Source: Verrucomicrobiia bacterium (lineage in GTDB: Bacteria > Verrucomicrobiota > Verrucomicrobiia > Limisphaerales > JAEYXS01). From it: DNA of 64,000 nucleotides. The stretch covers positions 62,001 to 126,000 of the forward strand of contig DASWYF010000028.1 of NCBI GenBank assembly GCA_036405135.1. Reading direction: 5' to 3'. A program made the position numbers and the translations under genes. This document shows positions 1 through 64,000 of this stretch, piece after piece. The notes beneath the pieces are model-generated. The model was not told the DNA's origin and made no database searches. It was given only the letters and a program-made list of their open reading frames with translations. Numbering within the stretch: position 1 is the stretch's first letter; every line of letters begins with the position of its first letter.

Positions 1-359
1 TGCCGCCCAAAGCCGCCCGCGAGAATGATGCCTTGGCATTGGAAGCCTGTGTCAGTCTCATTCGCCAGCAACCATGCCACTTGCGATCCGAAAGATTCCC
101 CCAAGAGCCAGCCCCGCGTGATGCCGTTCTCCTTTAATGCTTTTCTGATGTGTTCGGCGTAGTCAGCCAAAGTCCACGTGACCGTTCGTGGATAAGTGAT
201 CTCCACGAAGCAAAACTGAGGGATGAGTTTATTCCGTAAGCCGGTGATGACACTCCAGTCACCATGCGTGCCGGGCAGATAGATGAGCGTGGGCAATGTC
301 AGCGAATCGTGAATGCGGATCCGCACAGACTCATCGGCGCTGACCTTCTCCTCAGGCAT
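1..359 (-). CDS. alpha/beta hydrolase, N-terminal part (runs off window)
   Basis: The first 119 residues read from an ATG whose codon lies at 357-359 and continue past the window edge. The segment has the pattern of an alpha/beta-hydrolase: a strand ending in YLPGTHGDW (about residues 28-35) and the nucleophile elbow GESFGS with Ser89. The ATG overlaps the stop region of the upstream MFS gene by 8 bases, which suggests translational coupling as the last visible gene of the lnt-aas unit. The acid and His of the triad would lie outside the window, so the substrate cannot be judged. A lysophospholipase or thioesterase role would fit the neighbours, but that is inference only. Confidence 0.8.
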   Translation of the reverse strand, partial: MPEEKVSADESVRIRIHDSLTLPTLIYLPGTHGDWSVITGLRNKLIPQFCFVEITYPRTVTWTLADYAEHIRKALKENGITRGWLLGESFGSQVAWLLANETDTGFQCQGIILAGGFGR

Positions 360-1683
360 TGCGCAGCTTCTCCCAATCACGCGGCTTGTCATCCACCTTT
401 TGCAGGATGATGAAGCCCGCGATCATCATCGCCAGCAGGAAGAGCATGCTGATGCCCTGGCCAGTCAGCGGGTCCATGTTCATCTTTTGAATGAAGAACC
501 AAGTGGATGCCGCCCAGATGCCCGGACCCGTGATCGCGGAGAAGCGCCCCACCATGCCGTAAAGGCCGTAGAATTCGCCTACGCGATCAGGTGGGGTCAG
601 GCGCAGCATGTAGGGGCGATCTGCGGACCAGACGCCGCCCAGTGCGAATCCAGCCACGCCAGCGAGCACATACATCGCGGCCATGGGCAGCTTGAAAACG
701 CCGATGCAGAAGCCGAGGATGAAATTGCCGATCCAGAGGGTCAGCACCATGTTCAGCGTCTTCTTCGGGCCGATCTTGTCCGTCAGCCAGCCCCAGAAAA
801 GCCCGCCAGCGATGGCGAAGGTGATGGCAAACGTCAGGATGAGCTGCGCCTTCTTCTCGCCTTGCTCTTTATCCAATCCCGAAGCGATGGCGACATTCAC
901 CGTGAAGAGCGACATCACTGTAAGCACCGTATTGATCGGGTCCGTGTAAAACACACGACCAATCAAAAAGCGTCCCAAGCCCGGAAATTTGCTGCCATCT
1001 TTCAAAGCCCGGATTGTTTCACCGGTGGATTTACGGACCATATCCAAATCAATCGGCCGGGGATTTGGATTGCCGCGTTCCTTCACAAAAGCGAGGCAAG
1101 GCAGCGAGAACAGCAGGAACAGCAACGCAGTCAGCACGAAGAGAAATGGCTTGTCACCCGTGCCGAAGTAGAGCGAAGCACCCACTGCGATATAAGATCC
1201 GAGATAACCGATGCCCACGCCGTAACCGCCGATGCGCCCGCGATTCGTCTCATTGCTCACCTCTGGTAACAGCGCATCGTAGAACTGCGTGCCTGCCTGA
1301 TACGCGATATTCGCGAGGATGTAGCAAATGGCCGACAGCATGAACCCAAAGCGCCCCAGTGTCGTCGTCAGCAGGATGCAGATGAGCGTGCTTGCGAAGA
1401 GAAAAGGCATCCGGCGCGGCGCACGATCGGTCATTGCTCCAAGGATCGGCGAAGCGATGAAGATCAGGCCCATCGAAATGGCGGTGATGATGGTGAAGAC
1501 TGTGTCCGCCTTTTCCGCACCGTAGAGGTCGCGCACGTAGAAGGGGAAGAAGAGTGATGTCACACCCATCGCGAAGATGGTGTTCGCGAGATCGTACATG
1601 ACCCACCCAGTCACGGCGCTCTTAGTTACAACATGCGGTGCCGGTACAGACGATGTGGTCGCCCCGGTGGTTTCGGAGTTCAT
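352..1683 (-). CDS. MFS transporter, UMF1/Atg22-like
   Basis: A 443-residue integral membrane protein with about twelve hydrophobic segments. The first helix carries MYDLANTIFAMGV, close to the YDWANSAF signature of the UMF1 (Atg22-like) branch of the major facilitator superfamily. A second UMF1-like block, NRGRIGGYGVGIGYLGSY, lies near residue 145-162, and a basic loop DRAPRR follows helix 3. It begins 4 bases after the aas stop codon and overlaps the next gene, so it is probably co-transcribed and coupled. In Escherichia coli the gene beside aas is the MFS lysophospholipid flippase LplT; this protein belongs to another MFS branch, so an equivalent role rests on context only. Substrate unknown. 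Confidence 0.85.
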   Translation of the reverse strand: MNSETTGATTSSVPAPHVVTKSAVTGWVMYDLANTIFAMGVTSLFFPFYVRDLYGAEKADTVFTIITAISMGLIFIASPILGAMTDRAPRRMPFLFASTLICILLTTTLGRFGFMLSAICYILANIAYQAGTQFYDALLPEVSNETNRGRIGGYGVGIGYLGSYIAVGASLYFGTGDKPFLFVLTALLFLLFSLPCLAFVKERGNPNPRPIDLDMVRKSTGETIRALKDGSKFPGLGRFLIGRVFYTDPINTVLTVMSLFTVNVAIASGLDKEQGEKKAQLILTFAITFAIAGGLFWGWLTDKIGPKKTLNMVLTLWIGNFILGFCIGVFKLPMAAMYVLAGVAGFALGGVWSADRPYMLRLTPPDRVGEFYGLYGMVGRFSAITGPGIWAASTWFFIQKMNMDPLTGQGISMLFLLAMMIAGFIILQKVDDKPRDWEKLRNA

Positions 1684-1687
1684 AGGA

Positions 1688-3829
1688 TTACTTCTTTTCC
1701 TCGCTGATAAGCTTCTGCAGCTCGCGATGGTTCACTTTACCCGTGCCCAGCTTGGGGATCTCGCGCACCGCTTTGATCTCACGAGGAGCACTCAGGTTGC
1801 TAAGCCCCTTTTCTTTGATCACCTTGCGCAAGTCTTCCAGCGTGAGCTTGGGCTCATTGCTGATGGCGATGAGCTTCTCGCCCTTTTCTTCATCGGGGAT
1901 GGAAACGACTGCCACTTGGCAGCGCAAGCCGAACTGTGGGAACGCACCCGCGAATGCATCTTCAACTGCCGTGAGACTCACCATCTCACCGCTGATCTTG
2001 GCGAAGCGTTTCATGCGGCCGCGCACGGAAAGGAAGCCATCGGCATCTACGGCGACGATGTCACCTGTATCATACCAGCCGCCGTTCTCCTTGAACTTCG
2101 CATTCGCATCTGCGTTCAAATAACCCTTCATGATGTTTGGACCACGCACATGCAGGCGCCCGCCATCTTCCACGCCTTCGACTGGTTCGAGTTTGTATTC
2201 GATGCCCGGCAGCAAACGCCCCACGGTGCCATTACGCGGTTGCAACGGCGTGTTCACGCTCACGCACGGACTGCACTCCGTCGCGCCGTAACCTTCCAAG
2301 ATGCGCACGCCGAATTTCTCGGACCAGGTCTTGGCAGTCGTCTCTTGGAGCTTCTCAGCCGCCGCAAAGAGATAGCGCATGCTGCGGAAATCATACGGAT
2401 GCGCCTTGCGCGCGTAACCGTTGAGGAACGTGTTCGTGCTGAGGAACACTGTGCAGTCGCGATCATAAAGCGCCGTAGGTACTACACGGTAATGCAGAGG
2501 CGAAGGATAGACGAATGAGTAAAGCCCGCGCACCAGCGGCAGCAACGTGCCAACGCTGAGGCCGAAACTGTGGAACATCGGCAGACAGTTGAACACGCGA
2601 TCATTATCCTGCAGATCGGTGATCGCGAGCATCTGTCGGATATTCGCGAGGATGTTTTTGTGAGTCAGCTCCACGCCCTTCGGCACGCCTTCTGAACCGC
2701 TGGTGAAAAGGATGACGGCGGTGTCATTGTAATCCTTCGTGCAGGGCAGGGCGGTACGCGGCCAGAGCAGGTGCTTAATTAGCGTGGAGAGCTTTTGTCC
2801 GCCAGTGACACCAGCACGCAAGTCCTCGAGGTAGATGAATTCAATGCCCGCCTTGATCATCGGTTCAATGTCCAGTCGTGCCTTCTGTAGAAAAGTCTTG
2901 GAGGTGACGATCTGTTTCATGCCTGCGAGTTGCGCGCAAGCGATCATGATGGGGATGCCCGTGCTGAAATTCAGCAACGCTGGCACGTGCCCCAGTGACC
3001 AGAGGGCTACACACGTTACCGGTGTGGCACTGATGTTCGGCAACAGCACACCAATATGAGTGGATTGCTCAGGGAGACGTTTCCGTAATTCCTGGCCGAT
3101 CACATCCGCGCCCACGAGGAACTTGCGGAAGGAGAGTGGTGTGCGGTTCACGTCTTCCAGTGCGATCTCGTTCGGTACATCCGCTGCGGTTTCTGCGATG
3201 GCATGCACAAGGTTTTTCTCGCCGAACGCCATTTCCGTATCGAACTGCAATGTCACTAGTTTATCGCGCAGCCAGTTTGTCACCACGACGCGTGCTTGCG
3301 ATGTGCTCAAGTGTTCCAGCTTCGGCACGGTATGGATGCCGCTGAAATGCGCGGTGACTTCCGGGAACCATTCCTTCCAGCCCGTGTGCGGCGAGAGCGG
3401 CAGGCGATGCGCCTTGCGCAGATAGCACGTGATAACTTTCGCGTTCGTCTTGTAGATGAGGAAGCCCGTGCCATCGAACAGCTTCATCAGATTGCCTGTG
3501 CGCGAGAGGCGGCCTTCCGGGAAGAGCACAAGGCGACCGCCCTTCTGTAAATACTCCGCCATCTGCTTCACTGCGTAAGGCGAGTTCGGATCGATAGGGA
3601 AGGTGCGCTTGTTCACCATCACTTTGCGATGCAGCCAGGATGTCTTAGCCGTGTTAGCCGAAGTGACGAAGCGCCAATCATCATCCAGACATACTGCGAG
3701 GAAGAGCCAATCCAGCCATGAGATATGGTTCGGCAGGAGCAGCACCGGCCCCTGCGTCTTCAGCACCTCGGTGTCATATGCCCGGAAACGGTAGAACAAC
3801 CGGACGAGGAACTGGAAGAATGCTTTCAT
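1688..3829 (-). CDS. aas: bifunctional acyltransferase / acyl-ACP synthetase (Aas-type)
   Basis: 713 residues, close to the 719 of E. coli Aas and with the same two-domain order. The N-terminal PlsC-type acyltransferase has the HX4D box NHISWLD (His35, Asp40) and FPEGRLSR (about 102-109). The C-terminal AMP-forming synthetase has the P-loop-like FTSGSEGVPKG (about 370-380), EGYGATECSP (about 510) and YDTGD (about 588). The family activates a fatty acid with ATP and transfers it to the free position of a lysophospholipid, mainly lyso-PE, at the inner membrane. It lies 32 bases downstream of lnt, whose reaction creates lysophospholipid, and 4 bases upstream of the MFS gene. The specific acyl donor (ACP or CoA) cannot be told from sequence. 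Confidence 0.9.
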   Translation of the reverse strand: MKAFFQFLVRLFYRFRAYDTEVLKTQGPVLLLPNHISWLDWLFLAVCLDDDWRFVTSANTAKTSWLHRKVMVNKRTFPIDPNSPYAVKQMAEYLQKGGRLVLFPEGRLSRTGNLMKLFDGTGFLIYKTNAKVITCYLRKAHRLPLSPHTGWKEWFPEVTAHFSGIHTVPKLEHLSTSQARVVVTNWLRDKLVTLQFDTEMAFGEKNLVHAIAETAADVPNEIALEDVNRTPLSFRKFLVGADVIGQELRKRLPEQSTHIGVLLPNISATPVTCVALWSLGHVPALLNFSTGIPIMIACAQLAGMKQIVTSKTFLQKARLDIEPMIKAGIEFIYLEDLRAGVTGGQKLSTLIKHLLWPRTALPCTKDYNDTAVILFTSGSEGVPKGVELTHKNILANIRQMLAITDLQDNDRVFNCLPMFHSFGLSVGTLLPLVRGLYSFVYPSPLHYRVVPTALYDRDCTVFLSTNTFLNGYARKAHPYDFRSMRYLFAAAEKLQETTAKTWSEKFGVRILEGYGATECSPCVSVNTPLQPRNGTVGRLLPGIEYKLEPVEGVEDGGRLHVRGPNIMKGYLNADANAKFKENGGWYDTGDIVAVDADGFLSVRGRMKRFAKISGEMVSLTAVEDAFAGAFPQFGLRCQVAVVSIPDEEKGEKLIAISNEPKLTLEDLRKVIKEKGLSNLSAPREIKAVREIPKLGTGKVNHRELQKLISEEKK

Positions 3830-3861
3830 GCTTATATGTTGTTACGACTAGAGAACAGATT

Positions 3862-5349
3862 TTAATGCGTGGGACGAGCAGCAAGTTCTTTGGCTTTGCG
3901 GCGACGCAATGTGAGGGCCAGCAAGCCGATCAGTGGCGTGGCCGCACTGGCAGCGGGAGCAAGGTGGCGATCGATGGGCAAGGAGCCTTGCGTCACCACC
4001 GTCATGCAGCCGCCGATAACTTCGCCATCGCCGGGCATCGAGGCGGAGGCGAGCACGCGACCTTTGCCATCCACCAGTTGCGAGATACCCGAGCTGGCCA
4101 CGCGAAAGATAGGCACGCCGTGTTCCATTGCGCGAACCGGAGCGACGCGGGCGTGAAGCTGATGCTGGTATTCGCCCCAATGCATCACATCCATGGTTGG
4201 CACAAGAATGCCCTGCGCGCCTTGGCGGACGAGTTCATCCACCACACGGGAGAAACTAAGATCGTAGCAGATGCAAATACCCAAGCGGCCCCAAGGCGAA
4301 TCCCACAGGGCTTGCTTCTCCGCCGGCAAACCATCGGCGAAGAATTGGATGGGCACTTGCTTTACTTGTTCAAAGACCGTTTCGCCTGTGGGGCCGATGA
4401 CGAAAGCGGTGTTGTAGAAATCACCATTGGCCGCCGGAGCTTTACCGCCCGCCACGAGATACTTCTGGTTCGTCTTGCACCACGCGCGGACTTGTTCCGG
4501 CACGGGACCGGAGAAGGTATATTCACTCAACATGATGAGCTGGGCCTCGGGTTGCTTCACCAACACATCTTTGAGGGCGCGCATCACTTCGCCGTCGGCA
4601 GGAAACTCCATCTGCACGCCAGCCACGGCGAAGGAGCGGACGGGCACGCGTTTGGAGAGTTTGGAGGGCAGGGACCAATCGCGGGTGGAGGCGGTGAACG
4701 CGAGCATCACCAGCGCGGTCACGACGAGCATGGCTTCACGGCGCAAGAGCGAGAGCAGGCAAGCCAACAGCATCAGCATGAAACCGAGGCCATAGACACC
4801 GAACATCTGGAGCAAGCCGCCGGGCAGATGCAGCCCCATAGTGAAACCGGCGTTCAACCACGAGAAGCGCAGGTAGTAGAGCTCGCTGCGGAAGTATTCG
4901 ATGCCCATCCAGACCAGCGGCAGGGTGATGACAAAGGCCCACGCGGGGAACTGGCGTCGCATATGGCAACCCAGCCAGAGGAACAGGCCGAACCAGAAGG
5001 ACAGCACGACCCACAGAGGCACAGCGGCCCAACTGAAGATGTTAAAGAAGAAACTCAATTGCGGTGCGACCAGCGAGAAGCCGAATAAGCAGCCGATGAT
5101 GAAACTGGCGCGGCCGGGCTCAAGTCGTGTGAGTTGAACCAATGAGAGGTAGGTGAGTAACAGCCAGCCTCCCGCCGCTGGTGTTACATACGCCGCGTGA
5201 AAACCAGCCATGCCTGCAAGCAGCCACAGAAACGCTTCGGACTTCGTCAATGCGGCCGAGCCGAGGAAATGCAAGCCCTGCAATCGCGTGTGAAACCATT
5301 GCGGAATCAATAGAGCGATGTGCGGGATGTTCCAGGTGCGGGTTTGCAT
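3862..5349 (-). CDS. lnt: apolipoprotein N-acyltransferase
   Basis: 495 residues: six to eight N-terminal membrane helices (about 1-210) followed by a nitrilase-fold domain. The nitrilase triad is visible: Glu in LSEYTFSG (about 275), Lys in EQVKQVPIQ (about 328) and Cys in GICICYDLSF (about 358). The region WMGIEYFRS is typical of Lnt. The enzyme transfers the sn-1 acyl group of a phospholipid to the N-terminal Cys of lipoproteins on the periplasmic face of the inner membrane, leaving a lysophospholipid. A C-terminal hydrophobic stretch followed by RRRKAKELAARP forms the tail. It sits 30 bases after the MarR gene and 32 bases before aas, so the four genes look like one operon. Confidence 0.9.
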   Translation of the reverse strand: MQTRTWNIPHIALLIPQWFHTRLQGLHFLGSAALTKSEAFLWLLAGMAGFHAAYVTPAAGGWLLLTYLSLVQLTRLEPGRASFIIGCLFGFSLVAPQLSFFFNIFSWAAVPLWVVLSFWFGLFLWLGCHMRRQFPAWAFVITLPLVWMGIEYFRSELYYLRFSWLNAGFTMGLHLPGGLLQMFGVYGLGFMLMLLACLLSLLRREAMLVVTALVMLAFTASTRDWSLPSKLSKRVPVRSFAVAGVQMEFPADGEVMRALKDVLVKQPEAQLIMLSEYTFSGPVPEQVRAWCKTNQKYLVAGGKAPAANGDFYNTAFVIGPTGETVFEQVKQVPIQFFADGLPAEKQALWDSPWGRLGICICYDLSFSRVVDELVRQGAQGILVPTMDVMHWGEYQHQLHARVAPVRAMEHGVPIFRVASSGISQLVDGKGRVLASASMPGDGEVIGGCMTVVTQGSLPIDRHLAPAASAATPLIGLLALTLRRRKAKELAARPTH

Positions 5350-5379
5350 GGCGACCTCCTTGTTGTTTACGGCAGTTGT

Positions 5380-5850
5380 TTATTTTTGGCTGTACTTCTG
5401 GGCAATCACTTCCGCCTGCGTCTTGATGGCGTCGAGTTCGTTCACCAGCTCCTTCGCGCGCTTGGCGGACATCGGGCTCCAGACTTCCTCTGAAGCCTGA
5501 TAATAAACGGGCAAAATCTCCTGAAGCAACTTGCGACCAGCATCGGTCAGCACCACGCGATACGCGCGGCGATCTTCTGGCACGCTCTGACGTTTCACGA
5601 GCGCGCGTTCCTCCAAGCGATCCACTAAGCCGGTGACATTCGAGCGATGGGTGAGCAGGGCTTCGCTCAAGTCCGTCTGGGAAAGGCCATCCTCATGGTC
5701 GCGCAGGATGTTCAGCACGTTGAACTGGCTGGGGCTGAGATCCCAACGGGAGAAGAAGAGGCGGCTGGAATTCCAAAGGGTCTCCGCCGTGCGCAAGAGT
5801 TGAAGCATGGCCTCGTAGTGCGGTCCGGGTTGCGGCGTTTTCGTGCTCAC
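5380..5850 (-). CDS. MarR family transcriptional regulator
   Basis: 156 residues from a GTG start at 5850. The open frame continues 13 codons further to a TTG, but that extension runs through the palindrome at 5871-5890, so the GTG is preferred. The winged-helix core is clear: LSPSQFNVLNIL, then the recognition helix region LSQTDLSEALLTHRSNVTGL and the wing DRRAYRVVLTDAG. MarR proteins are dimers that repress by binding short palindromes and are released by small ligands. It is the first gene of the lnt-aas unit, so it probably controls itself and that unit. The ligand is unknown; fatty acids or membrane-active compounds would fit the operon. Confidence 0.88.
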   Translation of the reverse strand: MSTKTPQPGPHYEAMLQLLRTAETLWNSSRLFFSRWDLSPSQFNVLNILRDHEDGLSQTDLSEALLTHRSNVTGLVDRLEERALVKRQSVPEDRRAYRVVLTDAGRKLLQEILPVYYQASEEVWSPMSAKRAKELVNELDAIKTQAEVIAQKYSQK

Positions 5851-5870
5851 GGAGATATGTCTATAGGTAG

Positions 5871-5890
5871 ATTGTTGATATGTCAACAAT
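5871..5890 (-). promoter_or_regulatory. probable MarR operator overlapping a -35 box
   Basis: A perfect inverted repeat, attgttga-tatg-tcaacaat, begins 20 bases upstream of the preferred marR start. On the minus strand it contains TTGACA, and TATAGA follows 15 bases later, a tolerable though short sigma-70-type spacing. The size and the position over the -35 box are typical of an autoregulatory MarR site. Binding has not been shown. Confidence 0.6.
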
Positions 5891-5940
5891 ATGATTTGGG
5901 ATAGAGAATGAGAGTATGCAGAAGTGCGAAGCGAATGCCT

Positions 5941-6097
5941 GTGCTGCCGGATTCCAGCCGGCAGTAAGCAGGTGTACGACGAAGCCTGTGTCAGTGCTCA
6001 CAAACCTTATCCTGTCGGAACAAAGGTTGCTGGTTGATTATTTGTGAGCGTTCTTACCAATCCACACCCTTTACTGCCGGCTGGAATCCGGCAGCAC
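5941..6097. repeat. REP-like inverted pair, family A
   Basis: A 27-base unit with the core CTGCCGG-ATTCC-AGCCGGCAG at 5941-5967 is repeated in exact inverted orientation at 6071-6097. Between the copies lie two further inverted pairs: gctcacaaa at 5996-6004 with tttgtgagc at 6041-6049, and aacctt at 6003-6008 with aaggtt at 6023-6028. The stretch could therefore fold into nested stems. An identical third unit lies alone at 37454-37480. No gene is seen between 5891 and 6336. Confidence 0.8.
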
Positions 6098-6106
6098 ATT
6101 GCGCTC

Positions 6107-6266
6107 GGCTTTCAAGCCGCCGTGTGATGAGAATGAAACGCCGTCACGTAGTGACGGAAGATTGCTTGAAGGGCGATATCTTGCGTCGCTACGCGACGCT
6201 GGAAATTGACGACGCTCGCCACGGGTTAAAACCCGTGGCTATGAATCTGTCCTCGCTGACGCGAGG
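6107..6266. repeat. string of five short palindromes
   Basis: Five perfect or near-perfect hairpins follow one another in 160 bases: ggctttcaagcc (6107-6118), ccgtcacgtagtgacgg (6141-6157), gcgtcgctacgcgacgc (6183-6199), a 9-bp stem with loop TAAA (6218-6239), and cctcgctgacgcgagg (6251-6266). None is followed by a clear T-run. A matching string with related stems lies at 14281-14435, so this is a repeated composite element and not a single terminator. Confidence 0.75.
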
Positions 6267-6336
6267 GGGAAATCGAGGACGACGACGAGAACGCCCCGAC
6301 CAAAACGTGCGGGGTTCAGGACGAAGGACGATTGCG

Positions 6337-6840
6337 TCAATAATCGTAAAGCCCGCTATCTTGTGTATAGGCGCCACCGCCTTTGCCGCCGCCGGGGCCG
6401 CCCATCCAATCGCCGAGCACATCGCCCATGTCGGCCTCGATCTTTTCTGGGTCTTCGCCTTGTTCGAGGCGTTTGATGGCGACATCAAGTTCCTTGGGCA
6501 CGGAGCCGGCGGGCATGATGTCTTTCATCTTTTTCATCATGTGCGCGATGTGCTTGGGGTTGTTCTCATCCATCGTGCCCATGTCGCGCTCCATCTCGTT
6601 CATCACCTTTTGCACGCGGGGATCGTCGAAGTTCGGCATAGCCATGTCATCGCCGCCTTGGCCCAAGCCGCCAGCAGATGGTTCCGTTGCGCCTTTGATC
6701 ATCGCGAAACGGCTGAGCTCCTTGACCATCTTTTTGTTGCCGCACTTGGGGCAAGCAGGCAGGCGGTCGGGATTGATGCGCTTGGACAGGAAGTTGAAAA
6801 TCTTCCGGCACTTGGGACACGCATATTCGTAAATGGGCAT
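6337..6840 (-). CDS. FmdB-type zinc-ribbon protein
   Basis: 167 residues from the ATG at 6840, which begins the family hallmark MPIYEYACPKC. An upstream in-frame start would add 21 unrelated residues and is rejected. Cys8/Cys11 and Cys30/Cys33 form the predicted zinc ribbon of the FmdB/CxxC-CxxC-SSSS family, a putative regulatory domain of unclear function. After residue 40 the protein is acidic and rich in Met and Gly, with a low-complexity segment GGPGGGKGGGAY near the C-terminus; this tail is longer than in the short family members. It is flanked by repeat-rich DNA with no obvious operon partner. Confidence 0.8.
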   Translation of the reverse strand: MPIYEYACPKCRKIFNFLSKRINPDRLPACPKCGNKKMVKELSRFAMIKGATEPSAGGLGQGGDDMAMPNFDDPRVQKVMNEMERDMGTMDENNPKHIAHMMKKMKDIMPAGSVPKELDVAIKRLEQGEDPEKIEADMGDVLGDWMGGPGGGKGGGAYTQDSGLYDY

Positions 6841-7064
6841 GAGGAAAGCATAGCCACAAAAAGGCGCAGAAGGCACAAAAAACTGAGGCATGGGTAAGCG
6901 CAAAGTGGTGGAACTCGCTCCTTCCGTATTCGGCCAAATTTCCGGTGGTGAATCGCCATTGAGTGGCTTACTATCAATTCAAGAGTGAATTCTATCTCCT
7001 TAACCTCAGACACACTGGACCAAACCACAGTTTTGGCTAATGTCTAATTGGCCGTTCACACGCT

Positions 7065-7478
7065 ATGCACGAAGTACAGTTTACTACCACTGAAGTTGAA
7101 TTGGCAGAGGGTCGATTGCTTCCGCATACCCGCACGGCTCACGTAGCCAGTCTCGTAGATTTCTTTTTTGCCCACGTGGGATCGCATTTATTCGGTGTCT
7201 TTCCACCGCGTCGGTATCTTAACGACTTTATACGGCTTGGCAGCATAGACGGCCAGTTTGAAGGCCGACATGTGATCTTTGAGTGGCAGCCGTACGAGCT
7301 TTCAGAGGCAGAATATTCGCAGGTTGCCGACACGGTTCGTCAGTTGCCGGGACAGCCGTTCGAGTTCATTGACCCGCCCAATACTGTGAAGACCAAAGCA
7401 GAGTTCGAGCATTGGGCATTCGTTCGAGCTCTTGACCGGCCGGAGAGAGAATTTACGGATGATGCCGATTCGGCTTAG
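7065..7478 (+). CDS. hypothetical protein
   Basis: 137 residues from an ATG with no clear Shine-Dalgarno sequence. The composition is that of a soluble globular protein, with DFFFAHVGSHLFGVFPP near residue 32-48 and an acidic end DRPEREFTDDADSA. I recognise no family. Codon use is ordinary and slightly more AT-rich than its neighbours. It is isolated: repeats lie upstream, and a gap of about 57 bases separates it from the DHFR-like gene on the same strand. It could be a recent acquisition, but nothing in the sequence proves that. Confidence 0.55.
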   Translation: MHEVQFTTTEVELAEGRLLPHTRTAHVASLVDFFFAHVGSHLFGVFPPRRYLNDFIRLGSIDGQFEGRHVIFEWQPYELSEAEYSQVADTVRQLPGQPFEFIDPPNTVKTKAEFEHWAFVRALDRPEREFTDDADSA

Positions 7479-7535
7479 CCATTCCCTGAACTTTTATTCT
7501 CAGATAGCTCCAAGGTGAATAATACTCTTACTTAA

Positions 7536-8093
7536 ATGCGCCTCCTCCGTTACTCCATCAACATCACCTTGGACGGCTGCTGCGATCATAGCGCCGGTTC
7601 CACGGATGAAGAATTGCACCGTTTCTGGACTGAGCAAATCGCTCAGGCCGATGCCCTCCTTTATGGCCGCGTGACCTATCAGATGATGTCCGCCTGGCGC
7701 TCCGTCGCCGAGACCGGCGTGCGGCCGGAGTGGATGTTGCCCTGGATGGAACCCTTCGCCCACGTCATCCACCCCAAGAAGAAATACGTCGTCTCCAGCA
7801 CCCTAACCCATGTGGATTGGAACGCTGAACTCGTACGTGGCGATCTGGCGCAAGCTGTGCAACGACTCAAACAGGAACCGGGCAATGCAATCTCCCTCGG
7901 AGGCGTAACACTCCCCTTGGCCTTGGCGGCACTGGGATTGATCGATGAATACCTCTTCGTGATTCATCCCCGGATCGCCGGTCACGGTCCGACGCTTTTC
8001 GCCGGACTGCCGAAGCATCTCGACTTGAAGCTCGTCAGTCGGCGGGAGTTTGCCTCTGGAGCGGTGGCTATGGGGTATGAGCTGAGAAGTTAG
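7536..8093 (+). CDS. dihydrofolate reductase family protein (RibD C-terminal-like)
   Basis: 185 residues with the RibD C-terminal/DHFR-like fold pattern: N-terminal strand LLRYSINITLDGCCDH, then ADALLYGRVTYQMMSAW (about 37-54), ISLGGVTLPLALAALGLIDEYLF with the nucleotide-binding GG, and the closing HPRIAGHGPTLFAGL. Relatives of this type (YwjB/YyaP-like) are stand-alone reductases of unknown substrate and are not the folate enzyme FolA. The length is usual for the family. No partner gene lies in tight linkage. Confidence 0.8.
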   Translation: MRLLRYSINITLDGCCDHSAGSTDEELHRFWTEQIAQADALLYGRVTYQMMSAWRSVAETGVRPEWMLPWMEPFAHVIHPKKKYVVSSTLTHVDWNAELVRGDLAQAVQRLKQEPGNAISLGGVTLPLALAALGLIDEYLFVIHPRIAGHGPTLFAGLPKHLDLKLVSRREFASGAVAMGYELRS

Positions 8094-8190
8094 CGGGTGT
8101 TTTCTCCACCCAACTCTCTCGCTCAAATTCTGCAGAACTCTCTTTCTCTTTTAACGTTCTCGTAGATCAGCATGGTGGCTTAAGACAGGC

Positions 8191-8631
8191 TCAGTTGAAG
8201 TGAAACCATGCTTTTACAACGGCCCAGAAAACTCCGATTACAATTCCCGCCAGCAGCAGGATTTTGCACAATCGGGGGATTATGTTGTCCCATGAATCAG
8301 CCATGGTTTCCCACCTGTATCCAGCCTTCCAAGTATCATCGCCAGTAGCATAACGTTGGAAAATACTGATGACGGTCACCTCATCGAGTGTTGGGGAATC
8401 AGCGGTAAATTGTGCAACATGGTTCTCCTCCAATGAAAAGCCGATCCATCCTTCTGTGGGCAATCCAGATGTGGTCAAGGAGTTGCCTTCGCTTCGCCGC
8501 AAGGTCAACAGCGAGATGGGAGGAGAAAGCCATTTGCTTTCCTCGCGGGGAATGGAACGAAATGCCTCCGCGATTTTCTCCAAAGAGGGGTTCTCGATGC
8601 GCTTGCCATCCACATCCAGCACCAAGGTCAT
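8191..8631 (-). CDS. hypothetical protein with C-terminal membrane anchor
   Basis: 146 residues, starting MTLVLDVDGKRIENPSLEKIAEAF. The first 110 residues are predicted to be soluble, and a single hydrophobic segment LLLAGIVIGVFWAVVKAW (about 124-141) anchors the C-terminus. The opening resembles small cytosolic sensors of the type 'x-VLDVDGKRIENP-SxEqIxxAl' found in several environmental bacteria, but I cannot name a family. It stands alone, separated from the oxidoreductase genes by a terminator. Confidence 0.65.
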   Translation of the reverse strand: MTLVLDVDGKRIENPSLEKIAEAFRSIPREESKWLSPPISLLTLRRSEGNSLTTSGLPTEGWIGFSLEENHVAQFTADSPTLDEVTVISIFQRYATGDDTWKAGYRWETMADSWDNIIPRLCKILLLAGIVIGVFWAVVKAWFHFN

Positions 8632-8684
8632 GTTTCTTTTTTGCCTTTGCTGGACCTGTTTTTCAATGCGAAAGGGGAAACAAA

Positions 8685-8712
8685 AAAGCCCCGGCTTTGT
8701 AGCCGGGGCTTT
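8685..8712 (-). terminator. rho-independent terminator of the Kor-type operon
   Basis: A 12-bp perfect stem, aaagccccggct / agccggggcttt, with a 4-base loop. Read on the minus strand it ends in TTTTTTG. It lies 22 bases beyond the stop codon of the beta-subunit gene at 8735. Confidence 0.88.
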
Positions 8713-8734
8713 CGAATCTTTATGACCTGAAAGA

Positions 8735-9691
8735 TTACTTCATGCGGTCGAAGTTCTTTTGCAGGATCTGCCAGTCTTTCGCGTCTTTCACCTTCTCGCG
8801 GTGCGAGGCGATGAGCTTGGCTTCGTTCTGGTTCTTCGTCGGGCGGCTGTTCTTGTAGAAGATGCCGAACTGGCCCGGGAACGGTTCGTCCGCGAGCTTG
8901 TAGGCGGCGTATTCATCCGTCACGTCGTGGCCTTCCGGGATGAGGTCGAACTTGCCACCCTTGCGCGGGTTGGCGGAGTCGAACGCGCCGGGGAAGAACT
9001 CGATGCACTCGCTCAAGCACTGGATGAAGCTGAAGCCATCATGATCCATGGCGGCTTCCATCATCTGCAGCACGTGATTCGGGTTCGTAGAAGTCGTGCG
9101 GCCCACGAACGTCGCGCCCATGGACACCGCTTGCTTCACCGGATTGATCGGGCGATCGGAAGAACCCCAGATATCCGTCTTGGACTTGAAGCCCATCGGG
9201 GATGTCGGGGACGTCTGTTTCTTCGTCAAACCGTAAACCTGGTTGTCCATGACCACGTAGGTCATCTTGATATTCTTACGCGCCGTGTGCGTGAAGTGGT
9301 TGCCACCGATGGAGAAGGCATCGCCGTCCCCACCGAAGACGAACACGTGCAGGTCCGGGCGGCTCAGCGAGATACCGCTGGCGAAAGGCAGCGCGCGGCC
9401 ATGGATGAAGTGCGCGCCGTGCGCCTGCACGAAGTAGGGGAAGCGGCTGGAGCAGCCGATGCCCGCCACCGTCGTGATCTTCTCATGCCACATCTTGCGC
9501 TTTTCGATCAGTTTGAAATAGAGCGCGAGAACGGAGAAGTCACCGCAGCCGGGGCACCACGTCGGGTGATCGGCGGCGACTTCTTTCTTGGTCAGGCCCT
9601 TGCGATCGGCATCCGCGATGGGCGGCACCGGGGCGGTGTTCAGGCTGCCCGTGCGGGACAGCGGCTGGAACGGGAATGCAAAAGTTTCCAT
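8735..9691 (-). CDS. korB: 2-oxoacid:ferredoxin oxidoreductase, beta subunit
   Basis: 318 residues. Cys46 and Cys49 (CPGCG), Cys80 and a later Cys in FIQCLSECIEF probably bind the 4Fe-4S cluster, and GGDGDAFSIGGNHF (about 120-133) is the thiamine-diphosphate motif with its usual Asp and Asn. The enzyme oxidatively decarboxylates a 2-oxoacid to the acyl-CoA and reduces ferredoxin. It lies 25 bases downstream of the alpha subunit gene on the same strand and ends at a strong terminator. 2-Oxoglutarate is the likeliest substrate for this subunit layout, but pyruvate or branched-chain acids cannot be excluded. Confidence 0.87.
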   Translation of the reverse strand: METFAFPFQPLSRTGSLNTAPVPPIADADRKGLTKKEVAADHPTWCPGCGDFSVLALYFKLIEKRKMWHEKITTVAGIGCSSRFPYFVQAHGAHFIHGRALPFASGISLSRPDLHVFVFGGDGDAFSIGGNHFTHTARKNIKMTYVVMDNQVYGLTKKQTSPTSPMGFKSKTDIWGSSDRPINPVKQAVSMGATFVGRTTSTNPNHVLQMMEAAMDHDGFSFIQCLSECIEFFPGAFDSANPRKGGKFDLIPEGHDVTDEYAAYKLADEPFPGQFGIFYKNSRPTKNQNEAKLIASHREKVKDAKDWQILQKNFDRMK

Positions 9692-9716
9692 ATGCTTGCT
9701 TAGATAAATTATGCGG

Positions 9717-11525
9717 TTACTTGGCCAGCTTGTGGGCGTTATCCAGGATTTCCTTCACCTTCCAGGTGAGGCCGTCCACCTTCGTGATGCCGCGGATGCT
9801 CGCGTTGCAATAACGCGCGCGGAGGATGGCGCAGAGCTGGCCGTAGCCGTAGAGACCTTCATCGTTCAATTCCACGACGAAGATGTGTTTGAAGCCGCTG
9901 AAGATCTTGTCCAGATCGTTCGGCAGCGGGTTGAGATACTTGATGTGCAGCGCGGAGATGGCCTCGCCAGCAGCGCGGGCGCGATCCACGGCTTCGCGGA
10001 CTGGACCTTGGCTCGAGCCCCAGCTCACCAAGAGAATCTGGCCTTCGTTCGGGCCATAAACCTTCGGCAACGGCAGGTCGGCGCCGAGCTTCTTGATCTT
10101 GTTACGGCGCTTGGCACCCATCTGCACGTGCAGCTTCGGTGAACCAGTCGGGTGACCGAGCTCATCGTGCTCCAGACCGGTGACCACGGGATACTTGCCG
10201 CTGCCCACACGTGTACCGGGGGCGAGATGGCGCGTGATGCCGTCGTTTGCAGAGAGGTCGTAAGGCTTGTGATCGGTGACCGGTGTGAGGTCCGGGCTGA
10301 TGTCCTGGCAAATCTGCTCGAGGTTCGGTTCCGGGAACGCTTCGATACGCGTGGCGATGCCTTGATCCGTGAGGAACAGCACGGGCACGCTGTATTTGCG
10401 GGCGATGTTCACGGCCTCGATGGCCATGTAGAAGCAGTCTTCCACATTCGCCGGGGCGATGACCACGCGTGGTGAATCACCGTGACCGCCGAAGCAGGCG
10501 ATGTTCAGGTCGGACTGCTCAACGTTCGTCGGCATGCCCGTGGAGGGACCGCCGCGTTGCACGTCGATGACCACCAGCGGCATTTCCGCCATGACGGCCC
10601 AACCGATGGCTTCCGTCTTCAGCGAGATACCAGGACCGGAGGAACCCGTGACCGCCACGCGACCTGCGTAGCTGGCGCCGATGGCCATGGAGACGGCTGC
10701 GATCTCGTCTTCGCACTGCACGAAGGTGCCGCCGTATTTCGGCAGTTCCTTGCGGAGCAGCTCCATGATGTCGGACCAAGGCGTGATCGGATAACCGGCA
10801 CCGAAACGCACACCCGCGGCGATGAGGCCGTAGGCGATGGCTTCGTTACCGTTCATCACCACCTGATTGCCGCCCTTGTGGACGCCTTCATTAAATTGAT
10901 AGATCTCGACGGCCTTCTCGAGCGAGTGGCTGTAACCGGCGTTGAAGCAGGTGACGGCGTTCTGGACGATCGTCGGGTCTTTGCCACCGAAACGCTCTTC
11001 GATGAGCTTCATCAGCTTCGGCACGTTCAGGTCGAACATCTTGGCCAGGAGGCCCATGGAGTAGATGTTCTTGCCCTTATCACGGCCGGTGCCGCCGATG
11101 GCTTCCACCGTGAGGCTGGAGATATTGATGCCGATGTGGTGATACGATTCCTGCCACTCGGGCTTCGGCGTGCAATGATCGGCGTCATAGAGGACGATGC
11201 CGCCCTTTTTCAGCGAGTTGATGTGGCCTTCGTAAGAGTGCTGATAGAAGGCCAGCAAGAGATCCGCCTCATCACCGGCGCTCAAGACCTCGCCGGAGCC
11301 GATGCGGACCTGGAAGATGGAGGGACCGCCGGAAATGGTGGCGGGAATGGTCATAAACGTCATGACCTCCTGCTCGCTGCGGCCGGCGAGGCGCGCGAGG
11401 AAACCACCGATGGCCTGAATACCGTCCTGTGAATTTCCCGCGATACGGATGACCGCTTCAGAAATGCGGGACACCTTGGGGGAAGCACCGCCCGAAGTGG
11501 GGGCGGCAGTTGTAGACTCGCTCAT
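9717..11525 (-). CDS. korA: 2-oxoacid:ferredoxin oxidoreductase, fused gamma-alpha subunit
   Basis: 602 residues joining two domains. Residues about 18-185 form the gamma (CoA-related) domain, starting EAVIRIAGNSQDGIQAIGGF. Residues about 215-600 form the alpha domain, with GNEAIAYGLIAAGVRFGAGYPITPWSDI, CEDEIAAVSMAIGASYAG and DVQRGGPSTGMPT. The gamma-alpha fusion is common in KorA/VorB-like enzymes of aerobes. No 8Fe ferredoxin domain is present, so an external ferredoxin must accept the electrons. The Ala/Pro/Ser-rich first 15 residues are probably disordered. The gene is first in a two-gene operon with the beta subunit. Confidence 0.87.
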   Translation of the reverse strand: MSESTTAAPTSGGASPKVSRISEAVIRIAGNSQDGIQAIGGFLARLAGRSEQEVMTFMTIPATISGGPSIFQVRIGSGEVLSAGDEADLLLAFYQHSYEGHINSLKKGGIVLYDADHCTPKPEWQESYHHIGINISSLTVEAIGGTGRDKGKNIYSMGLLAKMFDLNVPKLMKLIEERFGGKDPTIVQNAVTCFNAGYSHSLEKAVEIYQFNEGVHKGGNQVVMNGNEAIAYGLIAAGVRFGAGYPITPWSDIMELLRKELPKYGGTFVQCEDEIAAVSMAIGASYAGRVAVTGSSGPGISLKTEAIGWAVMAEMPLVVIDVQRGGPSTGMPTNVEQSDLNIACFGGHGDSPRVVIAPANVEDCFYMAIEAVNIARKYSVPVLFLTDQGIATRIEAFPEPNLEQICQDISPDLTPVTDHKPYDLSANDGITRHLAPGTRVGSGKYPVVTGLEHDELGHPTGSPKLHVQMGAKRRNKIKKLGADLPLPKVYGPNEGQILLVSWGSSQGPVREAVDRARAAGEAISALHIKYLNPLPNDLDKIFSGFKHIFVVELNDEGLYGYGQLCAILRARYCNASIRGITKVDGLTWKVKEILDNAHKLAK

Positions 11526-11701
11526 ATTTGCCTGAAAATCGCTTTAGATACCGCCGGGACCTGTCTTAGTTGTTTTGATGTTTAGACAGTAAGTCCGTAT
11601 TAACGTCGGTACCTGCGTTTGAGGTTCACACTATCATGGGGGGGCGCGTAGTCAAATGATTAGTGGAACTTTATCTGCTTCATTATCAAGTATTTGCGCA
11701 T

Positions 11702-11729
11702 AAAACGCCCTTCTTGAAGGGGCGGTTTT
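11702..11729 (-). terminator. probable rho-independent terminator after the HAD gene
   Basis: The stem cgcccttc / gaaggggcg with a two-base loop is flanked by A and T runs. On the minus strand it reads into TTTTA. It lies about 55 bases beyond the stop of the HAD phosphatase gene. The rest of 11526-11783 holds nothing recognisable apart from the presumed korA promoter. Confidence 0.65.
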
Positions 11730-11783
11730 GGAGAAAATCACTAAGCTGTCAATAGTAAAATAAGCAAATCTACTACTTGAATA

Positions 11784-12581
11784 TTAGGCCGACAAAAGTC
11801 GATCCATATAGAATTCGATGCCTCTCGCGACGCCTTCACCGCATGGATGCTGGCTGAGATAGCCACCCTCGCGCTCTACCTGAGCTTTCACGACAGGAAT
11901 CGCATTTGAAGGTGCAACGAGTGCGTGTGCGAACTGCTTTTTCAGCATCGGCAAGTCATTCAAGTGATCGCCTGCGGCTAAAGTCCGCTCCGGCGGAATG
12001 CCTAATAAGCGACCGACTTCTGCGAGTGCCGTGCCTTTATTATAAGCGGCATGGCTGAAGCGCGCATAGATGTCGTTCCGCACCAAAGTGAGGTTCGGGA
12101 TCGTGGCGCAGTAAGCCTCCATGTAAACTTGGATGGCGTCCGCATCCTGGTTGTTATCCGCAATGAGGCAGAAAGGGGACCACGGGTCTTCGTAAAGCGT
12201 GGCTTTAAATTTCGAATTCACCCAGCCGACCAAATCAGGCAAATCCTTGCGCACGAGGGCGAAGAGCGCGTTTTGATCCGCCGTGCAGCGTTGATTCCAC
12301 GGGTCTACGCTGCTGAATTTGAAATGACCATCCTCGCCGGTGCGTTGATGGATCTCGCGTTCCACCACTACGACGTAGTCCGGTTTGATGCGCACATGAC
12401 CGCGGCCCAGCGTCTCCATCAGGCTGTTCATATCACGGCCCGTATTGATGATCCACTTCGCGCCTTTGCTTTGCAGATGCGCGATGATGGCTTGCAAGGT
12501 TTCGGGCACGGGCGGATTCGTGAATTCGGAGAACAGAGTTCCGTCGAAGTCAGTCGAGATAAGCTGGATGGGCAAAGTCAT
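11784..12581 (-). CDS. HAD-superfamily phosphatase (Cof/SPP-like)
   Basis: 265 residues. Motif I is DFDGTLF with Asp11 and Asp13, motif II is IINTGRD (about 46-52), and motif IV is AAGDHLNDLPML (about 195-206). The cap insert between them suggests the C2 cap type of Cof or sucrose-phosphatase-like enzymes acting on sugar phosphates. The length is normal. It is transcribed away from the TPR gene at 12652, with a 70-base divergent promoter region between them. The substrate is not predictable. Confidence 0.82.
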   Translation of the reverse strand: MTLPIQLISTDFDGTLFSEFTNPPVPETLQAIIAHLQSKGAKWIINTGRDMNSLMETLGRGHVRIKPDYVVVVEREIHQRTGEDGHFKFSSVDPWNQRCTADQNALFALVRKDLPDLVGWVNSKFKATLYEDPWSPFCLIADNNQDADAIQVYMEAYCATIPNLTLVRNDIYARFSHAAYNKGTALAEVGRLLGIPPERTLAAGDHLNDLPMLKKQFAHALVAPSNAIPVVKAQVEREGGYLSQHPCGEGVARGIEFYMDRLLSA

Positions 12582-12651
12582 TTTGATTCAAACGATCAGG
12601 CTCCGCTTGCGCCCGTAGAGAAACGTAAGCTAGGTTCCCCTGTCAACGCTT

Positions 12652-13152
12652 ATGGCCAGCCTCCAGGAACAATACGACGACGCGATGTATGACTTCAGTT
12701 GCGGCGATTACGACGCTGCGATCGGGAAGTTCCGCGCCATCCTCGCCGTGGAGCCGGAGCATTTCGATGCCCAGCTCTCCCTCGGCATGGCCTACTATCG
12801 TAAGGAAGATTATACCACAGCCATCGCTGAAGGCCACAAGGCAGAGAAGCTGAAACCCAAAGAACAGCTCGTGCACACGAACCTCTCGCTGTTCTACATG
12901 AAGTCGGGCGATAAGAAGACCGCCGAACATCACGGCCTGCAGGCACGCATCGCCTCCTGGAAGGAGAATATGGGCGCACCAGGCGCGGCTCCAGCGGATG
13001 CGGGTGATCCAGAATTGCAGATGGCGAAGCCGAAGGTGGAAGGATTCAAAACCCCGGAGAAATTTCCCGATATGCCGTGGAAGAAGAAGCCGGTGGTCAG
13101 CGCCTCTTCGCCTAAACCCGACACGGAGAAGAAAGAAGGCGGTAATCCATGA
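12652..13152 (+). CDS. TPR repeat protein
   Basis: 166 residues. About three tetratricopeptide repeats fill residues 5-105 (YDFSCGDYDAAIGKFRAIL, FDAQLSLGMAYYRKEDYTTA, VHTNLSLFYMKSGDKKTA), followed by an Ala/Pro/Lys-rich tail. There is no signal peptide, so it probably acts as a cytoplasmic scaffold. The stop codon overlaps the ATG of the next small membrane protein (ATGA), and that gene overlaps the Rieske gene in the same way, so the three proteins are probably made together and may form one complex. Confidence 0.8.
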   Translation: MASLQEQYDDAMYDFSCGDYDAAIGKFRAILAVEPEHFDAQLSLGMAYYRKEDYTTAIAEGHKAEKLKPKEQLVHTNLSLFYMKSGDKKTAEHHGLQARIASWKENMGAPGAAPADAGDPELQMAKPKVEGFKTPEKFPDMPWKKKPVVSASSPKPDTEKKEGGNP

Positions 13153-13376
13153 ACCGGCCTATTGTGTTTGGTTTCATGGTGGTGTGCGCATTGTTCTGGA
13201 CCGTGATGTTCGTGCTCCCGTTTGTCATCAAGCCTTCAGCGGAAAGCGGGGAAAAGCAGTCGACGGTCTTGAAAGATATTGAAGCGCGGCGCTCAACCGC
13301 CTTGGGTTTCATGGTGATTTCGTGGGTGGGCGTGGCCGTGCTGCGGATGGGCAAGTCCACCAGCAAATCCGCATGA
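13149..13376 (+). CDS. small two-helix membrane protein
   Basis: 75 residues with two hydrophobic segments, IVFGFMVVCALFWTVMFVLPFVI (about 5-27) and a weaker one near TALGFMVISWVGVAVL (about 50-65). The ATG overlaps the preceding stop by 4 bases, and its own stop overlaps the start of the Rieske gene. I recognise no family; the position suggests a membrane anchor for its partners. Confidence 0.65.
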   Translation: MNRPIVFGFMVVCALFWTVMFVLPFVIKPSAESGEKQSTVLKDIEARRSTALGFMVISWVGVAVLRMGKSTSKSA

Positions 13377-13681
13377 GCGAGTTCCTTCCAGCCGCACCAT
13401 TGGCACAGATACCTGCGGGTCGCGGGCTGACTGTGCAAGTTGGCGGACGCGAACTCGCGCTGCTGCGGGAAGGAGATAAAATTTACGCACTGGATAACAA
13501 ATGCCCGCACAAAGGCGCGCCATTGAGTTTCGGTTGGGTGGAGAATGGCAAGGTGGCGTGTCCCATGCACGGCTGGGAATTCGAGTGTGGAACGGGAGTT
13601 TGCACCGATCGTCCGAATGTGGCGGTGAACCGGTATGAGGTGAAGGTGGAAGAGGGGATGGTGATGGTGAAGGTGGAGTAG
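13373..13681 (+). CDS. Rieske [2Fe-2S] protein (NirD-like)
   Basis: 102 residues from the ATG that overlaps the previous stop; a longer in-frame start would add 17 residues copied from the upstream gene and is rejected. The cluster ligands are all present: Cys44 and His46 in CPHKG, Cys63 and His66 in CPMHGW. Size and spacing match the small soluble Rieske ferredoxins related to NirD and dioxygenase ferredoxins. It probably carries electrons to a partner oxidoreductase that is not in the window. The stop codon touches a REP-like repeat. Confidence 0.85.
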   Translation: MSEFLPAAPLAQIPAGRGLTVQVGGRELALLREGDKIYALDNKCPHKGAPLSFGWVENGKVACPMHGWEFECGTGVCTDRPNVAVNRYEVKVEEGMVMVKVE

Positions 13682-13823
13682 GAGCGTGACTCTCCGAGTC
13701 GCAGCAATACGCCTGAGCAAAGTTAGCTCACAAAACGACTGGCGTATTCGCCGGGGGAGGTTTTTAAAATGTTTTACCTCGTTTGATTATTGGATGTTGC
13801 CGCGACTCGGAGAGTCGCGCTCC
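13681..13823. repeat. REPIN-like inverted pair, family B
   Basis: A unit with the core GCGACTC-GGA-GAGTCGC and flank CGCTCC occurs at 13681-13706 and, inverted, at 13797-13823, spanning 143 bases. The first copy begins on the last base of the Rieske stop codon. Two more inverted pairs lie at 16459-16560 and 19033-19173, with a single copy at 35022-35048. Confidence 0.82.
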
Positions 13824-13940
13824 GGCCGCGTGGGCTGGTTCCCCATCGCTTTTTGCGTCAGGCTGTGTTAGATAGATTTCAACGTGAAGCAGCGACTCAT
13901 GATTTAACCATTCACAAATCACGATTTACACTTTCTCACC

Positions 13941-14222
13941 ATGAAAAGCGCATACGAACTGGCGATGGAACGCCTAAGCAAATCCTCGCCCACCGTCAAG
14001 CTGACCGCCGCACAGAAGACCGAACTGGCCGAGCTGGAATCCGTTTACGCGTCCAAGATCGCGGAGCGCGAACTGGCCACGAAGGACGCGATCAAGAAGG
14101 CGGAATCGGAAGGGGATTTCGAGAAGATGGGCGAGTTGGAAAAGGAACTGCCGTTCATCCGGAAGAATCTGCAGGCGGATCTGGAAGCGAAGAAGGAAAC
14201 GGTGCGGCAGCGGAAGAAGTGA
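13941..14222 (+). CDS. small coiled-coil hypothetical protein
   Basis: 93 residues, highly charged and almost entirely predicted helix (KTELAELESVYASKIAEREL, DFEKMGELEKELPFIRKN). It has no membrane segment or signal peptide and a basic end RQRKK. It is preceded by REPIN-like DNA and followed by a hairpin with a T-run, so it is probably a single-gene unit. I recognise no named family. Confidence 0.7.
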   Translation: MKSAYELAMERLSKSSPTVKLTAAQKTELAELESVYASKIAERELATKDAIKKAESEGDFEKMGELEKELPFIRKNLQADLEAKKETVRQRKK

Positions 14223-14280
14223 AGTCTGTTGTTTGCCTGGTTCGCTTTTAATCGTGCCGTTAGGCGCGAAAGATTCTTAG

Positions 14281-14308
14281 CGGCGGCCTTTAAGCCGCCG
14301 TCTTTTTT
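14281..14308 (+). terminator. terminator-like hairpin after the coiled-coil gene
   Basis: The stem cggcggc / gccgccg with a six-base loop is followed by TCTTTTTT. It lies 58 bases after the stop at 14222. It is also the first member of the palindrome string that continues to 14435. Confidence 0.65.
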
Positions 14309-14435
14309 GATAGGACTGCGTCGCGTTAGCGACGCAAGATGCTTTTCTCTTCGGTCACTACGTGACCATTCATCACTTACGTCTCACAGCGGCTTAAAAG
14401 CCGCTGCTAGGAATCTTTTGGCCCTACGGGCCAAA
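14281..14435. repeat. second string of five short palindromes
   Basis: The hairpins are cggcggcctttaagccgccg (14281-14300), gcgtcgcgttagcgacgc (14318-14335), ggtcactacgtgacc (14353-14367), agcggcttaaaagccgct (14388-14405) and tttggccctacgggccaaa (14417-14435). The stems and A/T-rich loops recall those at 6107-6266, although order and orientation differ. No coding potential is evident. Confidence 0.75.
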
Positions 14436-14511
14436 GGGTGACAGTTAGGCCTTGCCTGTTGCGAAAGAGAGCCAAGTGAGAAGGGTGCTGTGCTTCGCGA
14501 TTTAGCGTGAA

Positions 14512-15759
14512 ATGAAAGGAAACTTTTGGCCTCATGGCACGGCGGTGAGCAACCGCGGCATGCTGGCCAAAGGTTATTTTACGGCGACTTATGTTTCCTC
14601 TGTGGATGACACGGAGCAGCCGTTTGCCCTTTGGATTCCCCGGAGTTACTCGCGGCGCAAGGCTTATCCTCTCATGGTGGTGCTGCATGGTTCGGATGCG
14701 GATCATCGGATGATCCCGGAGAGCTGTTTTGAGATCCAGAAAAACGGGTTTCGCGAAGACATGATTTTGCTCAGCCCGTTTGGACGAGGGGATATTGATT
14801 ACGCTGGGCCCGGTGAGACGGATATCTGGGCGGCGATGAACTGGGTGCGGGAGCGGTATCGCGTGGATGCGCGGCGGCAATATCTCACAGGGCTTTCACT
14901 CGGCGGTTACGCAGCGTGGCAACTGGCGTGCGAATATCCCGAGCAATGGGCAGCCATCGCGCCTGTGTGCGGTGGTGGTGATGTGAAAGCCGTGAGCGCG
15001 ATGAAGTCCGTGCCGGTGTGGTGCGTGCACGGGGAGAAAGATGATGTCGTGCCGGTGGAGAATGCGCGGCGCATGGTGGATGCGCACAAGCTCATGGGCG
15101 GCAAGGTGCGCTACGATGAATTGCGCGGCTGGGGACACAATGTGTGGGATTGGATCTACGACGGCGACCGCAAGACCGACACGCTGGCGGAATGGTTTTT
15201 ACAGCATCGCAAGGCGAAGACAGTGGAAACGCGAGTGAGTCCGAAGCGGCGCGGCACGTTTCTCGATCTGTTCAACGAGCGCGTGATCATCTCGTATCCG
15301 GCGAATTCACCGGTGCCGCGTGAGGTGGATATGCTGCGGCAACAGGCGGAGAAGCTGGCACGTTTTTCTTGGGGTGAGAACACGATGCGCACGGGACGTC
15401 TCATCGTGAAGAGTGATGCGGAACTCACAGCGGCGGAGGTGGCGAGTGCCAATATCATCGCGCTGGGGCGCAGTGATAATCATGCATGGTTGCAGAAGGC
15501 GGAGCGCAAGCTGGTCGCGCGGCATGTGAAGGGGCAGTTGCAGGTGAGCCGCAAGCCGTATCTCGGCAAATCACTGCTCGCACTGACGATGCAGCCGAGC
15601 CCGTGGAATAAGGAGAAGCTGCTTGGCGTGCTTACGTATCAGCAATTCCGCCAGATGAAGGACATCGCGGATTTTGTGCTGAACCGGCTGAGCGGTTTGG
15701 GCGCGGTGAATGTGTATGACACGGCTGAGAAGAAATTCCTAATGACCAAATCCGAATGA
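14512..15759 (+). CDS. alpha/beta hydrolase (esterase) with extra C-terminal domain
   Basis: 415 residues. Residues about 35-220 form an esterase-type alpha/beta-hydrolase: LMVVLHGSDADHR (oxyanion side), GLSLGGYAAW with Ser129, HGEKDDVVP with an Asp near 177-178, and GWGHNVWDW with His209. Residues about 235-410 form a second domain that I do not recognise. No clear signal peptide is visible, so it may be cytoplasmic. The last residues LMTKSE and the stop codon are encoded by a dispersed repeat unit, so the original C-terminus may have been slightly different. The gene converges with the NUDIX gene. Confidence 0.75.
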   Translation: MKGNFWPHGTAVSNRGMLAKGYFTATYVSSVDDTEQPFALWIPRSYSRRKAYPLMVVLHGSDADHRMIPESCFEIQKNGFREDMILLSPFGRGDIDYAGPGETDIWAAMNWVRERYRVDARRQYLTGLSLGGYAAWQLACEYPEQWAAIAPVCGGGDVKAVSAMKSVPVWCVHGEKDDVVPVENARRMVDAHKLMGGKVRYDELRGWGHNVWDWIYDGDRKTDTLAEWFLQHRKAKTVETRVSPKRRGTFLDLFNERVIISYPANSPVPREVDMLRQQAEKLARFSWGENTMRTGRLIVKSDAELTAAEVASANIIALGRSDNHAWLQKAERKLVARHVKGQLQVSRKPYLGKSLLALTMQPSPWNKEKLLGVLTYQQFRQMKDIADFVLNRLSGLGAVNVYDTAEKKFLMTKSE

Positions 15760-15838
15760 CGAAGGAATGACCAATTTCCAATGCCCTAATTGGACATTGC
15801 TCATTCCTTCGTCATTCGTGCTTGGACATTCGTCATTT
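15740..15838. repeat. inverted pair of repeat family F between convergent genes
   Basis: The repeat unit (consensus begins AATGACCAAATCCGAATGAC) is present at about 15740-15776 and inverted at about 15800-15838. The arms gaatgacgaaggaatga (15754-15770) and its complement (15801-15817) are perfect, with ccaatt/aattgg nested inside. The pair overlaps the ends of both flanking genes and could act as a bidirectional terminator or barrier. Confidence 0.75.
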
Positions 15839-16399
15839 CCCAGCTTGTTTCCTCTGCCACAGATCAAAATGGAACAGTGCCACCACCACGAGTGAGTGCT
15901 GGATCTTTCCTGATCGCACGAGTTCCGGGAGGTCCTTGATCGGCACCAAGCGCGTGATGATGTCTTCACCGGTATCGAAACGGGTTTCCGAGGAGAAATG
16001 GCAATTGCGCACCAACACCGTGTAACACGTGTTGTTCATGATAGCCGGATTGGCGGCGACTTGGCCTAGCAACATGGCGTCAGTGCCTTCAAAGCCGGTT
16101 TCTTCCAGTAGTTCGCGCACGCCAGCTTCCACGGGATCGTTATCGCCTTTGTCGATGATGCCGCCGGGGATCTCGAGCTCGATGGAGTTCGTGCCATGAC
16201 GATACTGCTCGATCATCACGATCTCGTCGTCTTCGGTCAGGGCGATGATGTTCACCCAGTGACGGGATTCGATGACGTAGAACTCCATCTCCTTATGCGT
16301 GCGGGGCGAGACCTTGCGGTCGGCGCGCGTGGTGAAGATGCGGTAGTTGTTCAGCGGTTTTGATTCTACCAGCGGCCACGGCCTGATTCTATCGCTCAT
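15833..16399 (-). CDS. NUDIX hydrolase (ADP-ribose pyrophosphatase-like)
   Basis: 188 residues. The Nudix box spans about 80-103 and ends in the canonical RELLEETGF. The segment VMIEQYRHGTNSIELEIPGG matches ADP-ribose/sugar-nucleotide pyrophosphatases. In the first half of the box (IIDKGDNDPVEAG) there is one extra residue, and the usual Glu is Asp or Asn, a mild departure from the consensus; the RE..EE metal-binding part is intact. It would split nucleoside diphosphate derivatives with Mg2+. Its stop codon falls in the repeat between this gene and the esterase. Confidence 0.85.
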   Translation of the reverse strand: MSDRIRPWPLVESKPLNNYRIFTTRADRKVSPRTHKEMEFYVIESRHWVNIIALTEDDEIVMIEQYRHGTNSIELEIPGGIIDKGDNDPVEAGVRELLEETGFEGTDAMLLGQVAANPAIMNNTCYTVLVRNCHFSSETRFDTGEDIITRLVPIKDLPELVRSGKIQHSLVVVALFHFDLWQRKQAGK

Positions 16400-16458
16400 G
16401 CTGTCTCCTTGGGATTATTCCTGAACCACGAATGGACACGAATGCTTGTAGCGGTTTT

Positions 16459-16560
16459 GGAGCGCGGGTCTCTGACCCGCAGCAATGTCCGAATGCCCGC
16501 AGGTAACAACATGGCCTGCGAGGTTGTTGGAATTTGCTGCGACTCGGAGAGTCGCGCTCC
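16459..16560. repeat. REPIN-like inverted pair, family B
   Basis: Copy one at 16459-16485 carries the variant stem GCGGGTC/GACCCGC. Copy two at 16534-16560 carries GCGACTC/GAGTCGC in the opposite orientation. The compensatory change on both sides of the stem in copy one shows that base-pairing is preserved. Confidence 0.8.
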
Positions 16561-16595
16561 AGGGTCTTGCATTCATTCGCGTCTATTGGTGTTTC

Positions 16596-16790
16596 CTAGA
16601 ATCCCCGTTCCTTGGCAGCCCAGCCTTGTCGCATCAAGGTGAGCAGGTGTGTCAGCGCTTCCTCGTAAGTTTTCCCTTTGGTTTCGGCGAGCTGGCGGGC
16701 CCGCTTATCGAGCTGGCCCGCCATCTCCAATGATTTTTCCTTGGGACAACCCATGGCCACGAGCACTTGCGCGAGTTGTTCGTGGTCCAT
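16596..16790 (-). CDS. small hypothetical protein downstream of a cyclophilin
   Basis: 64 residues (MDHEQLAQVLVAMGCPKEKS...), predicted helical and soluble. It begins 12 bases after the stop of the cyclophilin gene on the same strand, so it is likely co-transcribed. The clean frame and the spacing support a real gene; I recognise no family. Confidence 0.6.
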   Translation of the reverse strand: MDHEQLAQVLVAMGCPKEKSLEMAGQLDKRARQLAETKGKTYEEALTHLLTLMRQGWAAKERGF

Positions 16791-16802
16791 GGTGTGAAAC
16801 TG

Positions 16803-17321
16803 TTAAGCAGTGATGGTGCTGATGCGCACGCTTTCCACCTGGATGCGTTCCTTCGGCTTGCTGCGTTCGCCGCCATTGCTCATGCCTGTGGGTGTATCGC
16901 CGATGAGACCGAGCACATCATCACCTTGGATGACTTTGCCGAAGGCGGTGTATTGGCGATCGAGGAACTTCGCATCGGCGAGGCAGATGAAGAACTGGCT
17001 GCCAGCCGAGTTCGGGTCTTGCGAGCGAGCCATGGAGAGCACGCCGCGGACATGGGGGCGTTCATTGAATTCCGCCTTCACCTTCCAGCCCGGATTACCC
17101 GTGCCCCAGCGATATTCTTCCTCCGGGTCTTTGGTCAGCGGATCGCCGCCCTGGATCATGAAACCCTTCACGATGCGATGGAAGCAGGTGCCATCGTAAA
17201 AGCTTGAGTTCGCGAGCTTTTTGAAATTTTCAACGGTCTTGGGAGCGACGTCCGGCCAGAATTCCACGACCATTTCTCCCTTGTTGGTCTTGATGACGGC
17301 CACTTCTTTATTTGCTTGCAT
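16803..17321 (-). CDS. peptidyl-prolyl cis-trans isomerase, cyclophilin type
   Basis: 172 residues with the cyclophilin core: FHRIVKGFMIQGGDP (catalytic Arg near residue 52), GVLSMARSQDPNSAGSQFFICL and FGKVIQGDDV. No signal peptide is present, so it is a cytoplasmic foldase. The C-terminus after VIQGDDVLGLIGDTP is normal. It is divergent from the exported cyclophilin-FKBP fusion at 17464, with about 140 bases of shared promoter region. Confidence 0.9.
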   Translation of the reverse strand: MQANKEVAVIKTNKGEMVVEFWPDVAPKTVENFKKLANSSFYDGTCFHRIVKGFMIQGGDPLTKDPEEEYRWGTGNPGWKVKAEFNERPHVRGVLSMARSQDPNSAGSQFFICLADAKFLDRQYTAFGKVIQGDDVLGLIGDTPTGMSNGGERSKPKERIQVESVRISTITA

Positions 17322-17463
17322 GATAAGGTTGTCCGTTGCCTTCCGGCGGGGACGTGGGCTAACTTCCGCCTCTGCCGCCGGTTTGTCACGTCATTTTGCG
17401 GTGAACCGGCGGAGCAGTTTGGACGTCCAATAAGTTGAACGTCCGTAAATCGAGACTAACTAT

Positions 17464-18543
17464 ATGAAGCAATCAGTGATCCGTTCGCTGTTCCTCGGTG
17501 GCCTCTTGATGGCCGCCACGCTGCCTTTTTCAACCATGGCTCAAGACGCATTAAAAGACGGGCTCTACGCGGAGATCGATACCACGAAGGGCAAAATCCT
17601 CATCCAGCTCGAATTCGAGAAGACGCCGCTGACGGTGGCGAACTTCGTCGGTCTGGCGGAAGGCACCAAAGATTCCAACAAGCCGAAAGGCACGAAGTTC
17701 TATGACGGCGTGATCTTTCATCGCGTCATCCCCGGCTTCATGATCCAGGGCGGTGATCCGGATGGCCGCGGCACGGGCGGTCCCGGTTACAAGTTCCCAG
17801 ATGAGTTTGATCCCACCCTGAAGCACACGAGCGAGGGCATCCTGTCCATGGCGAATTCCGGTCCCGGCAGCAACGGCAGCCAATTCTTTATCACGCTCGG
17901 GCCTACGCCACATCTGGATGGCCGGCATAGCGTGTTTGGCAAAGTGATCCAAGGTCAGGATGTGGTGAAAGCCATCGGCGATGTGCCGAAGGGCGCGCAA
18001 GACCGCCCGATCACCGAAGTGAAAATGAACACGGTGAAAATCATCCGCCAAGGCGACAAGGCCAAGGCGTTCAAGGCTGACCAGGCGGCGTTTGATGCAT
18101 TGCTCAAAGGCGCAGGTGCCCGCGAAGCGGAGAACAACAAGAAAGCGGCGGAAGCAGCCAAAAAGGCGACGGAAGCCACGCTGGCCGAGATTAAAGCGCG
18201 TTTCCCGAAGTCGGAAATGGTGACTACGGCATCAGGTCTTCAGTATCTTACGGTCACTGATGGTTCGGGCGATGGCATCAAGGCGGACGGAAAAGCCAGT
18301 GTACACATCGTGGCCAAACTCGCGACGGGTGAATTGCTGGATGATACAACCAAGCGCGGCCAGCCGGTTCCGTTGGAACTGGGCCGTACGATGCCCGGTT
18401 TGTCCGAAGGCGTCACGGGTATGAAGAAGGGCGGCAAGCGCATCCTTATTGTTCCTCCCAAGCTGGGCTTCGGCGAAGCGGGTGGTCGCGGCATCCCTCC
18501 GATGGCGACGATTATCTTTGAAGTCGAATTGGTGAGCTTTTAA
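17464..18543 (+). CDS. exported dual-domain immunophilin (cyclophilin-FKBP fusion)
   Basis: 359 residues. A signal peptide covers about 1-25 (LFLGGLLMAATLPFSTMAQ). A complete cyclophilin domain follows at about 33-200 (FHRVIPGFMIQGGDPDGRG, SMANSGPGSNGSQFFITL). A Lys/Ala-rich helical linker spans about 200-245, and an FKBP domain about 250-359. The cyclophilin half looks active. In the FKBP half several pocket aromatics are replaced: VHIVAKL for the usual VHYTGxL, ELLDDT for xVFDSS, and GFGEAGG for GYGxxG. It therefore probably acts as a periplasmic chaperone-foldase with one working isomerase site. A canonical stand-alone FKBP follows 22 bases later. Confidence 0.87.
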   Translation: MKQSVIRSLFLGGLLMAATLPFSTMAQDALKDGLYAEIDTTKGKILIQLEFEKTPLTVANFVGLAEGTKDSNKPKGTKFYDGVIFHRVIPGFMIQGGDPDGRGTGGPGYKFPDEFDPTLKHTSEGILSMANSGPGSNGSQFFITLGPTPHLDGRHSVFGKVIQGQDVVKAIGDVPKGAQDRPITEVKMNTVKIIRQGDKAKAFKADQAAFDALLKGAGAREAENNKKAAEAAKKATEATLAEIKARFPKSEMVTTASGLQYLTVTDGSGDGIKADGKASVHIVAKLATGELLDDTTKRGQPVPLELGRTMPGLSEGVTGMKKGGKRILIVPPKLGFGEAGGRGIPPMATIIFEVELVSF

Positions 18544-18565
18544 GCAATCAACTCTAACTACTACT

Positions 18566-18970
18566 ATGAGCCGCGAACAACAGCAGCTTGATAACGCCAT
18601 CGCCAGCCTGAAGGCTAAGCATCCCAACGCGCAACTGGTGACCAGCCCTTCGGGCTTGAGCTACTTGGTGACGGCCGAAGGCCAAGGCAACAAGCCCAAG
18701 CCGGGCACGGATATCAAAGCGCATTACACGGGCAAGCTCGTGAACGGTACGGTGTTCGACAGCTCGGTGGAGCGTGGCGAACCGTTGGAGTTCACCGTGG
18801 GCGTCGGCCAGGTCATCGCTGGCTGGGACGAGGCGCTGGTGGATATGAAGAAGGGCGAGAAACGCGTCCTGATCATCCCGCCGCAGCTCGGTTACGGTGC
18901 GAGCGGTGCTGGTGGTGTCATTCCGCCGAATGCCACGCTGATCTTCGAAGTGGAGATGGTGGGATTTTAA
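18566..18970 (+). CDS. FKBP-type peptidyl-prolyl isomerase
   Basis: 134 residues with a complete FKBP domain: KAHYTGKLVNGTVFDSSVERG, FTVGVGQVIAGWDEAL, KRVLIIPPQLGYG and IPPNATLIFEVEMVGF. All the pocket aromatics missing from the preceding gene are present here. There is an N-terminal charged helix and no signal peptide, so it should be cytoplasmic. It lies 22 bases downstream of the cyclophilin-FKBP gene and is followed by a terminator. Confidence 0.9.
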   Translation: MSREQQQLDNAIASLKAKHPNAQLVTSPSGLSYLVTAEGQGNKPKPGTDIKAHYTGKLVNGTVFDSSVERGEPLEFTVGVGQVIAGWDEALVDMKKGEKRVLIIPPQLGYGASGAGGVIPPNATLIFEVEMVGF

Positions 18971-18990
18971 GTAATCCTTAGAATATTCAG

Positions 18991-19027
18991 AAAACCGCTG
19001 TCTGGCTTCTGCTGGACGGCGGTTTTT
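18991..19027 (+). terminator. rho-independent terminator of the immunophilin operon
   Basis: The stem aaccgctgtc / gacggcggtt has one G-T pair and an 11-base loop and is followed by TTTTT. It lies 20 bases after the FKBP stop. Confidence 0.8.
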
Positions 19028-19032
19028 GCTTT

Positions 19033-19173
19033 GGAGCGCGACTCTCTGAGTCGCAGCAGGGTGAAAAGCCAAATAGCGGTAAAAATGGCTGCGGTTAAGT
19101 GATGGAAAGCCTTTGAAGTGACTCGGGCTGCTTTTGCTAATGAGAGTTGCTGCGACTCGGAGAGTCGCGCTCC
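19033..19173. repeat. REPIN-like inverted pair, family B
   Basis: Copies at 19033-19058 and, inverted, 19147-19173 bracket 88 bases of unique DNA. The pair begins 6 bases after the immunophilin terminator and ends about 200 bases before atpB. Confidence 0.82.
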
Positions 19174-19270
19174 ACTTGGAAACCGGCTGAAATCAGGGGG
19201 TATGAGCGGAATTTCTGATTAAGCGGATAAGTAGACTCAAATTCGTCCCTTTTGTTCAAAAAAATCGCTT

Positions 19271-19284
19271 GTGAAAAATTTCAC
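19271..19284. promoter_or_regulatory. palindrome in the ATP synthase leader
   Basis: The perfect palindrome gtgaaa-aa-tttcac lies about 90 bases upstream of the atpB start, in the only gap long enough to hold the operon promoter. It may be an operator, but chance is possible in this A/T-rich stretch. No confident -35/-10 pair was seen. Confidence 0.3.
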
Positions 19285-19374
19285 GATGAGACACTCTGCC
19301 GGACCGTTTCGGTTGTAACGAAGTACGAATGCGGCCTTTTTGTGAGGTCCGTAAACGTGTTTTTGGGTAATAGA

Positions 19375-20391
19375 ATGCGCACGCTGAAATCAATTTTGGC
19401 GGCAGTGGCCTTGTTGGCTCTGCCTCTGTTCGGTCTGGCAGCTGAGTCTGTGGCTCCAGCCGTGCAGGAAACTTTGCATGCGGCTACGAATGCCGTCGGT
19501 GAAGCGGCTGGTCATGCGGCTGACGCAGCTCATGCGGCAGGTGCGCATGCCGAGCATCATGCTGAGGGTTTGCCTGCTCATGCTCCCGTGCTCGTGGATT
19601 TGGGTTTCTTCAAGGTCACCAATTCTATGGTGGTCACTTGGATCGTGGCGATTTTCCTGATTGTTGGCGCGCAGATGGCGACGAGCAAGCTGCAGCGCGT
19701 TCCCTCCGGTTTGCAGAACTTCGCTGAGTGGGTGGTGGAAAGCTTGGAAAACTTCCTCGCAGGTCTGCTGGGTCACAAGCTCGCCCGTGAAACGTTCTGG
19801 TTCTACGCTTCGGTGTTCCTCTTCATTCTTTTCGCCAACTGGTTCGGTTTGATCCCGGGTGTGGGTTCGATCGGTTGGGGTGTGCCGGATGCGGAAGGTC
19901 ACTTGCATCACTTGAGCCGTCCGGTGTTCCGTGGTGCGAATGCGGACCTGAACATGACTTCGGCCATGTCTATCGTATTCTTTGTGGCGTGGATCTATTG
20001 GGCGGTGAAAGCGAATGGTGTGGGTGGCACCTTCAGTCATATCTTCGGTTATCATGGTGACGCGGTGGGTGGTATGAAGGCGTTCCTGATCTTGGTGTTC
20101 TTGATGGTGGGTCTGTTGGAGGTGGTTTCCATCCTGTTCCGTCCGGTGTCCCTCAGCTTCCGTCTCTACGGTAACATTTTCGCCGGTGAAAACTTGCTGG
20201 AAGCCATGGCGATCATGGGTGGCAAATACTTCGGCTGGCTGGTGCCGTTGCCGTTCTATTTCTTGGAGTTGCTGGTCGGCTTCGTGCAGGCCTTGGTGTT
20301 CACCTTGCTGACGGCGATCTTCACGCAGTTGATCTGCTCGCACGGTGATGGGGATCACGCTCATGAAGAGGCGGGTCACGAGCATCATTAA
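19375..20391 (+). CDS. atpB: F-type ATP synthase subunit a
   Basis: 338 residues from the ATG at 19375, which begins a signal-like hydrophobic stretch (LKSILAAVALLALPLFGLAA); an upstream start would add 41 unrelated residues. The essential Arg of the proton path lies in SFRLYGNIFAGENL. Two unusual parts stand out: a His/Ala-rich segment at about 45-70 (AADAAHAAGAHAEHHAEG) and a His/Asp/Glu-rich C-terminal tail, DGDHAHEEAGHEHH. Apart from these it is a normal multi-helix inner-membrane Fo subunit. It is the first gene of the eight-gene atp operon. Confidence 0.9.
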   Translation: MRTLKSILAAVALLALPLFGLAAESVAPAVQETLHAATNAVGEAAGHAADAAHAAGAHAEHHAEGLPAHAPVLVDLGFFKVTNSMVVTWIVAIFLIVGAQMATSKLQRVPSGLQNFAEWVVESLENFLAGLLGHKLARETFWFYASVFLFILFANWFGLIPGVGSIGWGVPDAEGHLHHLSRPVFRGANADLNMTSAMSIVFFVAWIYWAVKANGVGGTFSHIFGYHGDAVGGMKAFLILVFLMVGLLEVVSILFRPVSLSFRLYGNIFAGENLLEAMAIMGGKYFGWLVPLPFYFLELLVGFVQALVFTLLTAIFTQLICSHGDGDHAHEEAGHEHH

Positions 20392-20469
20392 GATTTAAAC
20401 AATTTCGGCAGTCTGACCATTGGCTATGACTGTGGGGGCTGCCGGGAAAGACAAAGAAAGGTAAATAAC

Positions 20470-20676
20470 ATGTTCGCAGAAATCAGTGGCAATCTGCACG
20501 TAGCCATCGCGGCTCTCGGTTCCGCTATCGCCGTAGGTATCATCGGCATGAAGGCGTCCGAAGCAGTTGGTCGTAACCCGGGTGCATCAGGCAAGATCCT
20601 GACCCAGGCGATCATCAGCTCCGCTCTGGCGGAAGGTATCGTGTTCTTCGCGATCTTCCTCGTGAAGAATACCTAA
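20470..20676 (+). CDS. atpE: F-type ATP synthase subunit c
   Basis: 68 residues forming a two-helix hairpin: helix one VAIAALGSAIAVGIIGM, polar loop EAVGRNPGA (the RNP loop that touches gamma), and helix two with the ion-binding Glu in SSALAEGIVFFAIF. The residue after the Glu is Gly, and helix one lacks the Gln seen in sodium-binding rotors, so proton coupling is more likely. It is preceded by GGTAAA as a ribosome-binding site and followed by a strong UUCG hairpin. Confidence 0.92.
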   Translation: MFAEISGNLHVAIAALGSAIAVGIIGMKASEAVGRNPGASGKILTQAIISSALAEGIVFFAIFLVKNT

Positions 20677-20698
20677 GCCTGAGTGCTTGTAGTTATAT

Positions 20699-20720
20699 CC
20701 GGGCTGCTTCGGCAGCCCGG
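20699..20720 (+). promoter_or_regulatory. UUCG-capped hairpin between atpE and atpF
   Basis: A perfect 9-bp stem, ccgggctgc / gcagcccgg, closes on the tetraloop TTCG with the stabilising C-G closing pair. No T-run follows, so it is not a standard terminator. Lying 23 bases after the c-subunit stop, it may protect or define the 3' end of an atpE-rich processed mRNA and so help raise c-subunit synthesis. That role is inferred. Confidence 0.7.
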
Positions 20721-20751
20721 GTTAATGCGAACCAGTTAATTTTTTGATTTT

Positions 20752-21315
20752 ATGATCAATCACTTGATGCTTGCGGCAGCAGCGGCTGCTCCTGCTGGTG
20801 CGGAACAAAGCATTCCGGCGCAAATCGCCGAGACGTTCGGTTGGAATGCATCGCTGTTCATCTCCCAGCTCATCTCGTTCGTTGTCGTGGCGTTGTTGCT
20901 CAAGAAGTTCGCCTACGGCCCGATCTTGAACATGCTCGCTGAACGTCAGAAGACGATCCAGCAGGGCTTGGAGAACGCCGAGAAGATCAAGGTGGAACTC
21001 GCCCAGGCTGAGACGGAGCGCAAGCGTCTGATCTCTGAAGCCAGCGCAGCGGCCAGCAAGATCATCGAAGAAGCCCGCACAGCAGCGGCCCAAATCACCG
21101 AGCGCGAAAGCCAGAAGGCGGTCGCGGCTGCGGCTGAGATCATCGCCAAGGCGAAGCAGGCGAATGAGAGCGAATTCAAGCGTTTGGAAACCGAGTTGAA
21201 GCGTGAGATCGGTAACCTCGCGGTGAAGGCGGCGATGCAAGTCTCCGGCAAGATCCTTTCTGCGGATGACCAGAAGCGTCTGGCCGAGGAAACGAATCGC
21301 CAGTTGGCTGCTTAA
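20752..21315 (+). CDS. atpF: F-type ATP synthase subunit b
   Basis: 187 residues. An N-terminal Ala-rich stretch (about 6-18) precedes the single membrane helix FISQLISFVVVALLLKKF (about 36-53). A long charged coiled coil follows (AERQKTIQQGLENAEKIK onward), the peripheral stalk that binds delta. Only one b gene is present, so a homodimeric stalk is expected. It lies between the UUCG hairpin and the delta gene. Confidence 0.9.
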   Translation: MINHLMLAAAAAAPAGAEQSIPAQIAETFGWNASLFISQLISFVVVALLLKKFAYGPILNMLAERQKTIQQGLENAEKIKVELAQAETERKRLISEASAAASKIIEEARTAAAQITERESQKAVAAAAEIIAKAKQANESEFKRLETELKREIGNLAVKAAMQVSGKILSADDQKRLAEETNRQLAA

Positions 21316-21341
21316 TCAACTAAGCAACTTTTTAAACTACT

Positions 21342-21734
21342 GTGAAAATCGGCAAACAAGCCCGTCGTGATGCGAAGCAGCTCTTTTTGACCTGCCGCGT
21401 GAACGGCCTGTTGGACGAGAGCCGCGTGCGGGAAGCGGTGACCCAGGTGATCGCGCGCAAGCCGCGCGGTTATGTGGCCACGCTCCAGCATTTCCAGCGC
21501 TTGGTGAAGCTGGACTTGGACCGTCGCACGGTCCGCGTGGAAAACGCGACCGAGACCTCGCCGGAATTGATGGCCAGCATCAAGGCGAACTTGGAAAAGC
21601 GTTACGGCACGGGCTTGAACGTCACCTTCTGGGTGAATCCGGCCTTGATCGGTGGTTTGCGTATCAAAGTGGGCAGCGATGTGTATGACGGCAGCGTGGC
21701 CGCGCGTCTGAATGCCCTTAAAGAATCTCTGTAA
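21342..21734 (+). CDS. atpH: F-type ATP synthase subunit delta, short form
   Basis: 130 residues from a GTG. The position between b and alpha and the C-terminal pattern (NPALIGGLRIKVGSDVYDGSVAARLNALKESL) identify the delta/OSCP subunit, which joins the stalk to alpha. Usual family members have about 175-185 residues, so the N-terminal helical bundle appears shortened by roughly 50 residues. No earlier in-frame start is available between here and atpF (26 bases), so the shortness is not an annotation error. Confidence 0.82.
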   Translation: MKIGKQARRDAKQLFLTCRVNGLLDESRVREAVTQVIARKPRGYVATLQHFQRLVKLDLDRRTVRVENATETSPELMASIKANLEKRYGTGLNVTFWVNPALIGGLRIKVGSDVYDGSVAARLNALKESL

Positions 21735-21758
21735 TTTTAGGAATTTTAACGAACTGCT

Positions 21759-23300
21759 ATGAGCTCCATTCTCCAGGATATTGAAGCCCAGATCGCCGGC
21801 GTGAAGACGTCGGTCTCCAAGCAAAACGTCGGTATCGTCCGTGAGATCTCTGACGGTGTGGCGAAGATCGAAGGTCTGACTGACGCGATGGCCAACGAGA
21901 TGTTGGACTTCGGTAACGGCGTCATCGGCCTCGCGCTGAACCTCGAAGAAACCGAAGTCGGTGCGATCATCTTGGGTGACTACCTCTCCGTGAAGGAAGG
22001 CGCCGAAGTCCGCACTACGGGCAAGCTGCTCTCCGTGCCGGTGGGCAAGGGCCTGCTCGGTCGCGTGGTGGACGTGCTCGGTCGTCCGTTGGACGGCAAG
22101 GGTCCGATCCAAGCCACGACGCAATATCCGGTGGAAAAGATTGCGCCCGGTATCATCAAACGCCAATCCGTGAGCCAGCCGCTCCAGACGGGTATCATGG
22201 CGATCGACGCGATGATCCCCGTGGGCCGTGGTCAACGTGAATTGATCATCGGTGACCGTTCGACGGGTAAGACCGCGATCGGCGTGGACACGATGATCAA
22301 CCAGGCGAAGATCAACAACCAGGCGAAGCAAGCGGATGGTTCCTATCCGAAGGGTTTCCGCCCGGTTTACAGCATTTACGTGGCCGTCGGTCAGAAGCAA
22401 TCCAACGTGGCGCGCGTGATCGCGGAGTTGGAAAAGGCGGGCGCGTTGGAATACTCCATCGTCGTCGTGGCTGCCGCTTCCGATTCTGCCGCGAACCAAT
22501 ACCTCTCTCCGTTCTCCGGTGCGGCGATGGGCGAGTGGTTCATGGATAACGGCATGGATGCGCTCATCATTTTTGATGATCTCTCCAAGCAAGCTGTTGC
22601 CTATCGCCAAGTTTCCCTCGTCTTGAAGCGTCCGTCTGGTCGTGAAGCGTATCCGGGTGACGTGTTCTATCTCCACAGCCGTTTGCTCGAGCGTTCCGCC
22701 CGTGTGAATGAGCGCGCTGGTGGCGGTTCTTTGACGGCCTTGCCGATCATCGAGACGCAAGCTGGTGACGTGTCCGCGTACATCCCGACGAACGTGATCT
22801 CCATCACGGACGGCCAGATCTACTTGGAAACGGATTTGTTCTACCAAGGCGTTCGCCCTGCTATTTCCGTCGGTCTCTCGGTGTCCCGCGTAGGTTCCGC
22901 CGCGCAGATCAAGGCGATGAAGCAAGTGGCCGGCAAGATCAAGCTGGACTTGGCGCAGTTCCGCGAGCTCGCGGCCTTCGCGCAGTTCGGTTCCGATCTC
23001 GATGCGAAGACGCAAGCCACGCTCGAGCGCGGTAAGCGCATCGTGGAACTGTTCAAGCAGAACCAATACAATCCGTTGCCGGTCGAGAACCAAGTGGCCG
23101 TTCTGTGGACGATGCAGAATGCGTTGCTGGACGACGTGGCCGTGGACAAGGTCAAAGATTTCCAAGGCAAGCTCCTCGACTTCCTGGGCACGCGCAAAGC
23201 GTCGTTGCTTGAGAAGATCCGCACCGAGAAAGCCATCAACGACGCTCTCGCAGCCGAGTTGAAGGCGGCGGTGACCGAGTTCAAGCAGTCTTATCGCTAA
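21759..23300 (+). CDS. atpA: F-type ATP synthase subunit alpha
   Basis: 513 residues, the normal length. The non-catalytic nucleotide site has the P-loop [11 protein letters not shown], with Ser in place of the common Gln. Other landmarks are [12 protein letters not shown] and the signature region [17 protein letters not shown]. It is a peripheral F1 subunit. A gap of 24 bases after atpH and 34 bases before atpG keeps it in the operon. Confidence 0.96.
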
Positions 23301-23334
23301 GCGATCTCACAGCCGTAAACGCATTTAACGAACC

Positions 23335-24216
23335 ATGCCCAGCACGCGCGACATACGCCGACGGATCAAGTCGGTGAAGAACACGGCGCAGATCACCAAG
23401 GCGATGCAGATGGTGGCGTCGTCCAAGATGCGCAAGGCGCAGTTGGCCGCCCTCGCGGGCCGTCCCTACGCCACGCTCATGAATGAGGTGCTGGCAGCGG
23501 TGAGTGAAGGCGCCGGTGAGTTCACCCACGCGCTGATGGACAAGCGCGAAGTGAAGAAGCGCGCGATCATCGTGATCAGCACGGACAAAGGTCTGTGCGG
23601 TGCCTTGAACTCCAACTTGCTGCGTGAAGCGGGTAAGCTGGACAAGAACACCACAGTTTACATCACGGCTGGCCGCAAGGCGTCGCAGTTCATCGCGCGC
23701 ACGAAGCGTAATCTGGCGGCGGAGTTCACCTACAAGGACGCTCCGCAGTTCAGCGAAGCGCGCGCCATCTCCAAGTTCGCCCAGGAACTGTTCCTGAGCG
23801 GCGAGGTTGATCAGGTGGACGTGCTCTACACGAATTTCATCAACACGCTCACGCAGAAGCCCGAGATGCGCACGCTGTTGCCGATCGGCGAAGTGGGTGC
23901 GTTGGATGCTGACATGGGCGGCCATAATAACGAAGCCGCGAAGCTGCAGAAGAGCGAGCTGGAATATCAGTTTGAGCCGAGCGCGGGCGAAGTGTTCAGC
24001 AACTTGCTGCCGCATTACCTGAACTATCAGGTGTATCAATATCTGCTGGAAGCCAAGGCGTCCGAGCATAGCGCACGGATGGTGGCGATGAAGAGCGCGA
24101 CCGACAACGCGAAGCAACTCATCAAAGACCTTACGCTGGAATACAACAAGCTGCGTCAGGCAAATATCACGAAAGAACTTTTGGAAATCACCAGCGCCGC
24201 GATGGCGATGGGCTAA
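23335..24216 (+). CDS. atpG: F-type ATP synthase subunit gamma
   Basis: 293 residues. The N-terminal helix MPSTRDIRRRIKSVKNTAQITKAMQMVASSKM and the C-terminal helix ending LLEITSAAMAMG form the coiled-coil rotor shaft. The middle carries STDKGLCGALNSN. Length and ends are normal for the family. It is followed 12 bases later by atpD. Confidence 0.94.
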   Translation: MPSTRDIRRRIKSVKNTAQITKAMQMVASSKMRKAQLAALAGRPYATLMNEVLAAVSEGAGEFTHALMDKREVKKRAIIVISTDKGLCGALNSNLLREAGKLDKNTTVYITAGRKASQFIARTKRNLAAEFTYKDAPQFSEARAISKFAQELFLSGEVDQVDVLYTNFINTLTQKPEMRTLLPIGEVGALDADMGGHNNEAAKLQKSELEYQFEPSAGEVFSNLLPHYLNYQVYQYLLEAKASEHSARMVAMKSATDNAKQLIKDLTLEYNKLRQANITKELLEITSAAMAMG

Positions 24217-24222
24217 TTCTAG

Positions 24223-25680
<1,458 letters not shown>

Positions 25681-25697
25681 TTTAGTTGAGTGATGAT

Positions 25698-25737
25698 GGT
25701 TGAGAGTTGAGGGCTATTCCCTCTCTCAACCCTCAAC
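25698..25737 (+). repeat. interleaved inverted repeats between atpD and atpC
   Basis: ggttgagag (25698-25706) pairs with ctctcaacc (25723-25731), while gttgaggg (25706-25713) pairs with ccctcaac (25730-25737). The pairs cross each other, so either one of two alternative hairpins or a pseudoknot could form. It lies just before the epsilon gene. Confidence 0.55.
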
Positions 25738-25757
25738 TCAAACTACACTCAACAGCA

Positions 25758-26165
25758 ATGGCTACACTGAAACTAGAAATCGTCACGCCGGAAGCGAAGA
25801 TCTATTCCGAAGACGTGGACATGGTGACGCTTCCCGGTGTCGAAGGCGAGATGGGCATCTACCCGATGCACGTGCCGCTGATGACGCAGGTGGTGGCGGG
25901 TGAAGTGGCCGTGCGCAAGAACGGCCAGGACAGCCTGCTCGCGGTGGGTGATGGATTCGTCCAGATCACCGGTGACCGCGTGGCCATCCTCACGGACATG
26001 GCCGTGAAAGCGGATGACATCGACGAGAACAAGGCCGAGGAAGCCCGCAAGCGTGCGGAAGCGCGTCTGCAGGAGAAGCTGAGCGACGAAGAGTCCGCCT
26101 TGGTGCAGGCTGCGCTGGCGCAATCGCTGGCCCAGTTGAACGTCAAGCGCCGCCAACGCCGCTAG
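25758..26165 (+). CDS. atpC: F-type ATP synthase subunit epsilon
   Basis: 135 residues from the ATG at 25758, which starts the family pattern MATLKLEIVTPEAKIYS; an earlier in-frame start would include the inverted-repeat leader. The beta-sandwich (about 1-85, with EGEMGIYPMHVPLMT) is followed by the regulatory helical hairpin (ARKRAEARLQEKLSDEE). It ends in the basic tail KRRQRR. It is the last gene of the operon before the terminator. Confidence 0.92.
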   Translation: MATLKLEIVTPEAKIYSEDVDMVTLPGVEGEMGIYPMHVPLMTQVVAGEVAVRKNGQDSLLAVGDGFVQITGDRVAILTDMAVKADDIDENKAEEARKRAEARLQEKLSDEESALVQAALAQSLAQLNVKRRQRR

Positions 26166-26190
26166 TTCGCAATCTAAAAATCTTTACACG

Positions 26191-26219
26191 AAAAGGACGC
26201 CTGAGAGGGCGTCCTTTTT
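26191..26219 (+). terminator. rho-independent terminator of the atp operon
   Basis: The stem ggacgcc / ggcgtcc with a 6-base loop is preceded by AAAA and followed by TTTTTC. It lies 26 bases beyond the epsilon stop. Confidence 0.88.
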
Positions 26220-26324
26220 CTTTTTGTGAACTGTCAGGTTTCGTCGGTCTGCTGGGTGTACACCTACCACGGGAAGCGGCCCGGCTTTTTGGCAGAGGCT
26301 GTTTCGATGCTATAGTGCCCCATT

Positions 26325-26777
26325 ATGGGCAAAGACAAGATCATCAAAGAACTGGCCACGGCCTATGCCATGGAATTGGAGACGGTGCAGAATTACATCG
26401 CCAACTCGGTGAATCTGGATGGTGTGCGGTCCGATGTGGTGAAGAAATCATTGGCGGCGGACATCACCACGGAATTGATGCATGCGCAACGCCTGGCCAA
26501 GCGGATCAAAACGATGGGTGGCTTGGTGCCGGGATCGTTAGATTTGCCGCGTGATCAGAAATATCTGCAACCCCATAAGGACACCACCGACATCGTGGCT
26601 GCGATCAAGGGTGTGATCGAGGCGGAAGAGGGTGCTATCGCTCAATACACGAAGCTGATCAAGATCTGTGACGGCGAAGACTTCGTGACGCAGGATATGG
26701 TGATCGAGATTTTGGCGGATGAAGAGGAGCACCGGCGTGAGTTCGTCGGCTTCCTGAAGGAATACGAGAAGAAGTAA
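26325..26777 (+). CDS. ferritin-like (bacterioferritin/DPS-type) protein
   Basis: 150 residues, a predicted four-helix bundle. The di-iron pattern is visible: AMELETVQNYI in helix one, TELMHAQRLAKRI (ExxH) in helix two, EAEEGAIAQY in helix three and ILADEEEHRREF (ExxH) in helix four. It would store iron or detoxify peroxide in the cytoplasm. The length is close to bacterioferritin, but the haem Met position is not obvious. A single-gene unit, closed by the hairpin at 26811. Confidence 0.82.
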   Translation: MGKDKIIKELATAYAMELETVQNYIANSVNLDGVRSDVVKKSLAADITTELMHAQRLAKRIKTMGGLVPGSLDLPRDQKYLQPHKDTTDIVAAIKGVIEAEEGAIAQYTKLIKICDGEDFVTQDMVIEILADEEEHRREFVGFLKEYEKK

Positions 26778-26806
26778 ACAGTTCTTCAGCCTGAAATTTT
26801 ATCCAA

Positions 26807-27190
26807 TTAGTCCGCTGCGGATTTATCCGTCAGCGGATTTTTTGCGAAGGCATATTCCTTCACGATACGCCCGTGAATAAGATGTTCCTGGATGATGCGT
26901 TCGAGCACTTCAGGGGTGCAGGAGTGGTACCAAGTGCCTTCGGGATAAACGACAGCGATGGGGCCCTGTGTGCAGACTTTCAGGCAATTCACCTTGGTGC
27001 GAAACACTTGCGGCTCGGAACCGACAAGTTTCAATTCCTTGAGGCGATCTTTCAGAAAGTCCCAAGCTTTGAGGCTGACTTTTTCGCTGCAGCACTTGGG
27101 CTTGTCAGGGCCGGCACAAAGAAAGATGTGACGCTTGAATTTCTCGAGGCCCAAATCTTCGACGGTATCTTCTAATGACATTTCGCCCAT
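26807..27190 (-). CDS. (2Fe-2S) ferredoxin-like protein, thioredoxin fold
   Basis: 127 residues. Cysteines at 25, 33, 34, 69, 73 and 91 include the pattern C-x8-C and NCLKVC, as in thioredoxin-like [2Fe-2S] ferredoxins; the text [20 protein letters not shown] is typical of that family. It is probably an electron carrier in the cytoplasm. It converges with the ferritin-like gene, and its last codons form part of a terminator hairpin. An iron-related pairing with the ferritin-like protein is possible but not shown. Confidence 0.8.
26811..26843 (+). terminator. terminator hairpin between convergent genes
   Basis: tccgctg (26811-26817) pairs with cagcgga (26831-26837), with an inner cggat/atccg pair, and TTTTTT follows on the plus strand. 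It would end the ferritin-like transcript; it overlaps the last codons of the minus-strand ferredoxin-like gene. Confidence 0.65.
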
Positions 27191-27329
27191 GGGAATAAGT
27201 TACGCCGGGCCGCAGACCGGAGCAAGGGAGCTTGTTGTGTCTTAGGGGATTGAGTTTATCTTCGGCTGGGGTATGAGTTGGGACAGTTGGATCTGAGTCA
27301 ATTCAGGTCATAATAAAGCAGAAGGAACT

Positions 27330-27845
27330 ATGGCGAATTCTTTTGGATTAGTCTTTTGGGGATTGGTGCTGATCGGCATCGATGTCCGTGTAGGATTCGA
27401 TCTGCTTCCTGATTTCATTGGATACATCTTGGTGGCGATCGGTTGCAGCAGGTTGGGAGCGGCATCACGGAGGTTTCCATTCACCAGCAATCTTGCGTGG
27501 ATTATGGTAGGGCTATCACTGATCAGTATCGTTATGCCGGGAGGCGTTTTGTCGCGATTGCTATATTTGGTATCCGCGTTGGTTGATTGCGGGATGATGT
27601 GGCAGTTGCTAGCCGGAATCATCGAACTGACCGAGGTGAAAGGACGTTCGGATTTGGCGAAGGACGCGGACAGGTGGCGGACGGCTTATATGGTGATAGC
27701 AGTTATAGGGGCGGTATTCGTCTTGTTAGCTGTGGGAAGTTTTCTCAATGCGTTGCTTTCCCTCGCGTATCTCGTGGTGGTGGTGTTGATCGTTTATCTG
27801 ATTCACCGGGTGAAGTTGGAGGTGGTTGAAAAGGTGAGTATTTAG
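27330..27845 (+). CDS. hypothetical integral membrane protein
   Basis: 171 residues with about four to five hydrophobic segments (SFGLVFWGLVLIGIDVRVGF, LAWIMVGLSLISIVMPGG, MVIAVIGAVFVLLAVGSFL and YLVVVVLIVYLIHRV). GAAGGA lies 4 bases upstream of the ATG. The N-terminal text LVLIGIDVRVGFDLLPDFIGYILVAIG recalls small Bacillus-type membrane proteins of unknown function. It is the last host gene before the insertion sequence, 23 bases from its left end. Confidence 0.7.
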   Translation: MANSFGLVFWGLVLIGIDVRVGFDLLPDFIGYILVAIGCSRLGAASRRFPFTSNLAWIMVGLSLISIVMPGGVLSRLLYLVSALVDCGMMWQLLAGIIELTEVKGRSDLAKDADRWRTAYMVIAVIGAVFVLLAVGSFLNALLSLAYLVVVVLIVYLIHRVKLEVVEKVSI

Positions 27846-27868
27846 GGGCAGTATTTTACCAAGGAAGT

Positions 27869-29309
27869 CCAGTAGCAAACCACAGGAGTAGAAGCAGAAA
27901 ATGCTGGTCTGAGGATTTTGACTGCGCCACACGGAGCAGGTGAAAACAAAAAAGCACTCAAACCAGCACCGTTCGAAACTGGAAGTCCTGCGGCAGATTT
28001 GCAATCTCATTCCCGGTCATCTGGTGGAGCGGCTGGGGCGGCAGACGGGGGTGGCGGAGCGGGCACGCACCTTCACCTGTTGGAGCCATGTGGTGAGTCT
28101 GGTGTATGCGCAACTGACCCATGCCATCAGCCTCAACGATGTGTGCGACTCCTTGCGGCTGCATGGCCATGCGCTGGCGACCATCCGTGGGGCGGTCGCC
28201 CCCAGTGCCAACGCGCTGTCCCATGCCAACAAGGTGCGTGATCCCCAGTTGGCCGAGCAGCTCCTGTGGGCCATGCTGGAACACTTGCAAAGCATCACCC
28301 CGGCTTTTGGCACAGGCAAACAACGGCTGACCCGTTTCAAGCGCACGGTGCATGCGGTCGATGCGACTGTCATCACCTTGGTCGCCAACTGCATGGACTG
28401 GGCCCGTCACCGTCGGCGCAAGGCCGCCACCAAGCTGCACCTGCGGCTGGATCTCCAGACCTTCCTGCCCCGCCTGGCCGTGCTGGATCTGGCCCCGCAC
28501 CATGAAAGCAGCCATGCGGCGGCGCTGTGCGCCGGGCTTAAGAGCGGTGAAATCGCCCTGTTTGACCGGGCTTACATGATCTTTGCCCAGTTGTATGATC
28601 TCCAGCAGCGCGGCGTCTTCTGGGTCACCCGCGCCAAGGAGAACCTGGACTACCGGGTGCAGCACCGCTTGCCGGTCCCGGAGGACGGCCCCATCCAGCG
28701 CGACGACCTGATCAGCTTGCAGGGAGTCAAAAGCAGCCAGCACTATCCGGAAACCCTCCGCCGCGTGGTGGCCGAGGTGGAGGTAGACGGGCAGCTTACC
28801 GAACTGGTCTTCCTGACCAATAATCTGGAATGGCGCGCCACCAGCATCGCCGAACTCTACCGTTGTCGCTGGGACATCGAGAAGTTCTTCCGCCAGCTCA
28901 AGCAAACCCTGCAGCTGGCTGACTTTCTGGGCAACAGCGCCCACGCCGTCCACTGGCAGGTCTGGACCGCCCTGCTGGTCTATGTGCTCTTGCGCTATCT
29001 GGCCCACCTCAGTTCGTGGGAGCACAGCTTCACCCGGCTCTGGGCCTATCTGCGCTCGGCCTTGTGGTGCAAGCTCGACCTTCTCAAACTGCTCAAATCC
29101 TGTGGGACAGCAGACGGCCACTTCCGCCTCCTAGGACGCCCGGAACAAACCTATATGCCTTTTGCTGTGGGATAGCACAGGCCCCCGTTGACCTTAAAAA
29201 CAACCGCTCAACCGCTTAAATCAAAATCAAGAAAACCGCCACGCGCGTTCTTTCACGCGCCATTCATCTCCTTTTGTACGCTTGGCTCAGCTCTGTGGTT
29301 TGCTACTGG
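27869..29309 (+). mobile_element. complete IS4-family insertion sequence
   Basis: The 1441-base element is bounded by 17-base perfect inverted repeats: CCAGTAGCAAACCACAG at 27869-27885 and its complement at 29293-29309. It holds one transposase gene filling most of its length. The bases next to the ends (aaggaagt on the left, tcttggatgt on the right) do not match, so no target duplication is visible. The right end abuts an ISAs1-type transposase remnant. Confidence 0.9.
27940..29175 (+). CDS. IS4-family transposase
   Basis: 411 residues from a GTG. The DDE residues can be placed: Asp141 in HAVDATVITLV, Asp209 in ALFDRAYM and Glu314. The IS4 signature Y-x2-R-x3-E-x6-K is exact (Tyr307, Arg310, Glu314, Lys321, in YRCRWDIEKFFRQLK). 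The N-terminus (FTCWSHVVSLVYAQLTHAISLND) matches the DUF4372-type DNA-binding region of this group. The frame is intact, so the element is probably functional. Codon use is GC-rich compared with the neighbouring membrane gene, as expected for a recent arrival. Confidence 0.92.
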   Translation: MKTKKHSNQHRSKLEVLRQICNLIPGHLVERLGRQTGVAERARTFTCWSHVVSLVYAQLTHAISLNDVCDSLRLHGHALATIRGAVAPSANALSHANKVRDPQLAEQLLWAMLEHLQSITPAFGTGKQRLTRFKRTVHAVDATVITLVANCMDWARHRRRKAATKLHLRLDLQTFLPRLAVLDLAPHHESSHAAALCAGLKSGEIALFDRAYMIFAQLYDLQQRGVFWVTRAKENLDYRVQHRLPVPEDGPIQRDDLISLQGVKSSQHYPETLRRVVAEVEVDGQLTELVFLTNNLEWRATSIAELYRCRWDIEKFFRQLKQTLQLADFLGNSAHAVHWQVWTALLVYVLLRYLAHLSSWEHSFTRLWAYLRSALWCKLDLLKLLKSCGTADGHFRLLGRPEQTYMPFAVG

Positions 29310-29515
29310 TCTTGGATGTAAACTTTAACGAGGACCAGAGCCGCGCCCGCAGCGGTCATGCCGACGAAAACCTCGCCACCCTCCGCCGTTGGGCCTTGAA
29401 CCTTATCAAAGCCGATCAACTCAAAGCCAAACGCAGCCTCAAAGGCCGCATGAAAGCCGCCGGCTGGGACAACCGCTATCTCCTCCACCTCCTCGGCATC
29501 AATTTAAATGCGTGA
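29310..29515 (+). pseudogene. ISAs1-family transposase, 3' remnant
   Basis: About 67 codons remain of the C-terminus of an ISAs1-type transposase: LDVNFNEDQSRARSGHADENLA, then LRRWALNLIKADQLKAKRSL and KAAGWDNRYLLHLLGI, ending at a TGA. The catalytic part is missing, and no matching 5' piece is seen to the left of the IS4 element, so the older gene was truncated by a deletion as well as by the insertion. Confidence 0.78.
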
Positions 29516-29538
29516 GCCCTGGGATCACGACCGAAAAG

Positions 29539-29570
29539 CAAAACAGCCGCTGGATCACTCCAGCGGCTGT
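29539..29570 (-). terminator. terminator of the sugar isomerase gene
   Basis: A 12-bp perfect stem, acagccgctgga / tccagcggctgt, with loop TCAC. On the minus strand it is followed by TTTTGCTTTT. It lies about 30 bases beyond the stop at 29599. Confidence 0.82.
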
Positions 29571-29598
29571 GCACAAAACCTTTTAACGATTCAACGAA

Positions 29599-30486
29599 TC
29601 ACTTTCTAACCTCGGCGATCAGCTTCTCCAATCGCTTGCCGTATTCGATGAAGTTCGCCTGCGTGTCGGCTTCCGTCACCGTCTTGCCGCCGCCCGTCGT
29701 ATCATGGAACACCACGACCATGTGCGGTTCGATGGAGATGCCGGCGTTGTAACCGCTCGCGAAGGCATCGCGCAGGATGTCCTTCACGCGGCCTTGACCT
29801 TCACCGGGCCAGTTGTAATCGGCATCATTCTTCGCCGGATTCCACGTCGCATCCTTGATGTGGATGTGCGCGGTGTGCGGCTTCATCTGGAGCCAGAATT
29901 CCCACGGGTCCTGACGGCCCCAAGGCTTCGCGCCGCGGCGATCGTAGTTGAAAATAGGATTGGCGGTATCGAAGACCCACTTGAGGCCGGGCACCTTTTC
30001 GATCATCTGAATGCCGTGCTGCCAGCTGATGCCGCCGTAGTTCATGCAGTTCTCGTGCACGGGCTGGATGCCAGCATCGAGGAACATCTTGGTGACTTCA
30101 CGCACGCGCTCAAAGACGACGGAAGGAATCTCCGCGGCATCTTCCGTGGGCTTAAAGCTCATGATGCGGACGAACTTCGTGCCGATCTTCTGCATGCGGG
30201 GGATGGCGCGTTTCACTTCGCCGACGGTGACATCGAAGGGCGTCTCGATCGTCTTCGCCCAGTTCATGATGGTGGAGCCGAAGGCATAGACGGTGATGTC
30301 GTTTTCCTTGAGCTTCGCCACGGCCTGATCAAATGCCGCTTCGGGAATATTATGGAAATTATCCTTCGCAAAGCCCGGCACTTCCACGCCGCGCATCTCG
30401 ATATGTTTCCAGCCGAGTGCTTTGGTGGCTTTGATCTGTGAATCCAGGCTACCGCCTGCCTCATCGCCGATACCCATCAATAACAT
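29599..30486 (-). CDS. sugar phosphate isomerase/epimerase (TIM barrel)
   Basis: 295 residues of the AP-endonuclease-2-like TIM-barrel superfamily: GWKHIEMRGVEVPGF near the N-terminus, PVHENCMNYGGI with a metal-binding Glu/His (about 145), WVFDTANPIFN with an Asp (about 175) and HIHIKDATWNP (about 210). ISIEPHMVVVFHD supplies the last Glu and His. Members isomerise or epimerise sugars with a divalent metal. No signal peptide. It is divergent from the phosphoesterase gene and opens the carbohydrate region; the exact sugar is unknown. Confidence 0.82.
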   Translation of the reverse strand: MLLMGIGDEAGGSLDSQIKATKALGWKHIEMRGVEVPGFAKDNFHNIPEAAFDQAVAKLKENDITVYAFGSTIMNWAKTIETPFDVTVGEVKRAIPRMQKIGTKFVRIMSFKPTEDAAEIPSVVFERVREVTKMFLDAGIQPVHENCMNYGGISWQHGIQMIEKVPGLKWVFDTANPIFNYDRRGAKPWGRQDPWEFWLQMKPHTAHIHIKDATWNPAKNDADYNWPGEGQGRVKDILRDAFASGYNAGISIEPHMVVVFHDTTGGGKTVTEADTQANFIEYGKRLEKLIAEVRK

Positions 30487-30602
30487 AATGCTCTCATCGT
30501 GCGAAGACCTCGCGAATGGTGCAAGCGAATCTTCGGGCGGCGTGCAATTTGGCTTTGCGGTTTACCGCGCTATCGGAAGGGGCTATAAACCGTTCTCAAA
30601 CC

Positions 30603-33212
30603 ATGATGACCTTACGATTGCTGGCGGGGACCGTCGCACTAGCCATCACTTTTGCCGCTTCGGCTGCGGAGAAAACATCGGCCGCTTCTTCCGCGCGCTG
30701 GCCCGGTTTGCAGGCGGATGGTTCCGTGCTGCTGCCTAACATGTGGTCGCTCCGGCCGGCGGGTAAGCAAGTGGACCTCGGAGATTTTCCGGTGAATATC
30801 GCCATGCATCCAGCCGGTCGTTATGCGGCCATCCTTCATTCCGGGCATGGTGCGCATGAGGTCGTGGTGGTGGAGATCGCGAGTGCCAAGATAGTTCATC
30901 GCGCGAAGGTGGAAGAATCTTTTTACGGACTGGAGTTCACCCGCACCGGTGACCGTCTCTATGCCAGTGGCGCGGGTAATGAAGTGGTGCACAGTTTCAG
31001 TTTTGAAGCGGCGACGGGCAAGCTGGGTGAAGCCAGCGCTGTCCGCCTGAAGGATGTGAAGGAACGTGGCATCCCCGCGGGCATGGCCTTGTCGGGTGAT
31101 GCGCAGAATCTCTATGTCGCCAATGTGTTGGGGCAAAGCATCGCGCGAGTGGATCTGAGCGGAACGAATAAAGTCGTGGATATCGGTTTTGAAGGATATG
31201 CAGCGGCACGCAGTAAAGTATTCTCTGCATCAGGAGCCGCTGTGAGTGACGATACCGCCGCCATTCGCAAGCGCGCCGAGGCGGCTTCTGACCCGACCAG
31301 TCCGGAAGCGCCGTTTCCTTACGCGTGTCGTCTGGATGAACGCAAAGGGCGTCTTTACGTCAGCCTTTGGGCGCATGCACAGGTCGCGGTGATCGATCTT
31401 AATTCCAACAGCATCATCGCGAACTGGCCCACGGAGGATCATCCGAACGAGATGTTGCTGACGAAGAACGGCAAACTTCTGTATGTGGCGAATGCGAACC
31501 GGAACACTGTGACGGTGTTCGACACGGAGAAGGGCAAGCCGATCGAGACCATCTGGGCGGCATTACATCCGGCCTCGCCTCCGGGAGCCACGCCGAACAG
31601 CCTGGCGCTGACACCGGATGAGAAAACGTTGTTCGTCGCCAATGCGAATATCAACACACTTGCAGTGATCGATGTCAGTGTGCGTGGCAAGAGCCGTTCG
31701 CTGGGATTCATCCCGACGGGCTGGTATCCCACATCGGTGCGCGTGACGCCGGATGGGAAGAAACTGCTCATCGCGAATGGCAAAGGCATCATCTCCAAGG
31801 CCAACCCGAATGGACCGCAACCGGGCAAGAAAGCGCCTGCGGGAACGGTGACGGAATACATCGGCGGTCTTTTCAAAGGGACGTTGAGCATAATTGATCT
31901 GCCCAAGCGTTCGGCCTTTGCAACGCAACTGGAGACTTATACAGCGCAGGCGTATCAATGCTCGCCGTTGCAAAAGGACAATACTCCACCTGTAGCGAGG
32001 CCGGGCGACAATCCCATTCCCGCCAAGGTGGGTGAGGCGAGCCCGATCAAGTATTGCATCTACATCGTGAAGGAGAATCGCACTTATGACCAAGTATTCG
32101 GTGACATGCCGGAAGGCAAAGGCGATCCGAAGCTGTGCCTGTTCCCAGAAAAGATCACGCCGAATCATCACCAGCTCGCCCGTGATTTCGTGCTGCTGGA
32201 TAATTTCTATGTTGAAAGCGAGGTAAGCGCAGATGGACACGAATGGAGCATGGGCGCGTATGCCACGGACTTCGTGGAGAAATTCTGGCCGCTGAGCTAC
32301 GGGCATAACAAGACGAAGAAATATTCCTATCCGAGCGAGGGTAATTTCCCGATCGCGACACCGGCAGGTGGTTATCTCTGGGACCGGGCCAAAGAAGCGG
32401 GCGTCACATTCCGGAGTTATGGAGAGTTCGTGCAGAACGGCAAGACACCGAAAGACCCGGCGAAGGCCAAGGTCAAAACGTTGGAAGGCAACTTCGATCC
32501 TTTCTACCAGAGCTTTGACATGGATTATCCGGATGTGAAACGGGCGGAACGTTTCATCAGTGAGTTGCGGCGGTTCGAGAAGGAAGGTGAGATGCCACGG
32601 CTCCAGATCGTGCGTCTGCCCAATGACCATACCTCCGGCACTTCACCGGGCAAGCATACGCCAGCGGCGGCGGTGGCGGATAACGATCTCGCGTTAGGTC
32701 AAGTGATCGAAGCGCTTAGCCACTCCAAGTTCTGGCCGCAAACGGCTATCTTCGTGGTGGAGGACGATGCGCAGAATGGTCCTGATCACATCGATGCCCA
32801 TCGCACAGTGGCTCTGGTGGTGAGCCCTTACACGAAGCGCAAGCATGTCGATTCCACGATGTATTCCACCAGCTCGATGCTGCGGACCATGGAACTGATC
32901 TTGGGCATGCGACCGATGTCGCAATTCGATGCGGCAGCCACGCCGATGTTTCATTCGTTCCAGGCCAAGCCGGATTTGCGCCCGTATACGGCCAAGGCCG
33001 CCAATGTCGACCTGAACGAACGGAACACCAAGCTGGCTTGGGGTGCTGAGGAATCGCGCAAGATGGATTTCACGAAGGAAGATGCGGCGGATGATCTATT
33101 GCTGAACGAGATCATTTGGCGCGCCATCCGCGGGGCGAACAGTCCGATGCCAGCGCCGGTGCGAGCGGCATTTGTCTTCACGCGTCCGGGTGGGGATGAC
33201 GATGATGATTAG
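30603..33212 (+). CDS. secreted beta-propeller / phosphoesterase fusion
   Basis: 869 residues from the ATG that begins a signal peptide (MMTLRLLAGTVALAITFAASAA). Residues about 40-440 form a YVTN/YncE-type propeller with repeated blades such as LLYVANANRNTVTVFDTEKGK and LFVANANINTLAVIDVSV. Residues about 480-800 form an acid-phosphatase/phospholipase-C-like domain: VKENRTYDQVFGDMP, SADGHEWSMGAY, NDHTSGTSPGKHTP and VEDDAQNGPDHIDAHR, which supply metal ligands and nucleophile candidates. The C-terminus is an acidic GGDDDDD. The substrate, probably a phosphoester in the periplasm, is unknown. Confidence 0.85.
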   Translation: MMTLRLLAGTVALAITFAASAAEKTSAASSARWPGLQADGSVLLPNMWSLRPAGKQVDLGDFPVNIAMHPAGRYAAILHSGHGAHEVVVVEIASAKIVHRAKVEESFYGLEFTRTGDRLYASGAGNEVVHSFSFEAATGKLGEASAVRLKDVKERGIPAGMALSGDAQNLYVANVLGQSIARVDLSGTNKVVDIGFEGYAAARSKVFSASGAAVSDDTAAIRKRAEAASDPTSPEAPFPYACRLDERKGRLYVSLWAHAQVAVIDLNSNSIIANWPTEDHPNEMLLTKNGKLLYVANANRNTVTVFDTEKGKPIETIWAALHPASPPGATPNSLALTPDEKTLFVANANINTLAVIDVSVRGKSRSLGFIPTGWYPTSVRVTPDGKKLLIANGKGIISKANPNGPQPGKKAPAGTVTEYIGGLFKGTLSIIDLPKRSAFATQLETYTAQAYQCSPLQKDNTPPVARPGDNPIPAKVGEASPIKYCIYIVKENRTYDQVFGDMPEGKGDPKLCLFPEKITPNHHQLARDFVLLDNFYVESEVSADGHEWSMGAYATDFVEKFWPLSYGHNKTKKYSYPSEGNFPIATPAGGYLWDRAKEAGVTFRSYGEFVQNGKTPKDPAKAKVKTLEGNFDPFYQSFDMDYPDVKRAERFISELRRFEKEGEMPRLQIVRLPNDHTSGTSPGKHTPAAAVADNDLALGQVIEALSHSKFWPQTAIFVVEDDAQNGPDHIDAHRTVALVVSPYTKRKHVDSTMYSTSSMLRTMELILGMRPMSQFDAAATPMFHSFQAKPDLRPYTAKAANVDLNERNTKLAWGAEESRKMDFTKEDAADDLLLNEIIWRAIRGANSPMPAPVRAAFVFTRPGGDDDDD

Positions 33213-33223
33213 AAGCGGCGCGG

Positions 33224-34897
33224 CTATTTCGCTTTGGTCGGGGGATTCGCCACGTTGTTGGTGACGAATTCTTCTTTGCTCAGGAATTTGTCGCCGTTCA
33301 CATCGCGGGCTTTGAACCAGCCTTCGGCATCGGCACCGCGTCCGGCACTGAATTCTTCCCAACTCAGCTTGCCGTCGCCGTCCTTGTCCTTCTGCGTGAA
33401 TTGTTTTTCACGGGCGGGATCGGCGGCTTGCTTGCCTTTCTTTTCGGCAGCAGCAGCACCACCGGCTTTGCCTTTCGGTCCTGGCGGGATGGGGAGTGGC
33501 AAGTAATCGAAGTCCACGATCATCTTGCGCTGCATGGCTTCTTTCAGGCCCATCTCCACTTCGGCCAAGTCTTTTTGTCCGGCGAGGTTGTTCAGTTCCG
33601 ATGGGTCTTTCTCGAGGTCATACAGTTCATACACAGGGCGCGGGCTGGTGAAGTAGAGCTTCACGAATTCGCTCGCGAGTTGGTTTTGTTCATTCGCTTG
33701 CAGCATCGCTTTCCAGCCGGGATCGCCTTGGCTGTCCACGGGTGTGTAGCGGATGTTCGGTGTCACGTTATAGATGAGCTTGTAACGATCACTGCGAGCG
33801 GCGCGGCTGTAATCGACGGAACTGGCGGTCGTGTTTTCTGTGAAGGTCGAGCTGCCATGAGGTCCGCGCTCGGCGAAGATGTGTTCGCGGCCCTTGAATT
33901 GTTTCCCCTGTAAAAGCGGGAGGAAGCTCACACCGCTGATGCGGTCGGGGACTTTTAATCCCGCCGCTTCAAGGCAGGTTGGTGCGATGTCTTCACCGGA
34001 GATGAGCGTTTTGGAATCGCCACCGGGCTTGATGACGCCGGGCCACCACGCGAGCAATGGAACGTTCAGGCCGGGATCGTGCAAAGAGCCTTTGCCACTG
34101 GGGAACGCCATGCCGTTATCGCCCATGAAGATGATGAGCGTGTTCTCCAAGCCAGCCTTGGCCTTGAGGATGTCCAGCACGCCTTGGAAATCGCCATCCA
34201 TGTGTTCGATCTCGCCCATATAGCGTGAGAGGTCATCGCGCACGCCCGGCAGATCGGGCAGGGAACCGGGCACTTTGAGCTTGGCCGGATCAGGCGGATT
34301 CTTTCCTGTGTTCCAGGGATGATGCGGGTCGCTGAAGTTCACCCAAAGGAAGTAAGGTTTGTCTTTCGGGCGTTGATCGAAGAACTCGGCCATGCGCTTG
34401 GGAACATTCTCCTGGCCAGTAGCATCCACATAATCGAAGCGTTCCTTGAATGTACGCATCTTCTTTTCATCGAAAACGCGGGCGCTGGCTTCGGGTGCCT
34501 GGCCTGAACCATCGAGATGATAAGAGCGACCGAGCACACCAACGAAGTAACCGGCCTGTTGCTTCAATATCTCAGGGAAGGTGATCTCTTCGCGGTGCAA
34601 TGGGGAGCTGAAGCGCGTGATGCGCGCGGCGACGGGTGAACGGCCGGTCATGATGCTGGCGCGGGAAGGTACGCATTGCGGAGCGGTGGTGAACATGCGG
34701 CGGAACTTGATGCCTTCACTGGCGAAGCGATCGATGTTCGGCGTCTTCATGTCCGTGCCGTAACAGCCAAGGAAAGGATAGCTGTGATCGTCTGATAGGA
34801 TGAAGACGATGTTGGGCTTGGTGGTGGCGGCAAAGGTTTCAGACGCAAGGACCATGACACCGCAAAGGAGGTGCAACCACAGTTTGGGAAAGCGCAT
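33224..34897 (-). CDS. sulfatase with C-terminal EF-hands
   Basis: 557 residues. A signal peptide (about 1-24) precedes the sulfatase domain; the formylglycine motif is CVPSR with Cys75, and DDHSYPFLGCYG supplies metal-binding Asp residues. After about residue 470 comes a Lys/Ala/Gly-rich linker and then two EF-hand loops, DKDGDGKLSWEEF and DVNGDKFLSKEEF. The sulfatase type resembles heparan N-sulfatase/SGSH-like exo-enzymes. The EF pair suggests calcium-dependent stability or attachment outside the cell. It converges with the phosphoesterase gene, with 11 bases between the stops. Confidence 0.88.
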   Translation of the reverse strand: MRFPKLWLHLLCGVMVLASETFAATTKPNIVFILSDDHSYPFLGCYGTDMKTPNIDRFASEGIKFRRMFTTAPQCVPSRASIMTGRSPVAARITRFSSPLHREEITFPEILKQQAGYFVGVLGRSYHLDGSGQAPEASARVFDEKKMRTFKERFDYVDATGQENVPKRMAEFFDQRPKDKPYFLWVNFSDPHHPWNTGKNPPDPAKLKVPGSLPDLPGVRDDLSRYMGEIEHMDGDFQGVLDILKAKAGLENTLIIFMGDNGMAFPSGKGSLHDPGLNVPLLAWWPGVIKPGGDSKTLISGEDIAPTCLEAAGLKVPDRISGVSFLPLLQGKQFKGREHIFAERGPHGSSTFTENTTASSVDYSRAARSDRYKLIYNVTPNIRYTPVDSQGDPGWKAMLQANEQNQLASEFVKLYFTSPRPVYELYDLEKDPSELNNLAGQKDLAEVEMGLKEAMQRKMIVDFDYLPLPIPPGPKGKAGGAAAAEKKGKQAADPAREKQFTQKDKDGDGKLSWEEFSAGRGADAEGWFKARDVNGDKFLSKEEFVTNNVANPPTKAK

Positions 34898-35021
34898 GAG
34901 GGGAGAGTAGCGGAGGAAGGGATGATTCGGAAGGTAATTTCAGACGAACGAGGACGAACGAATGGAGGGATAGTTCTGGTGACTGCTCTGAAATGACTGA
35001 CGCCATCTTTGCTTATGGATG

Positions 35022-35048
35022 TTGCTGCGGGTCGGAGACCCGCGCTCC
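35022..35048. repeat. single family B repeat
   Basis: A single 27-base copy carries the variant stem GCGGGTC/GACCCGC. It is not paired with an inverted partner nearby. The rest of 34898-35161 is intergenic with no further recognisable feature. Confidence 0.75.
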
Positions 35049-35161
35049 GGTGGCTAGGGTATCACCTACCTGTGGCGCGGTTTGCAAAAGCTTGAGTGAG
35101 GCTTAGCTTGCGGGACGCGGATGGGATTGGTGCTTGACCAACTCTCATCCGGGTTTTGTTT

Positions 35162-35740
35162 ATGAAAATGCGTGTGTTGTTACTTTTGTTTGTGATGACC
35201 ACGGCATTTTTGCAGACGGGGTGCAAGAGCATGTCGGCGAAGGGGCGGGCGAATACGGAGATGAAGTGGAAGACGTTCGAGGCGGCAAAGAATGATTTCG
35301 ACCAGATCAAGGTGAATGCGACGATGACGGAGGATCTGGTCTATCTGGGGTTTCATCCGTGCGGGAATCCGAACGTACGCGTGCTCACTTATCTGGATGT
35401 GATGAACCGCTTCGTGCCGAACGGTTCGGTGAAGATGGAGGATGTGCCGCCGCCAGTGCGTGATTTCATCGCAGCGCAGGAAAAGGGCTGTGCTTACGAG
35501 GTGGAAGTGATCGATGAGAGGAGCAAGCGTTACGGGAATCTGCTACTTGATGTGTTCTCCTTTGATCGCAAGACGTGTTATCAGGGGTGGAATTTTAAGG
35601 CGCTGGTTTTGGTGAAGGATGACACGGTGGTTTATACGATGTGGTCGGGGCAGCCGAAGACGGAGCGGCATGAACGGAAGACGAGGCCGTTGGGGCCGGT
35701 GCAGGAGCTGGAGGGGTTGTTGGGGAGGTTTGTGAGGTAG
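35162..35740 (+). CDS. putative lipoprotein
   Basis: 192 residues from the ATG at 35162. The leader MRVLLLLFVMTTAFLQTGC looks like a lipoprotein signal, although Gln at position -3 is atypical. The mature part has no recognised family; the text LVYLGFHPCGNPNVRVLTYLDVMNRF and a later RKTRPLGPVQELEGLLGRFVR are its landmarks. It is flanked by oppositely oriented genes, so it is probably a single-gene unit. Confidence 0.68.
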   Translation: MKMRVLLLLFVMTTAFLQTGCKSMSAKGRANTEMKWKTFEAAKNDFDQIKVNATMTEDLVYLGFHPCGNPNVRVLTYLDVMNRFVPNGSVKMEDVPPPVRDFIAAQEKGCAYEVEVIDERSKRYGNLLLDVFSFDRKTCYQGWNFKALVLVKDDTVVYTMWSGQPKTERHERKTRPLGPVQELEGLLGRFVR

Positions 35741-35884
35741 TGGAGGAGTTTCAAGTTTTCAGCCGGTTGCACCGGAGGCCTATAAAGTTTCGTGTTTCTG
35801 GTTTTGGGTTTCGGGTTGAGAAGGGCGCAGTCAGGAGATAGGGCTGGGAAATTTTAGTTACAGGGAAGTGCCTCCTCTCCCTGG

Positions 35885-35912
35885 CCCTCTCCTCCGATTG
35901 CGGAGGAGAGGG
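35885..35912. repeat. perfect 12-bp hairpin, family E
   Basis: ccctctcctccg / cggaggagaggg with loop ATTG lies 14 bases from the stop of the minus-strand esterase gene. It lacks a T-run. Related hairpins with a CACCCCGGCC leader are at 37665-37721, 41305-41343 and 48751-48792. Confidence 0.7.
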
Positions 35913-35926
35913 GAATTGAAGTTCGC

Positions 35927-37252
35927 TTACTTGGATTTCAGTCCCACGGTGTTTACGGCGATGATGCGGTATTGGTGTTTCACGCCAGCTTTCGCTTGGG
36001 TGTCGGTGTAGCGCATGAGCACGAGCGGTTGTGATGGGGTGTCGCTGTATTGGAGGTTTTGGAAGATGGGGCGGCCGAAGGGGTTTTTACCTTTCTCGGG
36101 GACGTTAGCGAGGAATTGGCCGTCGCGCTCGATGATGAAGCTGGCGAGGCCGCTTTCGAGATCGGCAGTGGATTCCCACGTCAGTTCGTTGCCGTTCACT
36201 TTCAGATTGGTGGGAGCGGGCGGCGGGGTGTCATCGGTCACGGCGGTGTCTTTCACATATTGCGCCCATGCTTTGGCGACGGCTTGGTTTGGCAACCAGA
36301 CGGATTTTTCCACGGCACCGGTGAATTTCGCGGCGGTCACGGGAGGGACGATTTCTCCTTCTCCAAGGTAGAGCGGGGCGAGCCAGGCGTCCTTGGCGGA
36401 CATGGGTTTGAGCGGGTCGCCAGCCTTGGCGGGCAGGCGGGCGGCGAGGCAGGCATCAAGCCACGGGATGGCGAGATAGCGTTGGTTGCCGCACTCATGA
36501 GAGGTCAAAGGATCCGCGGAGACGCCGATGAGGGCACCTTTGCTACGCATGGCGAGGAAGAAGGTCTCGACGCCTTTCCAGACACCGGCGAAACGTCCGT
36601 CTTTTACGGTGACGCCTTCTTTCGTGCCGAGATTGCACATGACGGGCACCTGAGCCACGGCGTCGGTGATGGCGTAATCTGGTTTAGGGGTGCTCGGAGT
36701 CAGCGGCGGCACACCGGAACGCAACCATGCGGCAGCGACGCGATCGGGATGGAGCAACACCATGCCGCCGGACCAATGTCCACCACCGCTATGTCCCCAC
36801 AGCGCCCAAGGCACCTTGGCGAGTTCGGGATGGCCGGACTGTGCGCCCAAGTCGGTCAGAGATTTCTGAAAGGCGGCAGCGGAGCCGTTGCGGGGATCGC
36901 ACCACATCTGGCAGTTGGCTTTGTCCGGCTGCTCATAGGTCGGTGAGAGGAGGGCGCAATCGTGTTTCTTCGCCAGCGCCTGCCAGTGCAGGTCGAACGC
37001 GCCGGTCTGGCCGGATTTGCAGGAGCCTTCGCCGCAGCCGTGCTGATGAACAACCACGCCACGCACAGTTTTCACGCCGGGCGGAATCCAGAGGGTGTAG
37101 TTCACCGGATACACGAGTTCGCCGGGCTTAGTGGAAGCTTCGTAGCGCACGCGATAGTAGGGAGGCGCGACGGGGAGCGGTTGGTCGTAAGGGGCCACTT
37201 GCGCGGAGGCCGATAGGGCGAGGGCGAGAAAGAGCAGAATGAAATGACGCAT
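35927..37252 (-). CDS. secreted esterase-like alpha/beta hydrolase with FN3-like tail
   Basis: 441 residues. A signal peptide covers about 1-18 ([12 protein letters not shown]). The hydrolase core has [11 protein letters not shown] (oxyanion loop), [11 protein letters not shown] with the nucleophile Ser near 154, and a late His. Residues about 345-441 ([33 protein letters not shown]) have the fibronectin type III pattern. It probably removes ester groups from polysaccharide outside the cytoplasm. The family resembles the GHSGGG hydrolases common in Verrucomicrobiota polysaccharide regions. Substrate unknown. Confidence 0.78.
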
Positions 37253-37750
37253 GGGTGAGGGTGCTATAGCGCGAGGAGGAAGCGGAAGAAAGGAGAAACT
37301 GGTTGCATCAGGGGCCTATGGGGGAAAGGGGAAACGTCCAACTTCCATCCAACGTTCAGAGAGGGAAGGGAGAAGCAACGAATATCGAGACGGAGCCGGC
37401 GTAAAGATAGGCCGCTATGTCAGGATGCTCCGAATGCCATATTGAACGATTCTTTACTGCCGGCTGGAATCCGGCAGCACGGGCTGTGTGTTTCGTCGCA
37501 CGCTGATGTCTGGTGAAGGGCTTGCGTGAATGGAGAGTTTGCTTCAGTCTTAGGGGAACAATCCTTGAAACCTGCGGGCGGTGCGATGACGTCTATTACG
37601 AGAATGCTTTTTATGAATCTCAAAATCCGCAATTTTAGCACGACGGATTATTGGATGATCCCTTCCCCCTCACCCCGGCCCTCTCCGCCGAAGCTCGGCC
37701 TGCCATCGGGGAGAGGAGGGGATATTTGCCGCGTTTTCATACTGAGGACG
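37253..37750. other. repeat-rich intergenic stretch
   Basis: No gene is supported here. It holds a family-G-like fragment (about 37333-37360), the single family A unit (37454-37480) and a family E hairpin (37665-37721). An open frame reaches in from upstream of the sulfatase, but its residues are encoded by these repeats and are not conserved-looking. Confidence 0.6.
37454..37480. repeat. single family A REP-like unit
   Basis: The unit is identical over 27 bases to the one at 6071-6097. No inverted partner lies within a few hundred bases. Confidence 0.8.
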
Positions 37751-39388
37751 ATGGCGTGTGTTCTTTTGTGCTTAGTCATGGGGTTGTCGGTTAGGGCGGC
37801 AGAAGTTGAAAAGAAACGGGCGAATATCGTGTTCATGTTCGCGGATGATTGGGGGCGGGTGGCGAGTGCGTGTGCGAAGGTGGATGGGGCGGGCTCTTTC
37901 AACGATGTGGTGAAGACGCCGAATGTGGATCGCGTTGCACGCGAGGGCGTATTATTCCGCAGAGCATTCGTATCCGCGCCGAGTTGCACGCCTTGCCGGA
38001 GTGCGTTGCTTTCAGGACAGCATTTCTGGCGGACGGGACGGGGAGCGATTCTGCGGGGGGCGGTGTGGGATGAGAAGATCCCGGCGTATCCGCTCTTGTT
38101 GAAGGAGGCGGGTTATCACATCGGGGAGACTTACAAGGTGTGGGGGCCGGGAACGCCGAATGATGCGCCTTACGGCGCGGGCAAGTATGCATATGAGAAG
38201 GCGGGCGGGAGATTCAACAATACGTCTGAGAATGTGACGCAGATGGTGGCGAACGGGAAGAATGTGGAGGCGGCGAAACAGGAATTATATGCGGAAGTGG
38301 CGGGTAATTTTGATGCGTTCATCGCGGCGCGGCAGGCGGGGCAGCCGTTCTGTTATTGGTTCGGGCCGACGACGACGCATCGCAAGTGGATCAAAGGTTC
38401 GGGGAAGAAGTTGTGGGGCATCGAGCCGGATTCGCTGAAGGGCAAGCTGCCGCCGTTCATCCCGGATTCACCGGAGATGCGGGAGGATTTCGCGGATTAT
38501 CTGGGCGAGGTGCAGGCGTTTGATGCGGCGGTGGGTGTGTTGCTCAAGAAGCTTGAGGCGATGGGTGAGCTGGATAACACGCTGGTGGTCTTGAGCGGTG
38601 ATCATGGGCCGCCGGGTTTTCCGCATGGGAAATGCAATCTGTATGATTTCGGCTCCAGTGTGACGCTGGCGATTCGCGGGCCAGGCGTTAAGGGTGGTCG
38701 GGTGATCGATGATCTTACGACGTTGCCTGACTTGGCGCCGACTTTCCTCGAAGTGGGTGGTGTGAAGGCGCCCGCGACGATGACGGGACGTAGTCTCATG
38801 CCGTTGCTGACGAGCGCGAAGTCGGGACAGATCGATTCGAAGCGGGATGCGGTGTTTATCGGGCGTGAGCGGCATGTGGAGAATGCGCGCGCGGAGTATC
38901 TGCCGTATCCGCAACGGGCCATTCGCACGGGAGATTATCTCTATATCGTGAACTTCATGCCGGAGCGGTATCCGCTGGGCGATCCGTATCGGCTGGATGG
39001 AACAAATGTGCCGACGGCGGAGGAGATCACGGAGGAGACGCGGGTGACGTTGCCAGATGAAGATGCGGGTCCGGCGAAGGCGTGGCTGGTGAGTGTGCGG
39101 AATGATCCGAAGTGGAAGCCGTATTATGATCGCGCGTATGGCAAGCGTCCGCGTGAGGAGTTGTATGATCTGAAGAAAGATCCGCAGCAGATGAAGAATG
39201 TGGCGGCGGATTCAGCCTATACGGGTGCGAAGGCATTGCTGGAGGCGCGTTTGATGGAGGAACTGAAGCGCACGGGTGATCCGCGTATGGTGGATGGCGG
39301 GAAGTATTTTGAGACGCCGCCATTGGCCGGGCCGGTGAATGAAGGGCCGGCGGGTGGGAAGAAGGGCAAAAAGAAAAATGACGAATGA
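37751..39388 (+). CDS. sulfatase with CTPCR motif
   Basis: 545 residues from the ATG at 37751, which has GAGGA 4 bases upstream and begins a signal peptide (MACVLLCLVMGLSVRAA); an upstream start would run through repeats. The formylglycine motif is CTPCR (Cys79, Arg83). GDHGPPGFPHGKCNLYDFG and RGPGVKGGR fit the sulfatase fold. It would release sulfate from a glycan after maturation by a formylglycine-generating enzyme, which is not in the window. The C-terminus is Lys/Gly-rich (GGKKGKKKNDE), and its last codons are supplied by a dispersed repeat. First of four collinear sulfatases. Confidence 0.88.
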   Translation: MACVLLCLVMGLSVRAAEVEKKRANIVFMFADDWGRVASACAKVDGAGSFNDVVKTPNVDRVAREGVLFRRAFVSAPSCTPCRSALLSGQHFWRTGRGAILRGAVWDEKIPAYPLLLKEAGYHIGETYKVWGPGTPNDAPYGAGKYAYEKAGGRFNNTSENVTQMVANGKNVEAAKQELYAEVAGNFDAFIAARQAGQPFCYWFGPTTTHRKWIKGSGKKLWGIEPDSLKGKLPPFIPDSPEMREDFADYLGEVQAFDAAVGVLLKKLEAMGELDNTLVVLSGDHGPPGFPHGKCNLYDFGSSVTLAIRGPGVKGGRVIDDLTTLPDLAPTFLEVGGVKAPATMTGRSLMPLLTSAKSGQIDSKRDAVFIGRERHVENARAEYLPYPQRAIRTGDYLYIVNFMPERYPLGDPYRLDGTNVPTAEEITEETRVTLPDEDAGPAKAWLVSVRNDPKWKPYYDRAYGKRPREELYDLKKDPQQMKNVAADSAYTGAKALLEARLMEELKRTGDPRMVDGGKYFETPPLAGPVNEGPAGGKKGKKKNDE

Positions 39389-39430
39389 CGAAATCCGAAT
39401 GACCAAGGAATGAGCAATGACGAATGACGT
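39376..39430. repeat. repeat family F unit overlapping a gene end
   Basis: The unit AATGACGAATGACGAAATCC and its continuation GAATGACCAAGGAATGAGC start inside the last codons of the sulfatase and supply its stop codon. Other copies are at about 15740, 50668 and 63019. Confidence 0.75.
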
Positions 39431-39469
39431 GATTGGTTAAATCGTTAGAATGACTAGGAAGGGGAGACT

Positions 39470-41284
39470 ATGAAACGGATATTCAAGTTGGGTTGTTTGC
39501 TGGTCACCGCAGTGATGCTGTTGCCGATAATGGCAAATGCTGCTGTGGCGAAACCGAATGTGGTGGTGATGCTCGCGGATGATGCGGGGTTTGGGGATTA
39601 TAGCGGGAATGGGAATCAGATGGTGCGGACCCCGAACATCGATTCGCTGGCGAAGGATGGGGTGCGGTTGGATCGGTATTATGTCTGTCCTGTTTGTTCG
39701 CCGACGCGGGCGGAGTTTCTCACGGGGCGGTATCATCCGCGTGGCGGGGTGAAGGGGGTTTCAACAGGGCAGGAGCGGTTGGATCTCACAGAGAAGACGG
39801 TGGCGGATGCGTTCAAGGCGGCGGGTTATGCGACGGGTGCTTTCGGCAAATGGCACAATGGCAGCCAGTGGCCTTATCATCCGATGGCGCGCGGGTTTGA
39901 TGAATACTTTGGTCACACGTCGGGACATTGGGGCGAGTATTTCGATCCGCCGCTGGAAACGAATGGGAAGATGGGGCGGGAGAAGGGTTACATCGCGGAT
40001 ATCTGCACGGACAAGGCGCTGAGTTTTATCGAACGGAACAAGAGCAAGCCGTTCCTGTGCTATGTGCCGTTCACCACGCCGCATTCGCCCTGGGCGGCAC
40101 CGGAGAAGGATTGGAAACGTTTCAAGGACATGCCGATCACGCAAAAGGCGACGGACCCGACGAAGGAGGGGGAGAATGAGACGCGTTGTGCGCTGGCGAT
40201 GATCGAGAACCAAGACATGAACGTGGGACGCATTCTGGCAAAGTTGAAAGATCTGGGGCTGAGCGAGAATACCATCGTGCTGTATTTCTCTGATAATGGG
40301 CCTAACAGTTTTCGCTGGAATGATGGGATGAAAGGGCGCAAGGCGAGCACGGATGAGGGCGGGGTGCGTTCGATATTTTATATGCGCTGGCCGGCGAAGT
40401 TGCCGAAAGGGCATACGGTGAAGGAGATCACGGGGGCGATTGATTTGTTGCCGACGTTGACGTCGCTCGCGGGGATTCCGCGTGTGGGCAATCTGCCATT
40501 AGATGGGCGTAACTTGAGTCCGTTGTTGATGAAGCAGAACACGAGTTGGTCGGATCGCATGATCTTTTCTACTTGGGCGGGGAAGGTGAGTGTGCGCACG
40601 CAGCAGTATCGGCTGGATGATGCGGGGAAACTTTATGACATGATCGCGGACCCGGGCCAGACGACGGCGATCAATGAGAAGAATCCGGCGAAAGCGGCGG
40701 AACTCGCGGAAGCGGTGAAGGCGTGGCGCGCTGATGTGTTCGGCAAACCGCAGGCAGCCGGAGCGCAAGCGAAAGGCAAGGCGAAGGGTGGTAATGCAGT
40801 GGATCAACGGCCTTTGACGGTGGGCTACAAAGAGTTTCCCATCACGATGCTGCCTGCACGGGATGGTGAGCCGCGTGGCGCGGTGAAGCGCAGCAGCAGC
40901 GCACCGAATTGCTCTTACTTCGTGAACTGGACGAGCAAGGAGGACAGCATGGTGTGGCTGCTGGATGTGCATACGACGGGCAAGTATGAGGTGACGGTGG
41001 ATTACACGTGTCCGGTCCCGGATGCGGGATCGCTGGTGGAGCTGAGTTTCCTAGAGAGCAAGCTGGCGGGTAAAGTCGGGCCGGGATGGGATCCGCCGCT
41101 GAACACGAATCAGGATACTTTGCCGCGGCCAGACGGGGAATCGCAGATGAAGGAGTTTAAGACGTTGAAGCTCGGTGAGGTGAAGCTGACGAAGGGTGTG
41201 GGGCCGATGACGTTGAAAGCGTTGGAGATTCCGGGGAAGTCGGTGATGGATGTGAGAAGGGTGACGTTGACTCTCTTGGATTGA
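39470..41284 (+). CDS. arylsulfatase-like sulfatase with C-terminal binding-like domain
   Basis: 604 residues. A signal peptide covers about 1-24, and the formylglycine motif CSPTR has Cys76. The N-terminal DDAGFGDYSGNG supplies metal ligands, and FSDNGPNSFRWNDGMKGRK is typical of arylsulfatase A-like enzymes. After a Lys/Gly-rich linker near 425-440 there is an extra domain of about 150 residues (TSKEDSMVWLLDVHTTGKYEVTVDYTC), which has the look of a beta-sandwich carbohydrate-binding module. Located 81 bases after the previous sulfatase. Confidence 0.88.
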   Translation: MKRIFKLGCLLVTAVMLLPIMANAAVAKPNVVVMLADDAGFGDYSGNGNQMVRTPNIDSLAKDGVRLDRYYVCPVCSPTRAEFLTGRYHPRGGVKGVSTGQERLDLTEKTVADAFKAAGYATGAFGKWHNGSQWPYHPMARGFDEYFGHTSGHWGEYFDPPLETNGKMGREKGYIADICTDKALSFIERNKSKPFLCYVPFTTPHSPWAAPEKDWKRFKDMPITQKATDPTKEGENETRCALAMIENQDMNVGRILAKLKDLGLSENTIVLYFSDNGPNSFRWNDGMKGRKASTDEGGVRSIFYMRWPAKLPKGHTVKEITGAIDLLPTLTSLAGIPRVGNLPLDGRNLSPLLMKQNTSWSDRMIFSTWAGKVSVRTQQYRLDDAGKLYDMIADPGQTTAINEKNPAKAAELAEAVKAWRADVFGKPQAAGAQAKGKAKGGNAVDQRPLTVGYKEFPITMLPARDGEPRGAVKRSSSAPNCSYFVNWTSKEDSMVWLLDVHTTGKYEVTVDYTCPVPDAGSLVELSFLESKLAGKVGPGWDPPLNTNQDTLPRPDGESQMKEFKTLKLGEVKLTKGVGPMTLKALEIPGKSVMDVRRVTLTLLD

Positions 41285-41304
41285 GGTAGGCGTTGGGCTT
41301 GCTC

Positions 41305-41343
41305 ACTCCTCACCCCGGCCCTCTCCTCGTTGAGAGGAGAGGG
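41305..41343. repeat. family E hairpin
   Basis: The leader tcaccccggcc is followed by the stem ccctctcctc / gaggagaggg (41319-41328 with 41334-41343). It lies between the second and third collinear sulfatase genes. Confidence 0.7.
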
Positions 41344-41406
41344 AGAAGAGGCTCTGGGCGTTTTTATGTCATGTGAGTGATCGTTAGCGCTGAAGGAATG
41401 AAATTT

Positions 41407-42939
41407 ATGAGAATGCAGTTAATGAAGTTTTTGTTGGTGGGTTTGCTTTGTTGCTGTGGGGTTGCTCAGGCGGCGGAGGCGAGGCGGACGAATGTTTTGT
41501 TTCTTATCGCGGATGATCTGAATACGTATTTGGGGTGCTATGGCGATCCGTTGGCGAAGACGCCGAACTTGGACAAGCTGGCGGCGCGAGGGGTGAAGTT
41601 TGAGAAGGCGTATTGCACGTTTCCTTTGTGCGGGCCGAGTAGGAATTCTTTTCTCACAGGGCTGTATCCGAACAGCAGCGGCATCGTGGCGAATTCACAG
41701 GTTTTCCGACAAACGGTGCCGAGGCAAGTGAGCTTGCCGCAGGCGTTCCGGCAGCAGGGTTACTTCGCGGCGCGCGTGGGCAAGCTGTATCATTATAATG
41801 TGCCGAACTCGATCGGCACGGATGGACATGATGATCCGGGCTCGTGGGAGATGGAGATCAATCCGGCGGGTGTGGATCGCTTGGAGGAGATGCCGAAGAT
41901 TTTTACGCTGGTATCGAATCAGTTCGGTGGCGTGCTGAGTTGGTATGGGTCGCCGAAGAGTGAGGAGCAGCATACGGATGGTAAGATCGCTATGGAGGCG
42001 GAGTGGTTGTTGGAACGATGCGCGAAGCAGAGGGATCGCCCATTCTTTCTCGCGGTGGGATTCTTCCGTCCACACACGCCGTATGTCGCGCCGAAGACGC
42101 CTTACTTCGATCTGTATCCGGAGAACAAGATGCCGGTGGTGACGGGCGTGGCGGAAGATCAGGCGGATGTGCCGCCTGCAGCGCTGAACAGTCGCAGGAA
42201 GGAACAGGATGCGATGTCTGATGAGCAGCGGCGGCAGGCATTGCAGGCGTATTACGCGAGCATCAGTTTCATGGATGCGCAGGTGGGGAAAGTGATCAAC
42301 GCGCTGGACCGGTTGGGCTTGGCGGAGAACACGGTGATCGTGTTCACGAGCGATCACGGTTACCTGATGGGGCAGCATGGATTGTGGCAGAAGCTGAGTC
42401 TCTTCGAGCAAAGTGTGCGGGTGCCGTTGCTGATGGTGGCGTCGGGTGTCTCCAAGAAGGGTAGCGTGGTGAAAACGCCGGTGAGCCAGCTTGATCTGTA
42501 TCCTACACTCACGGAATTGGCGGGTGTGAAGGCGCCTGCAAACATTCAGGGGCAGAGTCTGGTGCCGTTGCTAAAAGATGTGAATGCGAAGGGACGCGGC
42601 TGGGCGCTTACGCAGGTGATGCGCGGGAATGTGGCGCGACCGGGGATCAATGCGCCGACGGAAGGTCCGAATCGCGGTTTCTTCGGCTACAGCCTGCGCA
42701 CGGCGCGCTGGCGTTACACGGAATGGGATGAGGGCAACAAAGGTCGCGAGCTGTACGATCATGAAAAAGATCCGCAGGAATTGACGAATCTGGCGACAGT
42801 TTCCGAACACGCAACGACGGTGGCGGAGCTATCGAAGCAATTGCGCGAGGCGGTGAAGGCGTCGCTGCCAGCGGATGGAAAGATGCCGGAGTTTTTGGGG
42901 AGTGCACCGATGTGGGCGCCGAATCTGACGAATCCATGA
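41407..42939 (+). CDS. sulfatase (iduronate-2-sulfatase-like)
   Basis: 510 residues from the ATG at 41407; AAGGA lies 9 bases upstream, and an ATG 9 bases earlier would leave no spacing. A signal peptide covers about 1-22. The formylglycine motif is CGPSR with Cys75, and the text GLYPNSSGIVANSQVFRQ and FFLAVGFFRPHTPYVAP is that of iduronate-2-sulfatase-like enzymes. TSDHGYLMGQHGLWQK carries later metal ligands. Its stop overlaps the start of the next sulfatase (ATGA), so the two are probably translated together. Confidence 0.9.
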   Translation: MRMQLMKFLLVGLLCCCGVAQAAEARRTNVLFLIADDLNTYLGCYGDPLAKTPNLDKLAARGVKFEKAYCTFPLCGPSRNSFLTGLYPNSSGIVANSQVFRQTVPRQVSLPQAFRQQGYFAARVGKLYHYNVPNSIGTDGHDDPGSWEMEINPAGVDRLEEMPKIFTLVSNQFGGVLSWYGSPKSEEQHTDGKIAMEAEWLLERCAKQRDRPFFLAVGFFRPHTPYVAPKTPYFDLYPENKMPVVTGVAEDQADVPPAALNSRRKEQDAMSDEQRRQALQAYYASISFMDAQVGKVINALDRLGLAENTVIVFTSDHGYLMGQHGLWQKLSLFEQSVRVPLLMVASGVSKKGSVVKTPVSQLDLYPTLTELAGVKAPANIQGQSLVPLLKDVNAKGRGWALTQVMRGNVARPGINAPTEGPNRGFFGYSLRTARWRYTEWDEGNKGRELYDHEKDPQELTNLATVSEHATTVAELSKQLREAVKASLPADGKMPEFLGSAPMWAPNLTNP

Positions 42940-44342
42940 GGAGGATAAAGAAATCCAGTCTGTGTGCGTTCGTGCTGGCCTGTCTGTGGGTGATGATAAC
43001 TCCAATGCAGGCGGCGGTGACGCAGCCCAATGTCATCATCATTTTGGCGGATGATCTGGGCTGGGCGGACCTGGGCTGCTACGGGAATACGTTCAATGAG
43101 ACGCCGAACATCGACAAGTTGGCGAAGCAGGGGATGCGCTTCACGCAGTTCTACGCAGGGCCAGTGTGCTCACCGACGCGGGCGAACCTGATGTCGGGTC
43201 AGGATCAGGCGCGATTCGGCATCACGCAACATATCCCGGGACATAAGCGGCCGTATGCGAAGCTGATCGATCCGGTGGTGCCGTTGCAACTGCCGCTGGC
43301 GGTGGAGACGTTTGCGGAGCGCTTGCGCGGTGTGGGGTATCAGACCGGTTACATGGGTAAGTGGCATCTGGGCGGCGCGGGGTTCAGTCCGGCAGAGCAG
43401 GGCTGGAGCAGCGTGCAGGAAACTCAAGGGCATACCGTCACCGCGAAGATCGATGAGAGGGCGGTCGGCAAGCGGACGACCGAGTTTCTGACGGACAAGG
43501 CGGTGGCATTCATCGGCGATCACAAAGCGAAACCGTTCCTGCTGCAAGTCTCGCATCATGCAGTACATATCCCACTGACCACGACGCCGGAGTTGCTGGC
43601 GAAGTATCAGGCGAAGAAAGCGATGGCGGGCTATCCCAGCCGGCCAGAGTATGCCGGGTTGTTGGAGGAACTGGACCGGAGCGTGGGGCGCATCATGGAA
43701 GCGGTGGATAAAGCGGGCATCGCCGGGAACACGTTGATCCTGTTTCTCTCGGACAATGGCGGGCTGGAGCATGAGCAGAGCGGGCGCATCGTGACCTCCA
43801 ATAGACCGCTGCGCGGGGAGAAGGGCACGCTGTATGAGGGCGGCATCCGCATCCCGGCCATCGCACGCTGGTCGGGCACGGTGCCAGCAGGAACGCACTG
43901 TGATACGCCTGCCATCACGATGGATGTGTATCCGACGTTGTTGGAGTTGTCCAAGGCATCAGCGGCCGAGAAGCAACCGCAAGATGGGGTGAGTCTGGCG
44001 GGAGTTCTGAAAGATCCGCAGGCGAAGCTAAAGCGTGAGGCGCTTCATTGGCATCTACCGCATTATCATCACAGCACACCGGCGAGCGCGGTCCGCAAAG
44101 GTGATTGGAAGCTCATCCAATTCTACGAGACGGACAAAGCAGAGCTTTACAATCTGAAGGATGATTTGGGGGAGAAGAACGACTTGGCGGTGAAAGAAGC
44201 GGGGCGGGCGAAAGAATTGAAGACGGCGTTGGCGGAGTGGCGTCAAAAGGTGAAGGCCCAGATGCCGGTGCCCAATCCCAACCATGACCCGAAGCGGGCG
44301 GATGAACTGGCGAAGGGCAAGGGGAAAAAGGGACAGGAGTAG
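42936..44342 (+). CDS. arylsulfatase-like sulfatase
   Basis: 468 residues from the ATG that overlaps the upstream stop by 4 bases. A signal peptide covers about 1-27. The formylglycine motif is CSPTR with Cys78; DDLGWADLGCYG, GKWHLGG and FLSDNGGLEHEQSG are all typical of N-acetylgalactosamine/arylsulfatase-like members. The C-terminus is Lys/Gly-rich (DELAKGKGKKGQE). It is followed 21 bases later by the ceramidase-like gene, which continues the operon. Confidence 0.9.
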   Translation: MRRIKKSSLCAFVLACLWVMITPMQAAVTQPNVIIILADDLGWADLGCYGNTFNETPNIDKLAKQGMRFTQFYAGPVCSPTRANLMSGQDQARFGITQHIPGHKRPYAKLIDPVVPLQLPLAVETFAERLRGVGYQTGYMGKWHLGGAGFSPAEQGWSSVQETQGHTVTAKIDERAVGKRTTEFLTDKAVAFIGDHKAKPFLLQVSHHAVHIPLTTTPELLAKYQAKKAMAGYPSRPEYAGLLEELDRSVGRIMEAVDKAGIAGNTLILFLSDNGGLEHEQSGRIVTSNRPLRGEKGTLYEGGIRIPAIARWSGTVPAGTHCDTPAITMDVYPTLLELSKASAAEKQPQDGVSLAGVLKDPQAKLKREALHWHLPHYHHSTPASAVRKGDWKLIQFYETDKAELYNLKDDLGEKNDLAVKEAGRAKELKTALAEWRQKVKAQMPVPNPNHDPKRADELAKGKGKKGQE

Positions 44343-44363
44343 AACTGGTGATGAAAGAGAGTG

Positions 44364-45812
44364 ATGATGAGTAAAAGACTATTTGGGATGGTTCTCATGG
44401 CGGTCGCCCTCGGGATGACGTTGGCTTCAAAAGCTCATGGTGCCGAGCTCTGGGTAGGTGCGGCCACGGTGGACATCACCCCGGCTGAACCGGTGGCACT
44501 GGACGGACAGCGAAATGCCCGGATATCCAAGAAACCGGAGACGCCCATTTCGGCGACGGTGCTGGTGCTGGAATCACGAGAGGGCGGATTAAAGGTGGAG
44601 GAGGCGATCATCGTTTCATGCGATCTGGTGGCCATACGCGAAGGGATTTTGGACAAGGTGCGCGAGCAGTTGCGGGCGAAGCAGGCAGAGTTTGAACTGA
44701 AGAAAGTTTTCTTAAGTGCCACGCATACGCACACAGCACCGGTGACCCAGGAGGGGAAGTACGATCTGCCGAATACCGGTGTCCAGCAGCCAGGAGCTTA
44801 TGCGGATTGGGTGACGGCGAAGATCGCGGATGGGATCATGGCGGCGTGGCGAGGACGGCAGAAGGGCAAAGTGGCATGGGGACAGGCGCAAGCGGTCATC
44901 GCGCAGAACCGGCGCGCGGTGTATGCAGACGGCACGGCGGTGATGTATGGCAAGACGGATGCGGCGAACTTTCGCGGCATCGAGGGCTATGAGGATCATA
45001 ATGTCGATGTGCTCTTTTTCTGGAACGCGGAGAACAAGCTCATCGCGACAGCGATCAATGTGCCGTGCCCAGCGCAGGAGGTGGGCAGCCGTAGCAGTAT
45101 CAATGCGGATTTCTGGCATCCGGTGCGGGAGAAGTTGAGGGAGAAACACGGGAAGGATTTACACGTCGTGGCATGGAATGGGGCGGGTGGTGATGTGACG
45201 ACGCGGTTGATGTATGGCACCGCAGCGGATGAGCGGATGCGCAAGCTGCGCGGAAATATTTCACGACTGGATGAGATCGGACGACGGATCGTCAATGCGT
45301 GGGAGGAAGCATACGAAGGGGCGAAGAAAGATATCCGGCAGGATGTGCCTTTGCAGCATACGGTGAAGACGCTCGACCTGCCTTGGCGCAAGGTGACCCA
45401 GGCCGAGGTGAATCTGGCGAAGAAGGAGGCGGAGAAGTTTTCCAAGGATCCGAAGCAGCTCTGGAACTATCGCTGGAATCAGGGCGTGGTGGCACGGCAT
45501 GAAGCGCAGGCAGAGCTGAAAGAAGGATCGTTCCAGATGGAGTTGCACGCGTTACGGTTGGGTGATGTGGCGATCGCATCGAATGCGTTTGAATTGTTCA
45601 CGGATTACGGCGTGCAGATGAAGGCGCAGAGTCCGGGCATACAGACATTTCTCATCCAGCTCGCGGGTTCGGGTGGGTATTTGCCGACACCAAGGGCAGT
45701 GGCGGGCGGAGGTTATAGCGCGGTCATCCAAAGCAGTCGCGTAGGACCGGAGGGCGGGCAGATGCTGGTGGAGCAGACATTGGGGGTGTGGAAGGGGATG
45801 TGGAAGAAGTGA
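44364..45812 (+). CDS. neutral/alkaline ceramidase-like secreted protein
   Basis: 482 residues from the ATG at 44364, with GAAAGAGA upstream. The signal peptide is about 1-26 ([21 protein letters not shown]). The start of the mature part, [19 protein letters not shown], and the zinc-site-like [10 protein letters not shown] (about 121-130) match the N-terminal domain of neutral ceramidase-like proteins found in many polysaccharide regions of Planctomycetes and Verrucomicrobiota. True ceramidase activity is doubtful; an amide or ester bond of a modified sugar is another possibility. The stop codon overlaps the ABC ATPase start (TGATG). Confidence 0.78.
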
Positions 45813-47353
45813 TGAGTGAGAATACTGTGAATCTTTTGGAAGTGCGGAAAGTGTGCAAACGCTTTCCGGGGGTGAGGGCGTTGCACAATGTTAACCTCAC
45901 GCTGGGCAAAGGTGAGGTGCTGGCGGTACTCGGGGAGAACGGTGCGGGGAAGAGTACGCTCATGAAAATCCTCGCAGGGGTGCAGCAGCCGGATGAGGGG
46001 GAGATTTTACTCGATGAGCAGGTGGTGGAGGTGGCTTCAGTGCAGGCGGCGTTGAAGCTGGGGATTGCGTTGATCCATCAGGAATTGAATCTGGCGGATA
46101 ATCTGGATGTGGCGGCGAATATTTTTCTGGGACGCGAGCCGCGCAAGCTGGGGTTGATCGACAAGGCGAAGTTGTGCGCGGATGCGAAGCAGTTTCTGGC
46201 GATGGTGGGATTGGATATTCCGCCGACTACGCTGGTGCGGGAGCTGACGATCGGGCATCAGCAGATGGTGGAGATCGCGAAGGCACTTTCGGTGAATGCG
46301 CGGGTGCTGATCATGGATGAGCCGACGTCCAGCCTGACACAAAAGGAGACGGAGCAGCTTTTCAAAGTCATCAAAGACCTGAGCGCGCGCGGAGTGAGCA
46401 TCGTGTATATCTCGCATCGCTTGAGCGAGGTGCGGGTGGTGGCGCATCGCGTGGTGGTGTTGCGCGATGGTGAGAATGCGGGAGAACTCTCGACGGGCAG
46501 TATCACGCATGAGGCGATGGTGAAGCTGATGGTGGGACGGGAGCTTTCGCAATATTATCCGCATGAACCGCACGCGCCGGGTGAGGTGGTGCTGGCGGTG
46601 AAGGGTTTGCGGACACCAGCGCACCCGACGAAAGAGATAGGATTGACGCTACGTGAGGGGGAGATCGTGGGCATGGCGGGATTGGTGGGCTCGGGTCGGA
46701 CGGAGTTGTTGCTGACGTTGTTCGGCGTGACACCGGCTTTGGGCGGGACGATTGAGATCGCTGGTGAAGAGAGGTGCATCTGTTCGCCGAGGGAGGCGAT
46801 CGCGGCGGGATTAGCGCTGGTGCCGGAGGATCGGAAGCAGCAGGGCGTGATTCTCGAAATGGCAGTGCGGGAGAATATGAGCCTGGCGAGTTTGCGACGG
46901 GATCAGCGGAATGGATTTTTGAATCGTGCCAAGGAGAGCGAAATCAGCGCGGAGATGGTGGGGCGGATGCGGGTGAAGACGCCGAGTGACAAGCAGTTCG
47001 TGCAATTTCTTTCAGGTGGTAATCAGCAGAAGGTGGTGTTGGGCAAGTGGCTGGCGATGAATCCGAAGGTGTTGCTACTGGATGAGCCGACGCGAGGGAT
47101 TGATGTGGGGGCAAAGTCGGAGATCTATGCGCTCATGGAAGAACTGGCGGCGAAGGGAATGGCGGTTTTATTCGTATCGAGTGATATGGAGGAGGTGCTG
47201 GGGATGTCGGATCGTGTGCTGGTGATGCATGAGGGGCGGATTACGGGGGAGCTGAAGAGGGGGGAATTGAGTGAGGAGGCGGTGATGAGGTTGGCGGTGG
47301 GGGAGTATCGGGAAACATCGAACTTCGGACTTCGAACGTCCAACATCGAATGA
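45812..47353 (+). CDS. sugar ABC transporter ATP-binding protein (RbsA type)
   Basis: 513 residues with two ATPase domains in tandem. Domain one has Walker [15 protein letters not shown], the RbsA-type signature [15 protein letters not shown] and Walker [13 protein letters not shown]. Domain two has the expected degenerate P-loop [11 protein letters not shown], the signature [15 protein letters not shown] and [12 protein letters not shown]. It energises import of a monosaccharide. It is translationally coupled to the ceramidase-like gene. The last 13 residues ([13 protein letters not shown]) come from a repeat unit. No permease lies next to it; a ribose-type permease begins at 63219. Confidence 0.92.
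47315..47352. repeat. family G repeat inside a gene end
   Basis: The tandem-like string aaacatcgaacttcgg / acttcgaacgtcc / aacatcgaatg encodes the C-terminus and stop of the ABC ATPase. Related strings are at about 37333, 49908 and 50702. Confidence 0.7.
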
Positions 47354-47420
47354 GGGGAAACGCGGCAAGATGCCGCTTAACCCGCCCGCAGGATGCGGGC
47401 GCTACGTGGGAAGTGCTCCG

Positions 47421-48713
47421 TTATTTGGCGGGCCACCAAGTGTCGATTTTTTTGGTCAGGGTGGTGACGCGGCCTTGCTCTTTGGGGGCGAGGTTGTTTT
47501 CTTCGAAGGGGTCTTTTTTCAGGTCGTAGAGTTCGATGGGGGCGTCGGGTTCGTTTTGTTTGGCGGGGAGGATGAGTTTCCAGTGGTCTTCGATAGCCCA
47601 GCGCCAGCGGAGGCTGGTGGCGGGGACTTGGAGATCGACGGCGTTGTGGGTGAAGCATTCGCCGTAGATCGTTTTGCGCGCTTTCACGGCTTTGTCATCG
47701 AAGAGGTCGAGGCCTTGCATGTCTTTGGTGACGGTCAGACCGGCGGCTTTCAGCAAGGTGGGCATGATATCGAGGGAGAGGGCGAGTTCTTCGCTCATCT
47801 GCGGTTTCACCTTGCCGGGCCAACGGATCATGATGGGCGTGCGCACGCCGCCATCGTATTGGGATTGCTTGGACTTCGGGGCGTAGCGAGGAGCTTCGGT
47901 GTTTTGGATCCAGCCGTTGTCGGCGACATAGACGATGATGGTGTTCTCGCGCAGGCCTTGTTTATCAAGGTGATTGAGGAGTTCGCCGCAGGTTTCATCG
48001 AACCACTCGACCATGGCCCAGTATTTCGCCACGTGGAGGGAGTTCGTTTTGTCCTGATATTTTTGGAGCAAGCGGTCAGGTGGTGTGTGGGGATCGTGCG
48101 GTAGCAACGGCGCGTACCAGACGAAGAACGGCTTCTGCTCTTTCTTCGCGGTGGCGATGAAGTCGTAGATGGGCTGCATGGATTTGCGACCGATTTCCAA
48201 GCCCACATCGCCGTGGCGACCTCCTTGCGTCATGCCGTGGGTGAAGCCGCCGCGGCTGAAATGTTTTTGCCACCACTTGCCGGTCTGGAGGCTGAGGTAG
48301 CCTTTTTGCTGCAGGGTGCGGGGCAAGGTCGGTGCGTCCTCGATGAACTTGGACATGATCTCGCGGCCTTCATCGAAGAGGGGGGATTTCTGGAAATCGC
48401 GATTCGTCATGCCTTTCGGGATGGCGGGGTCGTTGCTGGTGACCTTGTGCTGATGCGGATAGAGGCCGGTGATCATGGACGCAAGACTGGGGCAGCAGAG
48501 GCTGCCGGGGACGTAGCCGCGCTTGAAGGTGAGGCTTTCGGCGGCGAGCTTGTCGAGATGAGGCGTCTTGATCTGCGGATGGCCCATGAAGCCGTAATCG
48601 GTCCACGCGTGGTCGTCGGAGACGATCATGACGATGTTCGGGGGCGGGGTGGCGGCGTGAGTGGTGAGTGCGCAGAGGAGGAGGATCGTGAAGAGAAAGT
48701 TTTTTAGGCGCAT
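47421..48713 (-). CDS. sulfatase with Leu replacing the motif Arg (CCPSL)
   Basis: 430 residues with a signal peptide (about 1-20). The sulfatase fold is clear: NIVMIVSDDHAWTDYGFMGH, GKWWQKHFSRGG and VADNGWIQNTEAPRYAPKSK. The formylglycine site reads C-C-P-S-L at 73-77: Cys73, Pro75 and Ser76 are kept, but the Arg that normally follows is Leu. The text GLYPHQHKVTSNDP follows. It faces the four collinear sulfatases and is separated from the ABC ATPase by about 70 bases. Whether it is still matured to formylglycine is open. Confidence 0.85.
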   Translation of the reverse strand: MRLKNFLFTILLLCALTTHAATPPPNIVMIVSDDHAWTDYGFMGHPQIKTPHLDKLAAESLTFKRGYVPGSLCCPSLASMITGLYPHQHKVTSNDPAIPKGMTNRDFQKSPLFDEGREIMSKFIEDAPTLPRTLQQKGYLSLQTGKWWQKHFSRGGFTHGMTQGGRHGDVGLEIGRKSMQPIYDFIATAKKEQKPFFVWYAPLLPHDPHTPPDRLLQKYQDKTNSLHVAKYWAMVEWFDETCGELLNHLDKQGLRENTIIVYVADNGWIQNTEAPRYAPKSKQSQYDGGVRTPIMIRWPGKVKPQMSEELALSLDIMPTLLKAAGLTVTKDMQGLDLFDDKAVKARKTIYGECFTHNAVDLQVPATSLRWRWAIEDHWKLILPAKQNEPDAPIELYDLKKDPFEENNLAPKEQGRVTTLTKKIDTWWPAK

Positions 48714-48750
48714 AAATTTATAGTTGCACGGTCGCGTTTGGCACTCGTTT

Positions 48751-48792
48751 CACCCCTCACCCCGGCCCTCTCCCCTCCGAGGGGCGAGGGTG
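48751..48792. repeat. family E repeat with hairpin
   Basis: The leader cacccctcaccccggccc is followed by the stem ctcccctc / gaggggcgag. It lies between the sulfatase start and the PfkB gene end. Its core resembles the 48-bp repeats at 53240, 56298 and 56931. Confidence 0.68.
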
Positions 48793-48891
48793 AAAGCTGC
48801 TTGTGTGATTGGTGGCGTCGGGCACGCATTAGTTATTGCAACGTTTTTCGTATGCTTCTTGGACGTGGTGAACGGTGGGGGAGGTTACTCT

Positions 48892-49800
48892 TTATTTGGT
48901 CGTGTTGGCAAAGACCATTTCCGGTTTGTAGCTGGGTTGCGGGCCGTCCTGGCTGGCGACGAAGGCACCTAGAGCGCAGGCATCGGCAAGGAGTTTTTGT
49001 GGTTCGGCGAGGGTGGCGGAGGAAAGGAGGCCGGAGACGAGGGTGGCGGTGAAGGCGTCGCCGGAGCCGATGGTGTCGCGGACGGTTACGGGAGGTGCGG
49101 TGGCGGAGATGGTTCGGCCATCGTGGAACCAGAGGGCGCCGTGCTCGCCGCGGGTGATGCAGATATTGCGGCAGGGGACTTTCGTTTGGAGGACGGCGAG
49201 TTGTGCTTGGATCAGGGGTTCGTTGGCATCGGCCTCGTTTACGGGGGCGTGATCGGTGAGGCGGAGGAGTTCGCTGGCGTTGAGTTTGAGGACATCGGTC
49301 TGCTGGGCGAGTTCCAAGATCAGCGGGATATTGATGTAAGGCTGGCGAAGGTTGACGTCGAAGACGCGGAGGCCGTGCTTTTGCGCAAGGAGCTTTCTTA
49401 GGACTTTGCGGTTCTCTTCGTGGCGCAAGGCCAAGGAACCGAAGACAAGCGCAATGCTCTGCTGGCTAGTCTCATGAAGGGCGGCGGTATCGGGCAGGCG
49501 GTCCCAAGCGGCCGGATCGGCGAAGGTGTAGGTGGCGTTGCCGGAGGAATCGAGCTCGGCATCGACGGTGCCGGTGGGCAGGGTGTCGTCTATGTGGATG
49601 AGGCGATCGGAGAGGGCACGGGCGCGGATGCGTTTCAGGGTTTGGGCGCCGAGCCAGTCGTTACCGAGCGCGGAGAGCATGAGCGGTTCGTGGCCGAGTT
49701 GTTTCAGATGGTAGGCGACGTTGAAGGGCGCGCCGCCGAGGAACAGGCCGTGCGGGAGGCAGTCCCAGAGGATTTCGCCGAAGCAGAGGATGGTGCTCAT
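48892..49800 (-). CDS. PfkB-family carbohydrate kinase
   Basis: 302 residues from the ATG at 49800, which begins MSTILCFGEILWDCLP; earlier in-frame starts run through repeat DNA. The sugar-binding GGAPFNVAYHLKQLG (about 22-36) and the ATP/catalytic motif DTIGSGDAFTATLVSG (catalytic Asp near 250) are intact. The fructokinase-like opening suggests a ketose or similar sugar. It would phosphorylate the sugar brought in by the neighbouring ABC system, although the link is by location only. Confidence 0.86.
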   Translation of the reverse strand: MSTILCFGEILWDCLPHGLFLGGAPFNVAYHLKQLGHEPLMLSALGNDWLGAQTLKRIRARALSDRLIHIDDTLPTGTVDAELDSSGNATYTFADPAAWDRLPDTAALHETSQQSIALVFGSLALRHEENRKVLRKLLAQKHGLRVFDVNLRQPYINIPLILELAQQTDVLKLNASELLRLTDHAPVNEADANEPLIQAQLAVLQTKVPCRNICITRGEHGALWFHDGRTISATAPPVTVRDTIGSGDAFTATLVSGLLSSATLAEPQKLLADACALGAFVASQDGPQPSYKPEMVFANTTK

Positions 49801-49907
49801 TGTGATGGGGGAAACTTTAACCACAGATGGACATAGATGCACACAGATGCCGGTTGCACCCCGACTTTTTAAGCACGGGGCATGCCGACGGGCCCCATGA
49901 TGGGGAA

Positions 49908-49945
49908 GAAACATCGAACATCCAACATCGAACTCTAAACATCGA
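49908..49945. repeat. family G repeat
   Basis: The string acatcgaacatccaacatc / gaactctaaacatcgagag lies in the gap between the kinase and endonuclease genes. Confidence 0.65.
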
Positions 49946-49964
49946 GAGGGGGAATTAGTTAGAG

Positions 49965-49986
49965 CCTCCTCACGTCGGCTGCTACG
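49965..49986. repeat. family C repeat
   Basis: A 22-base unit with the text CTCCTCACGTCGGC followed by TGCTACG. It differs in one base from the copy at 59864-59885. It ends 4 bases before the stop codon of the endonuclease gene. Confidence 0.65.
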
Positions 49987-49989
49987 TTT

Positions 49990-50643
49990 TTAGGCTTTGT
50001 CGGCGCTGGGGCACAGGGTTCGGATTTCGCAGTTGGGGCAGTCGGGGTTGCGGGCGTAGCAGCGGCGGCGGCCGTGGAAGATGAGTTGGTGGCTGAACTG
50101 GCACCAGTCGCTCTGCGGGATGAGTTTCATGAGGTCTTGCTCGATCTTTTTGGGATCGGTCTCACGGGTCAGGGCTAGGCGATTGGAGAGGCGGCCTACG
50201 TGGGTATCGACCACGACACCGATGTTGATATTGAAGGCGTTGCCGAGGACGACATTCGCGGTCTTGCGCCCGACGCCATCGAGGGCGGTGAGTTCTTCCA
50301 TCGTCTTGGGGACGTTGCCGCCGTGGTGCTCGATGAGTTTGCGGCAGGTGGACTGGATGTTCTTCGCCTTCGCGCGGTAGAGGCCGATGCGGCGGATGTC
50401 CTCGGCGAATTGTTCCGGTGGGGCGTCGGCGTAATCCTGTACCGTGTGGTATTTCTTGAAGAGCTGTTCGGTAACGATGTTGACCTGTTTATCGGTGCAT
50501 TGCGCGGAGAGGATGGTGGCGATGAGGAGTTCGAGTGAGTTCGAGTGGTTCAGTTCGCAATAGGCGTTCGGGTACGTCTCAGTCAGCCCGGCGATGATGC
50601 GCTGGGTGCGGTCGTGTCGGGCGGCGAAGGACTCGCGAGGCAT
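49990..50643 (-). CDS. nth: endonuclease III (DNA glycosylase/AP lyase)
   Basis: 217 residues from the ATG at 50643. The helix-hairpin-helix LDGVGRKTANVVLG (about 121-134) holds the catalytic Lys127, and VVDTHVGRLSNRL holds the catalytic Asp146. The 4Fe-4S cluster ligands follow the pattern C-x6-C-x2-C-x5-C in CYARNPDCPNCEIRTLC. It excises oxidised pyrimidines and nicks the abasic site. A frame upstream of the ATG is open but is encoded by repeats and a palindrome, so the internal ATG is preferred. The gene is alone on its strand. Confidence 0.93.
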   Translation of the reverse strand: MPRESFAARHDRTQRIIAGLTETYPNAYCELNHSNSLELLIATILSAQCTDKQVNIVTEQLFKKYHTVQDYADAPPEQFAEDIRRIGLYRAKAKNIQSTCRKLIEHHGGNVPKTMEELTALDGVGRKTANVVLGNAFNINIGVVVDTHVGRLSNRLALTRETDPKKIEQDLMKLIPQSDWCQFSHQLIFHGRRRCYARNPDCPNCEIRTLCPSADKA

Positions 50644-50645
50644 GG

Positions 50646-50668
50646 CCCAAATTGTCTGACAATTTGGG
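50646..50668 (-). promoter_or_regulatory. 23-bp palindrome directly upstream of nth
   Basis: A perfect inverted repeat with 11-base arms (cccaaattgtc / gacaatttggg) around one base ends 2 bases before the nth start codon and occupies the place of a ribosome-binding site. It could be an operator, or an RNA hairpin that limits translation. Confidence 0.5.
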
Positions 50669-50722
50669 AATGACCAAGGACGAAATCCGAATGACCAAAG
50701 GGAAACATCGAACATCGAGAGA
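50668..50722. repeat. family F and G repeat units
   Basis: A family F fragment (gaatgaccaaggacgaaatc, continuing gaatgaccaaag) is directly followed by a family G fragment (aaacatcgaacatcgagag). It fills the leader of nth. Confidence 0.68.
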
Positions 50723-50800
50723 CGGGGAATGGCCGCAAAGAAGCGCGAGAGGCGCAAAAAGGATGAACCGCGAAATACTCGAAATACGCGAAAAGGGAGG

Positions 50801-51127
50801 TCAGAGGACGTGGTTGTCTTTTAGGGTTATCCAACGGTCGGAGCCATCGGGAGCTTGCATGCTGAGGGTGAAGATGTGGATTTTATCTTCGTAAGGGGTG
50901 ACGCGTGATTTCATTTGGGAGACGATATACAGGTCGATAGTAGATTCGCGGACGCCAGAGGTGAAGGTGCTGAGCAGTGCATCGAAGGCAGCGACGCGTT
51001 CGGGCATCGGAAGCGAGCTGTTTTGGTAAGTCGCGGTGAGATGGCGGCGTTTGGCGGTGAGGTAGTCAGGGGATTTGCAGGAGGTGGTGAGGCATATCAC
51101 CAAGAAAAGGAGAAGAGGTGTTTTCAT
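50801..51127 (-). CDS. small putative lipoprotein
   Basis: 108 residues. The leader MKTPLLLFLVICLTTSC ends in a lipobox-like LTTSC, so Cys17 would be lipidated. The mature part is about 90 residues, with AAFDALLSTFTSGVRESTIDLYIVSQMKS and ITLKDNHVL as landmarks. No family recognised. It lies 30 bases downstream of the signal-peptidase-like gene and is probably co-transcribed with it. Confidence 0.7.
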   Translation of the reverse strand: MKTPLLLFLVICLTTSCKSPDYLTAKRRHLTATYQNSSLPMPERVAAFDALLSTFTSGVRESTIDLYIVSQMKSRVTPYEDKIHIFTLSMQAPDGSDRWITLKDNHVL

Positions 51128-51157
51128 GGAGGGTGGCGTCAGAGAATGAATGGTCGT

Positions 51158-51742
51158 TCATTTCACCGGGCCGCTGCGGGATGACGGGTAGTAGCAGCGG
51201 AAGATGCGGCCTTTGATGTTTTTAGCGGGGAGAGGGCCCCAGAAACGGCTGTCGAGACTGTTGGTGGAGTTGTCGCCCAAGACGAAGTAGTGATCTGGTG
51301 GTACCGTGTAGTTTGTGGAGAGGTCGAGCATCTTGAACGCATTTCCGGGAGGCGGGAGGTGGAGGATTTCGCCTGTTGAATTGGTCAAGGGACGTAGTTG
51401 ATCGTTGATGTATAAATGTCCGTCTTGAATACGGATTTTGTCGCCGGGACTTCCGGCGAGGCGGTGAACAAACCAACCTTTGGGAAAAGGGAGGCCATCA
51501 GCGGTGTGGACCACGATATCGCCGAAGGCTGGCGGGTGGCGAAGATAGGAGATGCCTTCCATGAGGATGTGGTCTCCAGGAGAAACGGCGGGGGCCATGC
51601 CGCCGGTTGGAATTTTGAAAGGGCGGACCAAGCCGGTGATACGCAAGAGCAAGATGGTGGAGCCAATCAAGACCAGGGGGATGAGCAGCCAAATGGCTTT
51701 GCTGAGTTTGCGGCGGGGTAAAGGTGGTGGATTGGCGGTCAT
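51158..51742 (-). CDS. signal peptidase I homologue lacking Ser and Lys
   Basis: 194 residues. A single N-terminal membrane helix (about 17-35) precedes the peptidase S26 domain. Box E is canonical (LGDNSTNSLDSRFWGPLP). At the nucleophile box, however, PTGGMAP (45-51) has Gly48 where the catalytic Ser precedes Met, and the general-base box reads WFVHRLAGSPGD with His93 in place of Lys. His occurs there in ER-type enzymes, but those keep the Ser. The protein may be a non-catalytic or very unusual member. It precedes the small lipoprotein gene by 30 bases. Confidence 0.82.
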   Translation of the reverse strand: MTANPPPLPRRKLSKAIWLLIPLVLIGSTILLLRITGLVRPFKIPTGGMAPAVSPGDHILMEGISYLRHPPAFGDIVVHTADGLPFPKGWFVHRLAGSPGDKIRIQDGHLYINDQLRPLTNSTGEILHLPPPGNAFKMLDLSTNYTVPPDHYFVLGDNSTNSLDSRFWGPLPAKNIKGRIFRCYYPSSRSGPVK

Positions 51743-52194
51743 GCTCTTGGCGTCTCAATGGGATAATCCGTCACCGAGATGAAGTAAAAGAAATTTGGAA
51801 AATGAAACGCAAGAACACGCGGAAGGTGGAGAAGACACTCATTTCACGAATCGGCACGGATTTGTGAGAAGGTTTCTTGTTCACGCGTTTTGTGTTCGGG
51901 TGGGAGGACTACGAAGCGACAGTATCAAATCTACGAATCATGGAATCATGATGATTGGTGGAAGGGCTTGAGGGGTAGCAGCTTCTGGAGTGAAAACAGA
52001 AGTTATTCACAGTATTCACATGGACAGCCAATGTCCTACCACCTCGGGTAAGGTATGAATTATGAAGGATGAGGTATGAAAAGAAAACCGAAGGGTTCGA
52101 GGACGACGACGAAGGACGATGGGAGCAGTGAAATTGATAGACCGCTGGGCTTGCTCTGGAGGGAGTTTCACGGTTTAGTTTTGGGGTCACACGC
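51743..52194. other. intergenic gap of about 450 bases
   Basis: No gene is supported. The stretch holds low-complexity strings (gaatcatggaatcatgatga near 51937, tatgaaggatgaggtatg near 52061, and an acgacgacgaaggacgatg string near 52101) of the sort that recur in other gaps. It must contain the promoters of the divergent signal-peptidase-like and GDSL genes, but no clear boxes were found. Confidence 0.5.
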
Positions 52195-53211
52195 ATGAAT
52201 ACTTGGCACAAATTGGGTTTGTTGTTGGTCGCCACTTTGGCGGCGGGGTCGTTTTCTGTCTCGGCTGCGTCGGCGAAATGGGAGCCGCAGAAGGGGGAGA
52301 CGATCGTGGTGCTTGGGAACACGTTCGCGGAGCGGATGATGTCCGCGGGCTATTTCGAGGCGGCGCTGCATGCGCAGTATCCGAATCATAATCTGCGCGT
52401 GCGCAGCATGGCGTGGAGTGCGGATGAAATCTCGCTGCAGCCGAGGCCGTATCTCTTTGGTGATCTGAAGGACAAGCTCTCGCTGCCCAAAGAAAACGTG
52501 GATCCGAAAGAGGTTTGGTTCAATGGCGTGGGGGCGGATGCGCTCATCTTGTGCTTCGGGATGAATGAGTCGTTCAAGGGTGAGGCGGGCTTGGCGAAGT
52601 TTCGTGCGGACTTGGATGCGTCGGTGAAAAATCATCTGGCGCAAAAGTATAATGGGAAGACGGCTCCGAGGTTGTTGCTGGTGTCACCGATCGCGCATGA
52701 GAATCTGGGCAAGCCGCTGCCGGATGGCGTGCAGCACAACAAAGATCTGGCGAAGTATGTGAAGGCGATGAGCGAGGTGGCGGAGGCGAATGGCGTGGCG
52801 TTCATCGATCTGTTCACTCCGCATCAGGATTGGCTGAAAAAGAATGCGAAAGAAAAGCTGACGTTTAATGGGATTCATCAAACGGAGTTCGGTAACTGGG
52901 TGTTCAGCCAGTGGATGGCGCAGCAGCTTGGATGGTTCGATGGCAAGGTGGCGAGCAGTGGGGCGAAGGAGGCGGAGAGTTTCCGCGATACGATCGCGTT
53001 CAAGAATGACCGGTTCTGGATCCATTTCCGCGCGGTGAACGGGGAATACATCTATGGGCGTCGCCGCCAGATCTGGGCACAGAAGGTGCCGATGATATCG
53101 GATGAGGAGATGCGGCGGCTGTGGCAGGTGGATGAGGACGCAGACAAGGATGTGTTCAAGGCGAAGAAGCCGCTGGTGGCGCAGGTGTGGGCGGAGAAAC
53201 CGGGGAAATGA
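52195..53211 (+). CDS. secreted SGNH/GDSL hydrolase-like protein
   Basis: 338 residues with a signal peptide (about 1-24). Three SGNH blocks can be traced with changes: block I is VLGNTFAERM (Asn where GDS has Asp-Ser), block III is CFGMNESF and block V is NGIHQTEFG, which keeps the His. The loss of the block I Ser suggests binding or an altered mechanism. In this phylum such proteins often sit beside or are fused to PVC cytochromes, and here the cytochrome gene starts about 110 bases downstream. Probable role: handling of an acylated sugar for the neighbouring dehydrogenase. Confidence 0.75.
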   Translation: MNTWHKLGLLLVATLAAGSFSVSAASAKWEPQKGETIVVLGNTFAERMMSAGYFEAALHAQYPNHNLRVRSMAWSADEISLQPRPYLFGDLKDKLSLPKENVDPKEVWFNGVGADALILCFGMNESFKGEAGLAKFRADLDASVKNHLAQKYNGKTAPRLLLVSPIAHENLGKPLPDGVQHNKDLAKYVKAMSEVAEANGVAFIDLFTPHQDWLKKNAKEKLTFNGIHQTEFGNWVFSQWMAQQLGWFDGKVASSGAKEAESFRDTIAFKNDRFWIHFRAVNGEYIYGRRRQIWAQKVPMISDEEMRRLWQVDEDADKDVFKAKKPLVAQVWAEKPGK

Positions 53212-53239
53212 AGAATTAGGAATTAAGAATGAAGAAGGG

Positions 53240-53287
53240 GGCACCCCTCATCCTCAATCCTTCTCCCCTCCGAGGGGAGAAGGAGGA
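53240..53287. repeat. 48-bp repeat, family D, copy 1
   Basis: Identical copies occur at 56298-56345 and 56931-56978. The unit starts ggcacccctcatcctcaatc and ends in the hairpin ttctcccct-ccg-aggggagaa followed by ggagga. It lies 33 bases upstream of the cytochrome start. Confidence 0.88.
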
Positions 53288-53320
53288 ATAACGAGCAATT
53301 CTGTTAATTTAGATTTTGAA

Positions 53321-56227
53321 ATGACTATGAAGCAGTTTACGAAAGCTTTGATGATGGTGGCGCTGGTGGGTGGGGTGGCGCAGGCGTGGGCGTTGGATCC
53401 GAATGTGAAGGAGAAGGGGCATTATCTTTCGCCGGAGGAGAGCAAGGCGACGATGACGTTGCCGCCGGGGTATCAGATCGAGCTGTTCGCTTCGGAGAAG
53501 GATTTCCCGATATTGAATCCGGTGGCGATGCAGTTCGACAAGCAGGGGCGCTTGTGGATCGCGAACTCGCCGACGTATCCGCACATCAAGCCGGATGACA
53601 AGTATAAGGATTCCATCGTGGTGCTGGAGGATAAGGACAAGGATGGGAAGGCGGATTCTTATACGGTCTTCGCAGAAAATCTTTATGTGCCGATGGGTTT
53701 TCTTTTGGGTGATGGCGGGGTGTATGTGTCCGAAGAGCCGAACTTGGCTTTCCTGAAGGATACGGATGGGGATGGCAAAGCGGATACGCGCGAGACGATC
53801 TTGCACGGGTTCGGCTCGGAGGACAGCCATCATGCGATCCACTCGCTGCAATGGGCGCCGGATGGTTCTTTCTACATGGCGGAGGGCACGTTCCTCGTGA
53901 CGAATGTGGAGACGCCGTGGGGACCGAAGCGAGTGCATGATTCCTCGGTCATCCGGGTGAAGCCGACGCGGCATCAGGTGGAGTTGTTCGGCAATTACGG
54001 GTGGTCGAATCCATGGGGTATCGTGTTCGATAAGTGGGGGCATCCGATCCTGCTCGATGCGTCGCCAGGGCAGAACTATTACCTGCCGCATCTGATGAGC
54101 AAGTTCGCGTTCGAGGATATCGCGGACACGCTGGAACATTGGGGCAAGGTGAAGGAAGAACGGTTGAGCTTCTTCAAGAAGGGGCGGCCGAATTCCGGTG
54201 CGGAGTTTGTGAGCAGTCATAATTTTCCGCCGGAGGTGCAAGGCACTTATCTGAACGGGCAATGCATCGGGTTCCATGGTATCCGCTGGATCACGGTGGA
54301 GGAGAGCGGTTCGGGGCTAGTCACGACGAAGACGAATGATCTGGTGCAGGCGCGCGATACGAACTTCCGCCCGATCGCGTTGCAGTTCGGCCCGGATGGC
54401 GCGTTGTATGTGTGTGATTTTTACAACAATGTGATCGGTCATATGCAATACACGTTCCGTGATGAACGGCGCGGGTATTCGCACGGGCGCATCTGGCGCA
54501 TCACGTATAAGGACCGTCCTCTCTCGAAGCCGGTGGCGATCGTGGGTGAGCCGGTGGAGAAGTTGCTGAACCTGCTGAAAGATCCGATCCTGCGCACGAA
54601 GTATCATGCGCGGCGGGAATTGCAGGAGCGTCCGGCGAAGGAAGTGTTGCCGGCGGTGACGAAGTGGCAGAAGAGCTTGGATGCGAAGAGTCCGGATTAT
54701 GACCTGCATCGCATGGAGGCGTTCTGGATCACGCAGGGGCATGATCAGCCGGATTTCAAATTATTGGAGCAATTGCTCGAGGCTAAGGAATCGAACATCC
54801 GCGCCTCGGCGACGATGGCGATGCGCTTCGAGCTGTATCAGATGCCGGATACGATGAAGCATCTGCGCAAGTTGATCTTCGATCCGAACATGCGCGTGCG
54901 ATTGGAAGCGGCGAATGCGCTGAGCTGCATGGATTCCACGGAAGCGGCGGCGCTCATCGTGAAGGCGTCTGAGATGCCGATGGACCTTGGTCTCGCGTAT
55001 GCAATGGATCGTTGCCTGAATTATCTCAAGCGCTTTGGACCGATTCCGGGTTATGACAACAGCATCTTCGCGGTGAACAAGTTGAACGATGCGGATCTGA
55101 CGGCAGCGGTGACGAACAAGTGGTCAGCGTTGGTGGGCTTCGAGGCGCTCTCGCGCAATACGGTGAAGGGCGAGGTGCATAATGCGATCATCGAGAAGTT
55201 CCAGAAAGAATGGAACACGAGTCGCGCGGCGGTGCTGTTCCAAGTGGCAGACAAGTTGAAGCAACTGGGCAAGCCGGATGTGAGCGGCATCACACGGCGC
55301 GTGGCGTCACTGGCGGTGGCAGATTCTGTGCAAGGGCAGGCGGCGTTCACAGCTTACCTGAAGCGCGAAGCAGCAACAACGGATGTGGATTTGCGCCGGG
55401 CTTCTTACGCGGGTCTCTTGAACGCGAATGCGGACAAACCGCAGGAGGCGATCAAGCTGGCGGAGTCATTGAAGGAAGTGGATATGTTAATGGCCGGCGC
55501 GGCGCTCATCACGGATAATTCTTCGCAGGCGAAGCTGTATCCGACGTTGCTGAACTATATCAAGACGAAGCCGGGCATCACTTCGGAGTCGGTGCGTGAT
55601 GCGATGAAGGGGGCGTTGCGCGTGGCGGACAAGCGGCCGGAGATATTCGCGACACTCGCGGAGTTGGCGGAGAAGGGCGGGTATGTGAAGCGGCGTGGGG
55701 CGATCAGTGCGATGCAGAGCGTGGCGTTCAAGGATTGGCCGAAGGGGTTCGACCAGTATGCGGGACGCTTGAAGATCTCGGGCGAGAAACTGCGCTTGGG
55801 CGGTGAGATATTCCGGCGCGAGAACTTCTGCGGGCAATGTCACATGGGCAGCGGTGAAGGTGTGCCGGGCGCGTTCCCGCCTTTGCAGGCGAATCAGTGG
55901 GTGGAAGGGGATGTGGATCGCCTGATCAAGGTGGCGTTGCATGGTCTGGAAGGGCCGCTGGAGGTGCATGGCATCGGCTACGATGCGGCGATGCCGCCAA
56001 TGGGTGGCTTGCTGAACGATGAAGAGATGGCGGCGGTGCTGACCTTCGTGCGCACGTCCTGGGATAACACGGGCAGTGAGATCACGGCGGAACAAGTGGC
56101 GAAGGTGCGGGCGAAGTATCCAGATCGCGCGGCGCTGTGGCAGGTGGAAGAGATCGTGAAGGAACATCCGATCGACGGTTGGGCGCCGCCAAAGGCGGCA
56201 CCGAAGAAGAAGAGCGAGTTTGAGTGA
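53321..56227 (+). CDS. PVC-type membrane-bound dehydrogenase / c-type cytochrome
   Basis: 968 residues from the ATG at 53321, which begins a signal peptide (MKQFTKALMMVALVGGVAQAWA); a longer open frame upstream overlaps the GDSL gene and the repeat and is rejected. Residues about 45-400 form a six-bladed propeller of the PVC dehydrogenase type (NPVAMQFDKQGRLWIANSPT, FGPDGALYVCDFYN). Residues about 430-800 carry HEAT-like repeats, and a single haem site CGQCH lies near 838. The family is thought to oxidise sugars or alcohols in the periplasm and pass electrons to the respiratory chain. Substrate unknown. Confidence 0.9.
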   Translation: MTMKQFTKALMMVALVGGVAQAWALDPNVKEKGHYLSPEESKATMTLPPGYQIELFASEKDFPILNPVAMQFDKQGRLWIANSPTYPHIKPDDKYKDSIVVLEDKDKDGKADSYTVFAENLYVPMGFLLGDGGVYVSEEPNLAFLKDTDGDGKADTRETILHGFGSEDSHHAIHSLQWAPDGSFYMAEGTFLVTNVETPWGPKRVHDSSVIRVKPTRHQVELFGNYGWSNPWGIVFDKWGHPILLDASPGQNYYLPHLMSKFAFEDIADTLEHWGKVKEERLSFFKKGRPNSGAEFVSSHNFPPEVQGTYLNGQCIGFHGIRWITVEESGSGLVTTKTNDLVQARDTNFRPIALQFGPDGALYVCDFYNNVIGHMQYTFRDERRGYSHGRIWRITYKDRPLSKPVAIVGEPVEKLLNLLKDPILRTKYHARRELQERPAKEVLPAVTKWQKSLDAKSPDYDLHRMEAFWITQGHDQPDFKLLEQLLEAKESNIRASATMAMRFELYQMPDTMKHLRKLIFDPNMRVRLEAANALSCMDSTEAAALIVKASEMPMDLGLAYAMDRCLNYLKRFGPIPGYDNSIFAVNKLNDADLTAAVTNKWSALVGFEALSRNTVKGEVHNAIIEKFQKEWNTSRAAVLFQVADKLKQLGKPDVSGITRRVASLAVADSVQGQAAFTAYLKREAATTDVDLRRASYAGLLNANADKPQEAIKLAESLKEVDMLMAGAALITDNSSQAKLYPTLLNYIKTKPGITSESVRDAMKGALRVADKRPEIFATLAELAEKGGYVKRRGAISAMQSVAFKDWPKGFDQYAGRLKISGEKLRLGGEIFRRENFCGQCHMGSGEGVPGAFPPLQANQWVEGDVDRLIKVALHGLEGPLEVHGIGYDAAMPPMGGLLNDEEMAAVLTFVRTSWDNTGSEITAEQVAKVRAKYPDRAALWQVEEIVKEHPIDGWAPPKAAPKKKSEFE

Positions 56228-56234
56228 GAAAGAC

Positions 56235-56268
56235 AACCGCCGTGATCGAAAGCTCACGGCGGTTTTTT
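56235..56268 (+). terminator. terminator of the GDSL-cytochrome unit
   Basis: An 11-bp perfect stem, aaccgccgtga / tcacggcggtt, with an 8-base loop is followed by TTTT. It begins 8 bases after the cytochrome stop. Confidence 0.88.
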
Positions 56269-56297
56269 GTGAGGAGTAATCGAAGAGGGAAAACAGG

Positions 56298-56345
56298 GGC
56301 ACCCCTCATCCTCAATCCTTCTCCCCTCCGAGGGGAGAAGGAGGA
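56298..56345. repeat. 48-bp repeat, family D, copy 2
   Basis: Identical to copies 1 and 3. It lies between the cytochrome terminator and the exonuclease start, in the same orientation as copy 3. Confidence 0.88.
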
Positions 56346-56376
56346 AAGAGAGCGCGAGTGCATAAGGAGTAATTGT

Positions 56377-56895
56377 ATGAGTTATATCATGGTGGATGTG
56401 GAGGCGGATGGGCCGATACCGGGGGATTATTCGATGGTGTGTTTCGGCGCGGTGTTGGTGGCGGGAGATTTGTCGCGGACGTTTTATGGGCGATTGAAAC
56501 CGGTCTCGGAGAAGCGGATTCCGGAGGCGTTGGCGGTATCAGGGTTTTCGCGGGAGGAGACGATGAAGTTTGAGGAGCCGAAGAAGGTGATGGCTGAGTT
56601 TCTTGGATGGTTGAAGGAGAATTCCAAGGGGAAGCCGATGTTTGTCTCGGACAACAACGGGTTCGACTGGCAGTTCATCAACTGGTATTTCCACCATTTC
56701 TTGGGCGAGAATCCGTTTGGGTTTTCGTCAACCAACCTGGGCTCGCTTTACAAGGGGATGCAGAAGGATGTGTTCCAGAATTTCAAACATCTGCGGCGGA
56801 CGACGCACACGCATCATCCGGTGGATGATGCGAAGGGGAATGCAGAGGCGTTGCTGCGGATGAAGGAGATGGGGTTGAAGATTTCATTGGAGTGA
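56377..56895 (+). CDS. DEDDh-type 3'-5' exonuclease
   Basis: 172 residues from the ATG at 56377, which has AAGGAG upstream; a longer frame running through the 48-bp repeat is rejected. The exonuclease residues are Asp7 and Glu9 in MVDVEADG, Asp97 in NNGFDWQF, and His146 with Asp151 in HHPVDDA, the DEDDh (DnaQ/RNase T-like) pattern. It would trim DNA or RNA 3' ends in the cytoplasm. The gene is bracketed by two identical 48-base direct repeats and stands between two genes of sugar metabolism to which it has no obvious link. Confidence 0.8.
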   Translation: MSYIMVDVEADGPIPGDYSMVCFGAVLVAGDLSRTFYGRLKPVSEKRIPEALAVSGFSREETMKFEEPKKVMAEFLGWLKENSKGKPMFVSDNNGFDWQFINWYFHHFLGENPFGFSSTNLGSLYKGMQKDVFQNFKHLRRTTHTHHPVDDAKGNAEALLRMKEMGLKISLE

Positions 56896-56930
56896 GCGCG
56901 ATGAAGAAGAGATGGAACAAAAGGAATACC

Positions 56931-56978
56931 GGCACCCCTCATCCTCAATCCTTCTCCCCTCCGAGGGGAGAAGGAGGA
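56931..56978. repeat. 48-bp repeat, family D, copy 3
   Basis: Identical to copies 1 and 2. It lies 35 bases after the exonuclease stop and about 84 bases upstream of the SMP-30-like gene. Confidence 0.88.
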
Positions 56979-57062
56979 TAAGAAAACGAGTTTCCGGCGG
57001 AGATAAGCTTGAATCTGTTGAACTGAATGAACACGCTGGATGAATCCAAACGAAAGAAAGCC

Positions 57063-58154
57063 ATGAGCGCGCAGAACTCTTCTACCCGATTTAATTCATT
57101 GAACCGCCGTTCTTTTTTAGCCGCCGCCGGGACGTTAGTGGCCGGAGTAGCCTCAGCGCAGGTGGCGCGTGATTGGACCGGGGTGATCCCGACGCGTTAT
57201 CCGGACCCGGACATCATCGCGCTTGATCCGCGTTTCGGGAAATACAAGCTGGGCAATACGCCAATCCAGCGGCTGTATCACAATCCGAACATGCTGTGGG
57301 CGGAAGGCCCGGCGTGGAATGCGGTGGGGAAATATCTGCTTTGGAGCGATATCCCGAATGATATTCAACTGCGGTGGATAGAGGATGACGGTCGCACGAC
57401 GGTGTTCCGTAATCCGGCGGGGAACAGCAATGGTAACACGTTCGATTTCGAGGGGCGCCAGATCTCCTGCCAGCACGGCACGCGCAAGGTGGTGCGTTAC
57501 GAGCATGACGGTTCGGTGACGATTCTCGCGGAGACGTTTAACGGTAAGCCCTTCAACGCGCCGAACGATGTGGTGGTGCATCCGGATGGCGGCATTTGGT
57601 TCACTGACCCAGGCTACGGCAGCATGATGAATTACGAGGGGAACAAGGGGAAGCTGGAGCTGAAGGAGGCGGTGTATCGCATCGATCCGAAGAGCAGACA
57701 GATCGTGCTCGTGACGGATGATGTGGAGAAGCCGAATGGCCTCTGCTTCTCGCCGGATTACAAGAAGCTGTATGTGGCGGATACGGGCGGGCCGAAGAAT
57801 ATCAAGGTTTGGGATGTCGTAGACCAGACGAAGTTGAAGGGCAGCGGGAAGGAGTTCACGCATATGAAGCTTAAAACGGAGCGTGATGGGAAATCCGTGG
57901 AGCTGAGCGGTGGCGCGGATGGCATCCGCTGCGATGTGGATGGGAATGTGTGGGCGGCTGCGGGTTGGGCCGGTGCGGGCTACGATGGCGTGCATGTGTT
58001 CGCGCCGGATGGCAAACGCATCGGGCAGATTCTGCTGCCAGAGATATGTGCGAACATCTGCTTCGGTGGAAAGAAGCGGAACCGGTTGTTCATGCTGGGG
58101 AGCACATCGGTGTATGCGGTGTATGTGGAGACGCAGGGAGCGCATATCACTTGA
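57063..58154 (+). CDS. gluconolactonase/SMP-30-like secreted protein
   Basis: 363 residues if translation starts at 57063; an ATG at 57027 would add 12 residues, and the choice is uncertain. A twin-arginine signal (SLNRRSFLAAAGTLVAGVASA) points to folded export. The six-bladed propeller has the metal-binding Glu in WAEGPAWN, an Asn in NGNTFDFEGR, FNAPNDVVVHPDGGIWFTDPG, and a late Asp in SGGADGIRCDVDGNVWAA. Members hydrolyse lactones, a step that often follows sugar oxidation by cytochrome-linked dehydrogenases. The stop overlaps the next gene. Confidence 0.85.
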   Translation: MSAQNSSTRFNSLNRRSFLAAAGTLVAGVASAQVARDWTGVIPTRYPDPDIIALDPRFGKYKLGNTPIQRLYHNPNMLWAEGPAWNAVGKYLLWSDIPNDIQLRWIEDDGRTTVFRNPAGNSNGNTFDFEGRQISCQHGTRKVVRYEHDGSVTILAETFNGKPFNAPNDVVVHPDGGIWFTDPGYGSMMNYEGNKGKLELKEAVYRIDPKSRQIVLVTDDVEKPNGLCFSPDYKKLYVADTGGPKNIKVWDVVDQTKLKGSGKEFTHMKLKTERDGKSVELSGGADGIRCDVDGNVWAAAGWAGAGYDGVHVFAPDGKRIGQILLPEICANICFGGKKRNRLFMLGSTSVYAVYVETQGAHIT

Positions 58155-58501
58155 GTGATGTTCCTCTGAGGATCCTTTTTGTTTGTGGCAAGAACCTGCG
58201 GCGCAGTCCGACGGCGGAGGCGGTTTATCGCAATGATCCGCGGGTGGAGGTGCGGTCGGCGGGGGTGAGCGAGAAGAGCAAGCATCGCGTGACGGAGAAG
58301 GATCTGGCGTGGGCGGAATTGGTGCTGGTGATGGAGCGGAAGCATAAGGCGCGGATATTGGAGGCGTTCGGTGGATTGGAGAATTTGCCGAGGATCGAAT
58401 CGCTAGAAATACCGGATGAGTTTGAGTTCATGGAGGAGGAATTGGTGGAGTTGATTCGGGGTGGAGTGGAGGATTTCTTGTCTGCTTTGAATGAGCAATG
58501 A
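58151..58501 (+). CDS. low-molecular-weight protein-tyrosine-phosphatase family protein
   Basis: 116 residues from a TTG that overlaps the previous stop codon; CTG at 58166 is an alternative. The phosphate-binding loop is CGKNLRRSPTAE, fitting C-x5-R (Cys12, Arg18) of this family, and IPDEFEFMEEELVELI is typical of the short bacterial subgroup of about 110 residues. The long insertions of classical LMW-PTPs are missing. Substrate unknown; coupling to the SMP-30-like gene may be accidental. Confidence 0.8.
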   Translation: MSDVPLRILFVCGKNLRRSPTAEAVYRNDPRVEVRSAGVSEKSKHRVTEKDLAWAELVLVMERKHKARILEAFGGLENLPRIESLEIPDEFEFMEEELVELIRGGVEDFLSALNEQ

Positions 58502-58622
58502 CGGTTGGGGAAATCCCAAATTCAAAGCTCCGAGGAAATCTCAAACACCAAACATCAAGGTGACCGCCTTCTATGAATTTACGGGTTTTGATTTTTTCGG
58601 ATGAGCAGTTCACACTGGCTGT

Positions 58623-59423
58623 ATGGACCTCAAGTTGAAGAATAAGGTGGCGCTGGTCACTGGTGGTGCGCGTGGGATTGGGGAAGCGATTGTACGCTTG
58701 TTGGTGATGGAAGGGGCGAGGGTGGCAATCGTGGATCGGAATCGGGAGTCGGGTGAGGCATTGGCTGCGCAGCTTCAAGGTGCAGGGGCGAATGTGTTGT
58801 TTGTTTCGGCAGATTTGACGGTAGAGGCGGATTGTCTAAAGGCGGTGGAGCAGACGGTGAAGACGTTTGGGCAACTCGACATCGTGGTGAATAATGCGGG
58901 GGTGAATGATGGGGTTTCTTTGGAGCAAGCACCGGCGGAGTTCATGCAGTCGCTGCAATTGAATCTCTTTCATGTGTACGCGATCACGCATCATGCGCGG
59001 GTGGCGTTGCGGGCGAGCAAGGGCGTGGTGATCAATATCAGCTCCAAGGTGGCGGTGACGGGACAGGGGAAGACGTCCGGTTATGCGGCGGCAAAGGGAG
59101 CGGTGAATGCGCTGACGCGGGAGTGGGCGATCGCGTTCGCACCGGATGGGGTGCGGGTGAATTGTGTGGTGCCCGCCGAATGTCTTACGCCGCAGTATGA
59201 GAACTGGTTCAACAGCCTGCCCGATCCGGCGGCGACGAAGGCGAGTGTGGAGCGGTTGGTGCCGTTGGGTAAACGCATGACGGTGCCGGAGGAAATCGCG
59301 GTGGCGGTGGTGTTTTTGGCATCGCCAGTGTCAGCGCATACGACGGGGCAGATCCATTTTGTGGATGGGGGATATACGCATCTAGATCGGGCGATAACGG
59401 GGGAGCATGCGAAGTGGGGGTAG
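58623..59423 (+). CDS. short-chain dehydrogenase/reductase
   Basis: 266 residues. The cofactor motif is TGGARGIGEA (about 14-23), with NNAGVNDGVS (about 89-98). The catalytic Ser lies in NISSKVAVTG and the Tyr-Lys pair in SGYAAAKGA (about 157-165). It uses NAD(P)H to reduce or oxidise a carbonyl or alcohol. The ending HTTGQIHFVDGGYTHLDRA is typical of sugar or fatty-acid-type SDRs. A gap of about 120 bases, containing a repeat-like string of A-rich text, separates it from the phosphatase. Confidence 0.88.
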   Translation: MDLKLKNKVALVTGGARGIGEAIVRLLVMEGARVAIVDRNRESGEALAAQLQGAGANVLFVSADLTVEADCLKAVEQTVKTFGQLDIVVNNAGVNDGVSLEQAPAEFMQSLQLNLFHVYAITHHARVALRASKGVVINISSKVAVTGQGKTSGYAAAKGAVNALTREWAIAFAPDGVRVNCVVPAECLTPQYENWFNSLPDPAATKASVERLVPLGKRMTVPEEIAVAVVFLASPVSAHTTGQIHFVDGGYTHLDRAITGEHAKWG

Positions 59424-59467
59424 GAAGAGAAGCAGAGTCTTATGAGATTGCTGTTAATCATCCTCAT

Positions 59468-59848
59468 ATGAGTGAGATCACGACAATTGATCAGGTTTCC
59501 GAAGAGAAAGGTGCTGTGATCTTATCCTTGCAGCAATTTTCTTCTTCGGAGGACCGAGAAGCAATGGTCGTTTTTCAAGACAAGCTGAATGGTTATATCA
59601 GCGCGGTAAAGAATGAAGGATTGTATGAACAGTTTCCTGACCTTAAGGATAAACCTGTCCGTATCCGTTTAATTTGCAGCCATGAACTCACGCCGGTCGT
59701 GAAAGCAAAACTCGATCGTGTGAATGCGACGCTAGCGGAGGTCTCTATTGGATTTGAAGTGGTTTTGATCAAGGTTGAAGCAGGCGGGCGTGATATGCTT
59801 AAAGAGCGTATCATCTCGTGGGTAAATTGTTTTAGAGGGAAGCAGTGA
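59468..59848 (+). CDS. conserved hypothetical protein (DUF6572-like)
   Basis: 126 residues from the ATG at 59468. The pattern 'ID...GAVILSL.....EDREAMVVFQDKLNGYISAVKNEGLYEQFP' and 'KPVRIRLIC' recalls the small DUF6572-type family as I remember it, but this cannot be checked here. It is soluble and mixed alpha/beta. Function unknown. It is followed by a family C repeat and a terminator that belongs to the gene on the other strand. Confidence 0.65.
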   Translation: MSEITTIDQVSEEKGAVILSLQQFSSSEDREAMVVFQDKLNGYISAVKNEGLYEQFPDLKDKPVRIRLICSHELTPVVKAKLDRVNATLAEVSIGFEVVLIKVEAGGRDMLKERIISWVNCFRGKQ

Positions 59849-59863
59849 GGTTGGTCAGTGCTG

Positions 59864-59885
59864 CCTCCTCACGTCGGCAGCTACG
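59864..59885. repeat. family C repeat
   Basis: A 22-base unit that differs in one base from the copy at 49965-49986. With the flanking bases ctg it forms a partial hairpin (gctgcc / ggcagc). Confidence 0.65.
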
Positions 59886-59892
59886 ATAAAAA

Positions 59893-59920
59893 AACCGCCG
59901 GGGATTGCTCCACGGCGGTT
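59893..59920 (-). terminator. terminator of the second large cytochrome gene
   Basis: The stem aaccgccg / cggcggtt with a 12-base loop is followed on the minus strand by TTTTTTT. It lies 24 bases beyond the stop at 59944. Confidence 0.85.
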
Positions 59921-59943
59921 GGTGTTTTCAGATTGTTCCGTGC

Positions 59944-62900
59944 TTACTTGAAGTAAGCGTGGTTCCGGTTGCCGCCGGAGAGGAGGAAGGCGACGAGGTC
60001 GGCGACTTCGTCATCCTTCAGCACATTGATGAGGCCTTCGGGCATCATTGAGGTCTTGGAAGGCTCCACGGATTGCACCTGACGGCTGTCGATGCCGATG
60101 GCCTGGTTGGGGTCGAACATGTCGGTGTTGAAGCGCATGTTGTCACCCGCGAGATTCACCACGCGACCATTGTAGCTGTCACCATTCTTCAGGGTGATGA
60201 CCACGGAGCCGAACTGGTCGCTGATCTCCTTGTTCGGGTCGAGGATGGATTCCAGCAGATCGCGTGCATTGAAGCGGCCCGCCACACCCGTCAGGTCGGG
60301 GCCGACGGCGCCGCCATCCGAATCAAAACGATGGCAGGAGGCGCAACCCACGCCGGCGTAGATCTGGCGACCGCGCTCAAAGTTGCGTTTCTTCAACTGC
60401 TTCTCGACCAGCGGAGCGAGTTCCTTGAGCGTCCATTCCTTCGAGAAGGTGCGGCCTTCCATGAACTCGGCCATCAGAGATTTCGTCTCCGGTTTGGCCT
60501 CGAGGATGGGCTTGAGTTCGACGAGTTCCGCCGGGTTCAAGTTCGCCGTGGCTTCGTCTTTGAAGTTCTTGATGAAGCCGCTGAGACTGTTGCCGCCCTT
60601 GAAGTTGGCGGCTTTCAGGAACCAGCTGAAGTAGGTCTTGCGCAGGTCCATCGTCCAGCCGGTCTTGAGGGAGCGGAGCATGCGGGCGTAATCCATCTGT
60701 TCTTCCTGAGTGGGAGCGGCGGTGAGCATGCCCACGACTTTTTTCGCGGCGCTCGGTGCTTCCAGATAGACGAGCATCTGGGCGAGATCGGCGTTCACTT
60801 CGCGACGTTGGCTCGGGAAGAGCGGATCGAACTTGGCGGCGATCTTCTGTCGCGTGGCGGCGTCCGGTTCACCCATGCGGATGAAGGCGAGGGCGTAAAC
60901 GCGCAGGAGTTCCACGCGCTGCATATCGGAGAGCTTGCTCCAGTCGATCTTGTCCAGTGCGGCTAGGAGCTTCGGCTGGATGGTCTTGTCACCCACGCGG
61001 CTCAGGGCAAGCAGTGCGCTGAGGGCGGTTTGCGGATCTTTCTCCGTGAAGGCTTTTTCCTGCCACGTCGTGGCGGGTTGCCACTCAAGGGCGGTGCGGG
61101 CGGCGAAGCGCAGGTAGCGATCGCTGTCACCGAGGGCTTTCCAAGCATCCTTCACGGCGTTGGCGTCCACTTTGCCGTGATACGCTTCGAGCTTCTTGCG
61201 CGCGGCGAGTTGGGGCGGAGCAGGCATGCCTTTGCTAGGCGCGGTGGATTCCGTGCCTGTGTAGGTCACGCGATAGAGACCGGATTGAGTCTTACGACCA
61301 CCGACAGCGAAGTAGAACGCGCCATCCTTCGGATTCACGATGAGATCGGTGAGCGGCAGTGGCGAGGCACTGATGAATTCTTCCTTCTCCGCCACGTAAC
61401 CGGCGCCTTCCGGCTTCAGGTGGATGGCGTAGAGCTTGCCGTAGCTCCAGTCGGAGATGTAGAGCGCCTCCTGATACTTGGCCGGGAACTTCGCACCGTA
61501 GCCGAAGACCACGCCCGTCGGCGAGCCGGGACCGATATTCACCACGGAGCCGAGGCTGTCCGGGTAGTAATCCGGCCACTTGCCGGTACCGGAGCGCCAG
61601 CCGAATTCGCTGCCGCTGGTGGCGAGATTCACGCGGGTGGGGCGGTACCAAGGTGTGTTCACGTCCCATTCCATATCGGCGTCATACACGAAGAGTTCGC
61701 CGCGCGTGTTGAAGGCGGCGTCATATTGATTGCGGTAACCCATGGAGAAGAGTTCCCATTGCTTGCCATCCGGGCTCATGGAGGCGACCCAGCCGCCGGG
61801 AGCCATGATTCCGCGAGCGTGACCGCGCGCATCCCACATGCGGGGGAGGAGATGGTCTTCCTGATAGACGAGCGGGACTTTGGAAGAATCAAATTTCGTG
61901 GGCTTGGTGTGGTTACCCGCGAGAATGTAGATGGATTTGCCATCGGGCGAGAGCAGTGCGGCGTGAGGGCCGTGTTCACCGCCGCCTTCCAGCAGGCGCA
62001 GGGTTTCGAGCGAGTCGAGCTTGTCGTCACCATTCGTATCGCGAACGCGATAGACGCCGCTGGCGTATTTGCCGCCTTTGTTCACCACGACGTAGAGACT
62101 GTCGAAGGCCCAGAGCAGACCTTGGGCTTCACCGATGTTCACATCGATCTTCTCGATCTCCAGACCGGTGCTGCTGGCGAGCGGCGGTGGTGAGAGGCGA
62201 TAGAGCCCGCCGTATTGATCGCTGACGATGAGGCGGCCTTTCGGATCCACAGTCATGCTGACCCAAGAGCCTTGGTCATCTTTCGGCACGGAGTAGAGGC
62301 GTTCCACCTTGAAGCCCTTGGCCACGCGCATTCGCTCCACAGGTGTGGCTTCGGGCGGTTTCACATTGGCGGCGGCTTGGAGGGATTTCTCATTCACGCT
62401 GGTCCAAGGCGCACCGCCGAGCTGGGCGAGGACTACAGGCTTCGTCCAGGAGGAATCATCGAAGCCAGGGGTCTGCCAGTCTTTCGGGGCTTTTTGGCTC
62501 GTTTTCCAAGTGCCATCGGTAGCGATGACTTCGAGGCTGCGACCGCTATCGATCTCCAGCTTCACCATGAGCGCGGCGGCGGCACCGTCGTCGTTCTTGG
62601 CATCCACGGCGATGACGTTGCGGCCTTCGAGCAGCTTGTTGCCGACGTTGACGAAGACGGGATCGGCCCAGCTATTACCAGTGGCGATCTGTTCGCCGTT
62701 CAGGAACAGGCGGAATTCGTTATCCGCCGCGACATAGAGGCGGGCGGTGACGGCGGCAGACTTCTTAAAATTGAATTCCTTACGGAACCACGCCTTTTGA
62801 TTGGAGGTGGCTGGTTTGGTGGGCCAGATCCAATTGACGACGGAGCTTTGGGCAACGGCGGCTTTGGGAGCGGCCTTTTCCTGAGCTTTCGCATCGGCAA

Positions 62901-62961
62901 CCACCAAGGCACTGGCGGTGGCGAGGACCAAAAGCGAACAATAACGGGCTAGCATTTTCAT
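59944..62961 (-). CDS. large PVC-type haem-binding protein with N-terminal jelly-roll domain
   Basis: 1005 residues with a signal peptide (about 1-25). Residues about 40-160 form a beta-sandwich ([22 protein letters not shown]) of the kind found at the N-terminus of some glycosidases. Residues about 210-560 form a propeller ([22 protein letters not shown]), followed by HEAT-like repeats. A C-terminal cytochrome domain has CASCHRF near 873 and the ending [12 protein letters not shown]. The domain set suggests a surface or periplasmic oxidoreductase with a carbohydrate-binding front. It stands alone and is divergent from the ABC permease. Confidence 0.86.
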   Translation of the reverse strand: [1005 protein letters not shown]

Positions 62962-63018
62962 GGCTTGAATGAGTGTGGGGATTTAAGCAGCAAGGGGGAT
63001 GAGGGGCAATGAAGTTTA

Positions 63019-63067
63019 ATGACGAATGACCAAATCCGAATGACGAAGGAATGAGCAATGACCAATG
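63019..63067. repeat. repeat family F unit
   Basis: The unit aatgacgaatgaccaaatcc, continuing gaatgacgaaggaatgagc and aatgaccaatg, is almost full length. It lies in the 257-base divergent gap before the permease gene. Confidence 0.75.
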
Positions 63068-63218
63068 GGAAAAGATAGAAAATTTGGTGCAGGGACCGAG
63101 GACGATGACGAGAACAAGGACGATTACGAATGGGTGAATTCATTTTTCCTGACGAACTGCTTGTCGCGTAGGTGCGGTTTCGGGTATTGACGGAGCGAGT
63201 TTCACCCGCATTCAGGAT

Positions 63219-64000
63219 TTGAAGAAAATTCTTGGCATACTTGGACTGCTGATCGTGGTCTGTGTGGCGACGGCGCTGATGAGCGACCGTTTCCTCACGC
63301 CGTACAATGTCGAGAACCTCATCCGGCGCACGGCGCTCTTCGGCATCATCAGCATCGGCGTGGCGTTTGTGATCATCACGGGCGGGATCGATCTCTCCAT
63401 CGGGTCGGTGGTTTGTCTGGTGGGTTGCGGGCTGCCTTGGCTGCTGACGGTGAAAGGTGTTTCCGTGCCGGTGGCGTTGGTGATCGTGGTCTTGGTGTCA
63501 GGAGGGATAGGACTACTGCATGGGACGTTGATCACTAAGTTACGAATACAACCCTTCGTGGTGACGTTATGCGGGCTGCTCATCTATCGCGGGCTCACGC
63601 GCGGGCTGACGCAGGATCAGACGATGGGGTTTGGAAATGAGTTCAAGGGCTTGCGCATTCTCGCGACGGGGAAGGTGCCGGTGCCGTTCATCGAGAATTT
63701 CAGCATCCCCGCGCCGTGCATCATCCTGCTGGTAGTGGCGATTATCGCGGCGGTGTTCTTGAACAAAACGATCTATGGGCGTTACTTGCTGGCACTGGGG
63801 CGGAATGAGCAGGCGGCGCGGTTCAGCGGTATCAATACGGACCGCATGATCATCTTGGCATATGTGATCTGCGGGTTGTTGTCGGGCTTGGGTGGGATGC
63901 TCTTTGTGCTGGATGTGAATTCAGCGCAGCCGGTGGATTTCGGGAATTTCTATGAACTCTATGCCATTGCGGCGGCGGTGCTGGGCGGATGCAGCTTGCG
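63219..64000 (+). CDS. sugar ABC transporter permease (RbsC type), N-terminal part
   Basis: 260 residues from a TTG at 63219, with AGGA close upstream; the exact start is uncertain, and the gene runs off the window end. It carries the RbsC-family text FGIISIGVAFVIITGGIDLSIGSVVCLVG and FVVTLCGLLIYRGLTRGLTQ, and the EAA-like loop GRYLLALGRNEQAARFSGINTDR. About eight hydrophobic segments are visible. It would form the membrane channel for a monosaccharide and is the expected partner type for the ATPase at 45812, although the two genes are 16 kb apart. Confidence 0.9.
   Translation, partial: MKKILGILGLLIVVCVATALMSDRFLTPYNVENLIRRTALFGIISIGVAFVIITGGIDLSIGSVVCLVGCGLPWLLTVKGVSVPVALVIVVLVSGGIGLLHGTLITKLRIQPFVVTLCGLLIYRGLTRGLTQDQTMGFGNEFKGLRILATGKVPVPFIENFSIPAPCIILLVVAIIAAVFLNKTIYGRYLLALGRNEQAARFSGINTDRMIILAYVICGLLSGLGGMLFVLDVNSAQPVDFGNFYELYAIAAAVLGGCSL

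Follow-up and report, generated by a model that had tools for sequence, protein, structure and literature searches.

A MarR-led aas operon of Limisphaerales with a UMF1/ATG22-type MFS gene and a divergent Lnt-like gene: a candidate variant of the LplT-Aas recycling system

The window, a stretch of 64,000 nucleotides from contig DASWYF010000028.1 of a Verrucomicrobiia bacterium of the order Limisphaerales, carries five genes, marR, lnt2, aas, an MFS transporter gene and an alpha/beta hydrolase gene, all on the minus strand and in this order from position 5890 down past base 1. The intergenic gaps are 30 (5350–5379), 32 (3830–3861) and 4 (1684–1687) bases, and the MFS and hydrolase genes overlap by 8 bases (352–359). 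The coordinates thus bear out the five-gene unit, with these gaps and this overlap, that was described in the initial annotation of the window. The features are as follows.

5871–5890, unstranded: operator, the perfect palindrome ATTGTTGA-CATA-TCAACAAT, overlapping the -35 box of the marR promoter; proposed MarR target sequence, ATTGTTGACATATCAACAAT
5886–5881, minus strand: -35 box TTGACA of the marR promoter
5857–5863, minus strand: -10-like element TAGACAT, 17 bases below TTGACA
5380–5850, minus strand: marR, GTG start, 156 aa (PF12802, 61.5 bits, cut-off 27); start set by related promoters
3862–5349, minus strand: lnt2, divergent membrane Lnt-like acyltransferase of the nitrilase superfamily, 495 aa (PF20154, LNT_N, and PF00795, CN_hydrolase)
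1688–3829, minus strand: aas, bifunctional lysophospholipid acyltransferase/acyl-ACP synthetase, 713 aa (PlsC-type acyltransferase and AMP-binding domains)
352–1683, minus strand: UMF1/ATG22-type MFS transporter, 443 aa (PF11700, 91.9 bits, cut-off 24.1; MFS_1/ATG22)
1–359, minus strand: alpha/beta hydrolase, first 119 codons (PF00561, Abhydrolase_1, 32.8 bits, cut-off 25.8)

The full hydrolase gene (L009:7559–8359) ends about 440 bases beyond base 1 of the window, and the Ser (GESFG), Asp and His positions are all present in its product.

The start of marR had been placed at the TTG at 5889, which falls within the promoter. In related operator-bearing marR loci, the distance between the operator and the start codon is near-constant, and because the start codons of these loci keep the operator spacing, marR was assigned to the frame from GTG 5850 to 5380. 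The start codon thereby lies about 7 bases after the -10-like TAGACAT, and a TAnACAT-like element and a start codon are found at similar spacing in most of the related marR loci. Judging from the predicted transcription start, the marR mRNA is probably leaderless.

The palindrome ATTGTTGA-CATA-TCAACAAT has a single match within the window. Among the marR promoters of the order, 33 of 36 carry the operator with no more than four mismatches, in the same position and overlapping the -35 box, and in 1.31 Mb of sequence from the order four operator sites were found away from marR promoters. The window MarR possesses the winged-helix domain, and a palindromic site is present at its own promoter. These results support autoregulation of MarR through an operator over its own -35 box, as predicted from the promoter sequences, and with it the earlier proposal that the unit is under MarR control. 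The operator also offers a clean means of marking out the entire regulon. The FabT model gave the window MarR 19.7 bits (cut-off 200), and a lipid or fatty-acid ligand for MarR, which had been part of the same proposal, is unsupported. In two relatives, an extra MarR operator was seen directly before aas (L129:8412) and shortly before lplT (L141:6235), respectively; these sites may represent internal MarR-controlled promoters.

Over its whole length the window Aas can be aligned with E. coli Aas, and it keeps the catalytic His36. It matches just residues 427–1133, the Aas part, of the fused protein PRK06814. Aas-type matches were found in 99 of the 116 genomes of the order, and the MarR, Lnt2, Aas and hydrolase genes are linked across many Limisphaerales genomes, so that the five-gene order is not a product of chance. 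The commonest operon of the order is MarR-LplT-Aas-hydrolase without Lnt2 (L129, L131, L132, L134, L136 and L138), and since such operons are common, the repair core does not need Lnt2. The order LplT-Lnt2-Aas was seen in seven genomes, most of which have MarR and the hydrolase as well; the MFS proteins of these genomes score about 197–259 bits on the LplT model NF008397 (cut-off 297). Besides MarR and Aas, the most constant operon partner is the hydrolase and not the MFS protein. Of the 40 Lnt2 loci of the order, about 26 have Aas linked to Lnt2; in the others, Lnt2 stands by itself or follows the same marR with its operator (L061, L064 and L075). Outside the order, Lnt2 shows no linkage to Aas.

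The second gene had been annotated as the lipoprotein N-acyltransferase Lnt. On the Lnt equivalog model TIGR00546, however, its product scores 104.7 bits (101.8 bits as the weaker match in the search of the genome), below the cut-off of 132.9, whereas a true Lnt lies on another contig of the same genome (C2:45064–46314, 288 bits) and a standard Lnt above the cut-off is present in 108 of the 116 genomes of the order. The Lnt2 family comprises members about 40–52% identical in about 40 of the 116 genomes; beyond the order, a few other Verrucomicrobiota have remoter members (found in 15 of 388 genomes, this genome included). The protein is therefore a divergent paralogue, here called Lnt2.

Lnt2 shares with Lnt (TIGR00546; PDB 5n6h and 8b0p) the membrane nitrilase fold and the Glu-Lys-Cys triad, E276, K330 and C361 (Glu267-Lys335-Cys387 in E. 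coli), which is invariant in all 29 of the family members compared. It differs in its overall identity of about 20% and in loop 5, where KxxPIQFFxDG replaces the E343 loop. In E. coli Lnt, the residues that are essential beyond the triad include E343, G145, E389 and F416 (PMC5500890). In Lnt2, Arg or Lys replaces G145, Asp replaces E389, and F416 has no counterpart; E343 is not kept, and an invariant D339 adjoins its position and might substitute for it. Because the triad is kept and the essential residues are changed, the acceptor of Lnt2 is probably not an ordinary lipoprotein. The formation of an acyl-enzyme from phospholipid, which leaves a lysophospholipid, has probably been retained in Lnt2.

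Lnt2 was accordingly rejected as the lipoprotein Lnt of this genome, given the true Lnt elsewhere (288 bits), the score below the cut-off and the lost residues. It could still be a second true lipoprotein N-acyltransferase, in which case the operon would couple ordinary lipoprotein maturation to repair. The Lnt fold, the LNT_N domain and the conserved triad agree with such a role; nevertheless, the presence of a standard Lnt here and in nearly all of the order, the score under the Lnt cut-off and the change or loss of G145, E343, E389 and F416 make it quite unlikely. Since Lnt2 is not the lipoprotein Lnt, its part as the step that consumes phospholipid can only be conjectured. The closed cycle with lipoprotein maturation that was originally proposed fails as stated, as Lnt2 is divergent and the repair operons of many relatives are without it.

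Most members of the nitrilase superfamily hydrolyse amides. Lnt2 could thus be a lipid-degrading hydrolase or amidase, such as a lysophospholipase or an N-acyl amidase, instead of an acyltransferase; its membership in this superfamily, its weaker matches, which are amidases and formamidases, and the loss of the Lnt-specific positions all fit this activity. However, in a Foldseek search with the AlphaFold2 model of Lnt2 (pLDDT 88.7), the top 24 matches were all Lnt (TM 0.67–0.72), ahead of any soluble nitrilase, and they covered the full length, membrane domain included. In addition, AatD is a divergent Lnt homologue that acts as a transferase for another acceptor, being a glycine N-acyltransferase that acylates glycine (PMC7943197). 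We therefore consider a hydrolase unlikely and retain the acyltransferase assignment. By its description, AatD is a precedent for an Lnt homologue that serves a different acceptor alongside an ordinary Lnt, but unlike Lnt2 it is part of a protein secretion system (PMC7943197). Lnt2 would represent a second family of membrane acyltransferases, found across the order, whose acceptor is to be explored. In one genome (G064, L093:9936–11075), the place of the MFS gene, between marR and lnt2, is taken by a PLP aminotransferase gene (CobD/HisC-like, 178.6 bits) instead of a transporter gene, and this may hint at the chemistry of the Lnt2 acceptor.

For the MFS gene, the initial annotation had proposed a protein of another branch as a stand-in for LplT. 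The LplT profile (NF008397) search of this genome gave a best match of 13.1 bits against a cut-off of 297, with the E. coli control above the cut-off; no true LplT was thus found elsewhere in the genome. The window MFS is a member of the UMF1/ATG22 family (PF11700), with relatives 57–65% identical in Limisphaerales, Gemmatimonadota and Acidobacteriota. In all three genomes of its own genus (including G001 and G002), UMF1 is co-oriented with Aas and follows it after 4–5 bases. In G006, of a distant lineage, the operon reads MarR-UMF1-Aas-hydrolase: UMF1 precedes Aas by 6 bases and fills the very slot of LplT, and profile searches of this genome found neither an LplT match nor Lnt2.

Other MFS types occupy comparable positions. 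In G013 and G098, an ACS-type MFS gene lies 4–15 bases before Aas, without Lnt2, and in G049 and G086 an ACS-type MFS gene of the same kind is placed before Lnt2-Aas. In G089, a second ATG22-family MFS (about 30% identical, 209.7 bits on PF11700) lies 13 bases after Aas, again without Lnt2. None of these five genomes has an entry in the LplT profile search. All of these non-LplT MFS genes share the strand of Aas and directly adjoin a gene of the operon; the other Aas flanks of the order contain just three clear unrelated MFS genes. Since G006, G013, G098 and G089 pair an MFS protein with Aas and do not have Lnt2, the partner of the MFS protein is Aas, and Lnt2 was rejected for this part. An MFS gene beside Aas therefore recurs among the relatives, whereas the exact lnt-aas-UMF1 order of the window is confined to the genus.

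In the Aas tree, the own genus lies far from G006, and the two ACS families (f12 and f48) lie far apart. Because the UMF1 and ACS lineages are separated in this way, about five independent replacements of LplT by another MFS would be needed. Within the order, the UMF1 proteins fall into a single clade (99/97) with unresolved branching, so it is also possible that UMF1 entered the order once and was then rearranged. At a background estimated as 4 MFS genes per Mb, about 0.24 MFS neighbours would be expected in the LplT-less Aas loci, compared with the approximately five events seen (Poisson, about 5e-6, at this rough rate). UMF1 tends not to occur together with LplT-family genes, one of which is kept in one of the eight UMF1 genomes and in 61 of the 108 others (Fisher p = 0.019, without correction for kinship); the exception, G002, has a lone LplT-like domain of the kind found in the fused proteins.

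These counts bear on whether the MFS gene is a chance neighbour, brought into the operon by transfer and functionally unlinked. UMF1 is indeed widespread and elsewhere unlinked to Aas: it is kept apart from Aas in four of the eight UMF1 genomes and was never found near Aas outside the order, where its neighbours are housekeeping (rpoBC/str-like) genes only, without a functional clue. Conversely, UMF1 is kept at a spacing of 4–5 bases throughout the genus and appears again in the LplT slot of G006, and other MFS types take the same place in LplT-less lineages, all of which makes chance a very improbable explanation. In Gemmatimonadota (L160–L187), the UMF1 relatives lie in a conserved neighbourhood resembling rpoB/rpoC and str-operon genes, which is an unusual constant location for such a carrier. 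In a further genome (G041, L120:5134–8761), UMF1 lies near a PlsY-like frame and a GNAT/aminotransferase-like frame, a possible further link of UMF1 to phospholipid acylation.

The cargo of the MFS protein is a separate matter. The AF2 model of UMF1 (pLDDT 90) has the MFS fold, and the fold search returned MelB, LacY, Spns2, MFSD2A and sugar permeases alike, with no preference for lipid carriers. Comparison of the UMF1 and LplT profiles gave a weak match (11% identity) and no close relation, and a sequence search of solved structures with UMF1 gave no match. In the order, about 33 Aas loci stand without an MFS neighbour, and some of the genomes concerned have no LplT, UMF1 or ACS gene anywhere, which indicates that a linked flippase is not obligatory. 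The MFS protein might thus carry another cargo, exporting the acylated product of Lnt2 or moving fatty acids for Aas, with lysolipids taking another route; the generic fold, the absence of a specific resemblance to LplT and the many Aas loci without an adjacent MFS are all compatible with this. However, non-LplT MFS genes stand beside Aas in four genomes without Lnt2 (G006, G013, G098 and G089), and the UMF1 of G006 occupies the slot held by LplT in its sister genomes, which renders another cargo a doubtful alternative, albeit one to be kept in view. Of the proposed stand-in for LplT, then, the absence of LplT, the presence of UMF1 in the operon and its occupation of the LplT slot in G006 stand, and the role itself is drawn from genomic context. 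Since the fold is generic, the relation to LplT distant and the Aas linkage patchy, lysophospholipid transport by UMF1 is likewise argued from the genomic context. In another LplT-less genome (G112, L258:2786–4033), a 415-aa hydrophobic protein with no Pfam or NCBIfam match is encoded directly upstream of the Aas region.

Taken together, we favor, with a probability of roughly 0.6, the reading that the unit is a MarR-controlled lysophospholipid-repair operon of LplT-Aas type, with a UMF1/ATG22 MFS protein in place of LplT and with Lnt2 as an addition. This reading is based on the gene content and order, the order-wide conservation, the conserved operator and the absence of LplT, as well as on the repeated filling of the MFS slot by unrelated branches and the intact catalytic residues of Aas and triad of Lnt2; the transported substrate and its direction, the reaction of Lnt2, the role of the hydrolase and the ligand of MarR are conjectural. 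MarR, bound to the palindrome over its own -35 box, would hold expression of the operon low. The UMF1/ATG22 protein would act as the lysophospholipid flippase in place of LplT, and Aas would make acyl-ACP from fatty acid and then re-acylate the lysophospholipid. The alpha/beta hydrolase would probably release fatty acid or clear excess lysolipid.

In the LplT-Aas system of E. coli and Klebsiella, LplT and Aas work as a complex (PMC11416262), and Aas H36A and LplT D30A each inactivate the E. coli system (PMC13170283). The window unit resembles this system (PMC11416262, PMC13170283) in its full-length Aas with the catalytic histidine and in an operonic MFS gene co-oriented beside aas, and the LplT of the sister genomes keeps Asp30 (26 of 27 sequences, including E. 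coli). It differs in the lack of LplT, the UMF1/ATG22 MFS, the added MarR, alpha/beta hydrolase and Lnt2, and the operator-controlled promoter. The fused LplT-PlsC-Aas proteins (PRK06814/PRK08633) represent the same functional pair, and fused frames of about 1150–1250 aa also occur in the order; the window Aas, in contrast, is not fused and falls into a different clade, the fused forms being 31–41% identical. For the UMF1/ATG22 family, no lipid role was found in the literature searched and linkage to Aas is seen in Limisphaerales only; searches for UMF1/ATG22 with lysophospholipids, for LplT/Aas in Verrucomicrobiota and for a MarR-LplT link returned nothing relevant. The unit is best described as a novel form of LplT-Aas recycling in which the flippase has been exchanged, the MarR switch is conserved and an Lnt-like acyltransferase has joined the operon.

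The wider proposal, that LplT was replaced repeatedly in its own operon in Limisphaerales (by UMF1/ATG22 at least twice and by ACS-type MFS twice), that UMF1 is a lysophospholipid carrier and that Lnt2 generates lysophospholipids, is put forward tentatively, at somewhat less than even odds. LplT is the sole bacterial lysophospholipid-recycling transporter named in the literature found, and among the genomes searched, many encode Aas but not LplT. Should unrelated MFS proteins indeed fill the LplT slot repeatedly, operon position could be used to find the flippases still missing from LplT-less bacteria, and the bacterial UMF1/ATG22 carriers would gain a first testable function.

Just left of the window, on the plus strand and convergent with the operon (L009:18–7543), a 1917-aa repetitive frame with no Pfam match is followed by a gene for a ShlB/FhaC-type outer-membrane transporter (86 bits), and the two look like a two-partner secretion pair. 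On the other side, an FmdB-type zinc-ribbon protein (6337–6903, minus strand) adjoins marR throughout the genus. The palindromic, REP-like element CTGCCGGCTGGAATCCGGCAG occurs in three exact copies in the window (5944–5964, 6074–6094 and 37457–37477), whereas none would be expected by chance; two of the copies, oppositely oriented, lie between marR and the gene upstream of it.

What the first reader, a model, noticed from the sequence alone, without database searches (positions are those of the whole stretch)
51158..51742. Signal-peptidase-like protein with Gly and His at the catalytic Ser and Lys positions
The fold-defining boxes are present, including LGDNSTNSLDSRFWG, but PTGGM has Gly48 where the nucleophilic Ser should be, and FVHRLAG has His93 instead of Lys. 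Signal peptidase I needs Ser-Lys (or Ser-His in the ER type). Thr46 or another residue would have to act, or the protein is a pseudoprotease that binds signal peptides. It is tightly followed by a small lipoprotein gene.
Basis: partly seen in the sequence, partly recalled or inferred. Interest (0 to 1): 0.65.

Follow-up and report, generated by a model that had tools for sequence, protein, structure and literature searches.

The report
Signal peptidase relative without catalytic residues
A bacterium, probably of the Verrucomicrobiota, has an extra relative of the enzyme that trims exported proteins in which both cutting residues are gone although the rest of the protein is kept, and most of its close relatives have lost one or both too, so it probably holds or guides peptides rather than cutting them.

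Summary
The 194-aa protein is a clear peptidase S26 (signal peptidase I) homologue with Gly48 at the catalytic Ser and His93 at the catalytic Lys. The same genome has three other S26 genes, all Ser-Lys, so cleavage need not depend on this copy. The protein falls in a well-supported clade of 11 sequences (9 of 293 genomes searched in its order, one genome of another order, one further MAG). Two of the 11 keep Ser-Lys; seven others are full-length with A/K (3), A/Q, N/K, S/Q or G/H; two are truncated. In this clade the dyad columns vary like average columns, while most flanking motif residues are invariant. The LepB clade is 17 of 17 Ser-Lys in the same tree. Ser-less members show codon-level constraint much like LepB. 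The predicted fold matches LepB and, equally well, the inactive streptococcal SipA. Best reading: a membrane-anchored pseudo-signal-peptidase whose non-catalytic, probably peptide-binding role is kept by selection; the ligand is unknown. Thr46 as nucleophile and a conserved link to the adjacent lipoprotein gene are not supported. Patchy occurrence and two truncated copies show that the gene is dispensable in places, and decay remains the main rival.

The parts
51158..51742 (-). CDS of the S26 (signal-peptidase-I-like) protein, 194 aa, dyad positions Gly48/His93
51638..51700 (-). single predicted helix, residues 15-35, taken as the membrane anchor, after a basic N-terminus (RRK)
   Evidence: AlphaFold model H15-35; sequence; membrane role inferred
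51590..51619 (-). Box B, residues 42-51 FKIPTGGMAP; Gly48 codon 51599-51601 (GGC) at the nucleophile position
51440..51475 (-). Box D, residues 90-101 WFVHRLAGSPGD; His93 codon 51464-51466 (CAC) at the general-base position
51236..51289 (-). Box E, residues 152-169 YFVLGDNSTNSLDSRFWG, intact
50801..51127 (-). small lipoprotein-like ORF (108 aa, lipobox-like LTTSC, read by eye), 30 bp downstream; linkage not conserved, so not counted as a functional partner

Best explanation
A pseudo-signal-peptidase. Shown: an S26 protein with one predicted N-terminal helix and a complete S26 fold, in which both dyad residues are replaced; it sits in a Verrucomicrobiota subfamily where the dyad varies while the fold motifs stay fixed and codon-level constraint persists. 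Inferred: it cannot cleave; it is anchored in the inner membrane with its domain on the outer face; and it works by binding an extended peptide or exported protein in the old substrate groove, as a holder or adaptor, in the manner proposed for SipA. The ligand is not known.
For: Dyad absent. Three Ser-Lys S26 in the genome. Clade of 11 rows supported 100/99, 2 of 11 Ser-Lys, against 17 of 17 in the LepB clade of a tree into which every non-Ser-Lys row with enough filled columns was put. In the clade both dyad columns have entropy 1.69, more variable than 59% of columns, while R94, G97, P99, G100, G156, D157, N158, S159, D164, S165, R166, G169 and P172 are invariant and P45, M49 and P51 depart only in one truncated row; both dyad columns have entropy 0 in 21 LepB rows that I chose by type. 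Change at codon positions 1+2 relative to 3 is 0.45-0.52 among the three Ala/Lys members, against 0.42-0.59 among 10 LepB pairs. Model pLDDT 88.3; Z 14.8 to SipA 4n31 and 14.3 to E. coli LepB, a tie. At least one Ser-Lys S26 was read in each of the 11 genomes that carry a clade member. Precedent: SipA lacks both residues, showed no detectable peptidase activity, and changing the equivalent positions (D61A, D61S, D61A/K98A) had minimal effect on pilus polymerisation (PMC4049620, abstract and passages).
Against: No biochemical test. Two of the 11 clade members are N-terminally truncated without box B, and the gene is patchy: found in 9 of 293 genomes of the order, and no clade member in the other two genomes of its genus (76% and 93% complete). 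So it is dispensable, and decay is a serious rival. The window against five clade members gives codon ratios of 0.53-0.65, the upper part above the LepB range. No neighbour points to a ligand. Position 92, just before the base, varies (V, I, T, N, S, A, M) in the clade, so the groove may not be conserved. In SipA a groove mutation (V99R) also had minimal effect, so groove binding is unproved even there. Two members keep Ser-Lys and may be active.
Confidence: 0.62

Rival explanations
1. Slow decay: a redundant accessory signal peptidase that lost its dyad and is on the way to becoming a pseudogene, with no present function.
For: Patchy distribution, two truncated copies among 11, a Ser-Lys S26 read in each of the 11 genomes, window codon ratios up to 0.65.
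Against: Seven members without Ser-Lys are full-length and open; the codon-position pattern among the Ala/Lys trio is like that of LepB; most motif residues are invariant. The AU test does not reject one old loss of Ser in the clade (p 0.272), in which case the Ser-less form has lasted across several families.
Confidence: 0.22
2. Active protease with another nucleophile: Thr46 or another Ser/Thr, with His93 as base.
For: All six full-length Ser-less clade members have Thr or Ser at position 46, and Ser or Thr at 65, and keep Ser159, Ser162 and Ser165.
Against: Position 46 is Thr or Ser in 17 of 18 Ser-bearing rows too, 65 in 8 of 18 (all three of the clade among them), 159 is Ser or Thr in 18 of 18, and 162 and 165 are Ser in 18 of 18, so nothing is gained to compensate. 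The base position is H, K or Q in the same Ser-less group, which does not fit one new mechanism. Ser88 of LepB is placed at the oxyanion hole (recalled).
Confidence: 0.05
3. Regulatory or dominant-negative partner of an active S26 enzyme (hetero-oligomer or decoy for pre-proteins).
For: Found together with at least one Ser-Lys S26 in each of the 11 genomes; motifs around the site kept.
Against: No second S26 gene in the stretches around the clade members that were compared; no interaction data. It overlaps with the best explanation and differs in the partner.
Confidence: 0.11

Closest known systems
Signal peptidase I (LepB; E. coli 1B12/1T7D; TIGR02227)
   Same: Fold and boxes B, D and E outside the dyad
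   Different: Both dyad residues replaced; smaller than E. coli LepB, with 141 residues of the model aligned to a 226-residue chain
SipA of Streptococcus pyogenes (4N31), inactive S26 homologue needed for pilus polymerisation (PMC4049620)
   Same: S26 fold without Ser and Lys; best structural match, tied with LepB
   Different: SipA has Asp/Gly and also changed the counterparts of Gly272 and Ser278; here these are kept (G156, S162). No pilin or sortase domain in the window neighbours scanned. SipA was not put in the tree
Lipobox-bearing S26 group of the same order (L026, L027, L029, L030, L032, L035)
   Same: Also 6 of 6 without Ser-Lys
   Different: Separate clade (100/97), with a lipobox-like N-terminus close to box B (read by eye)

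Membership tests
Peptidase family S26 (by homology) | Profile match above curated cut-off | tested here: met
   Pfam 116 bits vs 22.9; TIGR02227 114.6 vs 47
Peptidase family S26 (by homology) | S26 beta fold after an N-terminal helix | tested here: met
   pLDDT 88.3, helix 15-35; Z 14.3 to E. coli LepB over 141 residues, rmsd 2.6
Active type I signal peptidase | Catalytic Ser in box B | tested here: not met
   Gly48, GGC
Active type I signal peptidase | Lys general base (or His, ER type) paired with Ser | tested here: not met
   His93 without a Ser partner
Active type I signal peptidase | Pre-protein cleavage | not testable with these tools
   needs an assay
SipA-type pseudo-signal-peptidase | S26 fold with both dyad residues replaced | tested here: met
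SipA-type pseudo-signal-peptidase | Encoded within a sortase/pilus cluster | tested here: not met
   Pfam scan of seven neighbouring ORFs between 45788 and 56227: ABC transporter, sulfatase, PfkB kinase, HhH-GPD (endonuclease III type), GDSL lipase, DUF7133/cytochrome c, and the lipoprotein without a match; no sortase or pilin
SipA-type pseudo-signal-peptidase | Required for polymer assembly | not testable with these tools
   needs genetics

The most novel reading that the evidence does not exclude
Verrucomicrobiota carry a whole accessory branch of S26 proteins whose working role no longer needs catalysis: the dyad drifts while the peptide-binding fold is held, in at least two clades (membrane-anchored here, lipid-anchored in the other), giving a Gram-negative class of receptors for signal peptides or other exported peptides.
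Probability: 0.4. Interest if true: 0.65.

Novelty: new variant of a known kind. Interest (0 to 1): 0.45.

Why it matters
An inactive signal peptidase relative has been studied in detail in one Gram-positive pilus system (SipA; its authors note that other Gram-positive genomes encode similar proteins). Here a different phylum shows a subfamily in which the dyad is the loose part of an otherwise well-kept protein. That offers a natural set (S/K, A/K, S/Q, A/Q, N/K, G/H) for asking what the S26 fold does without cutting. It also warns that naming by the standard models does not imply activity: this protein scores far above both curated cut-offs.

Tried and rejected
Alternative nucleophile: no compensating residue found. 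Column 104 is Arg in 6 of 6 Ser-less rows and in 2 of 18 Ser-bearing ones; meaning unknown.

Conserved gene neighbourhood: 16 stretches compared (window, 12 loci of which 8 belong to the clade, and the three other S26 loci of the own genome; L055 and L133 were not included). Besides S26 itself no family was shared by more than three stretches. The shared ones are a sulfatase (window, L040, L003; 28-29% identity over the full length) and, between the window and L041, an ABC ATPase and a DUF7133/cytochrome c protein (25% and 22%, different order). Pfam shows these to be distant members of broad families, so I do not read them as synteny.

Lipoprotein as partner: 3 of 293 genomes including our own, not adjacent to S26 in the two others. 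One of those genomes (G158) does carry a clade member, on another contig.

Single-protein pattern scans in genome contigs and viral contigs found no confirmed relative; the alignment query in genome contigs did. One origin of Ser loss in the clade could not be rejected (AU p 0.272), so I do not claim several losses inside the clade. In the wider tree the best tree needs 10 changes of dyad state, and starred branches force 4. In the 24-row tree the Ser label is no more clustered than shuffled labels (166 of 500 as low). Row L017 has no true box B, so its letter at column 48 is an alignment filler. No scans of metagenomes were available, so no dN/dS on close pairs. Third positions are near saturation, so those ratios are rough. 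Coordinates of the model were not readable, so no distances in the site were measured.

Literature: searches in the open-access library found no paper on inactive S26 in Verrucomicrobia. One search returned only unrelated papers among the 25 listed of 1,005; one search listed 10 of 53; of these searches only listings were seen, apart from passages of PMC4049620 and PMC12984324.

Full report
Observation. The ORF at 51158-51742 (minus strand) encodes a 194-aa S26 protein. By alignment with E. coli LepB chains, Gly48 stands at Ser90 and His93 at Lys145. The codons are GGC and CAC. The other signature positions are kept: Pro45, Met49, Pro51, Arg94, Gly97, Pro99, Gly100 and box E.

Genome. The window lies in an assembly of 5.8 Mb in 52 contigs (97.8% complete). 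It holds three more S26 genes: a 397-aa form (PTGSM / YIKR) behind an ORF that reads as lepA (named from recall), a 241-aa form (PTGSM / LVKR) and a 175-aa form (GVSM / LLKR); all three are Ser-Lys.

Relatives. A search of 293 genomes of the same order with the window protein gave 66 matches at E <= 1e-12 in 56 genomes, the window included. I obtained all 66 (30 as loci, 36) and read the dyad: 50 are Ser-Lys and 16 are not. The 16 are the window (G/H), L010, L011, L012, L020 and L173 (A/K), L015 (A/Q), L019 and L032 (G/K), L026, L029, L030, L035 (A/M), L027 (S/A), and two truncated ones, L017 and L022. An alignment query in genome contigs found 352 relatives, of which the best 80 were returned, largely Omnitrophota and Atribacteria with Ser-Lys. 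Class and phylum searches (384 and 387 genomes, of which 30 and 3 loci were given) added one clade member, L133 (S/Q), and relatives outside the clade, among them L137 (S/Q) and L230 (A/K).

Tree. The tree held 78 of the 173 collected rows: the non-Ser-Lys rows except two fragments without a readable site, plus Ser-Lys rows that I chose, with the two dyad columns left out. The window protein falls in a clade of 11 with support 100/99. Its members are 2 S/K, 3 A/K, 1 A/Q, 1 S/Q, 1 N/K, 1 G/H and 2 truncated. The LepB clade is 17 of 17 S/K, and no dyad-less row fell into it. The mainly Omnitrophota and Atribacteria clade is 19 of 20. The best tree needs 10 changes of dyad state, and starred branches force 4. 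Inside the clade the order of events is not resolved: a single loss of Ser is not rejected (p-AU 0.272).

Constraint. In the clade both dyad columns have entropy 1.69, more variable than 59% of columns, whereas both have entropy 0 in 21 LepB rows chosen by type; most motif residues around them stay invariant. The ratio of change at codon positions 1+2 to position 3 is 0.45-0.52 among the Ala/Lys trio and 0.42-0.59 among 10 LepB pairs; other Ser-less pairs give 0.49-0.60, the window against five clade members 0.53-0.65, and the two S/K members 0.57. All lie well below the 1 expected without constraint, though the third positions are near saturation. Against function, two of the 11 members have lost the N-terminal part including box B, and the gene is scattered: 9 of 293 genomes, and no clade member in the two other genomes of the genus.

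Other S26 in the same genomes. Of the loci read for the clade's genomes, 22 rows other than the clade proteins themselves are all Ser-Lys, and with the own genome each of the 11 genomes has at least one; not every S26 match was read. Of 12 genomes with dyad-less S26 of other groups, each also has at least one Ser-Lys copy among the loci read.

Structure. AlphaFold2 with 36 sequences gives pLDDT 88.3, pTM 0.78, a helix at 15-35 and the S26 beta fold. The best matches by VIA-align are SipA 4n31 (Z 14.8, 138 residues, rmsd 3.8) and E. coli LepB (Z 14.3, 141 residues, rmsd 2.6), which count as tied; by Foldseek E-value LepB leads and SipA is third.

Mechanism. The likeliest reading is a pseudo-signal-peptidase held in the membrane that binds rather than cuts. 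SipA is the worked example: no Ser, no Lys, no detectable activity, cleft kept, and changes at the dead positions with minimal effect (PMC4049620, passages read; also described in PMC12984324, passages). In SipA the cleft mutation V99R also had minimal effect, so cleft binding is not proved even there. What is shown here is sequence, fold, company and constraint; loss of activity, topology and ligand are inferred.

Neighbours. The lipoprotein ORF 30 bp downstream has homologues in two other genomes: one in the same genus without a detected clade member, and one (G158) with a clade member on a different contig. Neither homologue is adjacent to S26, so the pairing is probably local. Seven neighbouring ORFs of the window scanned with Pfam show no sortase, pilin or secretion partner.

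Verdict. Real, and reasonably well supported as a pseudoenzyme; a known kind of thing in a new branch, with an unusually loose dyad. Function open.

Noticed in passing
L026, L027, L029, L030, L032, L035 (flanks L231-L236): A second group of small S26 proteins in the same order with a lipobox-like N-terminus (read by eye); 6 of 6 lack Ser-Lys (A/M four times, S/A, G/K); clade support 100/97; apart from S26 and overlapping frames, no neighbour family shared in the flanks compared.
   Followed up: partly
L020 (G111), L230 (G713), L019 (G083), L018 (G284): Longer S26 proteins with an extra hydrophobic N-terminal part; three of these four have Ala or Gly at the Ser position with Lys kept, L018 is Ser-Lys.
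   Followed up: partly
L173 (G075): A 393-aa S26 protein with PSKAM (Ala at Ser) and Lys kept; it falls outside the LepB clade, and the genome also has a Ser-Lys S26, L255.
   Followed up: partly
L017 (G130), L022 (G191): Clade members truncated at the N-terminus, without box B and with Ser at the Lys position: likely decaying copies.
   Followed up: yes
window 50801-51127; L225, L226: Small lipoprotein-like family of about 110 aa found in 3 of 293 genomes, no Pfam or NCBIfam match.
   Followed up: partly
L060 (Omnitrophota): S26 protein with Ser but Glu at the Lys position (ASDSM / IER), the only exception among 20 rows of its clade.
   Followed up: no
window residue 104 (codon 51431-51433): Arg in 6 of 6 full-length Ser-less clade members but in 2 of 18 Ser-bearing rows compared.
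   Followed up: no
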